DNA of 64,000 nt from Chytridium lagenaria. Lineage: Eukaryota > Chytridiomycota > Chytridiomycetes > Chytridiales > Chytridiaceae. Below, one piece after another: positions 1 to 64,000 of this stretch. The notes beneath the pieces were generated by a model. That model was given only the letters and a program-made list of their open reading frames with translations. It made no database searches and was not told where the DNA came from. Location: contig JAHLKC010000008.1 of assembly GCA_025449115.1 (NCBI GenBank), positions 404,388-468,387 of the forward strand. Direction: 5' to 3'. Numbering within the stretch: position 1 is the first letter of the stretch; the number at the start of each line of letters is the position of its first letter. The position numbers were made by a program, and so were the translations under genes.

Positions 1-753
1 GATTGAAAGTAGGTAATACCTAAAAAAAGCTATTTATTTTATTTTTATTTTTTATTTTAAACTTGTTCTTCTCTGAGTGAAACCCTTGTGACCTTGTATT
101 ACCTTTTGTCAACTTCTTTTGTGTTCCTTTAAAATAGAATAATTAAGAATTCAATCAATTAATTACCTATTTGTATGCATCTCGTGAGATCATTCATCTA
201 TTGCCGGTTTGTCCTTTGTACGCATTATTATTTATTTATTTAATTTTATTACTTTATATGATATTTAATTATAGAATTTGATAGAGAAAAAAAAAATAGA
301 GGTCTTGACGGTCAAACATAAGCGACACCTCACCTCCGTCAACACTCCATCCATCCATCCGTCGGTCTGACAGACATTACATTAGAGGAACTTACCTTTG
401 CTACAAAACATAAAGGAGGTGAGGATTATTTGTGTGTGTATACATCTTGGGGGAGAAAGATGTGAAGAATTGGATTCATCCGTCACACTTCTTCACCGTT
501 CATATTACGATAAAGTTCGATGTGGAAATGAGGGGAGGATGGATTAGAGAGTTGATTTTAACTCTTTATACTCTAGAGCTAATCCCCCTTTCTTGCTTTT
601 CTTCACTTGCTTTCTATTATCTCACCTATGAATTTACAGGGAACAATATAGAATCATCGTCATCATCATCAACTCTGTTTTTATAAAGAAAGAGGGAATA
701 ACTCGAAAATAACACCAATCCCTCCGATAAACCAACAAACCAACATTAGAAAA
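1..753. other. upstream non-coding region
   Basis: AT-rich sequence with no supported gene. It holds a short (CATC)n run near 345-362, a (CAT)n run near 655-670 and a TATAAAG box at 682-688, about 70 nt before the first ATG of the next gene. The small open frames here are not conserved-looking. Confidence 0.5.
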
Positions 754-2852
754 ATGCTCTCCATCAAGGTCATCACTGCACTCGCAGCAACCCTCCTCTT
801 CTCAGCCTTACCACCTCTCACATCAGCACAAAGTGTCTGTAACCGTGGTGCCGTCTCCAAACAATATCTGTCTCGCCACTTGCTCAGGTCAAGGCATCTA
901 TGTCAACTCTCCCGCTCTCGTCGAAGCAATGTCCATCTCAAACTTTCAACTCGACTTTGTCAGAGGAAATCCTTATGCTCCTCTCGCCACTTCTAAGGGT
1001 GTGAAAGTCAGAGTCTCTATCCCTGACACCCTCTCGGCTGTCAAGCTTCAATTCAACGGTGCTGGTTACTCTATTGGTGTCGGCGCTCCAGGCGGTAATC
1101 TTGTCGCAAACATTGATCTTAATAGGTAAGAAAAGCTAGAAGGGTGGATGGTGGTGGGCTGTGATCATAAGCGAGCTTAAAGAAGAGAGTATTAGTTTGG
1201 TGGGTCACGAGTGATAGCACGAGATTTTTCGTCGTAGGCGACTCTGCGAATAACTATCACTCGCTAAGGGCTAGTATCCCTCAAAGTATTATTATCACTC
1301 GACATAGGATACTATATGCACAACCACTACTTATCTCTCACCATTCTTACTTTTTATACCCTATCTATAACAAAATTTAATTTAAATTTAATTATAAAAA
1401 AGTTACGGCGCCGCCTCTGGTGATTCTGGGAGCAAGGAGATTAACCTGGACATTGAAAAAAGTTCCCATGACAGTCCGTAACGGCGATGAAGGCGGCTTT
1501 CGGGATTTCCTCAGAAGGGTCACCCTAACCGAGGGAACCTTTAATATGAGGCTTGCAGGGTACGCCAACACCAAAGCTATTGCTTCTTCCAACACCAACG
1601 AGAACACGGATCTTTCCACCGATCTGTGCCTCGAGTATGTTGGGTTTGATTACCACTTCGGCTCTTTCCGGTAAGCTGTCACACACCACACCTTTTAAAA
1701 CAATATCGCTCTCCATCTCATCCTTAACTTACCCATCACCTCTTTTCTTCAAAAGGATTCGGCGGTCTTAAAGACACCAAAGTCATCAACAATGGGAACA
1801 ACCCCCGCGTTGTCGGCGGTTCCGACCGTGGTGTCGAACTCTCCATCGATCTCGAACTCAACAACCCTTCCAACGTGATCCTCAACGCCAACGCCGACGC
1901 TGAATTCGATCTCCTCTACAACAATGTCAACTGTGGTGTCGTCATTCTCCCCAATGTCGCGGTTAATCCTGGTCGGAATCGCTTGACCGCGAGATCGTTT
2001 GCGAGAGGCGCTGAAGCGAATGCGGCTTGTGGGCAGATGTTGGAGAGGTTTACGGGGGGGACGGATATCTCGGTTGGAGTTGCGAATGGACGGGCACCGG
2101 ATATGCCGTCGTTGGATGGAGCTTTTGGGGCTTTGAATTTGCCGCAGCAGTTGCCAGCCAATAAGGTTCCTCTCATCAACGTGAGTTCATTCTTTCTTAT
2201 TCGTAATTTATTGTATTTGTTTTGTCGCTCATTTGTGTTGCGTTTCTTTTTTTTCTCACTCTTTATACCTCGGCCCTACTTTCTACTCTTAATTCACTCA
2301 ACACCTCCTTCTAACCCCACTTCTCCCTTTTATCAGTCCGCCACCCTCATCATCTCCGAACTCAACATCCTCCGTCTCGAAACCGAATCCCGCATCAACG
2401 CCGCCAACCCCTTTGACGCCGTCGTTGACATCACGCGCATTGTCGCTGACATCAAAGACCGTCGTTCCGGCACCACGATTGGTAAAATCGATCAAGGCGT
2501 CTCTGGCTTTAGGTTACCATCCAAGGGATCTGCTGATTCCCCTGCTTTGAACACAAAGTTAATTTTGAATTTCGCTGCGGCTAGAGCGCTTTTGGGAGCG
2601 CTTGGAGGGAGTATTCCTATTACTGTGGATTCCGTGTTGACCGTTAGGTTGGGAATTATGAAACGACAATTCGTTATGTGAGTTTCTCCCTTCTATTTAG
2701 TTTTTGTGTTTTGTTTGTTGTTTTTTTTTTCTTCTAATGGGCTGGCGGTATTCTTTCTATTAATGGCCGTTTCTTTGCCGACTCTTACTTACAAAACTTT
2801 TTCTATTTTCCTTTCCTAGGTCCAAAACGTTGACGCAAGACTCACCCTTTAA
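754..2852 (+). CDS. secreted LEA-like (DUF3712-like) protein, 5 exons
   Basis: The ATG at 754 opens a signal peptide (hydrophobic core ALAATLLFSAL, cleavage likely after TSA). The rest reads as repeated beta-rich LEA-2/DUF3712-like modules: stretches such as MSISNFQLDFVRGNPYAPL and IISELNILRLETESRINA show the 'inner beta-strand then Asn-Pro-Phe' pattern of that family. Exons: 754-1124, about 1440-1670, 1758-2178, 2337-2677 and a short last exon from 2820. Two things are odd. First, the signal peptide frame and the following frame differ by one base at the AAA near 830. Second, the last exon only ends neatly (...VDARLTL, stop 2850-2852) if one further frame change is allowed near the 2677/2820 junction; otherwise the frame runs to 3027. 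Intron 1 is unusually long and contains a hairpin. A secreted or wall-associated role is inferred; the family has no known enzymatic activity. Confidence 0.6.
1208..1263. repeat. perfect 10-bp inverted repeat inside intron 1
   Basis: CGAGTGATAG at 1208-1217 and its exact reverse complement CTATCACTCG at 1254-1263 enclose a 36-nt loop that itself holds GTCG/CGAC pairs. A third TATCACTCG-like copy lies near 1290-1300. The host intron is about 300 nt, several times the local norm, so this may be a small inserted element. Confidence 0.55.
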
Positions 2853-4294
2853 ACTTACCGTAATCTCCTTTTCTCAGTTCATTCAATCCCCTTCGCTTCG
2901 TATCTCCTTTTCTCCCCTGTCCTTATCAAGTTTGTTTCCCACCATCACCTCTCTCCTTCTATTTTCCTCACCTCTACGGGTCCTAAAATTGAGCGTGATC
3001 CCTCCCACCCTTTTCTGTTCTTATTAGATCGACTTTTGCCCCCCCTCCCATTTTTTGTTCTTTTCGGCTGTCTCAGTTTACTCTTTTTCGCCCATTTTTT
3101 TTTGCTGTGATTGGGGAAAAAAAACAAAATTTTTGGCTATATCTTTACGCTTTCGGGGTTTGTGTGATTTTTTGGGGGACGATCTCTGTTGCTGGTTTTA
3201 TGGAGGTTGTGTGTGAAAACCCGTGTTGTTGTATTTGATGTCGATTACCTTTCTCCTTTTTTGATTAATATGAGTGTTCGGGGTCTGTAGTGACGCCGGG
3301 TTTGTGAATGTATGATTTTTATGGTAACGTTTCGGTAACGCTCCCTTTTTTTTTTGTTTGATGAGGCTCGTCATGAAGGTCTCTTTTATAAATCCACTCT
3401 AGTGTGTCGCATACTTTTTCAATGCACACCCGTTTTTGCATGCGGTTTTGTGGATTAAATGGGAGTTGGGCAGGGGTGATAAGCGGTCGTTTTTCCACGA
3501 TATAAAGGTATATGTATTTTTGACAGTCTTTTTTCCTTGGTATATAAATGGGGGGAGCTTTTTTTTTGTTGATGCCCGCTTTGACCATACTTCAAGGTGT
3601 ATTTACCTATATCGTTTGTGCCCAATTTTTTGTCTGGATTTTGTTCATTCTTACTTGCGATTCAGAGGGCTACCCCTTCCTTAAAATTCAGCCGATGTCA
3701 ACACGATTTGAAGCTGTTCATGCCTATTTTAAAGCAGGCTTTTTTCTTCCTTTCACAACTGGTTTCAAGATAAACTCAAGTTGATCTTTGGCCTAAACCA
3801 TACAGCTCCCATCCAACGCGGTCATGAGGTAAGAGACATTTATTTCAAAGCCGTTTCGTTGATTCAGTCTTCCCATTGGAAACTACGCGGAAGTTTCATA
3901 CCCTGGTTTCTAGATAATCTCGGATTGACGCAAGCCGTCTCGTTGATTCAGTTTTCCCATTGGAAATTACGCGGAAGGTTCTTACCCAGATTTCTAGATA
4001 ATCTCGGATTGACGCAATGCCAATGAGGAAGGAATGTTGCTGATTCCAAAAAAAGCATCTCTACCTGTAGGATCTCCAAAGGTGGGGATTCACTTTTAAA
4101 TAACTTTATACATAATGATAAAACGGAAGAGGAGTTACTTTTTACGTAATAAATTGAATTACAACGTTGTTCTCCCCCCTTCGCCCTTTCGTGAACGGCA
4201 TCAGTTTTTGGAAGAACGGCAAGGTTGAGGCTTTTGGATGCGCTGAGCAGATTCCCCCTGCGCGGCGACCAGTTGTATTTTTTTTTGGAACTCT
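2853..4294. other. 1.4-kb intergenic stretch with no supported gene
   Basis: Pyrimidine-rich tracts, no long frame with credible composition. The only structure seen is the 84-bp tandem duplication at 3850-4017. Short open frames (for example 3436-3784) are hydrophobic and low-complexity and are not called. Confidence 0.5.
3850..4017. repeat. 84-bp tandem duplication (two units), in frame
   Basis: Units 3850-3933 and 3934-4017 both start GCCGT.TCGTTGATTCAG and end GATAATCTCGGATTGACGCAA. They differ at about seven positions. The 84-nt unit equals 28 codons, and one frame (stop at 4024-4026) is open through both units, reading AVSLIQxSHWKLRG... then FLDNLGLTQ. Whether this is translated is unknown. 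Confidence 0.75.
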
Positions 4295-7200
4295 ATGTTG
4301 CTGAAAACAAATGATGGGACGACGGCGGTGCAAGATCATGTCTCTGATGAGATGTGGTTTTCAAAGAGCTTGATGAACCCTACCACATTGTATTTTCCTC
4401 CGGCGATGGTAAGGAAATAAGAGGATTTATGTAGCTCATAGAAGCCTCTTTTCTCATTATTCTATTCTCCCTATACAGGAAAGAGTGTTCATTCTTGAGG
4501 TAAGACGTTTCCAACTACTGACAAAGTCTTACCCCTCTTTCCCAGCACATCGGATCCGATGAATCCAGAAGAAACATGCGTGTTAATGCTAGTATTGCAT
4601 TTATATTTTACATATTTGCCGAACTTTTCGGTCTCTACAGCTGGATTACTGGAGACCGCAGTGCTGTGCATACCCTATCAATGATCTTAGAGTTTGTCGC
4701 TTTCATTATCTGTGAAATTCTCGCACTGTGGGTTGTCATCTTCCCAACGCGAACTCAAGAACAATGGAGACAGTGGCATGAAGGGAATGGGTCTATTCAT
4801 TTCAGACGGCCGCAAGTTTGCATTATGGCCATATCAGCGTTGTTCTTATTGAGGTTGGGGTTTGAGGTTGCTTCTTTCTTTTTTTTTTAAATCCTTTTGC
4901 CGTAGGTCCGAGAACATTTTGTATCCAAAGGACTTTGCGGCTTGGCAGGTTTCCACCGCAGGGTTTGTTTTTATTATATTTGCTGCAGCTATTGGGTTGT
5001 CGTTTAAGGTACTTTTGAAAATTTAATGTTGGTGCTGATATTGGATAGTATTATCCGAGCAGTGTTTTTACCTTGGTTCTATTCTGTGTGGTTGTTGTGA
5101 GAGGGATCATTGTTGGAGCTTTGGATAGGAATCGCGATTCACCGGTGCGCTTGTTGGTGTTTTTGACGCCAGCATTGATATCATTATGTAAGTCTACGTT
5201 GCCTGCTTGCTTTATCTTTTGGCCATGCTGGATAGGAATTATACTAAATTGGGGGCCTTGTATTATAGTGGTGAACGGTTGGGCTATGTTTGTGATAGAA
5301 ACAAACTTTAGGACAAAGTATCTTACCAAAAAGAGATTGGAGATTGAAATGCGAAGACTAAAGGACAGGCGTGTCAGTGTCGACTCTATCCTTCAAGTGG
5401 TACTTCCAAAGGTGAAGTTTCGGTCTCCATGCTGTTTCCACCTTCTTATCTCTCCAGTAGGATGTTATAATGCGACTTCAGGAATCGGATTTTCAGTTTT
5501 CCGCCGTCACAGATCGCTTTGAGACGGCTTTTTGCGTGTTTGTGGATTTTTATAGCTCGAAAGAGGAGTTGGATAAGATCAGCCCAGAGAACATGTTGAG
5601 GTTGATTAATCTCACGTTTCGCGACTTTGATATATTGTTGGATAAATTTCAGGATGTGGAAAAAATCAAGGTTTGGCTCTTTCTTTGCCGATAAGCAAAA
5701 GGCTGAAATCGGATTTTGTTTTTTTTAGACTATATCGAGCAAAGCGTTGCTTGTAGCGAAACCGGTTGGAATGGATGCCATTATAATCAATGGGGATGCT
5801 ATCACGAGACTATGTATTGAAACTTTGGAACGCATGAGGGCGCCGGTGCAAATTGAGTTTGATGATGATGGCTATGGTAATGATGTGCAGAAGGTCGGCG
5901 ATGGATGTGCTTCGGTCGCTGGAGAATATAAGGTTACGACCATTTCCAGGAATGTTACGATCGGAATTGCGTTTGGGGAGGTTGTAGCAGGTACGTGTAT
6001 TATGATAAGTTTTGATTTTTTTACGAACGTACGTTTAAGGCATTGTTGGAGTTGACCGATTCGTGTATGACATATATGGCGATGTTGTGAATACTGGTAG
6101 GATATAAAGGACATGGTCGAGTTTCCCCCCTAATTTATCTGTCAGCGAGTCGTATGCAAACGTTGAACGACCCAAAGTCGCATTCTGTGATGTGCACTGC
6201 AGCAGCTTTTTGCTCAGTTTAGCCCCGAAACTCGTAAGCCCCTTAAGTCTGCATATAATTTGATACATATTTAAGGCCAACATTGGTACAGCACTGGCAT
6301 GGTATCCGTGAAAGGGAAGGGAATCATGGAAGTCTATCGTCTCCAAGAAGCTCCTATAAATACCTCACCACTTTTACACTTCCCCGCACTTGATGTGATC
6401 GGAGCCGCGGCACCTCTACTTTCTGTTCTTGATTCACAAAAAAAGGAAAGGATTTCATTTCGTGGGAATCTTCCTGGTGTTGGAGAAGACGCCGTTAGAG
6501 CCATTCTCAACACTTTCCATGGGCATGGTAACCTCTCTACTGTTTTTGATAAATCAAAGACCTGTGCGATGGCTGAGCGTCAGTTGGGGTTCGGGTCTGC
6601 TCTTGGAAGCTGTGAAAGGATCGATAAGGATTGTATGTTTTTATCTAAAACAAAGTCCGAGTTCAAGGCTAGAGAGAATGATCACTTTTCAGATATTTTT
6701 GTCAGTGAATACGGGTCGGGGGACATTAAAATCGATTTTTTCAAGACGCCCGACATCGTATGATACCACGTTCTCTGAGGCTACACATAAGGCTGTTAAA
6801 AGCAAGCGAGCACAGAATGGGTCCTATGGTTACAAAGGGGATCCAGTCCTCACCGTCGACGAGCGATTATCTATGGCACGATCATTCGAGAAACTGGCTA
6901 GTGTCAAGAATTCCTTATTGAGCTTGGCGACACCAGAGATTCCAATGCATTTGGGTACGGCTGGACTTGAGGTCAGGGCATCGGTGTCAACTTTTGAACA
7001 CCCATTTTATGATGAGAGGGATCTTCCGCTTCCACCCAACATTGAGGTGAGCGAGCCCTTATCTCCTGCGGTGGATCTTCGACGAAAATCTATAGCAATA
7101 CGTGAGCTACGGGATTCAACGTCATTAAAGTGGCTCCATGAGGCCTCGAAAGCAAGCTTGGGGAAAGTTTCGGTCGGGGATGAGAAGAGGAGAAGAGGGG

Positions 7201-9274
7201 TTGTTGAGGGAGCTGATATGTTTTCTAATTCTTGGATTCCTCTTTACGTTCTGGATCATTGGCAACATATTGGGAAGTGGTCTCTTTTATTCCTTGATTC
7301 GGATATGAGGGAAAAATACCGTCTGTTTGTGAGGAGTGATGGCGGTGCTTACCTCAAAGCGTTGTTCAGAGAAGGAGCATCAGCTGCAATTATATCAAGT
7401 GGGATTATTACTATTGCCATATTGCATACACTTTTTGCCGACGACGCAGGGAGAATGCCATCATCAGTACGATTGGAATACATTGCGAAAAATACTGTGT
7501 TGCGCCAATATAGTCCCTGGATTGGAATTTACAGCGCTGTAGGCTTTTTCACGGCTCAAATGTTTGTCTGTTGGTTGCAGCATTTTTTGTGTCGGAGGCG
7601 TCTCGACAGAATCATCAGAAGAGTCGCTGATGAAACTCATACAGCTGTAGATACGGCGGCTTTAGGATCTTGGGGAGCTTATTGGCTGAAAATTATCACA
7701 ACGGCAGGAGTGATTATAAGCATTCAACTGACCACCTTTGGCCATGTTTGGTTGTTCCCTCAAGCAGGGATGCAGCTTTTTCTTGCGTTTGTGGCGAACC
7801 TTGAACATCAATACCTTGATTCGGATATGCCCTTTCATTATTTCATGGTGGCGATTGTGGTGATGACTGTAGTGCCGATGACAACTTTATTTTTTCTCAA
7901 GGTTGCTGGAATGGTGGATCTTATTGAGACATTTGCGCTCACAGCTATAGTACTTTCTGGAAAATACAGACATTCATTAGCGAAGAAGACGAGCTTCTTG
8001 TTTCAGCTTACTCTTGTAACGAGTAGGGAGTTGCAGGATCTGGAATCTGCATTCTTCTTTGAGCTTTTGGGCGCAATATTACCGCATAGGGTCATTGAAA
8101 GCATGTTTAGTGACACCAGGAACGAAAGCACGCTGGAACGATTCAAAGGTGAATTAATCGTCTTATTCCTTTAGTAATCAATGTTGCGTTTGACCTCCTA
8201 ATATGCTTGCTAACAATGTAGAACAGGGGTCAGCGTGATCCATTTAGACATCACCTCATTTACCGTCTTATCTGGTTTTTTACGGCCTCATGATGTTATC
8301 AAAATTCTTGTAGGGCTCTCGTTCATTATGCCTTTGGAACTCACACACGCATAGAATACACTCTTTACAAAGTTTGACCGAATCTGCTACGAGCACCAAG
8401 TTGAAAAAATTCTCACGATTGGTGACGCGTACGTAGCCATGCGAGCTCCGGAAAGCTCCAACCCCAAGGCGTTGGAACATAAAAACAATTTCAGAGCAGA
8501 GTACATGCACAAGCAGAAATTAAAACAAGACGCCGAGGCTATTGATGGTTTTGATGTCAAGGTGAACGAGAGACCGAGAGCCTCTTGCCATGTTAACCGT
8601 TCAATCATGGACATGAGCTTTGCAAAGATGACCGATTCTGTTTTAAAAACGACGGAGCAATTGGAATCCATACCTGCTGGCGGGTCTGAGTTCCAGGATT
8701 ACCATTCCGAGGCTGCGGTTGATGCGTGTCATGCTGCGTTGGAAATGCTAGAAGCAGTGGAGAATTTGGCGTCGTCTTGGTCCGAATCTCATGCTGATCC
8801 GTCTGGAAAGCGAGAGGAGGTGAATTTTCAAGGAAGAGCAAATTTAGCAAAGCTCCGCGTGAGAATTGGTATTCACACGGGACCTGCATATGGATGCTTG
8901 ACAGGTATATTTACACAGTTTCTGTTCAACACAGTGTCGTTTTTTGCGTTGTCGGCAACTTATGGTAGTAACCAAGTATTATAGGAGGAAGGAGTAAAAT
9001 TAAATATGAACTTGTTGGCGAGGCAATGGAGATAGCTGAACTTATGGAACAGCAAGCTACACCCGGTACGGTCCGCGTTTCACGAGCAACTATGAATTTG
9101 ATTGTGAAAAAACGCGGGCCATTGAGAACCACTCTACCATCGAACAAATATGATGAGGAACCACCGCATGAGGAGGGAGCAGAAATTGAGTGTCCATCAG
9201 GTCAGGGACTTTCGTTTATTGCAAGAGTGAGTGTAGGATCTGGGGTAAGCTATGAGCTGCGGAGAGATCGGTAG
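4295..9274 (+). CDS. 12-TM class III adenylyl cyclase, paralogue A
   Basis: Integral membrane cyclase predicted to make cAMP from ATP. Order: N-terminal block (MWFSKSL..TLYFPPAMERVF), six TM helices (4570-5280), helix K+RLEIEMRRL, cyclase domain 1 (5470-6325), long linker, six TM helices (7370-7970), helix SRELQDLESAFFFELLGAILP, cyclase domain 2 (8225-9100), tail. Domain 1 shows KIKTISS (adenine Lys), YDIYGDVVNT (adenine Asp, Asn at 6090-6092), ASRM (Arg at 6151-6153) and VKGKG (6308-6322), but Ser replaces the second metal Asp. Domain 2 has both metal Asp (LDITSF, 8247-8249; TIGDAYVAM, 8424-8426) but GEAMEIAELM where VNxASR should be. One composite site per protein follows, with halves swapped relative to animal enzymes. 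Start chosen because the ATG is in frame with the block conserved in paralogues B and C. Exons include a 21-nt microexon (4479-4499). Frame breaks near 6170 and 6740. Over ten GT-AG introns. Confidence 0.88.
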
Positions 9275-9537
9275 GGCTTAAAGCGCCTAGTGTATCCGAG
9301 TCACAACTTAGGACCGAATAGCCCATGAATAAAAGCAAACCTACAGTTTGACCAACAGTATGGTTGGCAAATTGGCTAGTAAAATAATAGGGTAGATGGA
9401 GATTTACCGTTTCAGCGTGTTAGAGCTGGAGTTCAGTCGCGATTAATTATTAGAAAATCCGGATTGCCACTAGTCCATGGATCGCCGCCAATGTCTTGGA
9501 AGTTGGAACGTTCCCTGCTACATGTCAGGGAAAGCGA

Positions 9538-12500
9538 ATGTATAAGCAGGACGATGGCGAAAGCCATGAGGCTGTTTCTGACGAGCAATGGTTCTCCAAT
9601 GACATTATCGACAAGCACACTCTGTATTTTCCCTATGATATGGAGAAGGTGTATACAATGGAGGTAGGCAACTTATGAATTTAAGCTGACTTTAAAGAAT
9701 ATAGGCTCCGATGTAGCCAGAGTAAACCTCAGAAACATTCTCTATATAGGCCTCTGCTATTATATTATTGCAGAAATTTGGACTATTGCTGCCTTTATCA
9801 TTCTTCGAACATCAGCACTTTCGTTTATTCTCCAAGGATGTCTGTTTATTGTTGGACAGATTATTGGTTTCGTTGACATAGGCTGGTTGACAAAAAAGGA
9901 ACAGTGGAAAAGACTGCACACCGCGAGAATGGCTCGATATATCGCCATGCCCCAAGCGTTGGGATATTTGACACTGTGCGTTTACATTTTAAGGTACTTT
10001 AACATACTCATCGATTCCTAAGGAAAAATATCACAGGACCGAGAATTTTACCTATCCCTTTGACTTTTTCCAATGGCAGATCTCGCCGATAGGATTTATC
10101 TACGTTCTGTCGTCAGTTATCATAGGAATATGTGTCAAAGTTCTTTACTTCATAGGTCTTCTACTAATAAGCATAGTTTCTCCCCGCATTGATTGTGACG
10201 GCCATCTTCTTTCTTTTTATAATTCTTCGTGCAGTCATATTGGGTGCTCTGGATACCTGCAAAGATGCCTGGGTGCGCGCCATTGGATACCTTCTTCCAG
10301 GCGCGATCGCATTTTGTAAGCTTTAAACATCTAAAAAGGTAACCTAATTACCCAAGTCGTGAACCATTGGGCCATGTATATCTTGGAGCAAAGGCTACGG
10401 ATAAACTTTATCACAAAGAAGAGATTAGAAATTGAGACGAGGCGATTGCAAGAACGCCAGAAAAGTGTTGAGGCTATTTTAGAGCTTGTTTTACCAAAGG
10501 TTTAGTTTGTTGATTTAGCTCTTAAGTTAATGTAATTCAGGATGTTATCACGAGGATGCAGATACAAAACTATTCGTTCTCCATTGTTGATCGCTTTGAG
10601 TCTGCGTTCTGCGTATTTGTCGACTTTTTTAGCGCTCAAAAGCTCGATTTGATAGAGCCCTATGCTTGCATCAAAGCGTTGAATGCCACTTTTATGAGTC
10701 TTGATCTTCTCCTTCAAGAATATCCCACGATTGAAAAGATAAAGGTGATAAATATATCTTTTGTATTGTTTGCATCCACTAAACATTCTAATTCTGTCTT
10801 TACGTTGAAGACTATATCGAGCAAAGGTCTTCTAATAAGTACACCATCTGGACCTGATGAGATGATAGTGTACTCGGACGCTGTTACGTCTTTCTGCTTT
10901 GAACTTTTTCGTAAACTTAACGGAGACAGCTTCAATGAATTACCGGAACTATTGAAAAGATCAGTTACTATAGGAGTCGCCTTTGGAGAAATCGTTGCAG
11001 GTTGGTGTCCACCGCACATGATTATTTTTAATACGATACAACAGGATTAGTTGGGGAGAGGCGATTTTGTTACGATGTCTATGGAGACATTGTAAACACA
11101 GGTGAATAGCTTTGAGAAAAGTAGTCCCCGCTTTCTGACGTACATCGCGTATATGCAGCCAGTCGAATGCAGACCTTGGGTTTACTTCATCCGATTCTTT
11201 GTACCGAGGATACCTTTTCACAATTTTCGTCTACAACACGTAAGATTATTAGCAACAACATACTATTTGGGCATCTGACGCCATCTTTAGAAATGAAGTG
11301 GAGGAGCTGTGGCATCCACTCAGTAAAAGGCAAAGGAGACATGCTCATATATCGAGCTGCTTCCGAAGCTGACGATAAAAAAGAGGCTACTGGCAACTTA
11401 GCAGACTCTTTGAGTAGACTCGGAGTAGATTCTAGGTCAAAGGAGGATAGGAAGCCAAGCTATATTGACGTCGGAGATGACGCGATACGGTCAATTCTGA
11501 TTTCTTTCAAAAAGCAACACGAACCTATATCTCCCGTTTCGCCTTCCGAAAGGCACGCCAACTTAGGTAACATCAAAGCGATACCTAGTCAAGATCGAGC
11601 ACAAAGACTGGTTGAGCGACGAGTGACGTTACAGAAGCTCCAAAAATTAAGTGTGTCGGGAAACGACACATCTTTTCCCGACACATCTAAACTGCAACCG
11701 TTTTCGCTCACAGACATTGGCAGAAACCAAAAGACCTTGAAAATGCGTGAGGTGGAAAATCCAAAGAAGCGGTCGATACCTATTCTTGATTATTTCATTG
11801 AGTATTCGAATCACTGGAATCATATTGATCGTTTTTCGCTCAAGTTCTTTGAATTAAAAAACCGAGAAGAATATCGAAATGGGGTTCGGCAGAATGTAAA
11901 ATCGACTACGGACTGTTTTTCAAGAAGGCTGTTGCGCAACTGTGATATCTGTCAGCTGCATTTTAATGGCAACTATTTACGCCATCTTCATAGACCCTGA
12001 TCGCGTGTCCACCAAGATCACAGCTCGGGAAGATATCTTCTCAAAAAAGGGACGATTTCCGGACCACCCTTGGATTGGTATCGCTGTGTTGCATGCGGCG
12101 GGTTTATTCTGCTATTATCGGCATCCGTCTTTCACTTTTTCCAACTAAGAAGATCGCTGCAAATCAATGAAGACAAAAACGGCGTAAAGGGATCTACTTT
12201 TCGGTATACGCTTGCTATGTATTGTTTGAAGATTCTATCCGCCTACACTACGATACTTGGCGTGCAGATCACAGCTTATGGGCAGACTTACCTCTCCGCT
12301 CAAGGGTTGACGTGCCTGTTCCTGTCCTATGCTGCAGGACTGGATTACGATGATATTGAGCCTGAGCTTTCGTTTACTGTTGTAGCCATGTTTCTCAGCA
12401 TACTCACTCTAGGCACAAACGCGTTGTGGGTTTATGCACGAGTCGCTGCTTTGACGGACCTGCTTCAAATTTTCAGTCTTTTAACGATCGTGTTGGTGGG

Positions 12501-13792
12501 AAAATACCGATATGCTGTAGCGAAACGAATGAACTTGCTCTTAAATCTTAAATTAAAAGCGAGTCAAGAACTACAGGATATTGAATCAGCTTTCTTTTTC
12601 GAGCTTTTGGAGGCTATTCTTCCTTCCAGACTCACGCAGAATATGCTAGAGAATCCTATTTCATTTGGAAGGCTGTATTTGGAGCTCTTCGAGAGTAAGC
12701 TTCATCCGTTGTTGTTCTTGCATTTTCCTTTGTTTGTTACCTTTATTTTGTTACATTTGTTAAATCTAACTGTGTATTCAAGCTGTTACTGTAATTCACT
12801 TGGACATAACATCGTTCACCGTAATGTCCAGCAACATGCCGCCATCCGACCTTGTAGACCTTTTGGTAAGCTCTACGTATTATATATATTCCTTCTTCTA
12901 GCACTCGAACTAATCAGATTTTTACATAGAATATGCTGTTCACACGGTTTGATAAAATATGTCAAGGCCACAACGTGGAAAAAATACTTACCATCGGTGA
13001 CGCTTACGTTGCTATGCGCATGCCCAAATCTTTTAAAGGATCAAGGACACGCCATCTTGAGGGTCATCAAAAAATTCACCCTTCCCAAGGGCCAACCTCT
13101 GCTGGAGAACATCTCCACTACACGTCACAAAACGCCTCTGATGGTCCGAACCAAAGAAGCGAGAACCCGGGCGGAAATTCTACAGAGACAGTGAAGTGGG
13201 ACGAGAATGCTGAAGCTGCTATGGAGGCTTGCATTGCTGCTGTTGAGATGCAGGAGGCTCTTAAATCTATGATCATGACATGGTCTGAGGAGAGACCAGA
13301 AAGCGGGATCAACTCTGACCAAATAGGTAAACTTCGCGCTAGGATTGGTATACACACGGGACCTGCCTTTGGATGCTTAACAGGTGAAGTTTCGAGATAC
13401 TCGCGTTTAAGTTAACACTGTGTAGGTGGAGCTACAAAGATAAAGTACGAGCTTATGGGAGAGGCTATGGAAGTTTCTGAGCAGATTGAACGGATGGCAG
13501 AACCAGGAACAGTTCGATCATCCCTATCGACCATGTACCATGTTTTTCAAGGAATGGGACTTTTTTTGAATGAAATCATGGGATGGGAATGTCTACAAGC
13601 ATCTACATCATTCAAGGACGGCCAGGAGCTCATTTCTCAAAGGGAATTTCTTTCATCGCCCGACGCCCAAAAGGTCATCTTTCCACAGATAAACCTTGTT
13701 CTGTTCAAACTCATCCAGAGCCCAATACGGCAGTAATGGGTGCTGGCACCCATACATTATTCCTGTCCTTTGAAATAAAGAAGACGAAATGA
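9538..13792 (+). CDS. 12-TM class III adenylyl cyclase, paralogue B
   Basis: Same architecture as its upstream neighbour, 263 nt away on the same strand. N-terminal block EQWFSNDIIDKHTLYFPYDMEKVY; first TM bundle 9715-10340; domain 1 with EKIKTISSKGLL (10731, 10811), YDVYGDIVNT (about 11071-11100), ASRMQTLG (11160) and SVKGKGDM (about 11320); second TM bundle about 11940-12510; domain 2 with LDITSF (Asp 12803-12805), TIGDAYVAM (about 12992) and GEAMEVSEQI replacing the Asn/Arg motif. Domain 1 therefore supplies adenine-binding and transition-state residues, and domain 2 the metals. The ATG at 9538 aligns with the start of paralogue C. Frame breaks near 11890-11945, 12080-12110 and 13570 interrupt an otherwise well conserved protein; the end at 13792 is chosen because KGISFIARRPKG matches the tails of A (GLSFIARV) and C (GLAFVTRR). 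Either assembly indels or early decay; the first seems likelier. Confidence 0.82.
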
Positions 13793-13914
13793 GGTTATGA
13801 TCAACCAGGATTGGTTTTCAAAGGGTTTACCATCTCGGAAATCTTCAAGATCACCAGTGCCTCTGAAGAAAGTTGTAGGTTGATGCGCCTTGGGTACTCG
13901 GCAAACTGTAACAG

Positions 13915-16900
13915 ATGTACCGACCCCATGTTTCTTTACGAAAAATGAGTGAGGAAGTCGGCGACCTGCATGATAAAATATCCGAGGAGCTGTGGTTCTC
14001 GGATGATATTATTGATAGACATACCCTATACTTCCCAGCTACTATGGAAAGAATCTTTACGAGAGAGGTATGGTGGTCGCTTACTGTGGCCAAAGTTGAC
14101 GGTGTCTAGCATATTGGGTCAGAGGATTCGCAGCTTATATTGAGGAATGTCTTGTGTGTTGGGTTGGTTTATTATGCCATATCAGAAGCAGTGTCCACGA
14201 CAACGTTTTTAAGGGAGAAGAATACCAGTAACAGTATACCATCATATGTTCTGCAAGCGTTTATCTTCATCGTCACTGAAGTCGTGGGGTTCTGGAACCT
14301 CAAGCACTGTATCTTAAATTCCGAACGGTGGCGGCGGTTGCATTTAAGGGAAAGCGCGAATTATGTTCCTGTACCTCAGGGGATTGCTTATCTAAATCTC
14401 TTTGTCTATGCCTTTCGGTAAGAGCGGGAGTATTTTTTTCTGCGACTGATAGATGCGAAAGGAACGAGAATTATTGCTATATGGAGGAGTTTATGACGTG
14501 GCAGGTGGGGATTTTTTTCGCACGGGGAGTTAGGCTGATCATGAATTCGCTAGGTCTCCTCCATAGGATTTATTTATGTTCTTTCAGCCGCGATCATGGG
14601 ACTTGCTTTCAAGGTGACTATATCACTTTCCTAGCTTCTTTAACAATAAAAAGTTCCTCCCCGCCGTCTTCATGTCCGCCGCTATCTTCTCCATGGTGGC
14701 ATGGAGATGCGTCGTTCTTTTTGCCGCAGAAGCTAGTCCTGATTATTGGGTTCGATCGTTGAGCTTTATCATGCCCGCGTTTGTGGCATTCAGTATGAGA
14801 GTTCTTGCTTTTCTTCTGTTAACTTTTACCTAAGTTGTGAACCATTGGGCAATGTATGTGATCGAATATAGTTTTCGGAAACGCTTTATCACGAAAAAGA
14901 GACTCGAAATTGAAATGCGGAGACTGCAGGAGCGACATAAGGGGGTGGAAGGGATTTTAGAGTTGATTCTACCGACGGTATGCAATAATCTTAAGCTGGT
15001 TTTTTGCTTTGATGAAATATGAGATAAGGCTTAACGGCATACATTTGGTTTTAATAGGATGTCATTGGAAGACTTCAAGCCTCCAATTACAACTTCTCAG
15101 CTGTTGTCGACCGGTTCGAGACAGCCTTCTCTATCTTCATCGAATTCATCTCTAAAAAGGAGTTAGATTCGATGAAGCCCGAAGAAGCACTTCGGTGTTT
15201 GAACGTGTTTTTCAAGGGACTTGATTCCATATTGCAAGATTTTCCTGAAGTAGAAAAGATCAAGGTATTTTTTACTGGAGGAGGGCTTATTTTAATGAAG
15301 CAATTTTGTTAGACTATATCGAGTAAAGCGTTGCTGATTAGTTGCCCAAAAGGGGATGAAGAGGTCAAGAGACATGGGGATGCGATTACAAAGCTATGTT
15401 TTGAAGGCGATTGAGAGGTCGTTGCAGATGAGGAGGAATATCTCGGTGGGGATAGCTTTTGGCGAGATTGTTGCAGGTATGGATCTAGCGCGTGGTTTCA
15501 TGATACTTGTGATGTTTTCTTAAAAAATTTATCGTCTCATGATTTTTTACAGGAATTGTTGGAGTCCAACGCTTCTGTTACGATGTGTACGGCGATGTTG
15601 TAAAATACTTGTTAGTACCGGTTTTGGGGTTTTTTGAAACTATTTTGCTTTCGTATAAACTTACAATTCCATGTACAGCGAGTCGAATGCAAACATTAGG
15701 GATTCGACAATTTGCTCTCTGCACGGGCGAAGCATACCGTCAATTTTCCAAAGATACTCGTAAGCATATTCCTTAGCCTTAAAACCTAAGAAACTCTGCT
15801 AGAAACCCAGTGGAGAAGCGCCGGTGTCCACTTCGTCAAAGGCAAAGGCATGATGGAAGTCTACAGCGTCTCTAGTCCAAACAACCGCCGCAACACTGGT
15901 ATCGATCTCTCCTCCTCTGCTGAAACCATGCGCAGTCTCCCCTCATTTCTAGATCTGGAAACGAATGGGGCTCTTGAACCCTTTGACAGGCCTATTGAAA
16001 ATGAAGGCATGTTTGCGCTGAACGGGTCTCTCCCCATTACAAGCACGACGGATATTGATGTAGGGGATGCGGCTGTGCGTGCAGTGTTGACGGCGTTTAA
16101 TCCTGCCAATGGGGTGTTTGGGAGTCGACGGAACAGGATTACGCCTGTATCTGATACGATATCTGCGACGAATTTATCAAAGGCGTCAGTGTCGTTGACG
16201 GATTTTTTGGAGGTGTTTGATACAACGAAACCGGTGACAAAGGCATTTAGCCAGAAAAGGGAGAAGGAGAAATCGGTCTCGTCCATGACGATTGAGGCGG
16301 ATAAGACCGTGTGGCCTAGAAGAACGTCGATGACACCGCCCGGATGGCATAGGAGGACGTCGATGAACCCGACTTGGTTTAAAGTTCCTGGATTTGGGAT
16401 TGTGAAAGATGTGAAGAAACGGAAGGAGGGGGAGAAGAACGCATCTTATGCTGTGATGATGGCTGAGCCCACCATGACCAAGGCGGCGGGGTTTGAGACG
16501 CTCATTGAAGAGTTTTCGGACCCATGGAAGCATATAGGGTGGCTTTCGTTGGTGTTTACAGATCCGGATATTTGGAAACGGTATCGTCGATATCTTCGGA
16601 AAGACGAGGAACATCGATTGAGAACGTTGTTGTTGGAGGGGTGTCAGCGACGCTTATTTCATCCATAACTATTATAGTGGCGTCTCTGTATCTGCGTTAT
16701 GTGAATCACGATCGACCTTCCGATCTTATCAAAGCCCGCACTGGTAAAGTTGCAAGACAAGGATTGTTTGAATCATCGTCTACGGTGGGGATGTGGGTGT
16801 CGATATCGTTTTTTTTCGTGCAGATGGTGATATCGTGGCTGCATTATGGTATCATCCGTCACGCCGTGTCCTTGCATCGACACAAAGGAAAGTCACACCA

Positions 16901-19085
16901 TTAGGAAAACGCAAATACATCACAGGCACGAAATTCTTGAACGGATGGGCCTTGCATTTCATTAAAATCGTTACAGCTTTGGGCGTTCAGATCGGAGTGC
17001 AGGTCACTCCTTACGGCCAAATCTGGTTATCCCAACAAGCCGTTGTATGCCTCTTTCTCTCCTATGCTGCCAACATTGAGTATGATTTTTTGGAACCCGG
17101 GATGCCGTTTTATGCTGTGGCTGCCACGATTGTTGTTTTGACAATGATACCAAACATAGCGTTTTTTATGTGTGGGATGTCGACGATTCAGGATATGATG
17201 AGGATTGTGTGGATGATTACTATTGTGTTGGGGGGAAGTATCGACATGCGCTTGCGAGACGGGGGAATTTTTTGTTGCATATTACGTTGATGAAGAGCAG
17301 GGAGTTGCAGGATTTGGAGTCAGAGTTTATCTTTCAGTTGCTTGGTGCGATTTTGCCGGCGAGAGCGATTGATTATATGTTGATCAATTCGGAATCCGGC
17401 GGGGAAGTCGTATTTGGAGAGTTTTGAATGTGAGTGTTTTTTTTTTTTTTTTTTTTAAAAAAAATATCATGTTATGATTTCTCTTTTGTCAAGCGGTGAG
17501 GTGGAACAGCCTTGGATATAATTGTTGTTTTGTTCACTAATGTTTGTATTTTTTTTAGGCGTCACTGTTATTCATATGGACGTCACTTCATTCACGGTGC
17601 TTTCAAGTATGATGCGACCAGAGGACGTGATCGCTCTTTTGGTCGGTTCATGTTCTAATTATTTTATTTATTTTTGTTTTTTTGTGTTTTGCTTGCATGT
17701 AACTTACCTATGTGCACATATAGAATATTCTCTTTACTCAATTTGACGAGATCTGCAACTCTCACGACGTCGAAAAGATTCTCACCATCGGTGACGCCTA
17801 CGTTGCCATGCGTATCCCGCAATCCAACACTATCAAAATGTCCGAAACCATCCCTGGAACGCGCAACTTACATCCCATAAAATCCATGATACTTCCAACA
17901 AAACGCCGAATCACCTTTCCACAGACCTTTTTAATCTAAAACCCACCTTCACAGCCGCGTTGGATGAAGCGACAAAGTTTGAGACATGCCCGCCTGAGTA
18001 TCATCGACGGGAGAACCTGTTGAATATACCAAAGATGCCGTGGAGTGGGACGACGGGAACGGGGGGGAGACGAAAATCAGCGTCTGATATCATGGTTCCC
18101 ACAGCACAGAAGACGGGACATGAAGAAGGAGGGGAATCGAGCGCACAATCCAGCGACGAGGATTCAGATGGGAAAGTGAATCGAAGGACAAGTTTAGGGC
18201 TGGGTAGTAGTAAAACCCACGTCGAGTTCGCGAGTGTTTCCAACGTCTCAAGGAGGAGAGGCATTGGGCAAGTCTGTGCGTGCTCCTGCGATGGCTGGGA
18301 AAGGGGATGTGAGGATTGGACCGGATTGTGGAAGCTGCTGGGGAGGCTTGTAGAGCTGCGCTGGAGATGCAAGAGGCTGTCAGGAATCTTGTGATGAGTT
18401 GGAGGATTTAGGAGCGAGAGGAAGAGTGGATTTTCCTTTTGTAGCGCAGTTGGCGGGACGGGAAGATGGGAAGGAGGCGTTGGATTTGTTGATGAAGTTG
18501 AAGGTGAGGATTGGGGTGCATTCCGGAACGGCGTTTGGATGTTTGACTGGTGAGTTGTTTTTCTTCTTTGACTTAATTTCGTTTTTACTTTCGTTGAATT
18601 CAACAATAAGACTTTCTAACGAGACGTTTATTTTTTCGGCATTTTTCTTTTCTCAAAGGCGGTACCACAAAAATCAAGTATGAGGTTGTAGGTGAAGCCA
18701 TGGACGTTGCTGAGACCATGGAGCAAAGAGCGACACCAGGAACGTGCGAGTGTCACGCACAACCATGAACTTGATTGTGCAAAGACCGCGGTCCACCCCA
18801 TCTCAACATATTCTCCACTGACAATGCGCCATTAGGTGATCCTATGGAAGACGAAGATGGTACGTTACAGAGGCGCCACCTGAGCAAGGGCTCGCGTTTG
18901 TGACGAGACGGAGTAGTGATGGTTGGGTGTCTTTTGAGTTGAGAACGAGGAGGGAGGAGACGGCAAAGCGTCAACCAACCTCGGAAGTGGTAGGGCGATC
19001 CGAGAGTATATATAGGAAAGAAAGAGACGCTGTACGCGAGGGCAAAGTGATGATGCAGAGGGTGTGTTTCGAGGACCCCAATTGA
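13915..19085 (+). CDS. 12-TM class III adenylyl cyclase, paralogue C
   Basis: Third tandem copy, starting 122 nt after B. N-terminal block SEELWFSDDIIDRHTLYFPATMERIF; first TM bundle about 14140-14830; domain 1 with EKIKTISSKALL (about 15252/15313), RFCYDVYGDVV (about 15573), ASRMQTLG (about 15679) and VKGKGMMEVY (about 15836); linker; second TM bundle 16640-17230; domain 2 with MDVTSF (about 17576), TIGDAYVAMR (about 17785), VRIGVHSGTAFGCLTG and GEAMDVAETM in place of Asn/Arg. The first acidic position of domain 1 is Glu (FIEF) where A and B have Asp. The linker (15850-16500) is long, Ser/Thr-rich and unlike A and B except for the VGDxAxRxxL motif. Frame breaks near 15405, 15605, 16640, 16890, 17232, 18400 and 18750, most at G or A runs. 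The tail (to 19085) is longer and more basic than in A. Confidence 0.82.
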
Positions 19086-20125
19086 TAGTAAAATCATGAG
19101 ATTACTGTGTAAACAAACGAAATCAATCTTTTCTTTTTTTATCACTTTCTCGACTTTTGACTCACAATTAACCGATTGAGGGGTTCTTATTACCGCTCAG
19201 TTCCAAGGTTTTTAAACTACAAATAAGCCAGTGACTTTAGCGCCATTAAAGCTATAAAAAATGATTCGCCCATCTCCGCTTTGAACCCCACGTCCCTTTC
19301 CTCGATCCTTCCTCCAATGTGGCCGGCACCTCCGCTTGTTCAATCCAATTCATTCATTAATAAAACGTATTACCGAATACCGGCTCAACCCAGGACGTTG
19401 ATGCCTAAATTTCTTTCCCGAGTTCTAGGCCTCCATATTTCTAAATGTGGTTCCGAAAAAGGGGGAAAAGGCGCTTGTGTAATTATAAAAAGAACCGGCG
19501 GAAGATTGTGCAATTAAATTCCCGAATCTATTATGTGTCAAGGTTGAAACCTTTTTAAATTATTTAGTATTTGATGCAATGGTAATTGGTAAATGAGGGA
19601 TGACTCATTGCTCGTTGTGATCCACTCCTCCAGGCTTTTACTGATCGACGAGTTGAAACCTCTGTTAACCGTCCTGCTGTCTTCCTTGTCCTCCTCCTCC
19701 TCTCTCTCTTCTCTTGTCTGTTTTCTATAAATAGATCATTTAATAGTGTATCACCCATTATTATTATTATTATTATTATTATTCAATAAATAGAAAAAGA
19801 CAAAAGAATGATTTTTATTATTATTTAATTGTACATAATAACTAAAATATTATTATATAATTATTACTATTACTTATTATTATTATTTAGAATTAGAATT
19901 AGAATTAGAATTCGTTTAATTAATTATTAAATAAGCGGAGGAATTGATTTTACCAGCAGCAGCTGCATCAAAAGAAGACCTTGTCGAAGGAACGGCTCTG
20001 AGTACAGCAGTTCTGCGGACTTCTGTCGTTGCCAGAGGGCTTGCGTGAGCCAGCCCGGGTTGAGAAGAAGGCTTTGCGTTGTCGGGCGTTAGTTAGATTG
20101 AGCGGTTATCTTTGTTGCCGTTAAC
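19086..20125. other. AT-rich intergenic region with microsatellites
   Basis: No gene seen. It holds a (TTA)n run at about 19757-19785 and a (TTAGAA)n-like run at about 19887-19912. The latter is not the fungal telomere repeat TTAGGG. The short leader just before 20126 is more mixed in composition. Confidence 0.5.
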
Positions 20126-23100
20126 ATGGCTGCGAAACGCTCTTCGATGAAGGCTATGCCGATGGGATCCTTTATGTTAAAAACTTACCGCCCCAAACCC
20201 TCGGAAAACGTAAGATCTTACTCGTTTCCTTTCACTTCTCAATTTCCTTGTCTGCACCGTCACGCTCTATTTTGCTAGACCACAGTCACTTTGATATTTG
20301 AGTCGAGATGTTTTCTGATGTAATTGGGGGATGGGAATTTACGGATACTGATGGCAGATACTGATTTCTAATTGACTGTTTACATAAGACTTCGTCGGCG
20401 AGTTAGATACATCACTAATGAAAACTATCTTTTCTGACTCCATCTGCTTGTTGTTTGAACATAAAACCCATTCATCGACCCACCCCATTGACTGGTCAGA
20501 AAAAGATACTGATCAGATACCATTAGATTTGCGATAACTGTCGGACAAAGAAACTTAAATGCGACGGCTCACATCGACTTTGCGAGCGGCGCAAGAACGC
20601 AACAGATCCTCCGCCTCCCGGAAGACGAAATGGTCGAAAACTCATAGAGCGATCACATACCTCTGGAGCTCATGCCGGAAATGCTTCCCACAGGGAGCAC
20701 GCTGCATCCCGATCACGGAAGGATTGACAATGAGAGTGGAGTGGATGAAGATATGGAGCCTCGAGGATACCATGATGAATCGAGAATGTCGCATTCAGTG
20801 TCGTCGGCCTCTACCACCCATACTTTGGCGGGTTCAAAATCGCATCCTGGATCGTGTGCCTCGTCAGCGAATTTTGCTGAACACGCGCATCATCACCATG
20901 GCCGTGTCTTTGAAGCACACGAATGGCGACCTACACCACTCTCCGCCCAGTCGTCCACATCAACGCTCAATTTGCCAAACTCGAATACACCTGTCTCAAT
21001 TTCTGGCTCTGGACAACAGCCACACAATGACCATGAGGATGAAGTAGTGATGAGGTCGGAGGAATATCGGGGCACAACCCATCCGCTGTTCAGCCATATT
21101 ACACCGGAAATCATGGCTATAACTACCCTTATACTCCCAGCCACGGCCATTACCACAGTTACCACGAATCTGACGTTGTGCCGGACCACGACCAAGACCC
21201 TCCTCCATATTACCCCATGCCCGCCGCATCTTTCACCCGTCCCTCTTTCGATCCCTCGTCGATATTTTGACACAAATCAACCGCTCCTTTGTCTTTGACG
21301 AACGCACTTCCACACAACACAATCAGCTCTCACCAAAATCCTGCAAAACGTCAACGCATCTCATCATCCGCATTCCTACGTTCCTCCTCAGCATCCACAT
21401 TCGCCATTCACCCTGTCAACACTCTCCCCACAGCTGATCTCAGACCTTGGTCAACCACCACAAATTTACCCCGTCCACCTTTTACCTCCAACAAATTCAT
21501 CCCACTCGGACGATATGCCTCCATTCTTTGTCTCAGCATCCAAACCCACATCCTCCACATCCGCCTCATCCGCTTCCGTCGCCATGTCCAACCCCACAGC
21601 CACCTCTTCAACCTCATCAGAAGACCCTAACCCTGTGATACGGGAATGGGTTCCACTCACTGACCCGTCGTCCCTGTTTCCTGTCCAGCCAAACGTTCTC
21701 AGAGCATCCCCTTTTGGCTCGGAAGCGTCGGACCGGTCGTCGTCGACTGCACCGTCGTCTTCGTTGAGGTCGAGTAGCGTTGAGGATGATGGGGATGTGG
21801 AGTGGATGATTTTGGAGAGGTTTTTGGGAAGTAAGGCTGAGAGTATTATTGAGGTTGTGGACCGGGAATCATTTTTGAGGAAATTGGAAACGAGGTTACC
21901 GGTTTTAAGGTACAAAGATTATTCTTGTTCGTTTTTTTTTTTGTTTTTTTTAAACTTTCCTTCCTATTTTAAGAAAGGCCTTTTTTTCTCATTCGTTCCT
22001 TATTTTTCGTTTTGTTTGTTTACTAAAAACTGATAACATTGGGGGTTTTTTGTTTTTTGTTTTTTGTTTTTGTTTTTTTTTTAGATACGCTGTCTGTGCT
22101 TACGCTGCACATCATTCATACCCCAAAGCTCCATACCATGTCGCGCGAAAATATTACATGAAAGCACGAGACCTCGCCAAAGCCTCAATTGGCAAACCTT
22201 CATTCCAAGCCCTTCAATCGCTCATTCTTTTACGAGCTTTATCGATGGGTACATTGTCCATCTTTTTTTTTCCCCGCACCGAATCCTCTGCTAACGTCTT
22301 TTAGCTATGTCGGATAATATGCATGGATTTTTTTTCTTGGAGGCTGCGTTGAAGATGGTGAGGAAGTTTTTTTTGGGGGAGTATGGAGCTGACTTTTTTT
22401 TTTTTTTTTTTTTGGTTGATAGTCGTCACAGTTGGAGCTTAAAGTGACTTGGACGGATGGAAGGCTGGAGATATCGTCGAGTCGGGAGTTGGAAGATGAT
22501 GTGGATTTAAAGGAGTTGAGGAAGTGTTGGATGGCTTGCTATTTTCATGATAGAAGTGGGTCTTGCCTCTTATTTTTTTTGTCTTGTATTTCAATTCCTT
22601 TTTTAAGTACAGGTTTTGCCAATTTGATCGGTTATTATTTTTTCTTTTATGGTTTCTGGCAAATTTAACAGACGGTTTTTTTTTTTTCTTCAAGTGGGAG
22701 CAATCGCATCCGGTCAACCGCATTTCCTTCCCGTCATCGGCGGCCTTCACGACGAGGCTATCTTGGATGCTGGTTCACCAGTAGATCTAGACTCCACCTC
22801 TTCCTCTACCACCCCACAACCCACGCTCCAGGACATCCCCGGCGTCTCCCCATCTCACTCCACCACCTCCGCCACACCAACAGCAAACCCCAGCCCAACC
22901 CCAAAAAGCGACCCCGACCCCCTCGACCACCTCATGAAACTCCTCGACATTGCCTTCCAGATCCACCGTGCCGCCAAAAAGCCCATTACCTGTGAACAAG
23001 AACTCCGCGATCGCTGGCACCACCTCGAAAGCGCCGAAGCCGCTCTTTCCTCATGGGCTTTTGGCGTCCCCGTCTGGATGCTCTCCGAACCCACTCTAGA

Positions 23101-24026
23101 CTGGTGTCTCCAAACCTTCAACTCGTCAAGCGACACCCCCATCCCATGGTCAGCCCTCACCGTTCTCTTCTTGTACCACTCCCTCCGGTGTTTTCTGCAT
23201 CGACCGCGGTTATCCCTTGAAGCTGCCTTGACGGATGCTGCGGGTGGTGTGGGGGGACTTGGGTTTGGAGGACATACGGATCAGAGTATTGTGAGGAAGT
23301 TGGAGGCGTTGGGGATTCCTGGGGCGGTGGAGGTGACTGCGGAAAGCGCGTTTGTGGTTGCGAGGACGGTGGCGAAGATTTTGTTGGCGGATCCGGGGGT
23401 TAGGGATATGAATCCGCCGATGGCGTTTTGTTTGACGACGGTTAGCATTGGATTGGGGGTAAGTCTTTTTTTATATTTAAAGCGAGCGTCTGCCTTTGCG
23501 CTTTTTTATATCCACATGGTGCTGCGTAGGGGCACGTGGGGCCTTTTTGGTGGAAGCGTAAATGTGTTAAATGCACAAAACATGTTTCCGCCCTCCCCCC
23601 CCTTGATTTTAATGCTTTATTTTCTTTTATGTCTCAAACCATTTATTTTTTGTTCCATTTGATTTGTTTGCCAAGCCTGATCTAACACCATCTCTTTCTC
23701 CCGTCAAGGATCTCGCCAAACGCCGCGGCACCTACCTCCTCGCCGCCGGCGGCATGGGAGGATGGAAGAGCCCCCCACAACCGCGTCCCATCAAGGACGA
23801 GCCGACTCAAGGCAAATACAGCCGGCTTCTTGCTCATACCAATCCTGGGATGAGTCCTGGACCTGAAGGACTCGGGGAATGCCTTGAAGGTGTTGAGGCT
23901 GTGCTTGCTGTGATGAGGAATTTATTGCCTTATTGGAATGTCATGCAGTTTGTGATGTTGTTGGAGGGGATTATGGCGAATGTGAGAAAGTGGGAGGATG
24001 ATGTTGTGGCGAGGATGAGGGGGTAG
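20126..24026 (+). CDS. Zn2Cys6-type fungal transcription factor with MHR domain
   Basis: Nuclear DNA-binding regulator. Exon 1 (20126-20209) encodes a basic leader. Exon 2 starts at 20527 with CDNCRTKKLKCDGSHRLC, the first four cysteines of a zinc cluster; the expected fifth Cys is Arg (CGC instead of TGC) and no sixth Cys follows in frame. A His/Tyr/Ser/Pro-rich disordered region follows (20680-21750), then the middle homology region in several short exons: YAVCAYAAHHSYPKA (22085-), MHGFFFLEAALKM, LRKCWMACYFHDR (the LWWACYxxDR-like signature) and FLYHSLRCFLHRP (about 23170). Last exon ends at 24026. Several one-base frame breaks occur (about 20600-20640, 21060-21090, 21265), so the disordered part must be read in alternating frames. 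The target genes are unknown. Confidence 0.75.
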
Positions 24027-24470
24027 GGTTTTGGTATGAGGGTGGGAGGGGTGTTCTCAAGTTTTTTTTGAGGGGGGAAGAAGGAGAAGGGGGGTTGGAG
24101 GGGTATTGTGCTTTTTCTTATAAAAATTAACACTTGGTTCTTTTATTATTATTTTTTTTTTTTGTTTCTGCAAGTTTGTGTTTCTTGTATCGTACGTCTT
24201 GCTAAACATATCAACTCACGCGCGTTTTTTTATTACATTTTTCGTACGGACTTGACGTCCTTATCGTCTGAATTTTTTGACCATCGATGACGACTCTTTA
24301 TCGTTTGCTTTTTTTAGAAAAATCTAAGTGAACCCCTCACGGGTAACTTGTCAACCATGTACATAAATATGACGCATCATGACAACCCTAATACTTCAAT
24401 CCTATAAAAATGGTTTGGTCGCCATATAAAAGACATCTGTAACCCCACCCTCTGTAACATACATTAAACC
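24027..24470. promoter_or_regulatory. intergenic region with two TATA boxes
   Basis: T-rich 3' region of the transcription factor gene, then TATAAAAA at 24403-24410 and TATAAAAG at 24425-24432, 61 and 39 nt before the ATG at 24471. Confidence 0.4.
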
Positions 24471-25244
24471 ATGGCTGCAACACATATCACCGACCCATTT
24501 GTCGATGACGATGGTCGTGAAGAAACACGCATCATGTACGATCTCACAGACATTGAAGTAGATCCAGGGATTCGACGGATCATCTGCATTGCCATCGACG
24601 AAAGTGGTAAGAAAAACATCACACGAAGACTTAAGAGATTTCAACTAAAAAGTCACCTTTCTTCTTTTTTAAGAGCAATCGAAATATGCTTTCGAATGGA
24701 CGCTTGATCACTTGATCGTGCCTACAAAAGTACACGGAGATGAGGATTTAATTGTGTTAACACGTGAGTTCATCTTCTCCTTCAAACGCTTACCATTCCA
24801 CCAATCCATAACATTTATGAAATAGACTGCTACAAACCCAACCCACCTCACCCACCCCCCTACCTCCTCAAATCCCTCCTCCAACGTCTCCACGCCCACA
24901 TCCCCTCCCACCCCCACATCCACGCTCTCCATCTCAAAGGCGACCCCCGAACCCTCCTCCCAACCCTCCTCACGCTCTACGCGACACCCCTTCAACCCCT
25001 CCTCTCTCCCCACAAATCACCGTGCACACGCACAACACGCTGAGGATCCCTGAAAACGTGTCGACCAGGGCCATGGATGGGATTTGGGGGGAAGAAGGGG
25101 GGATGAAGAGTGGGGAGAAGAGTGTGGACGGTTGTTGTGGGGAGACGGGGGAGACGGACGGGGAAGAGCGTTGGAGAGTTTGTGGCGTTGCATGCGCCAA
25201 ATGGATGTGCGGTTGTGATTGTGAGGAGGAAGGAGGTGAAATAA
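24471..25244 (+). CDS. universal stress protein (Usp/UspA-like) family protein
   Basis: Small cytosolic nucleotide-binding fold. Exon 1 (24471-about 24606) reads RRIICIAIDESG, the first beta strand of the fold. Exon 2 continues QSKYAFEWTLDHLIVP...DLIVLT, the typical 'Ser-xx-Ala-xx-Trp-Ala-xx-His-Leu' helix and second strand. Exon 3 has a Pro/His-rich stretch, then HALHLKGDPRTLL, the GDPR..L motif before strand 4. The end reads VVVGRRGRRTGKSVGEFVAL then APNGCAVVIV, a glycine loop and last strand, with stop at 25242-25244. This loop is shorter than the usual G-2x-G-9x-G, so ATP binding is uncertain. A one-base frame break sits near 25130 (extra G). The stretch between the GDPR motif and the glycine loop has no clear counterpart. 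Confidence 0.6.
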
Positions 25245-25623
25245 ATCCGAGTTTATTCTTTTTTGGTGGTTAATGAAGTATGTTTTTTGTTCTTTGATAC
25301 TATGCATTGTCGTTCGATTTCACTCTGCAAGGCGCTTATGTGATTATGGTGCCGCTGATTATTTTATCCTCCAAATGGGTAAGTTGGCACAATATAGAGG
25401 AAAAAATACTAGCGCTATGTTTAGAAGTTGAAAACGAAGAAGCCATAACGAATTTAAAGAAAAATAGCAACATTATGACTTTACAGCGAATAGAGGGAAA
25501 CGATGGGATAAAAGGAAATCGCAATGACATATGAAAGAAACAACTAAAAAAATCAAATCACTTAAGGAAGCCAAATGAAAATACAATCGCACACTACTAA
25601 AATCACGCTCAACTTCAATGCTT
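25245..25623. other. convergent 3' intergenic region
   Basis: AT-rich region between two genes that end toward each other. Nothing else seen. Confidence 0.5.
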
Positions 25624-26941
25624 TCACGCATCCTCAAATACATTTGTGTCTTCCCCCAACAACTCATCGTTTTCTCCAAGAGTGCTGTATCCCCTCTTTT
25701 TCCCATTTCCAAACACACAAATCCTCAACAACCCGTAAACTCCAAATGCAGTACTGACGAAGACAGGAAGGATGAACACAAAGACGACATGGATCCATCT
25801 GAGTTCATACTCGACGTTCATGTATGCGGTGTTGTAGGGTTGACGTATAACTGCAGTGAGTGGAGTGAGCGCATAAGGGAGGGAGACGATGCAACGGTTC
25901 TTCTTAGAGGTGGGATCGCAATATTGAAATGAGGTGGTGATGTCGACTTCAAGCTGACGGCCACTAAAAACGACGTGAGTTTTTTTTTTTGGATGCTAAT
26001 TATAATATGGTGTTTACCTCATCTTGACAGTCCATTCCTCACGGAGGGTATCGAAACATCTTGTATGCTCTGCACCGTAGATTCCAAAGTAAAGATCTAT
26101 TCCGTTCTCTTTTTGCTTGTTTGTCACGGGGATGGTGTAATTCGTCGTTGAAGATGTTGAGAGGTAGTCCGTGACGTTTAGATTGACCGACTCGTCATGA
26201 GATTTAAGTTGAAGGTAGCAACCAGGGTGATGGGAAACGAGTTTAAAGTCCAGATCGATGGTCTACAAAAGGGGTTCATATTAGTACCAGCGAAGAAGTC
26301 GGGGGGTAATTATAAGATAAAGATTGTACCTCCGACACTGGCTTGATTTCAACCCATGCATTCCCATCATATTCGGATCCCACTTCTAACGTCCTTTCAA
26401 AATCGCGCTCAACGTAAATCGGCGTGTTTTGGAACAACGCTACCCCAAAGTTGAACCTGTCCGTGTGAATGACCGCCGACTTGTACCACAGTCCACTATA
26501 AAGGGCATTGGGTTGGAACTCAGAAACAGCCATATGACGGGAGTAAAAGTAAGTTTTGAAAAAGTCGGCGTTTTTGAGAAGGAAGAAGGCGGTGATAGGG
26601 AGTGCGAGGAACATGAGGTAGACTGTAAGAATTCTTGTTAGATGATACGGAGCAAAGCGTGTACACTAGTTGTGGAACTTACATAATGTCCATAATATTT
26701 TTGGTACCCATATCTTTCTCCTATCCCTCTTCTTTTTCTCATGCACAGCGGGGTCAAAGGGAGTCAAAGCTGAATACGTGACGGGGAGGAGTATCTTGCA
26801 CAGCGTATTCGTCGGAGACGTGATCCACAAGGACGTCTTTTTGATAGAACCACCAGATTTAGGCTCCGATAGGACAAGGTCGACCGGCCCAAAGCCAAGC
26901 ACCGTGATGGAAAGAGTTGAAAGGGTTTCGTGAGAAGACAT
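25624..26941 (-). CDS. two-TM membrane protein of unknown family, 4 exons
   Basis: Not recognised. Exon 1 (26941 down to about 26687) is a Ser/Pro/Lys N-terminus ending VPKILWTL. Exon 2 opens with a TM helix (YLMFLALPITAFFLL), then an ectodomain continuing through exon 3 (TIDLDFKLVSHHPGCYLQLK, CFDTLREEWTVKM) and exon 4 (FQYCDPTSKKNRCIVSLPY, IRQPYNTAYMNVEYELRWIH), a second TM helix (VVFVFILPVFVSTAFGVYGLL) and a short acidic tail. Both termini are likely cytosolic with a roughly 240-residue beta-rich extracellular or lumenal domain holding paired cysteines. All introns are GT-AG and the frame is unbroken, which makes this one of the few intact genes here. The layout resembles small fungal plasma-membrane proteins, but no function can be given. 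Confidence 0.65.
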
Positions 26942-28172
26942 TCAGAGTTATTTAATGGTTAATGAGACTGAAATGAAGGCGCGTTGGGTTGGTTTTTATG
27001 CAATTGAAAAGGGCTGGGTTTTAGACAGAATTGTCGGAAGTTTTTATTAACCGCTTAAATCTTCGCCCCTGGAAACGTGGAAGCTCCTAAAAGGGGGCCA
27101 CACATGACGGCGGAGGGTCTAGGGCAAGTGTGAAATAAATTGAGCGCTGGGGATCAAATTGGCTGTCCGCCTTTACAACAATTAGCCTTGTTTAGAAGGA
27201 TGTAGATTGCTGAGTTAGAACGTGGCCATGATTACTCGCTATACTTTTGAATTAATAAGCTCTGAAGGAATTTACGTGGATCTGCTCTATGATCTGATTT
27301 CATCTCAGTGATCCATGATCCATGATGTGTTCCTTGATAAATGCTAAATATCCTCCATCATTCACTGTCTCACAGACCCTTTAGCTTCAAACGAAAGTTT
27401 GAGGTAATGTTTAGCCCTTTTCGCCACGCCTTAGCCTTAGCTCTTTATCTGACACCTTGTTCAATTCTTAGTGAGCTTCTTTTTAAAATACATATCTTTA
27501 ACTCTTCTCAAGCGATGTATGCGTCCAAATTTTTATTAGTCAGCGAACCCATCAAGATAGTCTTGATTCTTGGCGGCCATCTTTCATGCGAATGATATTA
27601 AAATCTAAAAGTTTTGTGGCCTTACTGGAAAAAGGCCGATGGTTAAGTAAATGGACAGACAATGTCTGCCTTGCCCAAACTCCATTTTCGACACATCCTA
27701 CAACGGCGGCATAGCCTTTAGTTTAAGAACTCATGACAATCTTTAAACGAGCCACGATATTTATAATCTGCGTTTTTTAATTGCCGCATTCATACTTTAT
27801 CGACAAACAAGGTAAGAAGTCAGAGCTGGATGTGTCTTGTTTTAAAGTAATAATATTTTATGTTTGTTGTTGGCGGTGTTATAATCAAAACTTAATATTC
27901 TCCAACGACTTAGATAATAAGCTGGAGAGACGTTATCTTAAAACTGTTGAATTTTCGCGCATTGCCAGACTTGGTTGGAGTACGGATACTTAAGGACATT
28001 AACACGTTAACTTGATACTTGATCAGCGCATTAAGGTTTTAAGTGGCTGGGTCAATTCTCAATGTGGCTTTTTGTACCACCACTCTGGACAAGTCTTTGA
28101 TGTGGTTAGTTACACCAATGCCAAGAAAAGATGATTGTGTAAAGTTAAACTGCAATAACAGACACAATCGTT
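26942..28172. other. intergenic region, no gene seen
   Basis: 1.2 kb of AT-rich sequence upstream of the minus-strand two-TM gene and of the surface-family nest. No conserved-looking frame or RNA gene recognised. Confidence 0.5.
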
Positions 28173-28470
28173 ATGGCTGCCTTCATTGAACCCGTCATCG
28201 AGGTGCCCACCAGCACATGGAACGGTCCGCACAACCAAAATGATCTACGTAGTACATCCTCATACATACATATACTTATCATTGGTTTTCTCAACTTAAT
28301 CAATAGGGTACTACCGACATCCTCACAGCAACTTGATTTGATGGCAACCGTGCAAGTCCCATAGATATATACTAGCTATCTTTTCACATATACAGTCTCT
28401 CCACTGTCTCACTACCCCATCTCATCCTGACGACCAATTTCACTATGTATACCAAAAGAACAGAAGCCTG
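28173..28470 (+). pseudogene. 5' remnant of a surface-family gene
   Basis: An ATG at 28173 opens a short Thr/Pro-containing exon (MAAFIEPVIEVPTSTWNG). At 28393-28450 the sequence CTCTCCACTGTCTCACTACCCCATC... matches the start of exon 2 of the gene at 32435 (CTCTCCACCGTCACCCCACC). Neither the Cys motif nor the TM segment follows, so only the 5' part of the gene is left. Assignment rests on this alignment by eye. Confidence 0.4.
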
Positions 28471-29099
28471 TGTCGCTAGTAAAATCCAATTTTCAGTTGA
28501 TATCAAATGATGGAAGAGAATTAAGATTTCATGTTAAGCATAGTTACAATAAAAAGGCTTAATCAAATATCAATTATATAGGCTCGAAAAAGGAAAGATA
28601 TTTTGTTTGAAAAATATGAGCTATGACAGGGACCAAACTAGGGAGGTGGTTACGAACTGGTTCAGACATCATTTTTGGACTTAAAGTTGAAACAGAAAGC
28701 TTCGTCGGCAGTGCAGTTAAAGATGCCCATGACCACCATTCTAAAGCGGAATCGACAAAGAAAGTTTGATGGGGGGGTTTTGAATGTCTAAACTTCAGAC
28801 CGTCATTCAAGCATCCACTTGTGATCCGTTTCTTATTTTATTTTGTCGGTACACGGTATACTTTGGATAAAGTACAAGAAATACCACCATGCCTATAATC
28901 AATGTGAATATTGCAGAGTCACGTATTTATTATATAGGTAAAATTATGGTGGTTGACAGCAGTGTCACCATGCCTCTAAATGTGTGAGACGAGTATAAAA
29001 AGCGCGTGGTGATTTCACGGCTATACCACATCGTGATAACTGCAGTTGTGAAACATCCTAACTATAATATCCATCGCTACCTTTTTTTAGTAAATAAGA
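28471..29099. promoter_or_regulatory. intergenic region with TATA box
   Basis: No gene seen. TATAAAA at 28994-29000 lies 100 nt before the ATG at 29100. Confidence 0.4.
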
Positions 29100-30340
29100 A
29101 TGGCAACGACTAATACGACGACGATCCTTAATCCTACTTCGTCCTTGTCCTTGACGATCCCCTCAATAACGGCGACAGTTCCGTAAGTGCAGAGTTTGAT
29201 GTCTTAATTGGACTCGAGTCTATGACAAGTGTTGGATATCTCTATCCATGAAAACTGAAATATCGAATTTCTTAACTCTTCCAGCTTCCCAACAACAACC
29301 CTCCGGCCCGCCCTAAACGTCCTCGAGTCGAATTACTACAAATTGAATATTAGTTATGTTTATAGCAAATTCGCGTCAAACATATCAACCTGTACATCCA
29401 ACTCGGTCTCTGCTTGCTTCATCCAGGACGACTCCGTGAATCTTCCTCTCGACCTTTGCTCAAAAGCCAACCTCTGCAACGGACTCGTATGTGGGGATAG
29501 TATTGGCAACCCGGTCAGTAGTTATAAAAAGGGATGCTACCTTTCCATCAATATGACTTTTGACGCGTCAACGACTGGCAAGACCACTTACGCCATGTAC
29601 ATTAGAAGTGAGTTTTCATCATCATGCTCACCATTCTCACACGGCTTTGTTAGACGGTCGCAGCGCAATAGTCAATTCTAAAACAATCAGCGTCAGCTCT
29701 TCAGGCGCCGTCACGACCATTGCCCCGTCTCCAAAGCCAAGCCCAAGCCCGCGGTTCCTTCCTGGCCGCACACCCGCGTCAGCTCCATCTATCAACTACG
29801 GCCTCATTATCGGTCTTGTCATCGGTGGGATGCTTCTCGCCACCGCCGCAGTCTACGGATCTCGGAACACTAGCCTAGAAGAGAGAAAAAGGAAACGGGC
29901 GGAAGCACAAGCTCGACTCGATGCTCTCAACCAATCTGCTCCGGGTGGAGTGGTAAGTTTTTCCCCTTATATGTTCTCCCAACAATTCGTTAACTTCTCT
30001 CTCTAACCGCCTCCCTGACCAAAAACCAATGTTGAATTAACCCCAGGCCATCCAGTACGAATTACCCTCTTACTCAAACCAGCCAGCCTTCCAACAAGAG
30101 CACTATGTCGCTCAACTTGCTTCCTCCCCGCAACAGCAGTATGCTCCGCAATCCCCTTATAGCCAGCAACAGCAGATTACGTCTCAGCCCGCTTACTCTC
30201 AACCGTATGTAGTACCAGGTGCCGCATTTCAACCTTCACCTGGTGTCGCGTCTCAGAATTCAAGTGTGCAGTATTCGGCGTATGAGGTTCCATCACCGCA
30301 ATCTGCTTCAAAGCCTAAAGGCGCAACCACCTATGTTTAA
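29100..30340 (+). CDS. single-pass Cys-motif surface protein, intact member
   Basis: Four exons (29100-29182, 29285-about 29609, about 29656-29952, about 30046-30340), frame unbroken. Order: Ser/Thr-rich N-terminus without an obvious signal peptide; Cys domain with spacing C-x7-C-x13-C-x5-C-NG-x2-C-G-x14-C (CTSNSVSAC ... LCNGLVCGD ... KKGCYL); Ser/Pro stalk (SPKPSPSPRFLPG); TM helix YGLIIGLVIGGMLLATAAVY; basic stop-transfer (EERKRKR); Gln/Pro/Tyr/Ser-rich cytosolic tail (SPQQQYAPQSPYSQQQQ). The same plan and Cys spacing recur at 32435-33552 and 49519-50795. It resembles fungal wall-stress sensors in layout (ectodomain, stalk, TM, polar tail), but no known domain is recognised and that role is a guess. 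Confidence 0.75.
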
Positions 30341-30628
30341 GGCGTAGAACAATATTTCAAATCTCCTTGAATAATGTACTTGTCGTACTTTTCTGTTCCA
30401 TGAAATACCGTAACGTTCAAATTATGATAATTCTTAATAAAATGACTCCATATTATGGCTTAATAGTGAATTGATGTATTTTATTATATATTATTTATAA
30501 TTTGGGGGTTACGGATACTTTATTCAACAGAATTAAAATACGAAAACAGACGGTCAAACAGGGCAAAAACGCGGCGAGTACATTTCTTTAAAATACCGTC
30601 ATTAATATTCGGGTGAGTTTGTAGGCAC

Positions 30629-31390
30629 AACCTTTAGCGATAAAGCGGACTGCATGTGAATACACCCGTAGATGTGAGAGTCAGCCAATGGACAAGGGCG
30701 TCTAAAACAAGGGCTGCCTATATCAAGTGTAAGGCTCCTTTCCTATCATATATACTAATTGTTGTTCATGATTAGACGGCCGTTTCTTTACCCTCGACGG
30801 AGAATATATCAGCTTCAACGAGACAACCGGCAAAACTGTTCACAACCGTAATCCACCACCCTCTGTGAACATTGGTCCTATCATTGGTGTGGCTTCTGGA
30901 AGCTTCCTTCTCATAGTCAAAGTTGTCTTATCTTTGATGAAGTAAATCGTCAAATGCATCAAGTAGTAGGCTATTGTAATGTTAGTGCAAACATTTTCTT
31001 TGCCTCACTTACCTTCGTTCTTGGAAACTTACGTTATTTTTTACTCGCCCTGGGTTCGCGCATTATAATCATCATCAGATCACCGCACCAGGAACCGCAA
31101 ATCAGGTTCATTCCGGTTTATGGGCGGTCCGAGTTTTGGTAACTTACGAAGTTGTGAGTGTTTTGTTTGTTTATTTCATCTTTCTTCATTATTTCTCACA
31201 TTTTTTGATTTTGGTTTACTTGTTCTTTAATTCAGCAACCCCAGCCCCGTCTTCCCTCCTATATCATTCAGGATTCGGATCAGCCTAACGCACCTCACAA
31301 CATTATGCCTCTAACGCTGCTCCCGTATACCAATAGTATAGGGAACCTATCCCACCGCGGTAAACACTGTGGATTGTGATATGCTTTGCA
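30629..31390 (+). pseudogene. 5'-truncated copy of the 49519-50795 surface gene
   Basis: From about 30629 the sequence is highly similar, introns included, to the reverse complement of about 50280-49490. It starts inside the Cys-domain exon, then continues through the stalk and TM exon (GRFFTLDGEYISFNETTGKT, NIGPIIGVASGSFLL), the HSGF/GGPS exon and the QPRLPSYIIQDSDQPN exon. It has lost exon 1 and most of the Cys domain. A short deletion after the TM turns KYKMKRRQ into an immediate stop near 30945, and the last exon has a frame change. A dead duplicate. Confidence 0.75.
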
Positions 31391-31540
31391 GGCTGCGCTT
31401 AGCGTGCACAATCTTTATATACCTTTTTAGAATATCTTCTATTTCACAATTAGTGACTTGAATGCAATTAGTTTATACGTCTATTTAAATAATTGACTCG
31501 AGTGTTGTGGGATTGTTTACCAAGATTTTTTTCTTCTCGG

Positions 31541-31623
31541 TAGTATGCTTTACAATAACACGTCTTTCACGCTGCGCTACTCTCGTGAACCAAAAGTACG
31601 CAGAGCCTATACCACCGCGTTAA
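31541..31623 (+). pseudogene. isolated last-exon remnant of the same family
   Basis: AGTATGCTTTACAATAACAC...CCAAAAGTACGCAGAGCCTATACCACCGCGTTAA follows the last exon of the 49519 gene (..CAACATTATGCCTCTAACGC..CCAAAAGTATAGTGAACCTATCCCACCGCGGTAA) with many differences and broken frame. It lies about 200 nt after a younger copy of the same exon. Confidence 0.5.
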
Positions 31624-31982
31624 AAATAAACTGTTAAGTTACATGGTTTTATTCTGAAATTCACTCCCTCTTCCCATTTAAGTTAAGTAACCAAATTGCA
31701 GCCCTCCCTTTCCTCCAGATTTTGGAACAGGCATCATTGATTATTCACTTTATCACCCCGTCACTGACCGCGGTGGCGGGTTCAAAGGATGATAGGGTTA
31801 GAAGGCAACGGCGGCGCAAGTGGTCTTGGGTTTATCTTCCCCCAAAGCAAAACGTACACTTACTTTGTCTGTCGATACTAAAAGGACATGCATGTTAACT
31901 TCCAATTGGCGCAGCCCAAGCGTGTCCCGTTTTCCTATCTCCCTCCAACATCTCCTCAATTTCATCGGCTTCCACGGCAATC

Positions 31983-32400
31983 ATGTACTATCAGGTTTCG
32001 ATTGGGTCTCTTTACTCTTACCTCTACGCTCGCGGCAGCTTTATTGATGCAAACTCTTGGAGTGGAAGGCCACAAGTGGTGGAGTTCAGCCTTCAAAATA
32101 TCAAAACCCCAATGCGCGAGGCCCATAGGGACGAGAATGAGATGTTCACCATTATTGATCGGTTAGGATTAAAAATGTTTTCTTTTCTTGTTTTGATTGC
32201 CAAAAACTATAGTGCCTTGGCGATTTTTAACTTTTTGTTTTCACAGCGGCTGGGTTGATCATAGTATCCGTAACACCAAAAGGATCCGTACCGCCCTCAT
32301 GTGGTGTGACGGACAGTTACTCAAAAAAGTTTACTTGAAATTGTCAAAACAAGACATAAATTATAAAAACTCAACAACAGAAGTTCTTTTTTTTTTTATC
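31983..32400 (+). CDS. possible small hypothetical gene, two exons
   Basis: Exon 1 (31983-32161) reads MYYQVSIGSLYSYLYARG ... DENEMFTIIDR; a GT-AG intron joins it in frame to GWVDHSIRNTKRIRTALMW (from 32247). The composition is protein-like and the splice is phase-consistent, but no family is recognised. The second exon stays open into the next gene, so its end is not defined. Confidence 0.25.
32362..32369 (+). promoter_or_regulatory. TATA box
   Basis: TATAAAAA, 66-73 nt before the ATG at 32435, matching the spacing seen at the related gene at 29100. Confidence 0.4.
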
Positions 32401-32434
32401 TGCAACCAGACTTACCTCACATTAATCACATATC

Positions 32435-33552
32435 ATGAGCGATATCGTTACCTCGACAACAGCCTCTGCAGAGTCAACCATCTCTTTTGCCGCAGCGCTG
32501 CCTACCAGCACAATCTCATCTCCGTAAGTTTTTCATCCTCATTGCAAGGCAGCGAAAAAGTCGTTGAATGCGATGATCGATTAACGTTAGCCAACACTTT
32601 TCACATGGACAGGCTCTCCACCGTCACCCCACCTTCCCTTACCTTCCTTACGACCCAGTATCACACCGTCGACTACGTATTTGAGTATAACCTCAAAAAG
32701 CCTTACGTTCCATGCCCTGAGAATCCCTCATCCACTTGTTACATCTATGAAAATCCTGAGCTTGCACTCACTGTATGCTTAAATACCGAGAGATGCGATG
32801 GTACCGTGTGCGGCGTAGTTGTGGGAGACGCCCAAGATTTTATTCATTCCAGCGGTTGTGCACTTTACATTAACACACCGATCATTGTCTTGGCGAGCAA
32901 GTCTGGATCGAGCACGAGCACAAAAAGTCTACATTAAAAGTAAGTCCCATCATTTACCCTTTTTTTAAAAAAAGTCACGTAACTTAACACCTTTTCTTTA
33001 GACGGTCGCAACGCCACTGTAAACGAGAGAAACGTCACAGTCGACGCCACAGGCGGCTTAACCGTCGTACCCACCAGTACCTTGATACAGACCATCGCCC
33101 CGATCCCTACCAGAACCCGGCGACCCATAGAAACTTCAACCTATCGTAACGAACCGTCAGGCCCTAACCTATCACTCATTTTGGGTGTTGGCGGCCTTGT
33201 GCTTGTACTCGGATTTGCAATTGGTTTGGGTGTTTACTTGGGAAAAAGGCGGTGGGGTCATTTGACAAAAGGTCGATCTACAGCGGACTTGGTGAGCGGA
33301 CGGATAGGACTGGAGATTTTGGCTGTAAGTGTTGTTGTTTATTGCTGTTCATTGTGACTTTGCAGGTCATTAAATATAACGTTTTTCTTTTTTCGACTTT
33401 AGCAACAACAGCAACAAAGAATGCCTGCGAACATGCAAGACGCGAATCAACATACCGGTCCTCAAACCTATCCGTCTGGTCACCCCTCTCAGCCATACCT
33501 GAATCCGGGAGCCGCTGGTCAAAAAACTGCCCCTTTCCCATCTCATGTCTAA
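32435..33552 (+). CDS. single-pass Cys-motif surface protein, second member
   Basis: Same plan as the gene at 29100. Exon 1 (32435-about 32523) is Ser/Thr-rich (MSDIVTSTTASAESTISF). Exon 2 carries the Cys motif: CPENPSSTC, then TVCLNTERCDGTVCG, then SSGCALYIN (C-x7-C-x12-C-x5-C-DG-x2-C-G-x15-C). Exon 3 has an N-glycosylation-rich strand (GRNATVNERNVTV), a stalk and TM helix LSLILGVGGLVLVLGFAIGLGVYL, followed by KRRWGHLTKGR. The last exon is Gln/Pro-rich (QQQQQRMPANMQD) and ends TAPFPSHV. The frame slips once near 32925 at an A run just before the exon-2 donor. Exon 2 is open far upstream of its acceptor, so an alternative 5' structure is possible. Confidence 0.65.
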
Positions 33553-33652
33553 ACTAGCATCGAAATAGATACCAGACGATAACTTCATGCCCGCCGTGCC
33601 CGCAAAAACCGCCCCTTTCCCATCTTATGTTTAATAGCATTGAAATAGAAGA
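33522..33652. repeat. tandem duplication of the 3' end of the preceding gene
   Basis: AAAAACTGCCCCTTTCCCATCTCATGTCTAA..AGCATCGAAATAGA (from 33522) recurs about 82 nt later as AAAAACCGCCCCTTTCCCATCTTATGTTTAATAGCATTGAAATAGA (from 33604). The copy includes a second stop codon and 3' sequence. Confidence 0.6.
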
Positions 33653-34622
33653 CACTCATGTCCGCTGCCTTACAAGTACACATTTCTATGCCTTGTTTTT
33701 TTATTTTTTTAATGAGACTCATTATCAATCTTTTCACAAACTATTTGCGGTTCTCCATTTTTTTAATTGATGGCGAGAAAAAGAAAACACAAACTCCACC
33801 CATACATGACATAAGCATATACCAAAAAATGAAAAGCCCAAACCCATTCGGCGATAAAGAGGCATCTTTAGTGAGATGGTTAATGGTGACCCGTACTTTT
33901 ATCTTACAAAAAATCTACATCAGCAGTCACGTTTCCATCTCACTAAAAATTTCACCATCTTACATAGTTTAATCGTGCCATTTGATGTGGAAAACACGAG
34001 AAAGAGCGTGTAGAGAAGTTATCGTGTCGAACAATTATATCAACTACGTAGAAGGAGAGCGCTTAATGCGACTGCAAAAGAGGCAAGGTTTAGGTAGGGA
34101 TTGTGCTGTCCTTTTAGTCGGATACTTACGATGATTGGTGGTTAGGGGGTTGTGATAACGAAAGTTATAGTAAATGAAGTAGTAGACGTGAGTCACACTA
34201 GATACGACATTCCCAAATTCTCATGCTTTTTTCATGTTTTGAACGGAAAAGACAACATCAAACAAAAGTCGGTATTGAGAATAATCAATCAGGTTTGTCC
34301 AAAATTCACACTAATAATTTATCCTCACTAAACTTGTTTATAGATAAAAAACCTCATACACACACAAAATATGAAAAAAAATGGATGCCCGACAAAAAAA
34401 AATGTTCAACGAATAAGAATAAGGGTGGATAAAAAAGAGTAGACGGACAGTTTTCAAATTCAAAAACAGATATTCACGTATAAGTAAAAAAAAAAAAAAG
34501 GTAATCACCCATAGATATAAAATAAAAAAAGATAGAAATAAAACCACATCTTTGTTTTGGGGTGTGTGTATCGAAATGAAAAAAAAATAATAATGGTGAA
34601 TGAGTGGGATTACTCCGTTTTT
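33653..34622. other. AT-rich intergenic region, no gene seen
   Basis: A/T tracts, no supported coding region. It separates the surface-gene nest from the 3' end of the TLC gene. Confidence 0.5.
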
Positions 34623-35950
34623 TCACGCCATCACCACCCCCGTAGTCTTCATCTTCCCAGCAGCCGCCACAACCTCCCCAATCTCTATCCCACTCTTCAT
34701 ATGCCCAACGCTCATCCGTCTCCCCATATCCACAGCAGTGGACGCGACAGATGCAGCAAGGGGTCGTTGTGGACGCTTGTGACGCGTGAGAAAACGTTCT
34801 TTGAGGGCCATGGCTTTGCGGTAGGTTTCGGAACGCGAGAGGAGGGAGGGGGGAGGGGTGACGGGGTTTGTGGCGGGGACTTCGGGGGATGTGAGTTTGG
34901 CTGAAAGGAAAAGAGGGTGTGTTTTAGTTAATGAGACTCAAAAGAGGGTGTGAAGAATAGGAAAATAAAAGGAAACTGTAAAGAAAAACTCACCCTTCAA
35001 CCTCAACCGTCTCTGCTGTTTCACCCATCCGTTAAACCACATGACATGCAACGGCAGCACACTAGCCGGGTACATAAACACCGCCGTCCACGGGAAAGCC
35101 GCAACAGCAACATGGATGGTTAAATACACATGAAACGCGAGCCGAGTGATGAAAAAGACGGCACCAAAGAGTTTATCGTTACGAAGGGGTTTATGGATGG
35201 CTCCTAGAGACATGAGAAAGGTGGGGGCTTCGAGGACTCCAAAAATAACAAAGGCGGAGGGGAGACCGCGTTGAACGAGGTTGGTAACCATAAAGGTGTA
35301 GAGGGTGTGGTGGAAATAGCCGGACCAGGGGTTCATCTGTGAAGGTGGAGAGGATGGGTTAGAAAGTTTGTTGCACGGTTGGAAAAAGGACAAAAGGTGG
35401 ATAAAACGAATTATAAAGAAGGAAGACTCACCTCGGTAGGGTACAATAAATGACCGACAATCAAATCTCCCAAGCAGTAGCTCACAAAGAAGGCACAAAG
35501 CGCCTTAGCGGTCCTCGTCCACATCATACACGGCGCGGTATCCAAAGCCCCGCTATGCATAAAAAAATCGACAAGATACGGGATAGACGCGGCGGTCATG
35601 ACGAACGATGATAAGGCTGTGAGGATCCATGATCTTTGCTTTGGTGTTGCGAAACGTTGTGGGAAGCAGTAGATGACGAGTTGGTAGAATATGGGTTGAA
35701 GGGCGAGACAGATGAAGAGGGGCAGGATGAAGGTGGGGTCAGTGAGGAGGGTGAGGATGGGGGTGTAAGGGGGAAGATTTAGTGTGGCGGGACGAGGTGG
35801 GAGGATGTCGAGAGGGACATTGTTGGTGAACAAAAGTCTTGGTATTTCAGGGTAGAGATACTGGCTGTTGAGTTTGATGCCTGGATGAAGATGATGGACA
35901 TGAAGATGAAGGAGCTTTTGGTTAGTCTTATGATGTTGCAGTTTGCACAT
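34623..35950 (-). CDS. TLC-domain (TLCD/TMEM56-like) multi-pass membrane protein
   Basis: Exon 1 (35950 down to about 35433) holds hydrophobic segments FILPLFICLALQPIFYQLVIY, ILTALSSFVMTAASIPYLVDF and ALCAFFVSYCLGDLIVGH. Exon 2 (about 35337-34997) begins MNPWSGYFHHTLYTFMV and continues with FVIFGVLEAPTFLMSLGAI, FFITRLAFHVYLT and MYPASVLPLHVMWF. The 'YxLGDLIxxx...HHxxY' and 'LExPTxFLxLG' blocks are hallmarks of the TLC (TRAM-LAG1-CLN8) fold, which acts in lipid synthesis, sensing or transport in the ER or plasma membrane. The last exon (about 34902-34623) is a basic tail (SETYRKAMALKERFLTRHK) ending VVMA. No ceramide-synthase Lag1 motif is evident, so the TLCD4/TMEM56-type subgroup is likelier. 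The start is uncertain: the ATG at 35950 leads into a His-rich stretch that may be intronic. Confidence 0.7.
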
Positions 35951-36298
35951 TGACTACATTGAAATACTAAAACATGGTTGGGGGTGGTTGGGGCTTGTGT
36001 GTGTGTGTGGGGGACAGAAATAACCTGTGTGTTAACGGACCGATGACTTCGACACCCCAAAAGCTGGGAGTGGAGGATACGATGAGGGATGTTTATCCAG
36101 ACAGAGCAAGAGTTTGAACGAGACAGTGGGATGAGAAGGAAATGAGGTAGGTGATGGGGTAAGGGTGAGTATGAAGGCGATGGATGGGGATGGGATGGTA
36201 TGATCCTTTGATCTCCCCTTCCCCTCTGGCCCGTAATATAATAATGTGGTGGTATCCTCCAAAATACGCTATATAGTAATTATTACTGCCGTCGGAAT

Positions 36299-36351
36299 AT
36301 AAAAATAAAAAATAAAAATAAAAATAAAAATAAAAATAAAAATAAATAAAT
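36299..36351. repeat. (AAAAAT)n microsatellite
   Basis: About eight units of AAAAAT, ending AAATAAATAAATT. Confidence 0.85.
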
Positions 36352-36535
36352 TGCACCAAGCCCCAAGCCGATCGAGTCCAAAAACAAAAACAAATAATAG
36401 GCTGTTGCTGACGTCATAACATATGATTTCCTCCACATCCATCCCCATCCCATCCTATATTATTTATTATCCCACATCCTGCAGAGTCTGCTTTCATCGT
36501 CATTCTTCTTCCTCTTGATGCCATAAATAATTAAA

Positions 36536-36536
36536 C

Positions 36537-36566
<30 letters not shown>
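36536..36566. repeat. (AAAT)n microsatellite
   Basis: About seven to eight AAAT units just before ATTCATTGG. Confidence 0.85.
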
Positions 36567-36568
<2 letters not shown>

Positions 36569-37122
36569 CATTGGCCACACACATGCACGTCAACGCATCT
36601 AAAACTCATAGTATCGCGATGAGGGCTCAATGGCCAACTCTAGTCCACATGCGCGCATCGAGTTCTAATCACCCGTCTCTTCTCAACTCACCCACTCACT
36701 CAAAGAGCCAAGTCTGTACTGTCCCAACCCCGTTCTCGTTCAACAGTCAAGATTTTCTTTCTTTTAACACATAAATCGTGACTGAATCACAGGAAAACGC
36801 TAAGATAATAAAGGAGAATGGTAAAGGAGGGGTGAAAGTAGAATAAAGGGAAAGAATAGCGCAGGTTAAAAACTCCTTTTTCGGGAGAGGGAGAGTTGAG
36901 ATGTAAGAAAAGGCGCCAATCCCAATTCCAGCCACTTTTTCTTGTCCTTTCTCCCAGTATTTTTGGGTCAAACCATTGAACTAGAATGATGTTACTCTTT
37001 GTCTCTTATCTATCCAATCTTCCAATCCAATCACTTTGGCAACTTATTTTCGTTATTGACGGATCAAAGCTGAATTAAGTCTTAAAAAACAATAAAGAAT
37101 GGTGGAGGAAACGCAGATCGAA

Positions 37123-37143
37123 GGGGGGGGGGGGGGGGGGGGG
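37123..37143. repeat. 21-nt G homopolymer
   Basis: An uninterrupted run of 21 G. Able to form a G-quadruplex; its length is likely unreliable in any assembly. Confidence 0.9.
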
Positions 37144-37943
37144 ACAGAATACTTTTGTTACGAGAAGATTGTAGGGAGAGAGAGAAGAGAGAAGAAAGTC
37201 GTAAAGCTTCTGACTATTGAGATAAATATATAGATAGATAGTTATGTAGTAACTAATATATGGGGCTTTCGATTTCACGCATAGCGCATAATAACCGAGT
37301 ATCGGTATGTTCTTTACACTCACCAATGTCGATCGGACCAAGATATGTAACGAAACTTGGTTCGGGACTCAAAGCAACGCAAACCTCACTCTCACTCACT
37401 CTCTCTCTCTTTCTTTCTTGAAAGAGAGTAGCAAAGGTGTGTTTCTATACTTTTTTCCAGTCCACTTTCGGTGAAAGGTTGATGAATGGATTATCAATGT
37501 GTGTAAAGGATGGATTGGATTGCGATATGCTTCAAGTGGATGGGTTGGATTATGGCTCAATGTTGATCTGTCAGTGGTGTGTAAAGGGATGAGTAAATAT
37601 TCCGAGTGAGAGAGTTGGGATGGATGGAATATGGGTGGGATGGACTGGAATGGAATGGAATGGGAGCGAGTGAGTCGAGGGATGTGAGGTGACAGTAGTA
37701 AATAAAGAAAGTTATTTTTAAGTGTTTGAGAAGCAAATTCGCAACTCACCCGAGACACAGGTGATACAAGCAATAATTTTGAATTAAGGGATAAAATTTT
37801 AACTCCTTGTTACACCAACCCCAATTATGGGGGATGAGAAGTTACCGTCGGTAACGGTCGGTTTCTGATTCAAGCACTTTTTTCTTCACATGGGTTTTGT
37901 GTGATTGACGATCTCTCATTTGTTGATATTGACCAATTACATT

Positions 37944-38066
37944 GATCTAGTCCGATCCAATCCAATCATCCCATTCAATTCTATCCATCCAATCCAATCC
38001 AATGAAGTCCATCTGACCAATCCAATCCAATGAAATCCTTCTGACCAATCCAATCCATCCATCTTT
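37944..38066. repeat. AATCC/CCAAT-type minisatellite
   Basis: Many units of (T)CCAATCCAAT with TCTGACCAATCCAATCCAATGAA-like higher-order units. The inverse GGAATGGAATG array lies at about 37630-37665. Confidence 0.75.
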
Positions 38067-38231
38067 GTAAATAATATTTTTCTTCTTGCTTATTCATCAA
38101 GTCTAGCCTTCCCATTGCGTTTTGACAAAAAAAAAAGGGCTAAAAATATAGCTGGTAGTTGATAGCTGGTGGTTGGTAGCTGGAGCCACCTTAGGCTAAC
38201 CATCACTACACTCCGTATCTCCTTCTTCGTC

Positions 38232-41200
38232 ATGACGGCCGTAACCTGTTCTTCATCTGCTTCTTCTTCTTCATCATCAACATCATCAACATCATCAACA
38301 TCATCATCCTCTCCTCATCTCCACTCCCGTTCACCGTCACTCCCACCCTTAAACCTGTCTTCCCTCTCCCTCTCAAGCTCATCCTCACAACGAAAACGAG
38401 CCCGTCAAGATAGGTCTCCTACCCACCCTCATCCCTTGTCGAGTCTGGCGACCCTGGCTATGGTGGCTGCCGCAGTAGAAATGGAAGAGGAGGATACGTT
38501 GAAGAGACGGAGAACGAGGATGGAGGTGAATGAACTGGATGAGGTGGACAGTCAAAATGGCAAGGATTTGGAGGAGGAGGGACAGAGTGGATGGGTAAGT
38601 TTTATGCTTTTGTGGTAGAAGAAAGGCATTCACCTTTCAGATATTCATTTTCCCTTAATGTTAATGGGTGGACCCATTGGGGTCCTTATGCACCCACACA
38701 ATGCGCCAGCATTGGCATAATTACGTTATCTCTGCATTCTTATATTACTCTACCCAACGATTTCATGTCTGCTCTCTCCTTTATCTCTCTTTCACATTTA
38801 CCGCTTACCTCATCCTTAAGTGTATACAACAACTTCTCACACACTCTTCTTTTTCTCAACAACGCTTTAGGCCCACCTCTTCCCCACCGACGTCCTCCTC
38901 TGCATCCTTGAAACCCTCGACGCCCCCTCGCTCTGCACCTGCATGCTCCTCTGCAAATCCTGGCACGCCCTCATTACCCGCTATGAGCGTCGTCTCTGGT
39001 CCAACCTCTGCTACCTCGTCTACAACATCCCTTACACCAATTCCCTCGTCTCTGTCCATCCCAACGACAGACCTCTAGTAGCACCCCGACTCCCACCCGA
39101 TGATGAACACAACGAACCCTCGTATCATCCACAGCAGAAACGATATGTGGATTGGGATGTGTTTCATGTTGTCAGACCTGGCGGGGAGAATGTACAAAAG
39201 GAGACTTGGTTGGGCGCTTGGAAGGATGTCTTTGCCGCAAGGTTGAATCTGGAAAAGGGGAGGTCAGTGTTTGTTACCGTTGGCGAGGGGAGTGTTGCGA
39301 AAGGCGCTCAACACGATCGACGCGGACAGCACGAACAACAGGATAACCTTGACATTGAATCAGAAATCCGATACCTCAACCCTTGCAACCCCTTGACGTG
39401 GTTACGGAAACAGCTTCCATACAACCCATGGAAGAATTGGATTTGCATGCCGAAACAAATGTTATTCAACCCTTGGGACAACGAGACCTTGAAACTGAAA
39501 AACATACAATTCAACTAGAAAACCTAGATACCCAACATTCAGACAACACTTCACCCACACTTTTGGAATCCGGCACCTCCACCACACCTAAACCCGTCGC
39601 CATATTTTTGCCTGGCCTGAAGACCCCAACGACGCCTACCTCGTTTGTCTAGACGGCCGAACCCTTTGTTGGGTCGACGCCGACGACCGCACCATCATCA
39701 ACCTCGCCATCGTCCCGGAGATTCACAACACCCCTCTCACACTACCACCCCGTTCAACCCGCCGCCACCCTCCGCGGTCACGTTCGATCTATCGGTCTCG
39801 TCCTCTCAAACGCCCGCGGCCTCCTTGCCTCTTTTGACGAAAGCTCTGCTATCTTTATTTGGGAACTTGGATACTCGATTTCCTCACATACCCCAACTGG
39901 TCGTCTGATCCGTCGCATCAACGCAGACGGGGAACTTGGGTTCGTCTACTCTATGAACCTTCATGGTACACGCGTCATTACAGGGAGTCGGACAGGGCGT
40001 GTGGTTATTTTCGACGCCATCACAGGTGATCGACTTGTAGATCTTGGTGTTCCCAAACCCTATGTTCGCGTTTTGAATGAACGAACGCTTGTCAATGTTG
40101 CGGTTTGGGGACGGTGGGCGGCTTATGGACTTTTTGATGGACGGTTTTTTGTGTATGACTGTGTTGAGAAAAAATATGTTTGGAGGTTTGAGGGAGGGAG
40201 TGGGAGAGGGGTGAGGGTGTTGGAGGATTTTTGGGGCGAGGAGGAACTTGAGGATGGCCTTGAAGAACAGAGTGAGGCTGGTGAGAGTGAAGCTGGGATG
40301 GGGATGTGGAGATGGGGGATGAGGCACCTGAAATGCTGCAAGAAGGTTATCCACCTTCTCCACCACCACCTATGGACTCTGTTACGACGACTACTATGAA
40401 TGTACTTGAAGCGATGGAGCCTAATCCAGACATGACTGCACCATGGGAGCTTTCGGATTCCTCTGTACCGTCACATCCGTATTGGGGTGTACCGCCGCCA
40501 CACCAACTGAGTGGAGGGCGTCGACGAATTGGGGGGAGGTGGAGTCTGATTTGGAGTCGAGAAATTCAACGGAAGAGATGGGTGAGGCGGCGGCGGCTCT
40601 GACTCTTGTGCAAGTGAAGGGGGAGATGGGTGGAACAGATGAGGTGACGTCGGATTTTACAGAGCCTAGGGTTTGGGATTTGGGGGGAACGGGGTCATTA
40701 TCGTGTTCGTCGTCTTCCACGCAAACGGTGGCTTGGGATATGTGTGAGACGGGTTCATCGTCGTCTTCTTCTGTGACGCAAACTGTGCCGTGGGATTTGA
40801 ATGGAACTGGTGCATCGTCGGCGTCGGTGTCGTTGTCTTCTATGCAAACGGTTGCAGGGGATCCGTGGGATGATGGGGAGATGGAGGATGTGCAGGAGGA
40901 ACGAAGCGCGTCACCTATTGGAAGAGTGGATAGAGCGATGGCTGTTTTTGGGACAGCCGGGGTGAATGTGATGGAGATGAGTGAAACCCTTGCTTCTGTC
41001 ATGACTGAAACCCTGCCCACCCCCATCTCCCCGTTATCCCTGATGCCGCCATCCCCTCTCCCAGCCGTTGACCCGGAAATGGAGCAACCCGACCATGAAG
41101 GAGAAGAGGAAGTTGTTGAACCTTTGACACCGCATGTTGAGCCGTCTGCGGCGTTGGCGCCCATGACTTTGGCGTTGAATGGGGATATGCTTTTGACGAA

Positions 41201-41666
41201 TGGGGTTGAGAGTCATTCGCTTGCGGTGTGGGATTTGAGGAGTGGACGGTGTTTGCATACGTTGAGTTGTAGAGGGGTTGCTGGAGCTTCTTTAACTGAG
41301 GCTGGGAGTGAATGGGAGATTCCGTTTGCGGAGGTATCGCAGGATGGGACGATGGTGTTTGGGGGTGTTGGGGGGGAGATGGGGCACCACCACCACCTCC
41401 ACCACCGCATGGAGCCGTGCCATTGCCTCTTCCTGCTGCTGCTGCTGCTGATGTGAATGCGGATGTGGATGTTTGTTGATGGGAGATGGGGAGGGTTTAG
41501 CGACTGCTACTGAGATTGAAGGTGGGGGTGGTGAACGGGGACATGATGGGAGACTTGTGGTTTGGGATTTTAGGAGGAGGGGAGGTGGACTGGGGAACGG
41601 AGGTTTGAGAGGGTGTTGTTGGATGGGGAGATTGTGGTTTGGGTTTGTTATGAGGAGGAGGGGTGA
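38232..41666 (+). CDS. F-box and WD40-repeat protein
   Basis: Likely substrate receptor of an SCF ubiquitin ligase. Exon 1 (38232-38594) is a Ser-rich, then basic/acidic N-terminus (SSQRKRARQDR, KRRRTRMEVNELDEVD). Exon 2 begins at 38871 with the F-box: FPTDVLLCILETLDAPSLC then LLCKSWHALI and LWSNLCY. After a Leu/Glu/Gln spacer come beta-propeller blades: YLVCLDGRTLCWVDADDRTI (39630), LRGHVRSIGLVLSNARGLLA (39775), FVYSMNLHGTRVITGSRTGR (39945), LVNVAVWGRWAAYGLFDGRF (40090). A long acidic Ser/Thr insertion follows (40230-41100) before another blade, MTLALNGDMLLTNGVESHSL then VWDLRSGRCLHTL, and a final one ending LLDGEIVVWVCYEEEG (stop 41664-41666). The frame changes near 39380, 39610, 39760, 40320-40560 and 41580. 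Ligand unknown. Confidence 0.7.
40660..40875 (+). repeat. degenerate ~20-residue tandem repeat within the WD40 linker
   Basis: In one frame three or more units of the form WDxxxTGSxSSSSxTQTVxW follow each other (RVWDLGGTG, AWDMCETGSSSSSSVTQTVP, WDLNGTGASSASVSLSSMQT). Period about 60 nt. Confidence 0.6.
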
Positions 41667-42976
41667 TTTTTATTGGGTATGGTTTTTTTGTTATTTAGGG
41701 TGGGTCGTGGGTTTGGCGTCGGTTTTTTTTTTTGGTTATTAGTTTGTTTTTTTGTTTTATGGATATACGTGTGTGTTTTTTGTGTTTGTGTGGTATATAT
41801 ATACATATATGAGTGTGGATAGAGAAATATGCGTGACTGTGTTTTCCGTTATTATTTTTCCTTTGGTTTTTTTGACGTGAAAGGACGGATGAGTGAATAT
41901 TTTTATTTTTTTCCGGTGAGGGTATCTTGACGTCCGTTTTCTGTGTTTATAATTATGTGGTAGGTTTGGGAGTTTCTTGTTTTTGGTTAATGCTTGAAGG
42001 TCTTTTTGGTGATTTTTTTGGTCTAGATTATGGATGTGTATGTTAGGCGGGATGGGAGTTTTCTTTGTTGGAGGAAAGAAACGTGATGGGATTTTCAATG
42101 GGTGGCCAACCCTGGCTTTGGTTTTTTGAAGCGAGATTTATGTTGGCGATGACGCGAGACCATCCGAAGGGTAAAAGTCGGAATCCTTGAGGTTGATGTA
42201 GGAGGTTTTCTCGCGGTTAGAGTCTTGCCCTTTTTTGGCATATACAAATGAGGAGTAAAAAAAAAGAACATATGCACCCCCTGTCATCAAAAAATTTAGC
42301 GTGACGCGCCTTTTTTCTTTAATTAAAGTCATCGAGCCCAACATTTTGATGTGTTCTTTGTTGTTTTTTTCGTTGATTTTCCTTGTATTGACTATGTAAA
42401 TGACGCGTATTCGAGACGTGTCTAGACGCGTCAACATGAATTTAAGGTATCCAATTAGAATAAAGGATCATAAGTAATGCGGCATTTGTTACACGGTGGC
42501 GGTCTTTTTAACCAAGAGGAGGGAGGCACGCCTCCGGTATTCCCTTGTCAATTGAATTTGGGTGCAAATCAAAAGCAATTTGTTGACAAGGACGGGCTTG
42601 TCATATCAGGCAGGTTGATTAACCAATAAAATGCGTTTATTTGTCTGTGATTGGATTGGTTGGCTTTGTTAATTGGTTGCCTCCACTGTCACAATTGCCT
42701 TTTATGGTAATAAAAGTCAAACTTGAAACAAAACAAACAAATCAACTTTAACCTCTACTCAACCCCCCCCTTAGCGCTCCATCCCCCGTCTCCTCTAGTC
42801 TCCTTTCCATCAAAACTACGTTTACTCCGTTTTATTTCCCTTCATCACTTTTTTTTTTCTTTTCTTCATCTACTTTCTGCTGGACCGTCATCCGTCGTCT
42901 CCATTCCTAGACTCTCTTTACTTCCCTTAGACTACTACACTACTACACATTCTCTCTCTCCATTACTAGAAAAAAC
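41667..42976. other. intergenic region
   Basis: T/G-rich 3' region of the F-box gene, then an AT-rich region and a pyrimidine-rich leader (42770-42975) before the next ATG. No gene seen on either strand. Confidence 0.5.
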
Positions 42977-44421
42977 ATGTTCTCCAAGAAAATCGTTATG
43001 GCATCTGCCATCCTCATGGCTTCCTCAGCCGTCCTCGCTGTCCCAGAAGGTTACGGTGCCCCTGTTTACGACGCTCCTTCCATCGTCTCATCAAAGGCTG
43101 CAGCCCCAACTTCGGTCGTTTATGAAGCGCCCAAGAAGGAACCTGTCGTCACAAAATCGCCCGAGGTAGTCCCAGAGCCTAAATATGAGGCTCCAAAGGC
43201 CCCTGAAGAAGTTAAACCTGTTGTTGCTGAGGACAAGAAGCCTGACGAAACAAAGCCTGATGAGAAGAAACCTGTTGTCGTTGTTGAGGACAAGAAACCT
43301 GACGAAACAAAGCCTGACGTGAAGAAATCTGACGAAACAAAGTCTGATGAAGGCTACGGCCCCCCAGCTCCCAAATCTACCACATCTGCTGCTGCTCCCA
43401 TCACCTCAATCGCCCCAGTGACCACCACCGCTCCCGTCTACGGGGGTTCCATCACCTCAGACGTTAAACCCGACATCATCGCTACCGTCGAATACGGCGC
43501 CCCCATATCCTCCTCCACCTCTTCTGTCGGCGCCGTCTCCATCTCCACCACAACCATCGGACCAGACTCCACCACCACCACCCTCGTCTACGGCGTTACC
43601 CAAAAAGTCTCCAGCTCCGTCGCCCCAGACTTCTCCACCATCCCTACAACCACCATGACATACGGCGCCACCTCTGTCGCTCTCATCTCCACCACGGCAC
43701 GTTATGGCGCCTCCTCTGTCGCTTTTGTCTCCACTACAGCTCCTTATAGTGCACCGTCACCTGTCGTCAGTCAGGCCCCTGACGTCGGCTACGGCGCTAA
43801 ACCTCCCACGTCTTCCCAAGCCCCCGTTGTCGTACCTCCCGTCGGTTACGGCGGTGCACCTGCCGTCCCAGTGTCATCCGCTGCTCCCAACGTCATCCCT
43901 GCCGCTCCTTCACCATCTTACAACAACAAACCCGTCTCCTCCGTTGCGCCCGTTAACACCAGAGTCCCCGTTTACGATATCATCGACAGTGACGTAAGTT
44001 ATCCCTTTCCCCCCCCCATTTCTCCATACTCACCACCCCTAAACAGGAATGCGAAGAATGGGAAGACGTCATCATCACCTCCGTCGCCGCCCCCGCAACC
44101 CCAACCACCGACGAAGAAGACTGCGAAGAAACTCCCACCCAAACCGTCGCCCCCGTCGTCACCGAAGATTGTGAAGACGAAGACATTAAACCCGCTACTC
44201 TTCCTCCTCCCGTCTCCCTCGTTAAAGCCGTCACCGCTACACCCTCCACTAAAGCCGCCTACGCCTATGTCCCCAACTATGCCACTAAAGCCGACGTCAC
44301 TGTCGCACCGCAGGGCATTAACACGGCTCCCCAGAATAACCTTAATGTGCAATCTGGGGCTACTAAAATCTCAGTGTCGTTGGCTTTGTTAAGTGTTGTT
44401 GCGGCGGTTTTCGCTTTTTAA
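42977..44421 (+). CDS. GPI-anchored Ser/Thr/Pro-rich cell-wall protein
   Basis: Signal peptide MFSKKIVMASAILMASSAVL-A, then a long low-complexity ectodomain: Lys/Pro/Glu repeats (DKKPDETKPDEKK), Ser/Thr-rich O-glycosylatable stretches and a recurrent Tyr-Gly motif (EGYGAPVY, VEYGAP, LVYGVT, MTYGAT, ARYGAS, VGYGAK, VGYGGAP). An intron of about 52 nt starts at 43995 (GTAAGT...ACAG) and joins the frame to a Cys/Glu/Asp-rich segment (ECEEWEDVIITS, EEDCEETPTQ, EDCEDEDIKP). The C-terminus is a classical GPI signal: small residues (QSGATK), then the hydrophobic stretch ISVSLALLSVVAAVFAF. The intron matters: reading through it gives a false end at 44392. Frame unbroken. Structural wall protein or adhesin by analogy; no known domain. 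Confidence 0.8.
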
Positions 44422-45100
44422 AATCCACTTTATCTCGGTTCCTTTTTTCTCTTTGTTATTTTTTTCTATTTCGCATCCCTTTCCTTTTCTCAGTAAAATG
44501 TATCATTTTTCTTTTCCGCCTTTGCCCTTTTTTTAGTCAACATCTTTGCACATCCATTTCCTGTCTTTCTCACCCTTTTTTATGTAAAGCCTCTCTCACT
44601 TTCTATCTACCAAAAAAAAACCCCTTATCATTTCAAGCTTTTTTTTGTTGTGTGCTTGTTTTCAATTATATAAAAGTGAAATTCATTATTAACTCTTGGT
44701 CAATATCTGTTCTTTGCCGATAACGGACTTAGCTTGAATTGCCTAATGAAAAGTCTCTGCAGATGAAAGATCGGTTGTCGTCAGCTTTACTTTCAGCTGA
44801 CCTCGGTAATTGACATAATAATATATATGCGTACAAAGAGAGAAAAATTCAGTTCGTTTTTTTGAAAAATCCAAGCTAAGAGAAAGGAAGAAGAGTAGAT
44901 AAACGTAGTGTGAACCCGACTATTCAGCCGATATAAGTCTTAACGTTAGGTGTTAAAAGTAGGATAGCGGGTTTTTTTGAAAAGAGGCCCACCACACAAA
45001 TTTATCATTCGCATATCTAAGTTAAGATATTTATATTGAACGCTTTTTATACAAGTGCGTGAAAATTACATGACAAAAACTTAATCCAAATAATTCAACG
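44422..45100. other. convergent 3' intergenic region
   Basis: T-rich sequence between two genes ending toward each other. Nothing else seen. Confidence 0.5.
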
Positions 45101-45933
45101 TTATGCCACAACGTTCTTGCTCACATCCACCTGGAAACCCTGCACAGCTCCCAAATTCGACACAAAGTTCATCCCGTTCGATTGTGCAGTGCCGCACCGT
45201 TTCCAACAATCGACGCACCAGTCAACTGCTGGTTGACACCAACATTCCCAGCAGCGTTGATTCCGTTCGCTTGAATGCCCGCAATGTTCGATCCAATGCC
45301 AAACATGTTCTGCTGGTTGGTCGCAGGCGTTACCAAGAGCGTTGACAGTGTTTTGTTGACCAAGCGCGGCAACGTTACCAAGAATGGAACCAGTGTTGGC
45401 TTGGTTGACGGCCTGGTTTCCTTGGAACGCGACAGTGTTGCCTTGGTTCACGGCAAGGTTGTTTCCAATCGCACCCGTGCTAGCTTGGTTCACACCAGCA
45501 TTTTGGTTGAACAAGATGTTGTTTGATGCGCGCCGCAACGTTCCCAACAACCGCACCGTTGAGCAACTGATTTGTCGCAGCGTTCCGCTAAACACTGCCT
45601 GGTTCGCCTGCGTGAACGCCGTGTTCCCCTGCACGCCAGCAGCAATGTTTTGAGTAGCGCGGTGTTCCCCATGGCGAAGATGCTGTTGCCTTGAACGATG
45701 GCGGTGTTGCCTTGGATGCCGAGAGCGGCGTTTTGGGTGTTGGCGACGTTGCCTTGCATGGCGATTTGGTTGACTTGGAGACCCTTTGCGGCGTTTCCTG
45801 CGATGGAGGCTTGGAATTGCTGGAGACCGCCGACGTTGCCGGCAAAGTTGATGGTGTTGCTCTGCTGCTGGGGAAGGGGAGCGGCGGAGACGGAAAGAGC
45901 GAGGAGGAGGGTGGCAACAGTGGTGAAGAGCAT
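45101..45933 (-). CDS. secreted Asn/Gln/Gly repeat protein, curlin-like pattern
   Basis: Signal peptide MLFTTVATLLLALSVSAAPL, then almost the whole mature protein is built from short units centred on GN and Q-x-N: NFAGNVGGLQQFQASIAGNA, QIAMQGNVANTQNAALG, IQGNTAIVQGNSIFAMGN, TGAIGNNLAVNQGN, FQGNQAVNQANTGS, ILGNVAALGQQN, NAAGNVGVNQQLTGAS. The period is near 11-12 residues, as expected for a beta-solenoid or cross-beta amyloid such as bacterial curlin; homology is not claimed. It ends GFQVDVSKNVVA (stop 45101-45103). The frame changes near 45660, 45600, 45540, 45335 and 45190, yet each segment keeps the repeat, so the breaks are probably sequencing indels in repetitive DNA. Cell-surface or extracellular matrix role inferred. 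Confidence 0.7.
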
Positions 45934-46835
45934 TTTCGTCTAGGTTGAGGTTTTTTCTAAAGTTAAAAAGGAGTGAAGATGTTGTTTTTGTGTAGTGAAG
46001 ATGTTAATAAAAACGAGAGGTCATTTTATACGTAGAATACAGCTGAGTAGACGATAAGTGGTTTGTTTGGTTGTTGTTTGTGTTATTTGTTATTTTTATC
46101 CAATAAAAAAAGGGACGTTTAAGTTTACAAAAAGTCTTTACCAATTGTTCAGAGCGGCAGGGCTTATACGCGATTTTAATGGGTACATCTCAAGGGGGTT
46201 GAAATGTTTATGATTGTTTCATAAATTTAAATTGTGCCTTCACTAGGTCGGTGGCATTGGTTATCTGAATGGAAGCATCGATCGTTATTGCGATAATTGC
46301 AGGGGGAAAAAGTATACTTGATGCGCATAAAGTACGCCACCATCCCATGTTTTTAAAGAAAGTTTAATCATAAACATTATCATTAGTGGTTTTTCTTATC
46401 AAGGTACATCAAAAGAGATAAAAAAAACTTTTTGCTAATGAGTTAATTCAATCGCACTTGTTTTTATTTTAAATAGAGCGCAGAAAAGACATGACGTGAA
46501 GTATCGCTTTTAAAATTAAAACGATTACTAAATGACTTTACAGCCGAAACATCAAACAAATCGTCTCACATGATTTTCAAGGACGCGTAAAAGTCCACGC
46601 ATTCTTTTTATTCCCAAATCCAAGAAAAAATATCGATATTAATGCATTACATATACAATCTGTTGAATTTATTACAAACACCTGAATTCGAGCACCCACA
46701 ACAAAACCACACCGAGCAACAACAAAGAACATTGGCCGAAAAAAGCGACCACCGAAAAACAGAAGTAAAGGTAAAAACTTGTCTACAGGCAAATAAAAGA
46801 GGACATACAAAGAAGAATGAAAAAAAGAGGATCAT
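45934..46835. promoter_or_regulatory. intergenic region with minus-strand TATA box
   Basis: The minus strand has TATAAAA at 46030-46024, about 91-97 nt before the ATG at 45933. The remainder is AT-rich with no gene seen. Confidence 0.4.
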
Positions 46836-48665
46836 TTACCGAGGCTTGTAAGCATTGTTAATCAAATGCACGGCCGAATAAAGTCCTCCCCCAAGCAACC
46901 CCCACAAAGTGCTGCCACGTTGGTAATCAACCCATAGTTCCACTCTGAACTTCCCTTCCCAGGAATCGGGAGCAAGTAATGTGCAAATCTAGGTGCGAGA
47001 TCTCTTGCAGGGTTTGCAGCAAAACCAGTTGGTCCACCCATCCCAACACAAGAACCATAATGTAAAACCCTTTCAAGAGCGGCGAGAAACTCGCATCAAG
47101 CACCAACTTCAACGTCCCAGCCGTTCCAGGACTAACAAGAACACCTGCTTCAGCCGCAGCTCCACGAAGGTGATCGTCAATGAGGAACGCGCCATAGATG
47201 AGCATGGCCGTTCCCAACATTTCAACAAAGAAATTGTGGATGGGGAGGTAGATGGCTGGACGAGTTGCAAACACAGAGAGCTTTGTGGCTTGGTCGGCGG
47301 CGGTGGCGGCTCGAGCAAGAGCGGCTTCACGTGCTTCAAATGTGACGATAGAAGATTTGGAGGCTTGGCGGTTGAGAGTGCGACGGAGGGTGTCGACGGC
47401 ACGGGACTTGGAGGGAGCTGCAACGGAGGTGGTGGGTTCTACGGGTGCGTCGGTGTGAGTTTCTGCATCGATAGTTGTAGCGGAGGTAGGGCGGAGGTGA
47501 ATGTCTAAAAGATTGGGAAAAGGCGTTTAATTAACTGACAAGAATAACAGAGAAAATACGGATACAAGAGCATTAATGAAAAAAAAAGCAATACATACCA
47601 TCACTAGGCCCAAAAGAAAGTTCACGTTCCGCCATTCTCAACCGTCTCTGCATATCCGCAACCTGTAAACTATGCCGTCTCTTGATTTTCCTCTCAGGTT
47701 TCGCTCCTTGTTCCTCATCGTCTTCCTTGGGGAAGGGCACCTCAATCCCGTGCAACATGTACGTTTTCCCCACAAGATGTTCCATAACCTTTTCCGGGGC
47801 ATCATCAAAGGCCTCGTTAGAAAGATAGTACTTTGCTTCGTTGAGACGTTGATTCAACGTTGCAGCACCAGACGGGGAGGATTTAGTGTTGTATGAGGCA
47901 TAACGGAGGGCAGATGGTGCAATATCGTCACGGGTGCGGAGAAGCCTGTCTTCAGGGCTCAAAGCTCTAGAAATAACTGTAAGGATATAAACCTCTAGTG
48001 TAAAAAGAAAAAGTGATAAATAAAAGAACACCACTCACGCTGTCTCAGGAACTGTCTTGAAGTGTGGAAGGAAAAGGAGGTAGACCATACATGCGGCCGC
48101 AAATCCACCGGCCATTTCTGCGGCAGAAAGCGCGAAAAAGTCGACCGCGTCAATGTCACCGCGAACCCAGAGTGCGATGCATGCAGCTGAAAAAGTCATT
48201 GGGTTAGCACCTCCACTTTTGCTTTGAACAAGACCGCAGATCTCTTGAAATAAAGATAAGAAACTCACCAGGATTAATGTGTGCTGATGCGTATGAAAAG
48301 ATTTGAATGGCCACTGTAAAGGCCATACCAAAACCGAATGCAATCTAAAAAGAGAAATCGTATCAGTGATTGCATTTCTTTTGGAAGACGGGGTGGAGAA
48401 GTCGGACAAACTCACCCATCCGAATCCCATGCCGTGACCCTTTGTAGAGGGGAGAAGTTCGTTCGCAACGATAGCGAGACCTGATATTGTAGGAAAAGAG
48501 TATGTTAAAATGGCCAAAGAGGGTGAATGGACATTCAAAATGTTGAGTTGATAAGGATGAACGGAATGAAGTACCTAGGAAGATGGCGAGGAATGTTCCC
48601 AGGAACTCTGTCAGCATCCTCGAAGGAAGTCTATTTTCGAACAAGAGAGGAAGGCCGTAAGACAT
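46836..48665 (-). CDS. aquaglyceroporin (MIP family) with a long loop insertion
   Basis: Plasma-membrane channel for glycerol or water. Exons in order: 48665-about 48576 (RMLTEFLGTFLAIFLG), about 48481-48415 (LAIVANELLPSTKGHGMGFG), about 48344-48270 (TVAIQIFSYASAHINPA, first NPA loop), 48188-48038 (AACIALWVRG... MAGGFAAACMVYLLF), 47974-47598, 47503-46836. The last exon has SVFATRPAIYLPIHNFFVEM, LGTAMLIYGAFLIDD, then GFAANPARDLAPRF, the second NPA with the Asp typical of aquaglyceroporins, and GGGLYSAVHLINNAYKPR. Between TM3 and TM4 sits an insertion of about 200 mostly charged residues (RALSPED ... ATKL). One-base frame breaks occur near 47035 and 46900. The start follows from MSYGLPLLFENRLPSRM; an upstream ATG near 48753 is not in frame across any obvious splice. 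Confidence 0.8.
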
Positions 48666-49518
48666 CTATCCATCTTCAATCTGCCGCAGAAAAGTACAAA
48701 GAGATATTTGCAGAATTGAAAACTCGATAGTTACGTGTAGGGTCCAGTGTATCCCATCTTTTCTGACTGATTGATTCTTCAAATGAAAGCGTTGGTAAAA
48801 AAAAAGCAATAGCAAAGATGGATGGAATGAGTGATGTTTTAAAGTGAGGAGGGATGGATGAGGGATGAAAGTGGTTTTAGGTAATGAGGTGAGAGGAGGG
48901 GTGGGATGGTTGTTGTAGTATGGTATAACGGGCTGTCTGAGGAGAGAGGAAGAAATGACGACGCCCGTAACCCTCCCTTTTTATACTCTTTTTCAATTAT
49001 TCCTATTTATTTATTTATTTATTTTATAAATAATGAAGAATAATGACGACGATGGTTGATGATGGTTGATGGTGATGGTGATGATGATGATGGCTGACGT
49101 TGATATTCCCAAATGTATATGAAAATGAGTGAGTTTGTCACTGGGTTTTATCGATTTTATTTTTTCTTTTCCTTCGAGAATGTTTATTGGGTCAAACAGC
49201 TCTTGTTACGTCGCAATGACTCACTCACTCACTCACTCTTGATTTTTAAGCCCAATCCAAATGACTGGAAATACTTTTACTTTTGTGTGTACCAACTGGC
49301 TCACATGTTGGTTATCTTAGGTTCATGTATCGGGCACCATTCACCATTGACCGTCATCGAGTAGGCAACATGTACTGGTACGAACTAGGAAGACCTATAA
49401 AATAATTGCAGTCAAGACACCACCAACTTTTGGGACTATTTTCTATTGATTAGAGGTATATTAAGAATGTACTGTACTCATTCAGCTCAATCTGCAAACC
49501 ATATCACAATAGATAGTT
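48666..49518. other. intergenic region with microsatellites
   Basis: It contains (ATTT)n at about 49003-49026 and a (GAT/GGT)n run at about 49045-49095. Upstream region of the aquaglyceroporin and 3' region of the next minus-strand gene. No gene seen. Confidence 0.5.
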
Positions 49519-50795
49519 TTACCGCGGTGGGATAGGTTCACTATACTTTTGGTACGCGGGAGCAGCGTTAGAGGCATAATGTTGTGAACGTGCGTTAGGC
49601 TGATCCGAATCCTGAATGATATAGGAGGGAAGACGGGGCTGGGGTTGCTGAATTAAAGAACAAATAAACCAAAAGCAAAAGATGTGAGAAATAATGAAGA
49701 AAGATGAAATAAACAAACAAAACACTCACAACTTCGTAAGTTACCAAACTCGGACCGCCCATAAAACCGGAATGAACCTGATTCGCGTTCCTAGTGCGGT
49801 AACCTGATGATGATTATAATGTGCGAATCCAGGGCGAGTAAAAATTAACGTAAGTTTCCAAGAACGAAAGTGAGAAGTGAGGCAAAAGAAAATGTTTACA
49901 CTAACATTATAATAGCCTACTACTGGCTGCATGCGAAGCTGCTCGTTTTTTGACATTTGACGACGCTTCATTTTGTACTTCACCAAAGATAAGACGACTA
50001 TGACTATGAGAAGGAAGCTTCCAATAGCCACCCCAATGATAAGACCAATGTTCACGGTGGTTGGTGAATTACGGTTGTGAACGGTTTTACCGGTTGTCTG
50101 GTTGAAGGTGACATACTCTCGCGACGGTAGCGAAACGGCCGTCTAATCATGAACAACAATTAGTAAAGAAATAGGATAGGAGTCTTACACTTGATATAAG
50201 CAAGACTTGTTTTAGACGTCCTTGTCCATTTGCTGACTATCACATCTATAGGTGTATTCACATGAAGTGCACATTTGTTGCTAAGGGTTCTGTCCGCATC
50301 AGGGAAGATTCCGCACACGATACCATCGCATGGTTCAGTGTCAGCGCAGATGGAGAGTGCGAGTTGGACGTTGCCGGCTACGTAGCAAGTAGAGATTGGA
50401 GTTACAATTTGCGTATGGGGATTCCGGTAATTTGGATGGATTTGGAGTGTTAATGAAGTAGAAATTGCGGGTTGAGAACGTCCATGGAAGCCAGCGTAGG
50501 GGTGGAGCTTTGTTAAAGGATACATATCAGGTTAGAGGATGAGTAAAAAGCGCAAGATGTATGATAGGTCAAAGATGACAGATGGGCATCGGCCACATGG
50601 ACACTGATGCGTACAGACAGCTCTGCATGTTGAAAAAACTTACGAAGATGACGTTGCGGTTGTGGTGACTGAAAGTAACCTTGTAGAGGTAGTGAAGGTC
50701 TGGATGGACGTAGTGTCGGCGGCCTCGACGGACGACGTCTCGGCCACAATGGACGTAGTGACGGCCTCAATAGATGTAGTGATAGTACCGTCCAT
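49519..50795 (-). CDS. single-pass Cys-motif surface protein, third member
   Basis: Exon 1 (50795 down to about 50644) is a Thr/Ser-rich N-terminus (MDGTITTSIEAVTTSIVAET) with no signal peptide. Exon 2 carries the family motif (STCYVAGNVQLALSICADTE, PCDGIVCGIF, SNKCALHVN). Exon 3 has FNQTTGKTVHNRN, TM helix NIGLIIGVAIGSFLLIVIVVL and the basic KYKMKRRQ. A small exon reads NQVHSGFMGGPSLVTYEV, and the last exon QPRLPSYIIQDSDQ...YSEPIPPR ends at 49519. Exon 2 has a frame problem in its first third (near 50440-50460). A large part of this gene, introns included, is duplicated in inverted orientation at 30629-31390. Confidence 0.65.
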
Positions 50796-51297
50796 TGCTA
50801 TAACCGTAAGTTTATCGATAAAAACAATGTTTTTTTTTTATGTGAACAATTATTACTATTATCTACATTCTACACTATATATATAGTTTCATAACACTTG
50901 CATATGCCCTGCCCCGTGTTTCGAAAACAAAATATTTCAAAAAACGTATGCTTGAGACAACCACTGTGGAACGGATACTTCCTTGTGCTGCCCTCATTGC
51001 CTAGTATTGACCCAGCCGCTGTCCATTTGAGTTACAGAGATTCAGGTGCAAATACTTATTAAAAATAATTTCTATAAAAGTAATTTTAGTAATAAGTATT
51101 ATTGCACTGTGCGTACAGCAGCTGTTCGCGGTGGTAAGCTTGTAATTGGTATCAGTGAATCGTAAGTCGGTATTTGATACTGGTACCTTTTCTCGTGTAT
51201 TTAAGCTTACTTACATGATGACCGCGTTCACTGTGACTACCAACAAGTACATCGTACAATTATCCGCGGGAACACGTAATAGAGTCTATGTGAAATA

Positions 51298-51562
51298 TGT
51301 GTTTATGATTTTTTACCCGTTCTTCATCCTAGGCAGCATTGGCTCTACGTACTTTTGGTACATCGTAGCAGCGTCAGAAGTGTAATCGAGCATACTGTTG
51401 TAAAATGTGCTGCTGTGCAAATAGTTCGACTGATTTTATAAAATAAGAGACTTAGTACGATCGAAGGCGAATGACAACAGTAATCGAATATAAAAACAGC
51501 TATAAAAGAAAACACTCACAGTAATCGTCGAATATAAAAATAGCTATAAAGAAACCACTCAC
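51298..51562 (-). pseudogene. decayed minus-strand copy of the surface-family 3' end
   Basis: The reverse complement of about 51410-51325 (CAGTATGCTCGATTACACTTCTGACGCTGCTACG..CCAAAAGTACGTAGAGCC) follows the last exon of the 49519 gene. Just above it, 51480-51521 and 51523-51562 are two imperfect direct repeats (TAATCG..AATATAAAAA.AGCTATAAA..AAC.ACTCAC) that resemble the intron preceding that exon. Confidence 0.4.
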
Positions 51563-52756
51563 GTACTGGAATCGAACCATCGCTCAAACCTGCTTAGGGT
51601 TGGCATGTCTCTTCAAACGTCGTCTGTATTTTTAATTTGACAACGTAGTATCTCCACATTGAAATTCGAAAAGAATCCCTATTATGCGCGTTGATGGGGA
51701 TGCCAACGGTCAGTCCTAGATTGGACGTGGAGGATTTATTGCAATAAGGTTGTTGGTCGTTATTGTAGGGCGTGAGGACTTTGTGTGGCGATCTTAAGTT
51801 GTCGCACCGCGTCGACGGTGATGCATGGTTGAGGTCCCGGAGTCGAAGAAATGTACATCAATCTGGCATATTTATTTATTTGTGTGCGAATGCTGAGGGA
51901 AAAGTACTCCTACATGCAGACGTACGCTGATATCGACGAAGTCGACGCACTGCTTCTGACAAACGGATCGCAACCGACCTGCAGATTACATATCCGCAAA
52001 GAAGCTAATCTCGTTTCCAATTAGCCACACAAACCCTTCCTTTTCTTCGTAGAAGACATATTTAGCAACGAATGCGATCGGTCAAGAGCAGGTCAGAACA
52101 CACCGTAATGATGGCTGTGGAGTTTAACAAAACGCTGTGAAAGTACGTAAACAAATGACGTCGGCGACAGTTGTTGATTAACACCCATGATTTAACTAAC
52201 AAACCGAGCAACTTCTTGATCAAAATGGCCGTTTCCGCACCATATTTAGTGGACGTACTTTTAAAACGAGGCTTGTGAAGCAGTGATTAAGTAGATCCTC
52301 CATCTACACATGATGGTCGACCCTTAAAGGTACAACCTTCTCGCCAAATTAGCCCACGCATACAAGGTATCGGGTGCAAGTTAAAGCGTTTGCGAAAGGA
52401 CCCATCTAACGCTAATTGGTAATATGTATACTGTGATGCTTGAACTACAAGACTTTTTAATTAAACTTGCTTTGATCTTGTAGAACCATATCTGTTTTTA
52501 GAAAAATCTGAAACTTGAGTGGTTTCGGTATATTAAAAAAGGGAAAGGCGATTTATTCATTTCGCGTTTCATACTTCAACACGCCTTGCGCGAGACTTCA
52601 ATTTGTTTATTTCCACGGTCTAAACTGTATCATATCGTTTAAAATGGTCGACGTGATCTTTGTTTTTTTTTCTTCATTTAAGTTAATGTGTTTCACGCGG
52701 TCAAACGTAATTTCGGGAGATTACAGTGGGTATCGTTTCTTTATCATTCTTTCAAC

Positions 52757-52764
52757 TATAAAAA
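52757..52764 (+). promoter_or_regulatory. TATA box
   Basis: TATAAAAA, 108-115 nt before the ATG at 52872, followed by an A/C-rich leader. Confidence 0.45.
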
Positions 52765-52871
52765 CACCTCACACTTTATCCTCAACACCCATCATCAACA
52801 GCTTTCAATACCATCTTTAGCCTTCCCGTCTCTTCAAACAACTACCCAGTTTTACAACAATACCAACAATT

Positions 52872-53951
52872 ATGCGCACCTTCACCATTATCGCTCTCGT
52901 GGCCTCCCTCATGTCCACCGTTCACTCTCACGGCGTCGTCACTCAAGTCACCGGCGCCAACGGTATCACGGCCACTGGTTTCGGGTCGACCCCACCACAC
53001 CCCGAGACTGTACCAACCGTAACCCATGCCAACGAGACACCTCCATCATGGCACAAGGCAGGCGAGCTCGCGGTGCTGGTCCCTGTGGCCGAACACTCCA
53101 GGTTGGTTTCCTTTCTGTCCATCTAGACCGCGTTCCTTCGCATTTCCAAACGGAAACTAACGCCAAAACCTTTTAGAGCGGTAACCTCAACCCTGCTACT
53201 GAAATGGCCAAGCAGGTTGCTGCTTCCGGTGGTCTTCCTCTGTCAACGCCAACGGTATGATCTCCCTCGTCTACCACCAAGTCAACTCCGATGGTGGAGG
53301 TCCTGTTACCGCTGAAGTCGACCCAACCGGTACTGGCACCTCTTTCCAAGCTGTCACTGTCATGCAGAACGTTCCAGGCCGAAACGGCCGCAACCGTGAT
53401 ACCGAGACAACAGACCACGTTAGTCATTTATCCTTCATTCTATCGTTAGCCCTTTTATCAATATACTAACATTTTTTTTTCCATAGCCCGTCATGGTTCA
53501 AGTCCCTGCTACCATGAACTGCACAGGTGGAGCTGCTGGAAACGCCTGCATCATGCGAATCCGAAACCCCAACACCTTCGGTAAATGATCTTAAATTCCA
53601 CTTTTTGACCTCCCCTTACAACCCTTCTCTGACCCTTTTCAACAGGTGGCTGCCTCGCCTTTACAACCGAACAGCCTGCCGCCGCTGCCGAAGCCCCCGC
53701 CGCTGAGGCCCCGCCGCTGAGGCCCCCGCCGCTGAAGCCGAGACCGCAGAAGCTACCGGAGATGCTGAAGCCACCGGAGACGCTGAAGTCGCGGCCCAGC
53801 CTGCCGTTGAGAGTGCTGCTAAACCCGCTTCTAAGGCCGCTCCTAAGGCTGCTAAAGCCCTGCTGCCAAAGCCGCCGCTGCCAAAGCTCCTGCGGCAAAG
53901 GCAGCCAAAGGTGTTGTCAAAGCCCCTGCCGCTGCAAAGGCTGCTCGCTAG
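52872..53951 (+). CDS. Egh16-like secreted protein with Ala-rich charged tail
   Basis: Signal peptide MRTFTIIALVASLMSTVHS ending just before His-Gly-Val-Val, the usual mature start. Family landmarks of Egh16-like (PF11327) proteins are all visible: PTTPRD and GPCGRTLQ (about 52990-53100), MISLVYHQVNSDGGGP (53258), FQAVTVMQNVPGRNGR (53345), VPATMNCTGGAAGN and IMRIRNPNTFGGC (53500-53650). Introns at about 53101-53175, 53418-53486 and 53582-53644. Proteins of this family are secreted and expressed in appressoria of plant-pathogenic and insect-pathogenic fungi; their biochemical role is unsettled. After the domain comes an Ala/Glu/Pro stretch and then an Ala/Lys/Pro tail ending at 53951. One-base breaks at a GGG run (about 52982), near 53236, and in the GCC/GCT repeats (about 53705, 53860). 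Confidence 0.75.
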
Positions 53952-54533
53952 ACGACGCGAGGATCCCAAGTTTTCTGCTAACACTTCCATTTTGTATCCT
54001 TGTCCTTTTCATGGCGTATTCCCTACTAAATACCTTTCCTTTTATTCCTTTTACGATCTTGGAAAGGATTGTTGGGAAAGGAAATTTATTGTAAATAAAG
54101 AACAGTTTTATACGCGACGTGAATTACATATAGTGATGAACAACAAACACATGATAGAAGAAGAAAGGACATTTTGGAACTTCATAAAATACATAACGAA
54201 GGCAACTAACAAAAGAATAAAGAACTTGATTCATTCCATCGCGTTCCTCATTACCCGCCGCCGACATCCTTATTGACACATGAAATCCCAACTCGACAAT
54301 CCTTATCGATTTCTCAACTCCAACATTTCTTATGCCAACATACGATTGCAATCGTTTTTTTCTTTTTGTACATACATCACCATTTTAGGATGGTGGATTG
54401 CTATCGATGGTGGATGTTGTTGTTACCTAGATGGGTATAGAGAACGGGTTTCAGTGAATACCATTGCATAATCAAATGTTTATGTGAGATTGGGGATGGA
54501 TAGGACCATTGTTCGAACAGTAGGATTTCCATA
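53952..54533. other. intergenic region
   Basis: 3' region of the Egh16-like gene; AT-rich, no gene seen. Confidence 0.45.
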
Positions 54534-54938
54534 ATGCACACAGGACTGGGAAGCTCGCGACGGTCCATCTATCGGGAGCGGGGTTCTATCGCCAACTTCG
54601 TCGATGCGAGCGAAGCCTCCAAAGATGCCTCAAAAGCAACACACATCGGAGGAGTCAGTTACCTACTAGTGCTTTCTCAAACATATTCGATGCACCCGCG
54701 ATGCGGCAGCCAACTACCCGAAGTAAACCAACGCCGAATGCACCTTCAAAGGAGGCTGAGGAAAATGCACCCTCTCTTCCACCGATCACCCCCAAGACAG
54801 CTGAACCCTCTGAGGAAACCAAGGAGGCTGTCGAGGGTACGGAAGAAGAAATCTGCGAAGACGTTACGTCCGAAGTCTGCTGCACTTAGGAAGAACAAAC
54901 GGGGAGAGATACTCTCTCTTTCCGATACAGAAAGGTGA
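54534..54938 (+). CDS. low-complexity coding fragment, possibly a 5' part of the next gene
   Basis: Protein-like but in alternating frames: LGSSRRSIYRERGSIANFVD (54546), then in another frame MRQPTTRSKPTPNAPSKEAE then PPITPKTAEPSEETKEAVEG (54701-54840), then KKKSAKTLRPKSAALRKNKR ending at a stop at 54936-54938. The basic, Ser/Pro-rich style and RPKSA motif resemble the C-terminus of the ERICH3-like protein that follows (KPRRPKSARP). It could be an upstream part of that gene or a separate small gene. Confidence 0.3.
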   Translation: MHTGLGSSRRSIYRERGSIANFVDASEASKDASKATHIGGVSYLLVLSQTYSMHPRCGSQLPEVNQRRMHLQRRLRKMHPLFHRSPPRQLNPLRKPRRLSRVRKKKSAKTLRPKSAALRKNKRGEILSLSDTER

Positions 54939-54944
54939 ATGCAT

Positions 54945-56004
54945 ATGGAAGACTTGGCGCCTAATTCTTCAACAGTAAATGGTCAAAAATACTCGCAAAG
55001 GGTTCGCGAGCGTACATACGATGTCAATCTTATCACAACTCACATGCCGTAAGTTGTTTATCAGATACTCCTGTGCATTTATTATCCCTATAACCTTTTC
55101 AAATTAGTATATACGAGCCTCTTCTGGATGAATATCTACAGGACTACTTTAGCAGTCCTAACACAAGAAAACACCTCTTAAAGCTTGGTCTTGTAAGCTA
55201 TCCGCATGTGAGTAGCATTAATGGTATATAGATCGACAAAAATGGACGCATCATTGACCCGAAGGCTTTCAAATACAACCAAATATACTTGGACAAGAGG
55301 CAGTATGAGGAAAACGTCTTAAAAAGCCAGGAAGAACGAGAGCTTGACCGAGATATCGAGGTTTGTATGAACTTGGTGATATTTCCTTTACCGTTTCAAG
55401 GTCGCAATTCGAAGACAAATTCTTGAGGACACCAATCCACGATCGCGTAAAATGAAAAGGATGAAGAAGGTTTGTATTTCAGTCCCCGCGCGAGTCTTCT
55501 TATTTGTGTTAGCCCGGTCACGAAACCCGAACTTCTACCCCATACCCAGAGTTTCTTTCGCAGTATCCTGTTACTATGTGGAAGACGGCACTTCTGTACT
55601 CGGAGAAACCTAGAAGTACTGTTAAGGCGCTCCTACACTCGGAGAAACCTAGGAGCTCCGTTAAGGCTCGAGATAGCGTCGTTGTCCATGATGATCTTAG
55701 CGACCCAGAAATCAATATGCCGAGCTCAGCATCAGGAAGTAGAAGGTCTTTGAAAGGCTCTAGAGATCAACTGGTGATGGATCAAACTCAGCAACAGTCA
55801 GTCACCGTGAATAAACCTGACGCCCCGAGTACCGAAGGAGATATAAGCTCGGCATCCCTAGCCCCAGGCAAGCCGAGGAGGCCAAAGTCTGCGAGACCCA
55901 CCAGAACGTCCTCTTTCCCTGTCGCATCCGATTTTAGCGATTTTGGATCTGATTGCGGATATGAAAGTGATGCAGGAAGTTGCCTGAATTTTGTTTCTAC
56001 TTGA
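54945..56004 (+). CDS. ERICH3-like (ciliary) protein
   Basis: Exons 54945-55048, 55108-about 55190, about 55230-55360, about 55401-55470 and 55515-56004. The N-terminal half reads YEPLLDEYLQDYFSSPNTRK then HLLKLGLIDKNGRII and AFKYNQIYLDKR, the conserved N-terminal block of ERICH3 ('LxDxHLxxYFxxxRxRxHLxxxGLIxxxGRI'), a protein of animal cilia. A basic helix (AIRRQILEDTNPRSRKMKRM) and a disordered C-terminus follow, with a near-repeat of EKPRSTVKALLHSEKPRSSV and a Ser/Asp-rich end (DFSDFGSDCGYESDAGS). Frame unbroken across all splices. A flagellar role in zoospores is inferred from the family and fits a flagellated fungus. The GTAAGC within 'LKLGL' marks a real intron. Confidence 0.65.
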
Positions 56005-58010
56005 TTATTATAATTTACAACAAGAAAATAAAATACATATACATGCATATAAGCGACTTAATCATCATTATCATTCAAGATGGATTTTTCCTTATATTTT
56101 CACTAGCAAATGAAAAAAAATCTCTTGTTCGCTTACAAAGAGGACTACAAAGATGGATTTAGGATGAACAGCGAGAGGTTGGGTTAGATAAGAACCAAAG
56201 TCTGTTATTTATATGGAGTGTCTTAAGAGGTAATCATGGAGCGTGCGATGTTCGTACCACGAGATTTGAGATGAGGGGTTTTTCTTTCGCGGTTAGGAAT
56301 TTGTGGTGACTTCCGCCTTTCGTTACGGTTAGCTGAATTACTAGAACGCAGGTTGTTCTCGGTTAAGGTAAACCTCAAAGTCTACATCCTTCAAATGAAA
56401 CGAGGAGTAGAGTCATTGGAGAGCGGCAGGGGTTGGAGAAGAGAACCTCTGACCGATAGTGCCTTGAAGTGAAGGATGTTGATGCCAAGCTGACGGCAAG
56501 TGGTCATCAACCATCAAGGACAGGCTTTGGGAGCTCATCCAAGCCTGGTAAGCTGGTGATGCTGTTTAAGGTCTGCATCCCTCTCCTTCTTGTAATAAAA
56601 ATGGCATCCACATTACTTTTTACTAACAATAACTTGGCATGCTTGTCCAAATTGTCATATATTTCTCCAAGCACTTTCTTCCAGACCGGTTTGCAATATC
56701 AATCTCTCCTTTCCTTTGACTTTGGCCCCTTCTTCCTGTTCTTGCCATCAAACTTTTTGCTTTCGGGTTCGCCTGATTGTGGAGAATGGTGGTGAGGATG
56801 GGGAGTGTTCCTGGGTTGATGGTTCACGCAGAATCTTCCATTGTTTTTGTAAAGGAAAAAGGAAGGATACAATTTTTCTCTCGATGATGGATGGAATAGC
56901 ACAGTATTTAAAATAAAAGTACGTTGTAAATCCTATTTAACTTTTTATGATGGCAGTACTTTGAGCATATGCCTTTATTTCTTTAACATATCTACAGACC
57001 CATGGAAAACCGTCCTCTGCAAATATTGCTCAGTATGTAGTATTTTCACGGAATTTCCGTCCTATGGAACGTGGACTCTCATCGGCTTTGCGCGGAGATC
57101 TTAAACAATTATAGGTATTTGTAACTGAGTTAGGATTTCAGACAAGAAGATAATAGTCTTCACCGGTGATACGGCTCACAAACCCAACACTTACTTGATC
57201 ATGGATGTTCCCCTTGTCTGCAAGCTTTAACGATTCTTTCTTCCCTAATTTAAATGTTTAATTATTCTTTACTCCAATAGCCGGGCCAGCATTTAAACGC
57301 TAAGTTTAAAACCTCGCGAGCACCTTATCAGCACCATTAAAGTCTACAAGCCATCACCACCGAGCCCGGCCTCAACCACAGCTACACACCTTTCTTCTAC
57401 CCAATTACTTAACCCTCTTTTATTCGCCCCCGCATTACCAACAACATCGTCGTCATGTCTCCCCCTAGATCAACTCTTTAACCCGCTCAGCGCCCGTATC
57501 GGCCCTTTCTTCTCTTTTATGATTTTGTTACCACTTTTATTTCTTTGTTATTTTATATAAAAAAAACAAACATGCTATCTTCATTAACATTTGGACGGCG
57601 ATTTTCAGTTAATCTACTCATTCATTCAACTTCAGTCGACCTGATTCCGGTGTTTTCACTGCTTTTCTCGTCATTGATCCTTTTTCGTTTTGCTGCTGCC
57701 TTGCATGGGCTTTTTGCCCCTTTTACTTTTGTATGCTTTTTAGGCTTCCATAATATTGAGGGGAACTTTAAGCAATATGTTGTGTGTGCAAAACAACTCT
57801 ATTTACGCGCCTGCTGAGTGCTTTCACTTACGTTCAAATTACTTAAGTGACGAAGATCGTCAACGAAGAGGTTCAGTGCTTGTAGCGTCAAAGTGGATTT
57901 TTGTTCCTTTTCTCTAAAATTGGAAAGAAATATATTGCCAAGGCGGGAGCTGTGCCGTATCCCTCTATAAAAAGCACTAACCTTGATAGCGAGTTTTCTC
58001 AATCCACATC
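56005..58010. other. 2-kb region without a supported gene
   Basis: The minus strand at about 56720-56500 reads WKKVLGEIYDNLDKHAKLLL then SNVDAIFITRRRGMQ, which looks protein-like but is flanked by stops and matches no family known to me; it may be a relic exon. An 82-aa hydrophobic frame at 57571-57816 (+) is not supported. The rest is AT-rich. Confidence 0.35.
57966..57973 (+). promoter_or_regulatory. TATA box
   Basis: TATAAAAA, 38-45 nt before the ATG at 58011. Confidence 0.45.
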
Positions 58011-59578
58011 ATGCCTTTACTCAGTTGCTCTTATAAGATCCTAGTCCATTCTTCTGCCGCTGCTCAGCGACAAGATATCTTAAGAATTGCTGGAGTCAAC
58101 AAACAGCTTCGTCTCACCTTCTACCCATATGCCTTCAGGACCATACGACAAGACGGTGATGTCAACCCCAACACCATATCCCTGGGTTCTCCAAGTCTTC
58201 AGCAGCTTCCCGGATATCACATTTCACGTTCAAGAAGTTGTCTTGTTGAACATCCAAATTAGTGATAATATCGTCAATGCTCGAGCGCTCTTGTGCATCG
58301 TCGGCTCTACGTTGGAACGACTTACGCTTCGTGATGCATCAAACAACTTTAGAGACGTCGCCGCCGGACTCTCAGAGTTTTTCGTCGAAGCTCTTCAGCT
58401 CTCCCCAAATCTCAAAAGTCTCGATCTAGTTATTCAAAAGGGGAGTCAGAAGTGGTGGGCATCTGGTGGAAAGGAGGAATTGGCTATGGCAATAAGTGGC
58501 TTATCCAAGCTCAAAAACCTTTCAGCAAGCTGTGGTAGTTACGATGGGACAGGGAGTGGGCACTGATTTCACTTCGATGATGGTGGAAGGGCTGAAACCG
58601 GCTCAACTAAGCGAGGGCCTCGTTGTTAGATCACGCGAAAATGAGGTGGACACGTTGGTACGTCAAGTCGCAAAGCAGAAAGCTGTCAAGAGACTTGGGC
58701 TTTTGCTTTACTCGCTACCTACTGCAGAAGGTCTAAACAAGGCGAGGGCACTCGCTTTATTCGCAGACTTTGATCGATTGCAGTCATTAAATGTGACCTT
58801 TTCGGGGTTCACTTACATGTCATCGGCCTTTTCGCATCTCTCTAACCTGCGTCATCTCACCATGGGCAGCATGGAGTGTTATGATGAGAATGTCTGGAAC
58901 AACTTTAGCGAGGTTTTGAAATCTGGGAATTTGAGTCGATTGGAGTCTTTTGACTATTTCGCAGAAGATTGCTACGCAAGGGAACGAGAAACCGGGCTTT
59001 TTCATCTTCTGAAAGATGGGAATGCACTCAAGAGATTTAGACTCGTATGCTCAGACCATTATTGCCAACAAGAGGACGTGATGCCCGCATTGGATGAGAT
59101 CTTTGCCGATATGATTCCAAAGCAAAATCTTGAAAGCATACGCATTGTATTTTATATGGCTGATCTCACGCTGCTTCGTTTCGCAAAGTTCATATCCGGT
59201 TGCAGAAAACTTAACGAACTTTACCTTCAAACCCCAACTCGAGAGGACTTATTTACGAATGATGCCGATAGGTATCAGTTTCTTTCGGACATCACCTCAG
59301 CCCCGAGCTTGACCACACTCTCTCTTCCCCTCAAATTCCCGTCTGGTCGATTAGAGTTATTGGACCGTTGTGTTTTGCAGAGGCCTTTAGAACAACAACG
59401 TTTGAAAGAAGTGACCTTGAAAGTAGCATTGGACTCATGCCTTTTCCACGACCTCACAGTTTTCCTCGAACGACCGTCAAGCATTGAGTCGTTTGAAATT
59501 GACATGGAGGATAGTGGGGACCGCTTCGGCCCTCATCTCATCAAGTTCTTCGAGTGGCTGACCTTTGTTAACGTTTAG
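58011..59578 (+). CDS. leucine-rich-repeat protein, F-box-like N-terminus
   Basis: The N-terminal 45 residues (YKILVHSSAAAQRQDILRIA then NKQLRLTFYPYAFRTIRQ) look like the second half of a degenerate fungal F-box ('LLRLALVSRRLRALALPLLYRTI'). The rest is an irregular leucine-rich-repeat array: LLCIVGSTLERLTLRD, ALQLSPNLKSLDLVIQ, LFADFDRLQSLNVTFSG, HLSNLRHLTMGS, FISGCRKLNELYLQTP, ITSAPSLTTLSLPLKF, QQRLKEVTLKVAL, PSSIESFEIDMED. Such proteins act as substrate receptors of ubiquitin ligases. The reading frame changes near 58165 and 58540, otherwise the gene is intronless and open to the stop at 59576-59578. If the breaks are assembly errors the protein is about 520 residues. Confidence 0.6.
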
Positions 59579-59789
59579 AGAGAATGCGCGATAGATATTG
59601 CAGAGAGTACAGGATTGAACTGATACTTCCACTTGGAGGGGGAAAGTGATCCCTTTTATAGTCATTTTCAATAAAAGTCCTCTGGGAACTTAAAGTGCAC
59701 TTCTCACTCAGATGCTGAGAATTGATGGGATGTTTCCATATAACGCCTTTTGGTGGCGCTTCTCAGCTTCTCTTGCTTCTCACGGTGGC
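59579..59789. other. short intergenic region before the retroelement
   Basis: No gene seen. The junction with the retroelement is inferred near 59790. Confidence 0.4.
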
Positions 59790-59812
59790 TGTGACATATG
59801 CTGACATATGTC

Positions 59813-59837
59813 CTTACACATGATAAACATGTGTAAG
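59813..59837. repeat. perfect 10-bp palindrome with 5-nt loop
   Basis: CTTACACATG ATAAA CATGTGTAAG, close to the inferred LTR end. Just before it TGACATATG occurs twice, one base apart. Confidence 0.7.
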
Positions 59838-59839
59838 AG

Positions 59840-60042
59840 CCCGGGGGTCTGCCGCAGGGTCTATCCCAGGGTGCGGTAGACACCGGAGAGACGCCCCAGG
59901 GTTCAGGACCCTGGGGAGGTGATTCAGGGTGCTTGGAGCGACGTCCCCAGGGTGCAGGACCCCAGGGTGCAGGACCCTGGGGAGCGGGACCCTGGGGAGC
60001 GGGACCCTGACGCGCTGACCCAAGGGTGCGGGACCCTGGGGT
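59840..60042. repeat. GC-rich hairpin-forming repeat cluster
   Basis: About ten copies of CAGGGTNCNGGACCCTGGGG-like units in otherwise AT-rich DNA. At 59894-59916 one unit is a perfect 9-bp inverted repeat (CCCCAGGGT TCAGG ACCCTGGGG); 59945-59982 and 60020-60041 form similar stems. The cluster falls inside the putative LTR. Confidence 0.8.
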
Positions 60043-60431
60043 GTAATGACGATAAGATGATAAAGTGTAAAGACCTTATGTGCGGAACATAATCACGCGT
60101 GCTCGGAGCTGAGATCTATAGTATACATTCTCGTCGTCGAGTTAACTTGATCTATCGGCATTCCGCAACGTAGCAAAACTGCAACTCTTAGTCATTTGGC
60201 GTACCGCAATAACAAGTTGAGTTTTGCTACAGCGTTAAAGCTGATATGTGATCATGTTAAATACGAGTCAAACGTGAATATAGATCTATAACGTGCGACG
60301 TAAAGGTCGTCTCTCTGGTTCAGTCAGATGAACATGTTCGACGGATGAACATCATGAATCGCAAAGTAAGAGTTTATTGAATTGTTATAACGATACAACA
60401 GAGATTCAACACACCCCCGCAATTCAAGGAA

Positions 60432-62061
60432 CTATTGCTTTTCTGATGGCAGTGTGGTCAAGTCTTTGAATCGTCGCATACCAAGGCTGCGGACATGCCG
60501 TTGATGTGCTTCAGTAGGTAAAGACTTCGTTAAGACGTCAGCGACCATGTCTTCTGACCAGCAATAGGCGAGTTCGATGCGGCGTTCATCAATCTTGTCG
60601 TTGACAAATCTGTGTTTCACGTTCATGTGTTTGACACGTTGATGATGCATCGGATTTTTCGCTATAGCAATGGTTGAGTCGTTATCTTGATATATACGGG
60701 ATACACCAGGATGTTGGATTAAGGCTTCATCCATGAGACTTTGATACCATATCATCTCGCGGGTAGCTTCACTGAGTGCAATGAGCTCCGCTTCAGAAGA
60801 TGATTGCGCAACAACCGTTTGCTTCTTGGACTGCCATGAAATGGCGCCGCCACCGAATAACACCACGTAACCGGTACGTGACTTAAAGTCATCTTCACAT
60901 GCGTGACTGGCGTCTGCATAACAAAGAGGTGCTTCTTCTATGTCCAAGATGGCGGTTCTACCTTCAGTGAGTTGTGTCATAGAAGACAACGCCGATTTTG
61001 AGTATAGTATACCATAGTCATGCGTGTCAAGTAAATAACGTAAAACTCGAACTAGTGCAACAAAGTCCCCAGCATTTGGGTTAGCTTGATATTGCCCTAG
61101 TTTACTGACGGTAAATGCCAGATCAGGTCTGGTTTCTGCGCGAGATAGGAAATCTTTTGCAGATTGAACGGAATTGATCGCGTTCGTTTTGCGATAACTC
61201 AGCTGCTGAATCATCGTGACACCAGTTGATGGTCATAGGAGTGGGTTTCGAGGTGATACCCGTATCCCATAATCCACAGGACTCTAATAAATGCTTGATA
61301 TAGAATCGTTGGCAAATAAACGTTCCTTCAACGGTGTGAATAACTTGGATTTTGGTCATCCAGTCAATAGGCCCTTTGGTTCCAACTTTGAATCGCTTGT
61401 CCACTCGATCAATGAAGGCGTGAATAAAGCTTACATTAACAGTAATGATAATGATATCATCCACATAAATGATTACGTGGATAAGAGTATTAGACTCTTT
61501 GTCATATTTGACGAAATGACAGACATCAGCTCTATTGCGCGTAAAACCTTCATCTTTTACAAGCCAAAGACACAGTGTTATGTACCATTCTCGTCCGGAT
61601 TGATGTAAACCATAGATGGCCTGATTCAATCGACAGACAATCATAGCACCGTCAGCTGCGAACTTTTCAAAACCATGTGGCATCACCAAATAATTCAGAT
61701 CGTGGAGAGTTCCAAAGAGGTATGCGCCAGTAATATCTATCTGATAGATAAGAAGGCATAGAATCGCACTCCAGCAAGTGAAAAACCGAATAGTATTAGC
61801 GTTTGCGACAGGCAAAAACACTTCGGTATATTCTTTGCCTGGAATTTGACTGAAACCTCGAGCAACCCAACGGGCCTTATAACGGATAAGGTTACCGTCT
61901 TGATCGAACTTATGATCGAAAACCCATCTTCCATCAATTAGATGAGCACCTTTCGGAAAAGGTACTTCATCCCACGTCCCACGTCGCTTAAGTTCGTTGT
62001 ATTCCTTCAACATTGCGCGTACCAAAATGGTGCTTCATCTGGCCGTGACATAGCTTCTTCA
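60432..62061 (-). CDS. copia reverse transcriptase and RNase H region
   Basis: The RT part (about 62025-61130) reads GRWVFDHKFDQDGNLIRYKA then ARGFSQIPGKEYTE, YQIDITGAYLFGTL, YGLHQSGREWY and the catalytic IIYVDDIIII. The RNase H part (61214-60432) shows CYADASHACEDDFKSRTGYV, WQSKKQTVVAQSSSEAELIA, IYQDNDSTIAIAKNP, HMNVKHRFVNDKI and MVADVLTKSLP, the standard copia RNase H motifs, and ends at 60432. One frame change lies near 61160. RT makes cDNA from element RNA; RNase H removes the template. Confidence 0.85.
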
Positions 62062-62331
62062 ACGGATGAAGGTAAAGGAAGAACTTGTGACATAGGGATT
62101 TTTCTGAGGAGGAGTTGAACTCGGAGCTGGTTCAGGGAAAACAATCTTTGGTTTGATGACTTTACTGGCGTGCAGCTCGGTCGCCTGGATCACCTCGGAA
62201 GGTAACGCCAGGAGTACGAGACCATTCGGGAGCAGGTGCACGTGATCTGGTTCGTCTTGATAGTGGTGCATCCTCAGGAGGTGCAACAAGTACAACGGGA
62301 GGTACTACAAGCGTGATTTCATCGTCAAAGT

Positions 62332-64000
62332 TTATAGGGAAAGTGACGAAAGGATCGGGTCCTCTTCTTCGGAGTCACTATCATCATTTGGGATAAGTAC
62401 TTCCGAAGTAATATCCTCAGGAATGACTTCCTCTTCTGTTTCAATTGGTATGTCGTCAAAGGAAAATGTCGAAACAGGATAAGTTGATAGTAGATCATCA
62501 AGGACTGATTTCGATGGGCTGTTTCCGGGGAATACACCATCGTGAAAGTATACATGATAGTAGGGACGTATCGTACCCGTTCGGTAATTGTAAGCTTTCA
62601 CTACTTTAAGCGACTGTCCTTCATATCCCAAAAATAACCCGAGTTCGGATTTGTCGCGGGTATGTAGCGCACGCCGCTGATCTGGATGCAAGTGTATGCT
62701 GATCAGGCAACCAAACGATCTGATACGTGTCAAATCGGGTTTCTTGTCAGTAAACGACTGATATGGTGTTCCTTTCAGAAAAGGGTGCCAAAGCGTGTTC
62801 TTAACAAGGGCGCTATACAGGAGTGCATGAGAGTAGAAAATATCAGGAAGCTTGGACTGAGTAAGCATACAGGATGCCATCACTTTGAGGCTTCTGATAG
62901 TCCGTTCAACCAAACCATTGAGCTCCTTAGTGTAAGGTGGTGATGGTGAGATTGTGATCGGCGGAAGTTTTTCCGTGCAGAACTTCTGGAAGTCTGTAGA
63001 CGTAGCAATTTCGCCTGTGTCAGATCTGAATTCCGCGACGCGGAGTCCGGTTTCATTTTCCAACTGCATTATGGTCGAAATGGTCATGCTAGCAGATTGT
63101 CCTTTGTCGCGAACAAAGCGTATGGTAATCCATCGGGTACCTTCGTCGACGAATGGTAACCAGTACTTCAACCCTTTTTCATTTTGGCAAGGTAAAGGTA
63201 CAGTATCGGTATGGATTCTATAGAGTTTTCGGCGGACCGATTGGGATGAAGAACCTATGGGCCGTTGGACTATCTTATTTTGGGCACAGATAAGACAGTT
63301 CTCAAGGATAGACTCATTCAATAAAGAAATAACAGACGGGTCTGATAATAACTTTTTATTTACTGTGATGCAATCTACATGAGTCATCGTTTGGATAAGA
63401 ATCCGTGGATGAACATGACCAAATCGCTTATGCAGCATAACGATTTCCTTTATGGTCATGTCTGCATTTTTGCCTAGAAATGCAGCTGTAGAAAGACGAT
63501 TAGATTGGGCGTTACTAATCGAGTTTGATGAACTTACTTCGGAAAGTGAGTCCAAAACCATGTCGTGGTTGTCTGCAGGAGCGGATCCTTCAACCAGAGG
63601 TTCATCTCCAAGAGCGGTGCGTAACCAGGTATCCCACTCGTCGCCGAGGAGGGTTGCTTCATCAGTCGGAACCAATAATGCGGATGTAACGTGATTAGCC
63701 TCATTATCACCATCCGTAATCTCCATTAGCTTTGGTGCTGTGTCTACTGTAGTAAGGAGGTGATAAAGGTCACCGACACGACGGCCAATAGTGATTGTTC
63801 GACCTTCTTGATGGATATAGAGATATACCTCATCAGCCGAAAAGACGACTAAGTCTTGTGTGCCCTCAATCATGCCCAATACCGAACACAGAGGCTCAGT
63901 AAGATCAGGGACGTACAGAACATGTTTGATCAAACGGAAATGATCGCCGAACTTGTACATAACATCTCCATATCCTTTGACCGGTACAGAACGGTCACAG
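62332..64000 (-). CDS. copia gag-pre-integrase and integrase region (5' end off window)
   Basis: The frame is open to the window edge: VKGYGDVMYKFGDHFRL then VLYVPDLTEPLCSVLG is the typical stretch after the copia protease. Then come the integrase zinc motif (MLHKRFGHVHPRIL with H-x-H spacing, ENCLICAQNK), the catalytic Asp-Asp-Glu positions (YRIHTDTVPLP, EFRSDTGEI, LNGLVERTIRSLK) and the LGYEGQ/RPYYHVYFHDG end. The region from 62330 to 62061, which should link to RT, is Pro/Arg/Ser-rich and in shifted frames. Confidence 0.85.
   Translation of the reverse strand, partial: CDRSVPVKGYGDVMYKFGDHFRLIKHVLYVPDLTEPLCSVLGMIEGTQDLVVFSADEVYLYIHQEGRTITIGRRVGDLYHLLTTVDTAPKLMEITDGDNEANHVTSALLVPTDEATLLGDEWDTWLRTALGDEPLVEGSAPADNHDMVLDSLSEVSSSNSISNAQSNRLSTAAFLGKNADMTIKEIVMLHKRFGHVHPRILIQTMTHVDCITVNKKLLSDPSVISLLNESILENCLICAQNKIVQRPIGSSSQSVRRKLYRIHTDTVPLPCQNEKGLKYWLPFVDEGTRWITIRFVRDKGQSASMTISTIMQLENETGLRVAEFRSDTGEIATSTDFQKFCTEKLPPITISPSPPYTKELNGLVERTIRSLKVMASCMLTQSKLPDIFYSHALLYSALVKNTLWHPFLKGTPYQSFTDKKPDLTRIRSFGCLISIHLHPDQRRALHTRDKSELGLFLGYEGQSLKVVKAYNYRTGTIRPYYHVYFHDGVFPGNSPSKSVLDDLLSTYPVSTFSFDDIPIETEEEVIPEDITSEVLIPNDDSDSEEEDPILSSLSL

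Follow-up and report, generated by a model that had tools for sequence, protein, structure and literature searches.

Three tandem chytrid genes for predicted membrane cyclases with catalytic halves in reverse order

Can a composite cyclase site be built with its two halves in the order opposite to that of the animal transmembrane adenylyl cyclases (tmACs)? The question is raised by three genes that lie head-to-tail on the + strand of the window, as the 64,000-nucleotide stretch of Chytridium lagenaria DNA analysed here is called, at 4295-9274, 9538-13736 and 13915-19085, and whose order is in each case transmembrane (TM) bundle, cyclase domain D1, TM bundle, cyclase domain D2. In textbook fungi the known adenylyl cyclase is Cyr1, which makes cAMP and has one catalytic domain and no TM bundles. 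The reading preferred here, with a probability that we put at about 80%, is that the genes specify a membrane-bound class III nucleotidyl cyclase, 6TM-D1-6TM-D2, which would use the tmAC mechanism with reversed halves and would likely make cAMP.

Gene models, membrane bundles and frame breaks

The genes are separated by 263 bases (copies 1 and 2) and 178 bases (copies 2 and 3), and their predicted splice joins have GT-AG exon borders at corresponding positions across the three exon chains, with one additional intron (14505-14553) in copy 3. Copy 1, a GT-AG chain of open frames, would yield a spliced product of some 1414 residues from a putative start codon, its model beginning about 60 residues ahead of the first TM peak. 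Its first bundle, with the signalling helix into D1 (4546-5411), has six hydropathy peaks (residues 62-235), as does its second bundle with signalling helix (7380-8148; residues 853-1044) ahead of D2. For copy 2, an exon chain whose 3′ end is uncertain, five peaks were scored ahead of D1 and five ahead of D2 (second bundle and signalling helix at 11905-12694, by hydropathy and homology to copy 1). Copy 3 was put together by three-frame reading; five peaks precede its D1, the first bundle being the one scored, and its second bundle with signalling helix occupies several frames at 16640-17429. Hydropathy was scored with one cut-off and is rough as a method, since peaks also fall within cyclase strands of copy 1 (348, 418 and 1108); a lone peak directly after D1 there (515-533) was taken as no TM helix. 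The plan of two six-helix bundles, claimed for all three proteins by a first-pass annotation of this DNA, has good support in copy 1 and is extended by homology to copies 2 and 3 and to the other paralogues, and topology in finer detail than hydropathy provides is conjectural. Pfam gave no family over its cut-off on the TM exons, and a single-sequence predicted fold of the second bundle of copy 1 was rejected as worthless (mean pLDDT 38). Divergence among the three window copies is faster in the membrane bundles than in the catalytic domains, which, at a guess, would fit different inputs leading to the same output. As to the surroundings, a retrotransposon is the sole Pfam match over cut-off on seven other window frames, and two frames upstream of copy 1 are without a Pfam match.

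Are the tandem copies pseudogenes in decay, derived from a bipartite cyclase that was active in the past? Two frame breaks were placed in copy 1 (near 6210 and 6740), two in copy 2 (near 11900 and 12106) and 11 in copy 3, and that copy 3 is far worse than the others is not explained by uniform assembly error. The breaks are nevertheless best read as assembly indel errors, because HSP70 haplotigs show the same and because the codon positions show purifying selection. Single-base indels are numerous between haplotig pairs of this assembly. The HSP70 sequences on C47 and C250 are 98.9% identical over 4 kb; seven single-base gaps fall within the span of the gene, and four of the seven lie inside stretches that match HSP70 or at their edges. 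Compared with one another, the three window copies have identities of 0.60/0.71/0.35 at first, second and third codon positions (868 codon pairs), and third positions so far below second ones suggest that the proteins stayed under selection long after duplication; the catalytic motifs are intact wherever readable. Nine of the 15 placed breaks touch a run of at least four equal bases, as against 18% of random positions, a weak argument given that placement of a break within an overlap was our own choice. A second copy of the locus, looked for in the assembly as a check on the breaks, was not found. Decay is, on this evidence, unlikely.

The division of catalytic residues

Four further paralogues lie elsewhere in the genome, and a residue table was made for D1 and D2 of all seven. 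Within the window, D1 is at 5461-6347 in copy 1 (from phmmer matching to the C2 half of AC8, and the table), 10541-11360 in copy 2 (alignment A1 and the table) and 15058-15870 in copy 3 (A1). D2 is at 8227-9274 in copy 1, where it has an insert and includes the C-terminus (from phmmer matching to the C1 half of AC9 and AC8), at 12783-13560 in copy 2 (alignment A2 and the table) and, in several frames, at 17559-18800 in copy 3 (A2). The motifs that had been named for the three copies are present there on the + strand. D1 of copy 1 has EKIKTISS, YDIYGDVVNTASRM and VKGKG, its first metal site being acidic and its second Ser, and its D2 has HLDITSF and TIGDAYVAM, with GEAMEIAELM in place of Asn/Arg.

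The C2-type residues that had been ascribed to D1 are very largely there: the base-recognising Lys in 7/7 and its partner Asp in 6/7 (Glu in paralogue C9), the Arg and the VKG Lys in all seven, and the Asn in each of the six in which it can be read, that of copy 3 being unreadable because a frame break near 15602 falls on it. No D1 has the second metal Asp, which is Ser in the window copies, and so none retains both. The complementary losses that had been claimed for the two domains are supported, with a correction at the first metal position of D1, which had been missed: it is an acid in all seven (5 Asp, 2 Glu; D, D and E in copies 1, 2 and 3), and for that reason D1 is less degenerate than animal C2. 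The acid of copy 1 aligns gap-free with the metal Asp of 5o5k (listed as 'Adenylate cyclase' and presumably mycobacterial), and does so in the family alignment too, though HMMER displaces this stretch when it is set against the C2 half of tmACs, so that more than one alignment is possible there. Nor is the phosphate Arg split between halves, since the D1 position is still Arg in 2/7 and Lys in 1/7. D2 keeps both metal Asp, as had been claimed, and the phosphate Arg, each in 7/7; the reported absence of Asn is general (0/7), that of Arg has one exception, C39. The layout of animal tmACs, with metal Asp N-terminal and base plus Asn/Arg residues C-terminal, is reversed in 7/7. By contrast, in the rhodopsin-linked guanylyl cyclase of the same genome (ownRGC_C20) a single domain has the metal Asp together with Asn and Arg.

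A complete catalytic site would then arise only from the D1-D2 pair. From D1 would come the Lys and Asp that recognise the base, Asn and Arg for the transition state, and the VKGKG Lys, and from D2 both metal-binding Asp and the Arg that binds phosphate, with one composite site per gene and the tmAC mechanism in reverse order of halves. The same had been deduced from the three window copies, and complementary residues in seven paralogues now lend it support.

Predicted substrate, activity and single chain

What would such a site make? ATP is the likely substrate and cAMP the likely product because the D1 base pair is Lys/Asp in 6/7, which is the ATP pair according to the portion of PMC6592433 available to us. 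The enzyme might instead be a guanylyl cyclase, or have mixed specificity: the same portion describes the published inverted enzyme as a guanylyl cyclase, several guanylyl-type cyclase stretches occur in this genome, and the C9 pair is Lys/Glu. Guanylyl cyclases, however, have Glu/Cys or Glu/Ala at these positions, the rhodopsin cyclase of this genome having Glu/Cys, and Glu with Cys or Ala was found in none of the seven, so that a guanylyl product seems quite unlikely. Might the pair be inactive, a receptor or scaffold, or need another subunit to complete its site? Dimer geometry, activity and product are indeed predictions from sequence, no GFT-type motif follows the first metal Asp in D1 of the window copies, and attempts to obtain activity with recombinant TgATPaseP-GC domains are described as futile in what was available of PMC6592433. 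Against this, D1 and D2 together have a single set of the residues that a tmAC-type site needs, and this set is kept in seven paralogues, with the two exceptions given (Arg in D2 of C39, Glu in D1 of C9), which makes inactivity very doubtful. The proposal that the two bundles belong to separate genes, with D1 and D2 not in one chain, is highly improbable, as in copy 1 an open frame, with one break in a T run, spans the last D1 exon, the linker and the second bundle up to the exon border before D2, D1 precedes D2 at 7/7 loci, and the D1 and D2 trees match. The distances of the two domains agree (Mantel r 0.88, a value reached by 4 of 5040 permutations, identity included), as is expected if both travel in one gene, and the frames, the trees, the constant order and the hydropathy of copy 1 together argue for membrane bundle and catalytic domain, twice over, in a single predicted chain.

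Relatives, origin and possible significance

Membership of class III is clear from PF00211, which scores over cut-off in the own-genome search (C8 rows) and in two of 10 exon scans, and below it in three more, and from profile matches to solved class III cyclases (E down to 3e-29 for D1, A1, and 5e-30 for D2, A2). Animal tmACs (solved AC5, AC8 and AC9) rank first among solved structures for either three-copy profile, and the profile comparison that the first-pass annotation had called for bears it out in that D1 prefers C2 and D2 prefers C1. With phmmer, D1 of copy 1 matches pieces of AC8 C2 at 31.5 + 21.9 bits versus 3.4 + 6.2 for C1, and its D2 matches AC9 C1 at 52.8 versus 11.5 for C2. The three-copy profiles give 75.5 bits for AC9 C2 versus 27.0 for C1 (D1) and 63.5 for AC8 C1 versus 40.4 for C2 (D2), the D2 preference being weak for AC5 (49.7 versus 43.6). 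Shared with the animal enzymes are the 6TM-cyclase-6TM-cyclase plan, a composite site from complementary halves, the Lys/Asp base pair, Asn/Arg and two metal Asp; different are the order of the halves, the acid at the first metal site of D1, where three C2 rows have Ser, and the D2 stretch from GDAYVAM to the next helix (89, 65 and about 172 residues in copies 1, 2 and 3), which is far longer than in AC C1.

Were halves of an animal-type enzyme 'swapped', as had been supposed? That is not borne out. All D1 domains group together, as do all D2 domains, with full support in both cases (100/99 and 100/100), and the tree leaves open whether they descend from C2 and C1 or from a separate duplication: D1 with C2 has p-AU 0.26, D1 with D2 0.39, and D2 with C1 is present at support 50/0. 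Descent of D1 from animal C2 was accordingly not adopted. A common intron position in D1 and D2 was considered as a sign of common origin and rejected, the two being three residues apart in the alignment.

The enzymes of ciliates and Dictyostelium also have inverted domain order. For Toxoplasma ATPaseP-GC it is stated in print, in the accessible part of PMC6592433, where ciliates are said to share its topology and Dictyostelium to have a similar guanylyl cyclase with 'two GC domains' and without the ATPase region. As described there, the Toxoplasma enzyme resembles the fungal genes in having base and transition-state residues in its first domain, which retains an acid at a metal site, and both metal Asp in its second, and it differs in selecting GTP (Glu/Ala), in lineage and in an N-terminal ATPase-like half that is absent from the window genes. 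Inverted order is thus not unprecedented in itself; what is new, as far as a limited literature check goes, is its occurrence in a fungus, with an adenylyl signature and in an expanded family, alongside a gene of Cyr1 type. That gene (on C7) has LRR, PP2C and cyclase stretches in that order, a plan with a single cyclase domain and no D1/D2 split which the window genes, with two cyclase domains and TM bundles, do not follow; the contrast drawn earlier with Cyr1 holds, with the addition that this genome carries both. PF08509, the Gα-binding part of Cyr1, gave no match, and the control was likewise silent. Chytrids also have RGC1/NeoR, heterodimeric rhodopsin-guanylyl cyclases with a membrane part and a two-domain cyclase with one working site, in the part of PMC12264004 that was available. 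This type, with candidates in this genome on C246/C20 and C82, differs from the window genes in being encoded by two separate genes and in its rhodopsin membrane part and Glu/Cys guanylyl signature.

A wider reading, possible if not quite probable, is that a fungal lineage evolved or kept a family of reverse-order membrane adenylyl cyclases, with at least seven genes and fast-changing membrane parts, as an array of cAMP sensors beside Cyr1; within it, retention from an early eukaryote is the alternative to fungal origin. If so, fungi, here a zoosporic one, would have another way to cAMP besides Cyr1, perhaps a receptor-like one, and the family would serve as a natural experiment on whether it makes a difference which cyclase half comes first. 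If D1 and D2 arose by their own duplication, the division of a cyclase into complementary halves would have taken place at least twice and in opposite senses. The split is nearly the same in seven copies that have diverged from one another, and they thereby permit a sequence test of which residues each half needs, the first-metal acid of D1 included. Of eight references, 5o5k has the highest mean identity to D1 (0.335, from a partial row). The mycobacterial Rv1625c/Cya type is a single unit that homodimerises; it shares the 6TM-cyclase unit with the window genes and differs from them in that the MycoAC row of the residue table has all the residues in one domain.

Residues divided between two domains

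Where, in these membrane cyclases, does the catalytic site lie? The Lys of VKGKG has a role in such sites, and together with the other diagnostic residues it was tabulated from a single alignment of 22 domains, every row retained, with tmAC residue numbers as labels. In all seven paralogues the first domain, D1, has the base Lys, the VKG Lys and the Arg; it has the base Asp in six (contig C9 has Glu) and the Asn in all six that are readable there, copy 3 being unreadable. Its second metal position is occupied by Ser in six and Thr in one, and its phosphate Arg position reads T, T, S, R, K, G and R. The second domain, D2, has the phosphate Arg throughout, the base Lys in none of six readable cases and the base Asp in one of seven (C9). 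Of the complementary losses claimed in the first-pass annotation, that of the Asn from D2 and that of the second metal Asp from D1 are both seen in 7/7, though the D2 of contig C39 retains the Arg that the other six lack. The allocation of the metal Asp to D2 stands for both residues in all seven, with the proviso that D1 is still acidic at the first metal position (Asp in five, Glu in two). For the metal Asp, the Asn, both Arg and the Lys/Asp pair, roles are assigned following PMC6592433.

As a D1–D1 pair would be without the second metal Asp, and a D2–D2 pair without the Asn, the residue table predicts a complete site from a D1–D2 pair only. In a rhodopsin-linked cyclase of the same genome the metal Asp, Asn and Arg are all within one domain. 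The split is kept across paralogues that share 27–66% identity in these domains, but the seven are related and so do not represent seven independent events.

Identity and origin of the halves

That D1 is C2-like and D2 C1-like, as had been proposed, is favoured by scores against solved cyclases. For copy 1 D1 (36 sequences matched) the top score was the C2 half of AC8, with C1 barely matched, and a D1 profile from the three copies gave 75.5 bits for AC9 C2 against 27.0 for C1 (40 matched). Copy 1 D2 without its insert gave 52.8 for AC9 C1 against 11.5 for C2, and the D2 profile 63.5 bits for AC8 C1 against 40.4 (43 matched in each case); with AC5 the margin of that profile was small, 49.7 against 43.6.

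The tree unites all D1 domains (support 100/99) and, separately, all D2 domains (100/100); in each group C9 is first to branch and the window trio clusters, with support 94/95 and 100/99. Identities measured pairwise for D1 correlate with those for D2 (r 0.88, reached in 4 of 5040 permutations, the identity permutation included), and these correspondences are taken as a sign that D1 and D2 belong to one gene. Did the halves swap, or did they arise by separate duplication? The best tree places D2 with C1 at support 50/0, and neither D1+C2 (p-AU 0.26) nor D1+D2 (0.39) is rejected as a constraint; the other values were 0.099 for D1+C1, 0.33 for D2+C2 and 0.38 for C1+C2. Both origins would be compatible with these tests.

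The mechanism and the inverted order are known in kind, given the Toxoplasma precedent in PMC6592433. There the order of ATPaseP-GC is described as inverted relative to tmAC, with GC1 having the nucleotide and transition-state residues but Glu for one metal Asp, and GC2 the two metal Asp but Leu and Met in place of Asn and Arg; the same paper gives ciliates a topology in common with the Toxoplasma enzyme and Dictyostelium a similar two-domain protein. The Chytridium family differs in its Lys/Asp (adenylyl) pair, in being without the ATPase half, in its fungal host and in its expansion.

Gene layout and frame breaks

The assembly comprises 42 Mb in 356 contigs. Copies 1, 2 and 3 (4295–9274, 9538–13736 and 13915–19085, all + strand) stand head to tail, with spacers of 263 and 178 bases by the model ends. 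Their exons were joined by eye at GT-AG borders, which fall at corresponding places in all three. Each encodes a short N-terminal segment, TM bundle, helical lead-in terminating in LP, D1, linker, TM bundle, lead-in and D2; the linker, measured from VKGKG up to the TM peak that follows, is about 350 residues in copy 1 and about 200 in copy 2. The 6TM-cyclase-6TM-cyclase plan of the first-pass annotation fits copy 1, with six hydropathy peaks per bundle (plus an isolated one right behind D1 and some in cyclase strands), less exactly copy 2, with five and five, and copy 3, with five ahead of D1, where only the first bundle was scored. TM bundles diverge faster than catalytic exons: the TM1–3 exon (4546–4853, 9698–9993 and 14110–14417, + strand, in copies 1 to 3) is 20–38% identical among copies, against 50–74% in the catalytic exons compared. 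Elsewhere in the window, Copia-type retrotransposon remains occupy 60432–62034 on the minus strand, in two overlapping frames (RVT_2, E 6e-49).

Frame breaks were placed twice in copy 1, twice in copy 2 and 11 times in copy 3. Homopolymer runs of at least four bases are touched by nine of the 15 breaks, compared with 18% of positions drawn at random; this is a weak sign of assembly error, since the exact position given to a break inside its overlap was our choice. Two haplotig pairs of the assembly have many single-base gaps between partners. The HSP70 haplotigs, C47:202001-206000 and C250:24501-28500, are 98.9% identical with many single-base indels, seven single-base gaps falling in the gene span, four of these by position in or at the edge of HSP70-matching stretches. 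As an HSP70 naturally so broken is unlikely, the breaks in copies 1–3 are read as assembly errors; the assembly looks unpolished, and in this genome a frame break needs a check before a pseudogene is called from it. Independently of the indels, identity among copies at codon positions 1, 2 and 3 (0.60, 0.71 and 0.35; 868 codon pairs from six stretches of exon, with 16 comparisons out of a possible 18, copy 3's last D2 exon being excluded for a break) supports selection on the copies. Copy 3 could still be a recent pseudogene, its excess of breaks (11 against 2 and 2) being left unexplained by uniform assembly error.

The family and other cyclases

The genome was searched with PF00211 and with a 915-residue C-terminal part of copy 1, and D1 and D2 profiles were then applied to the loci obtained. 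Four further loci, on contigs C59, C39, C9 and C81, have D1 upstream of D2, and these four were read from exon pieces themselves with frame breaks. Protein searches of the genome with copy 1 D1, which missed C59, or with C59 D2, which recovered 7/7 loci, matched none beyond the seven. As the PF00211 search missed C81, and only the best candidates were scored, the family has at least seven members.

The Cyr1 plan is LRR, PP2C and cyclase in order, and stretches matching these (E 3e-18, 1e-14 and 2e-11) follow each other at 4226–8103 of a locus on contig C7 (L017), a Cyr1-type adenylyl cyclase gene by this plan; the membrane family thus adds to Cyr1 rather than substituting for it. Chitin synthase and G-alpha genes are also present. 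Rhodopsin-like stretches adjoin guanylyl cyclase stretches at C246:2913-4608 and on C20 (L006, L007), which at 97.2% identity look like two haplotypes, and on C82 (L013, L014). They resemble the chytrid rhodopsin-guanylyl cyclases, a fusion described for zoosporic fungi in PMC4046227 and PMC12264004. Together with the chitin synthase and G-alpha genes they fit a zoosporic fungus, probably a chytrid. Two more clusters of class III cyclase stretches lie at C19:6766-14100 and C19:104257-112079 (L001–L004); their motifs are of guanylyl type, KLETIGDAY in the former and YCLFGDTVNTASRM in the latter. A bacterial-looking class III cyclase with adjoining FHA matches is found at C44:214445-216292 (L009) and C292:6723-8538 (L012), probably haplotypes.
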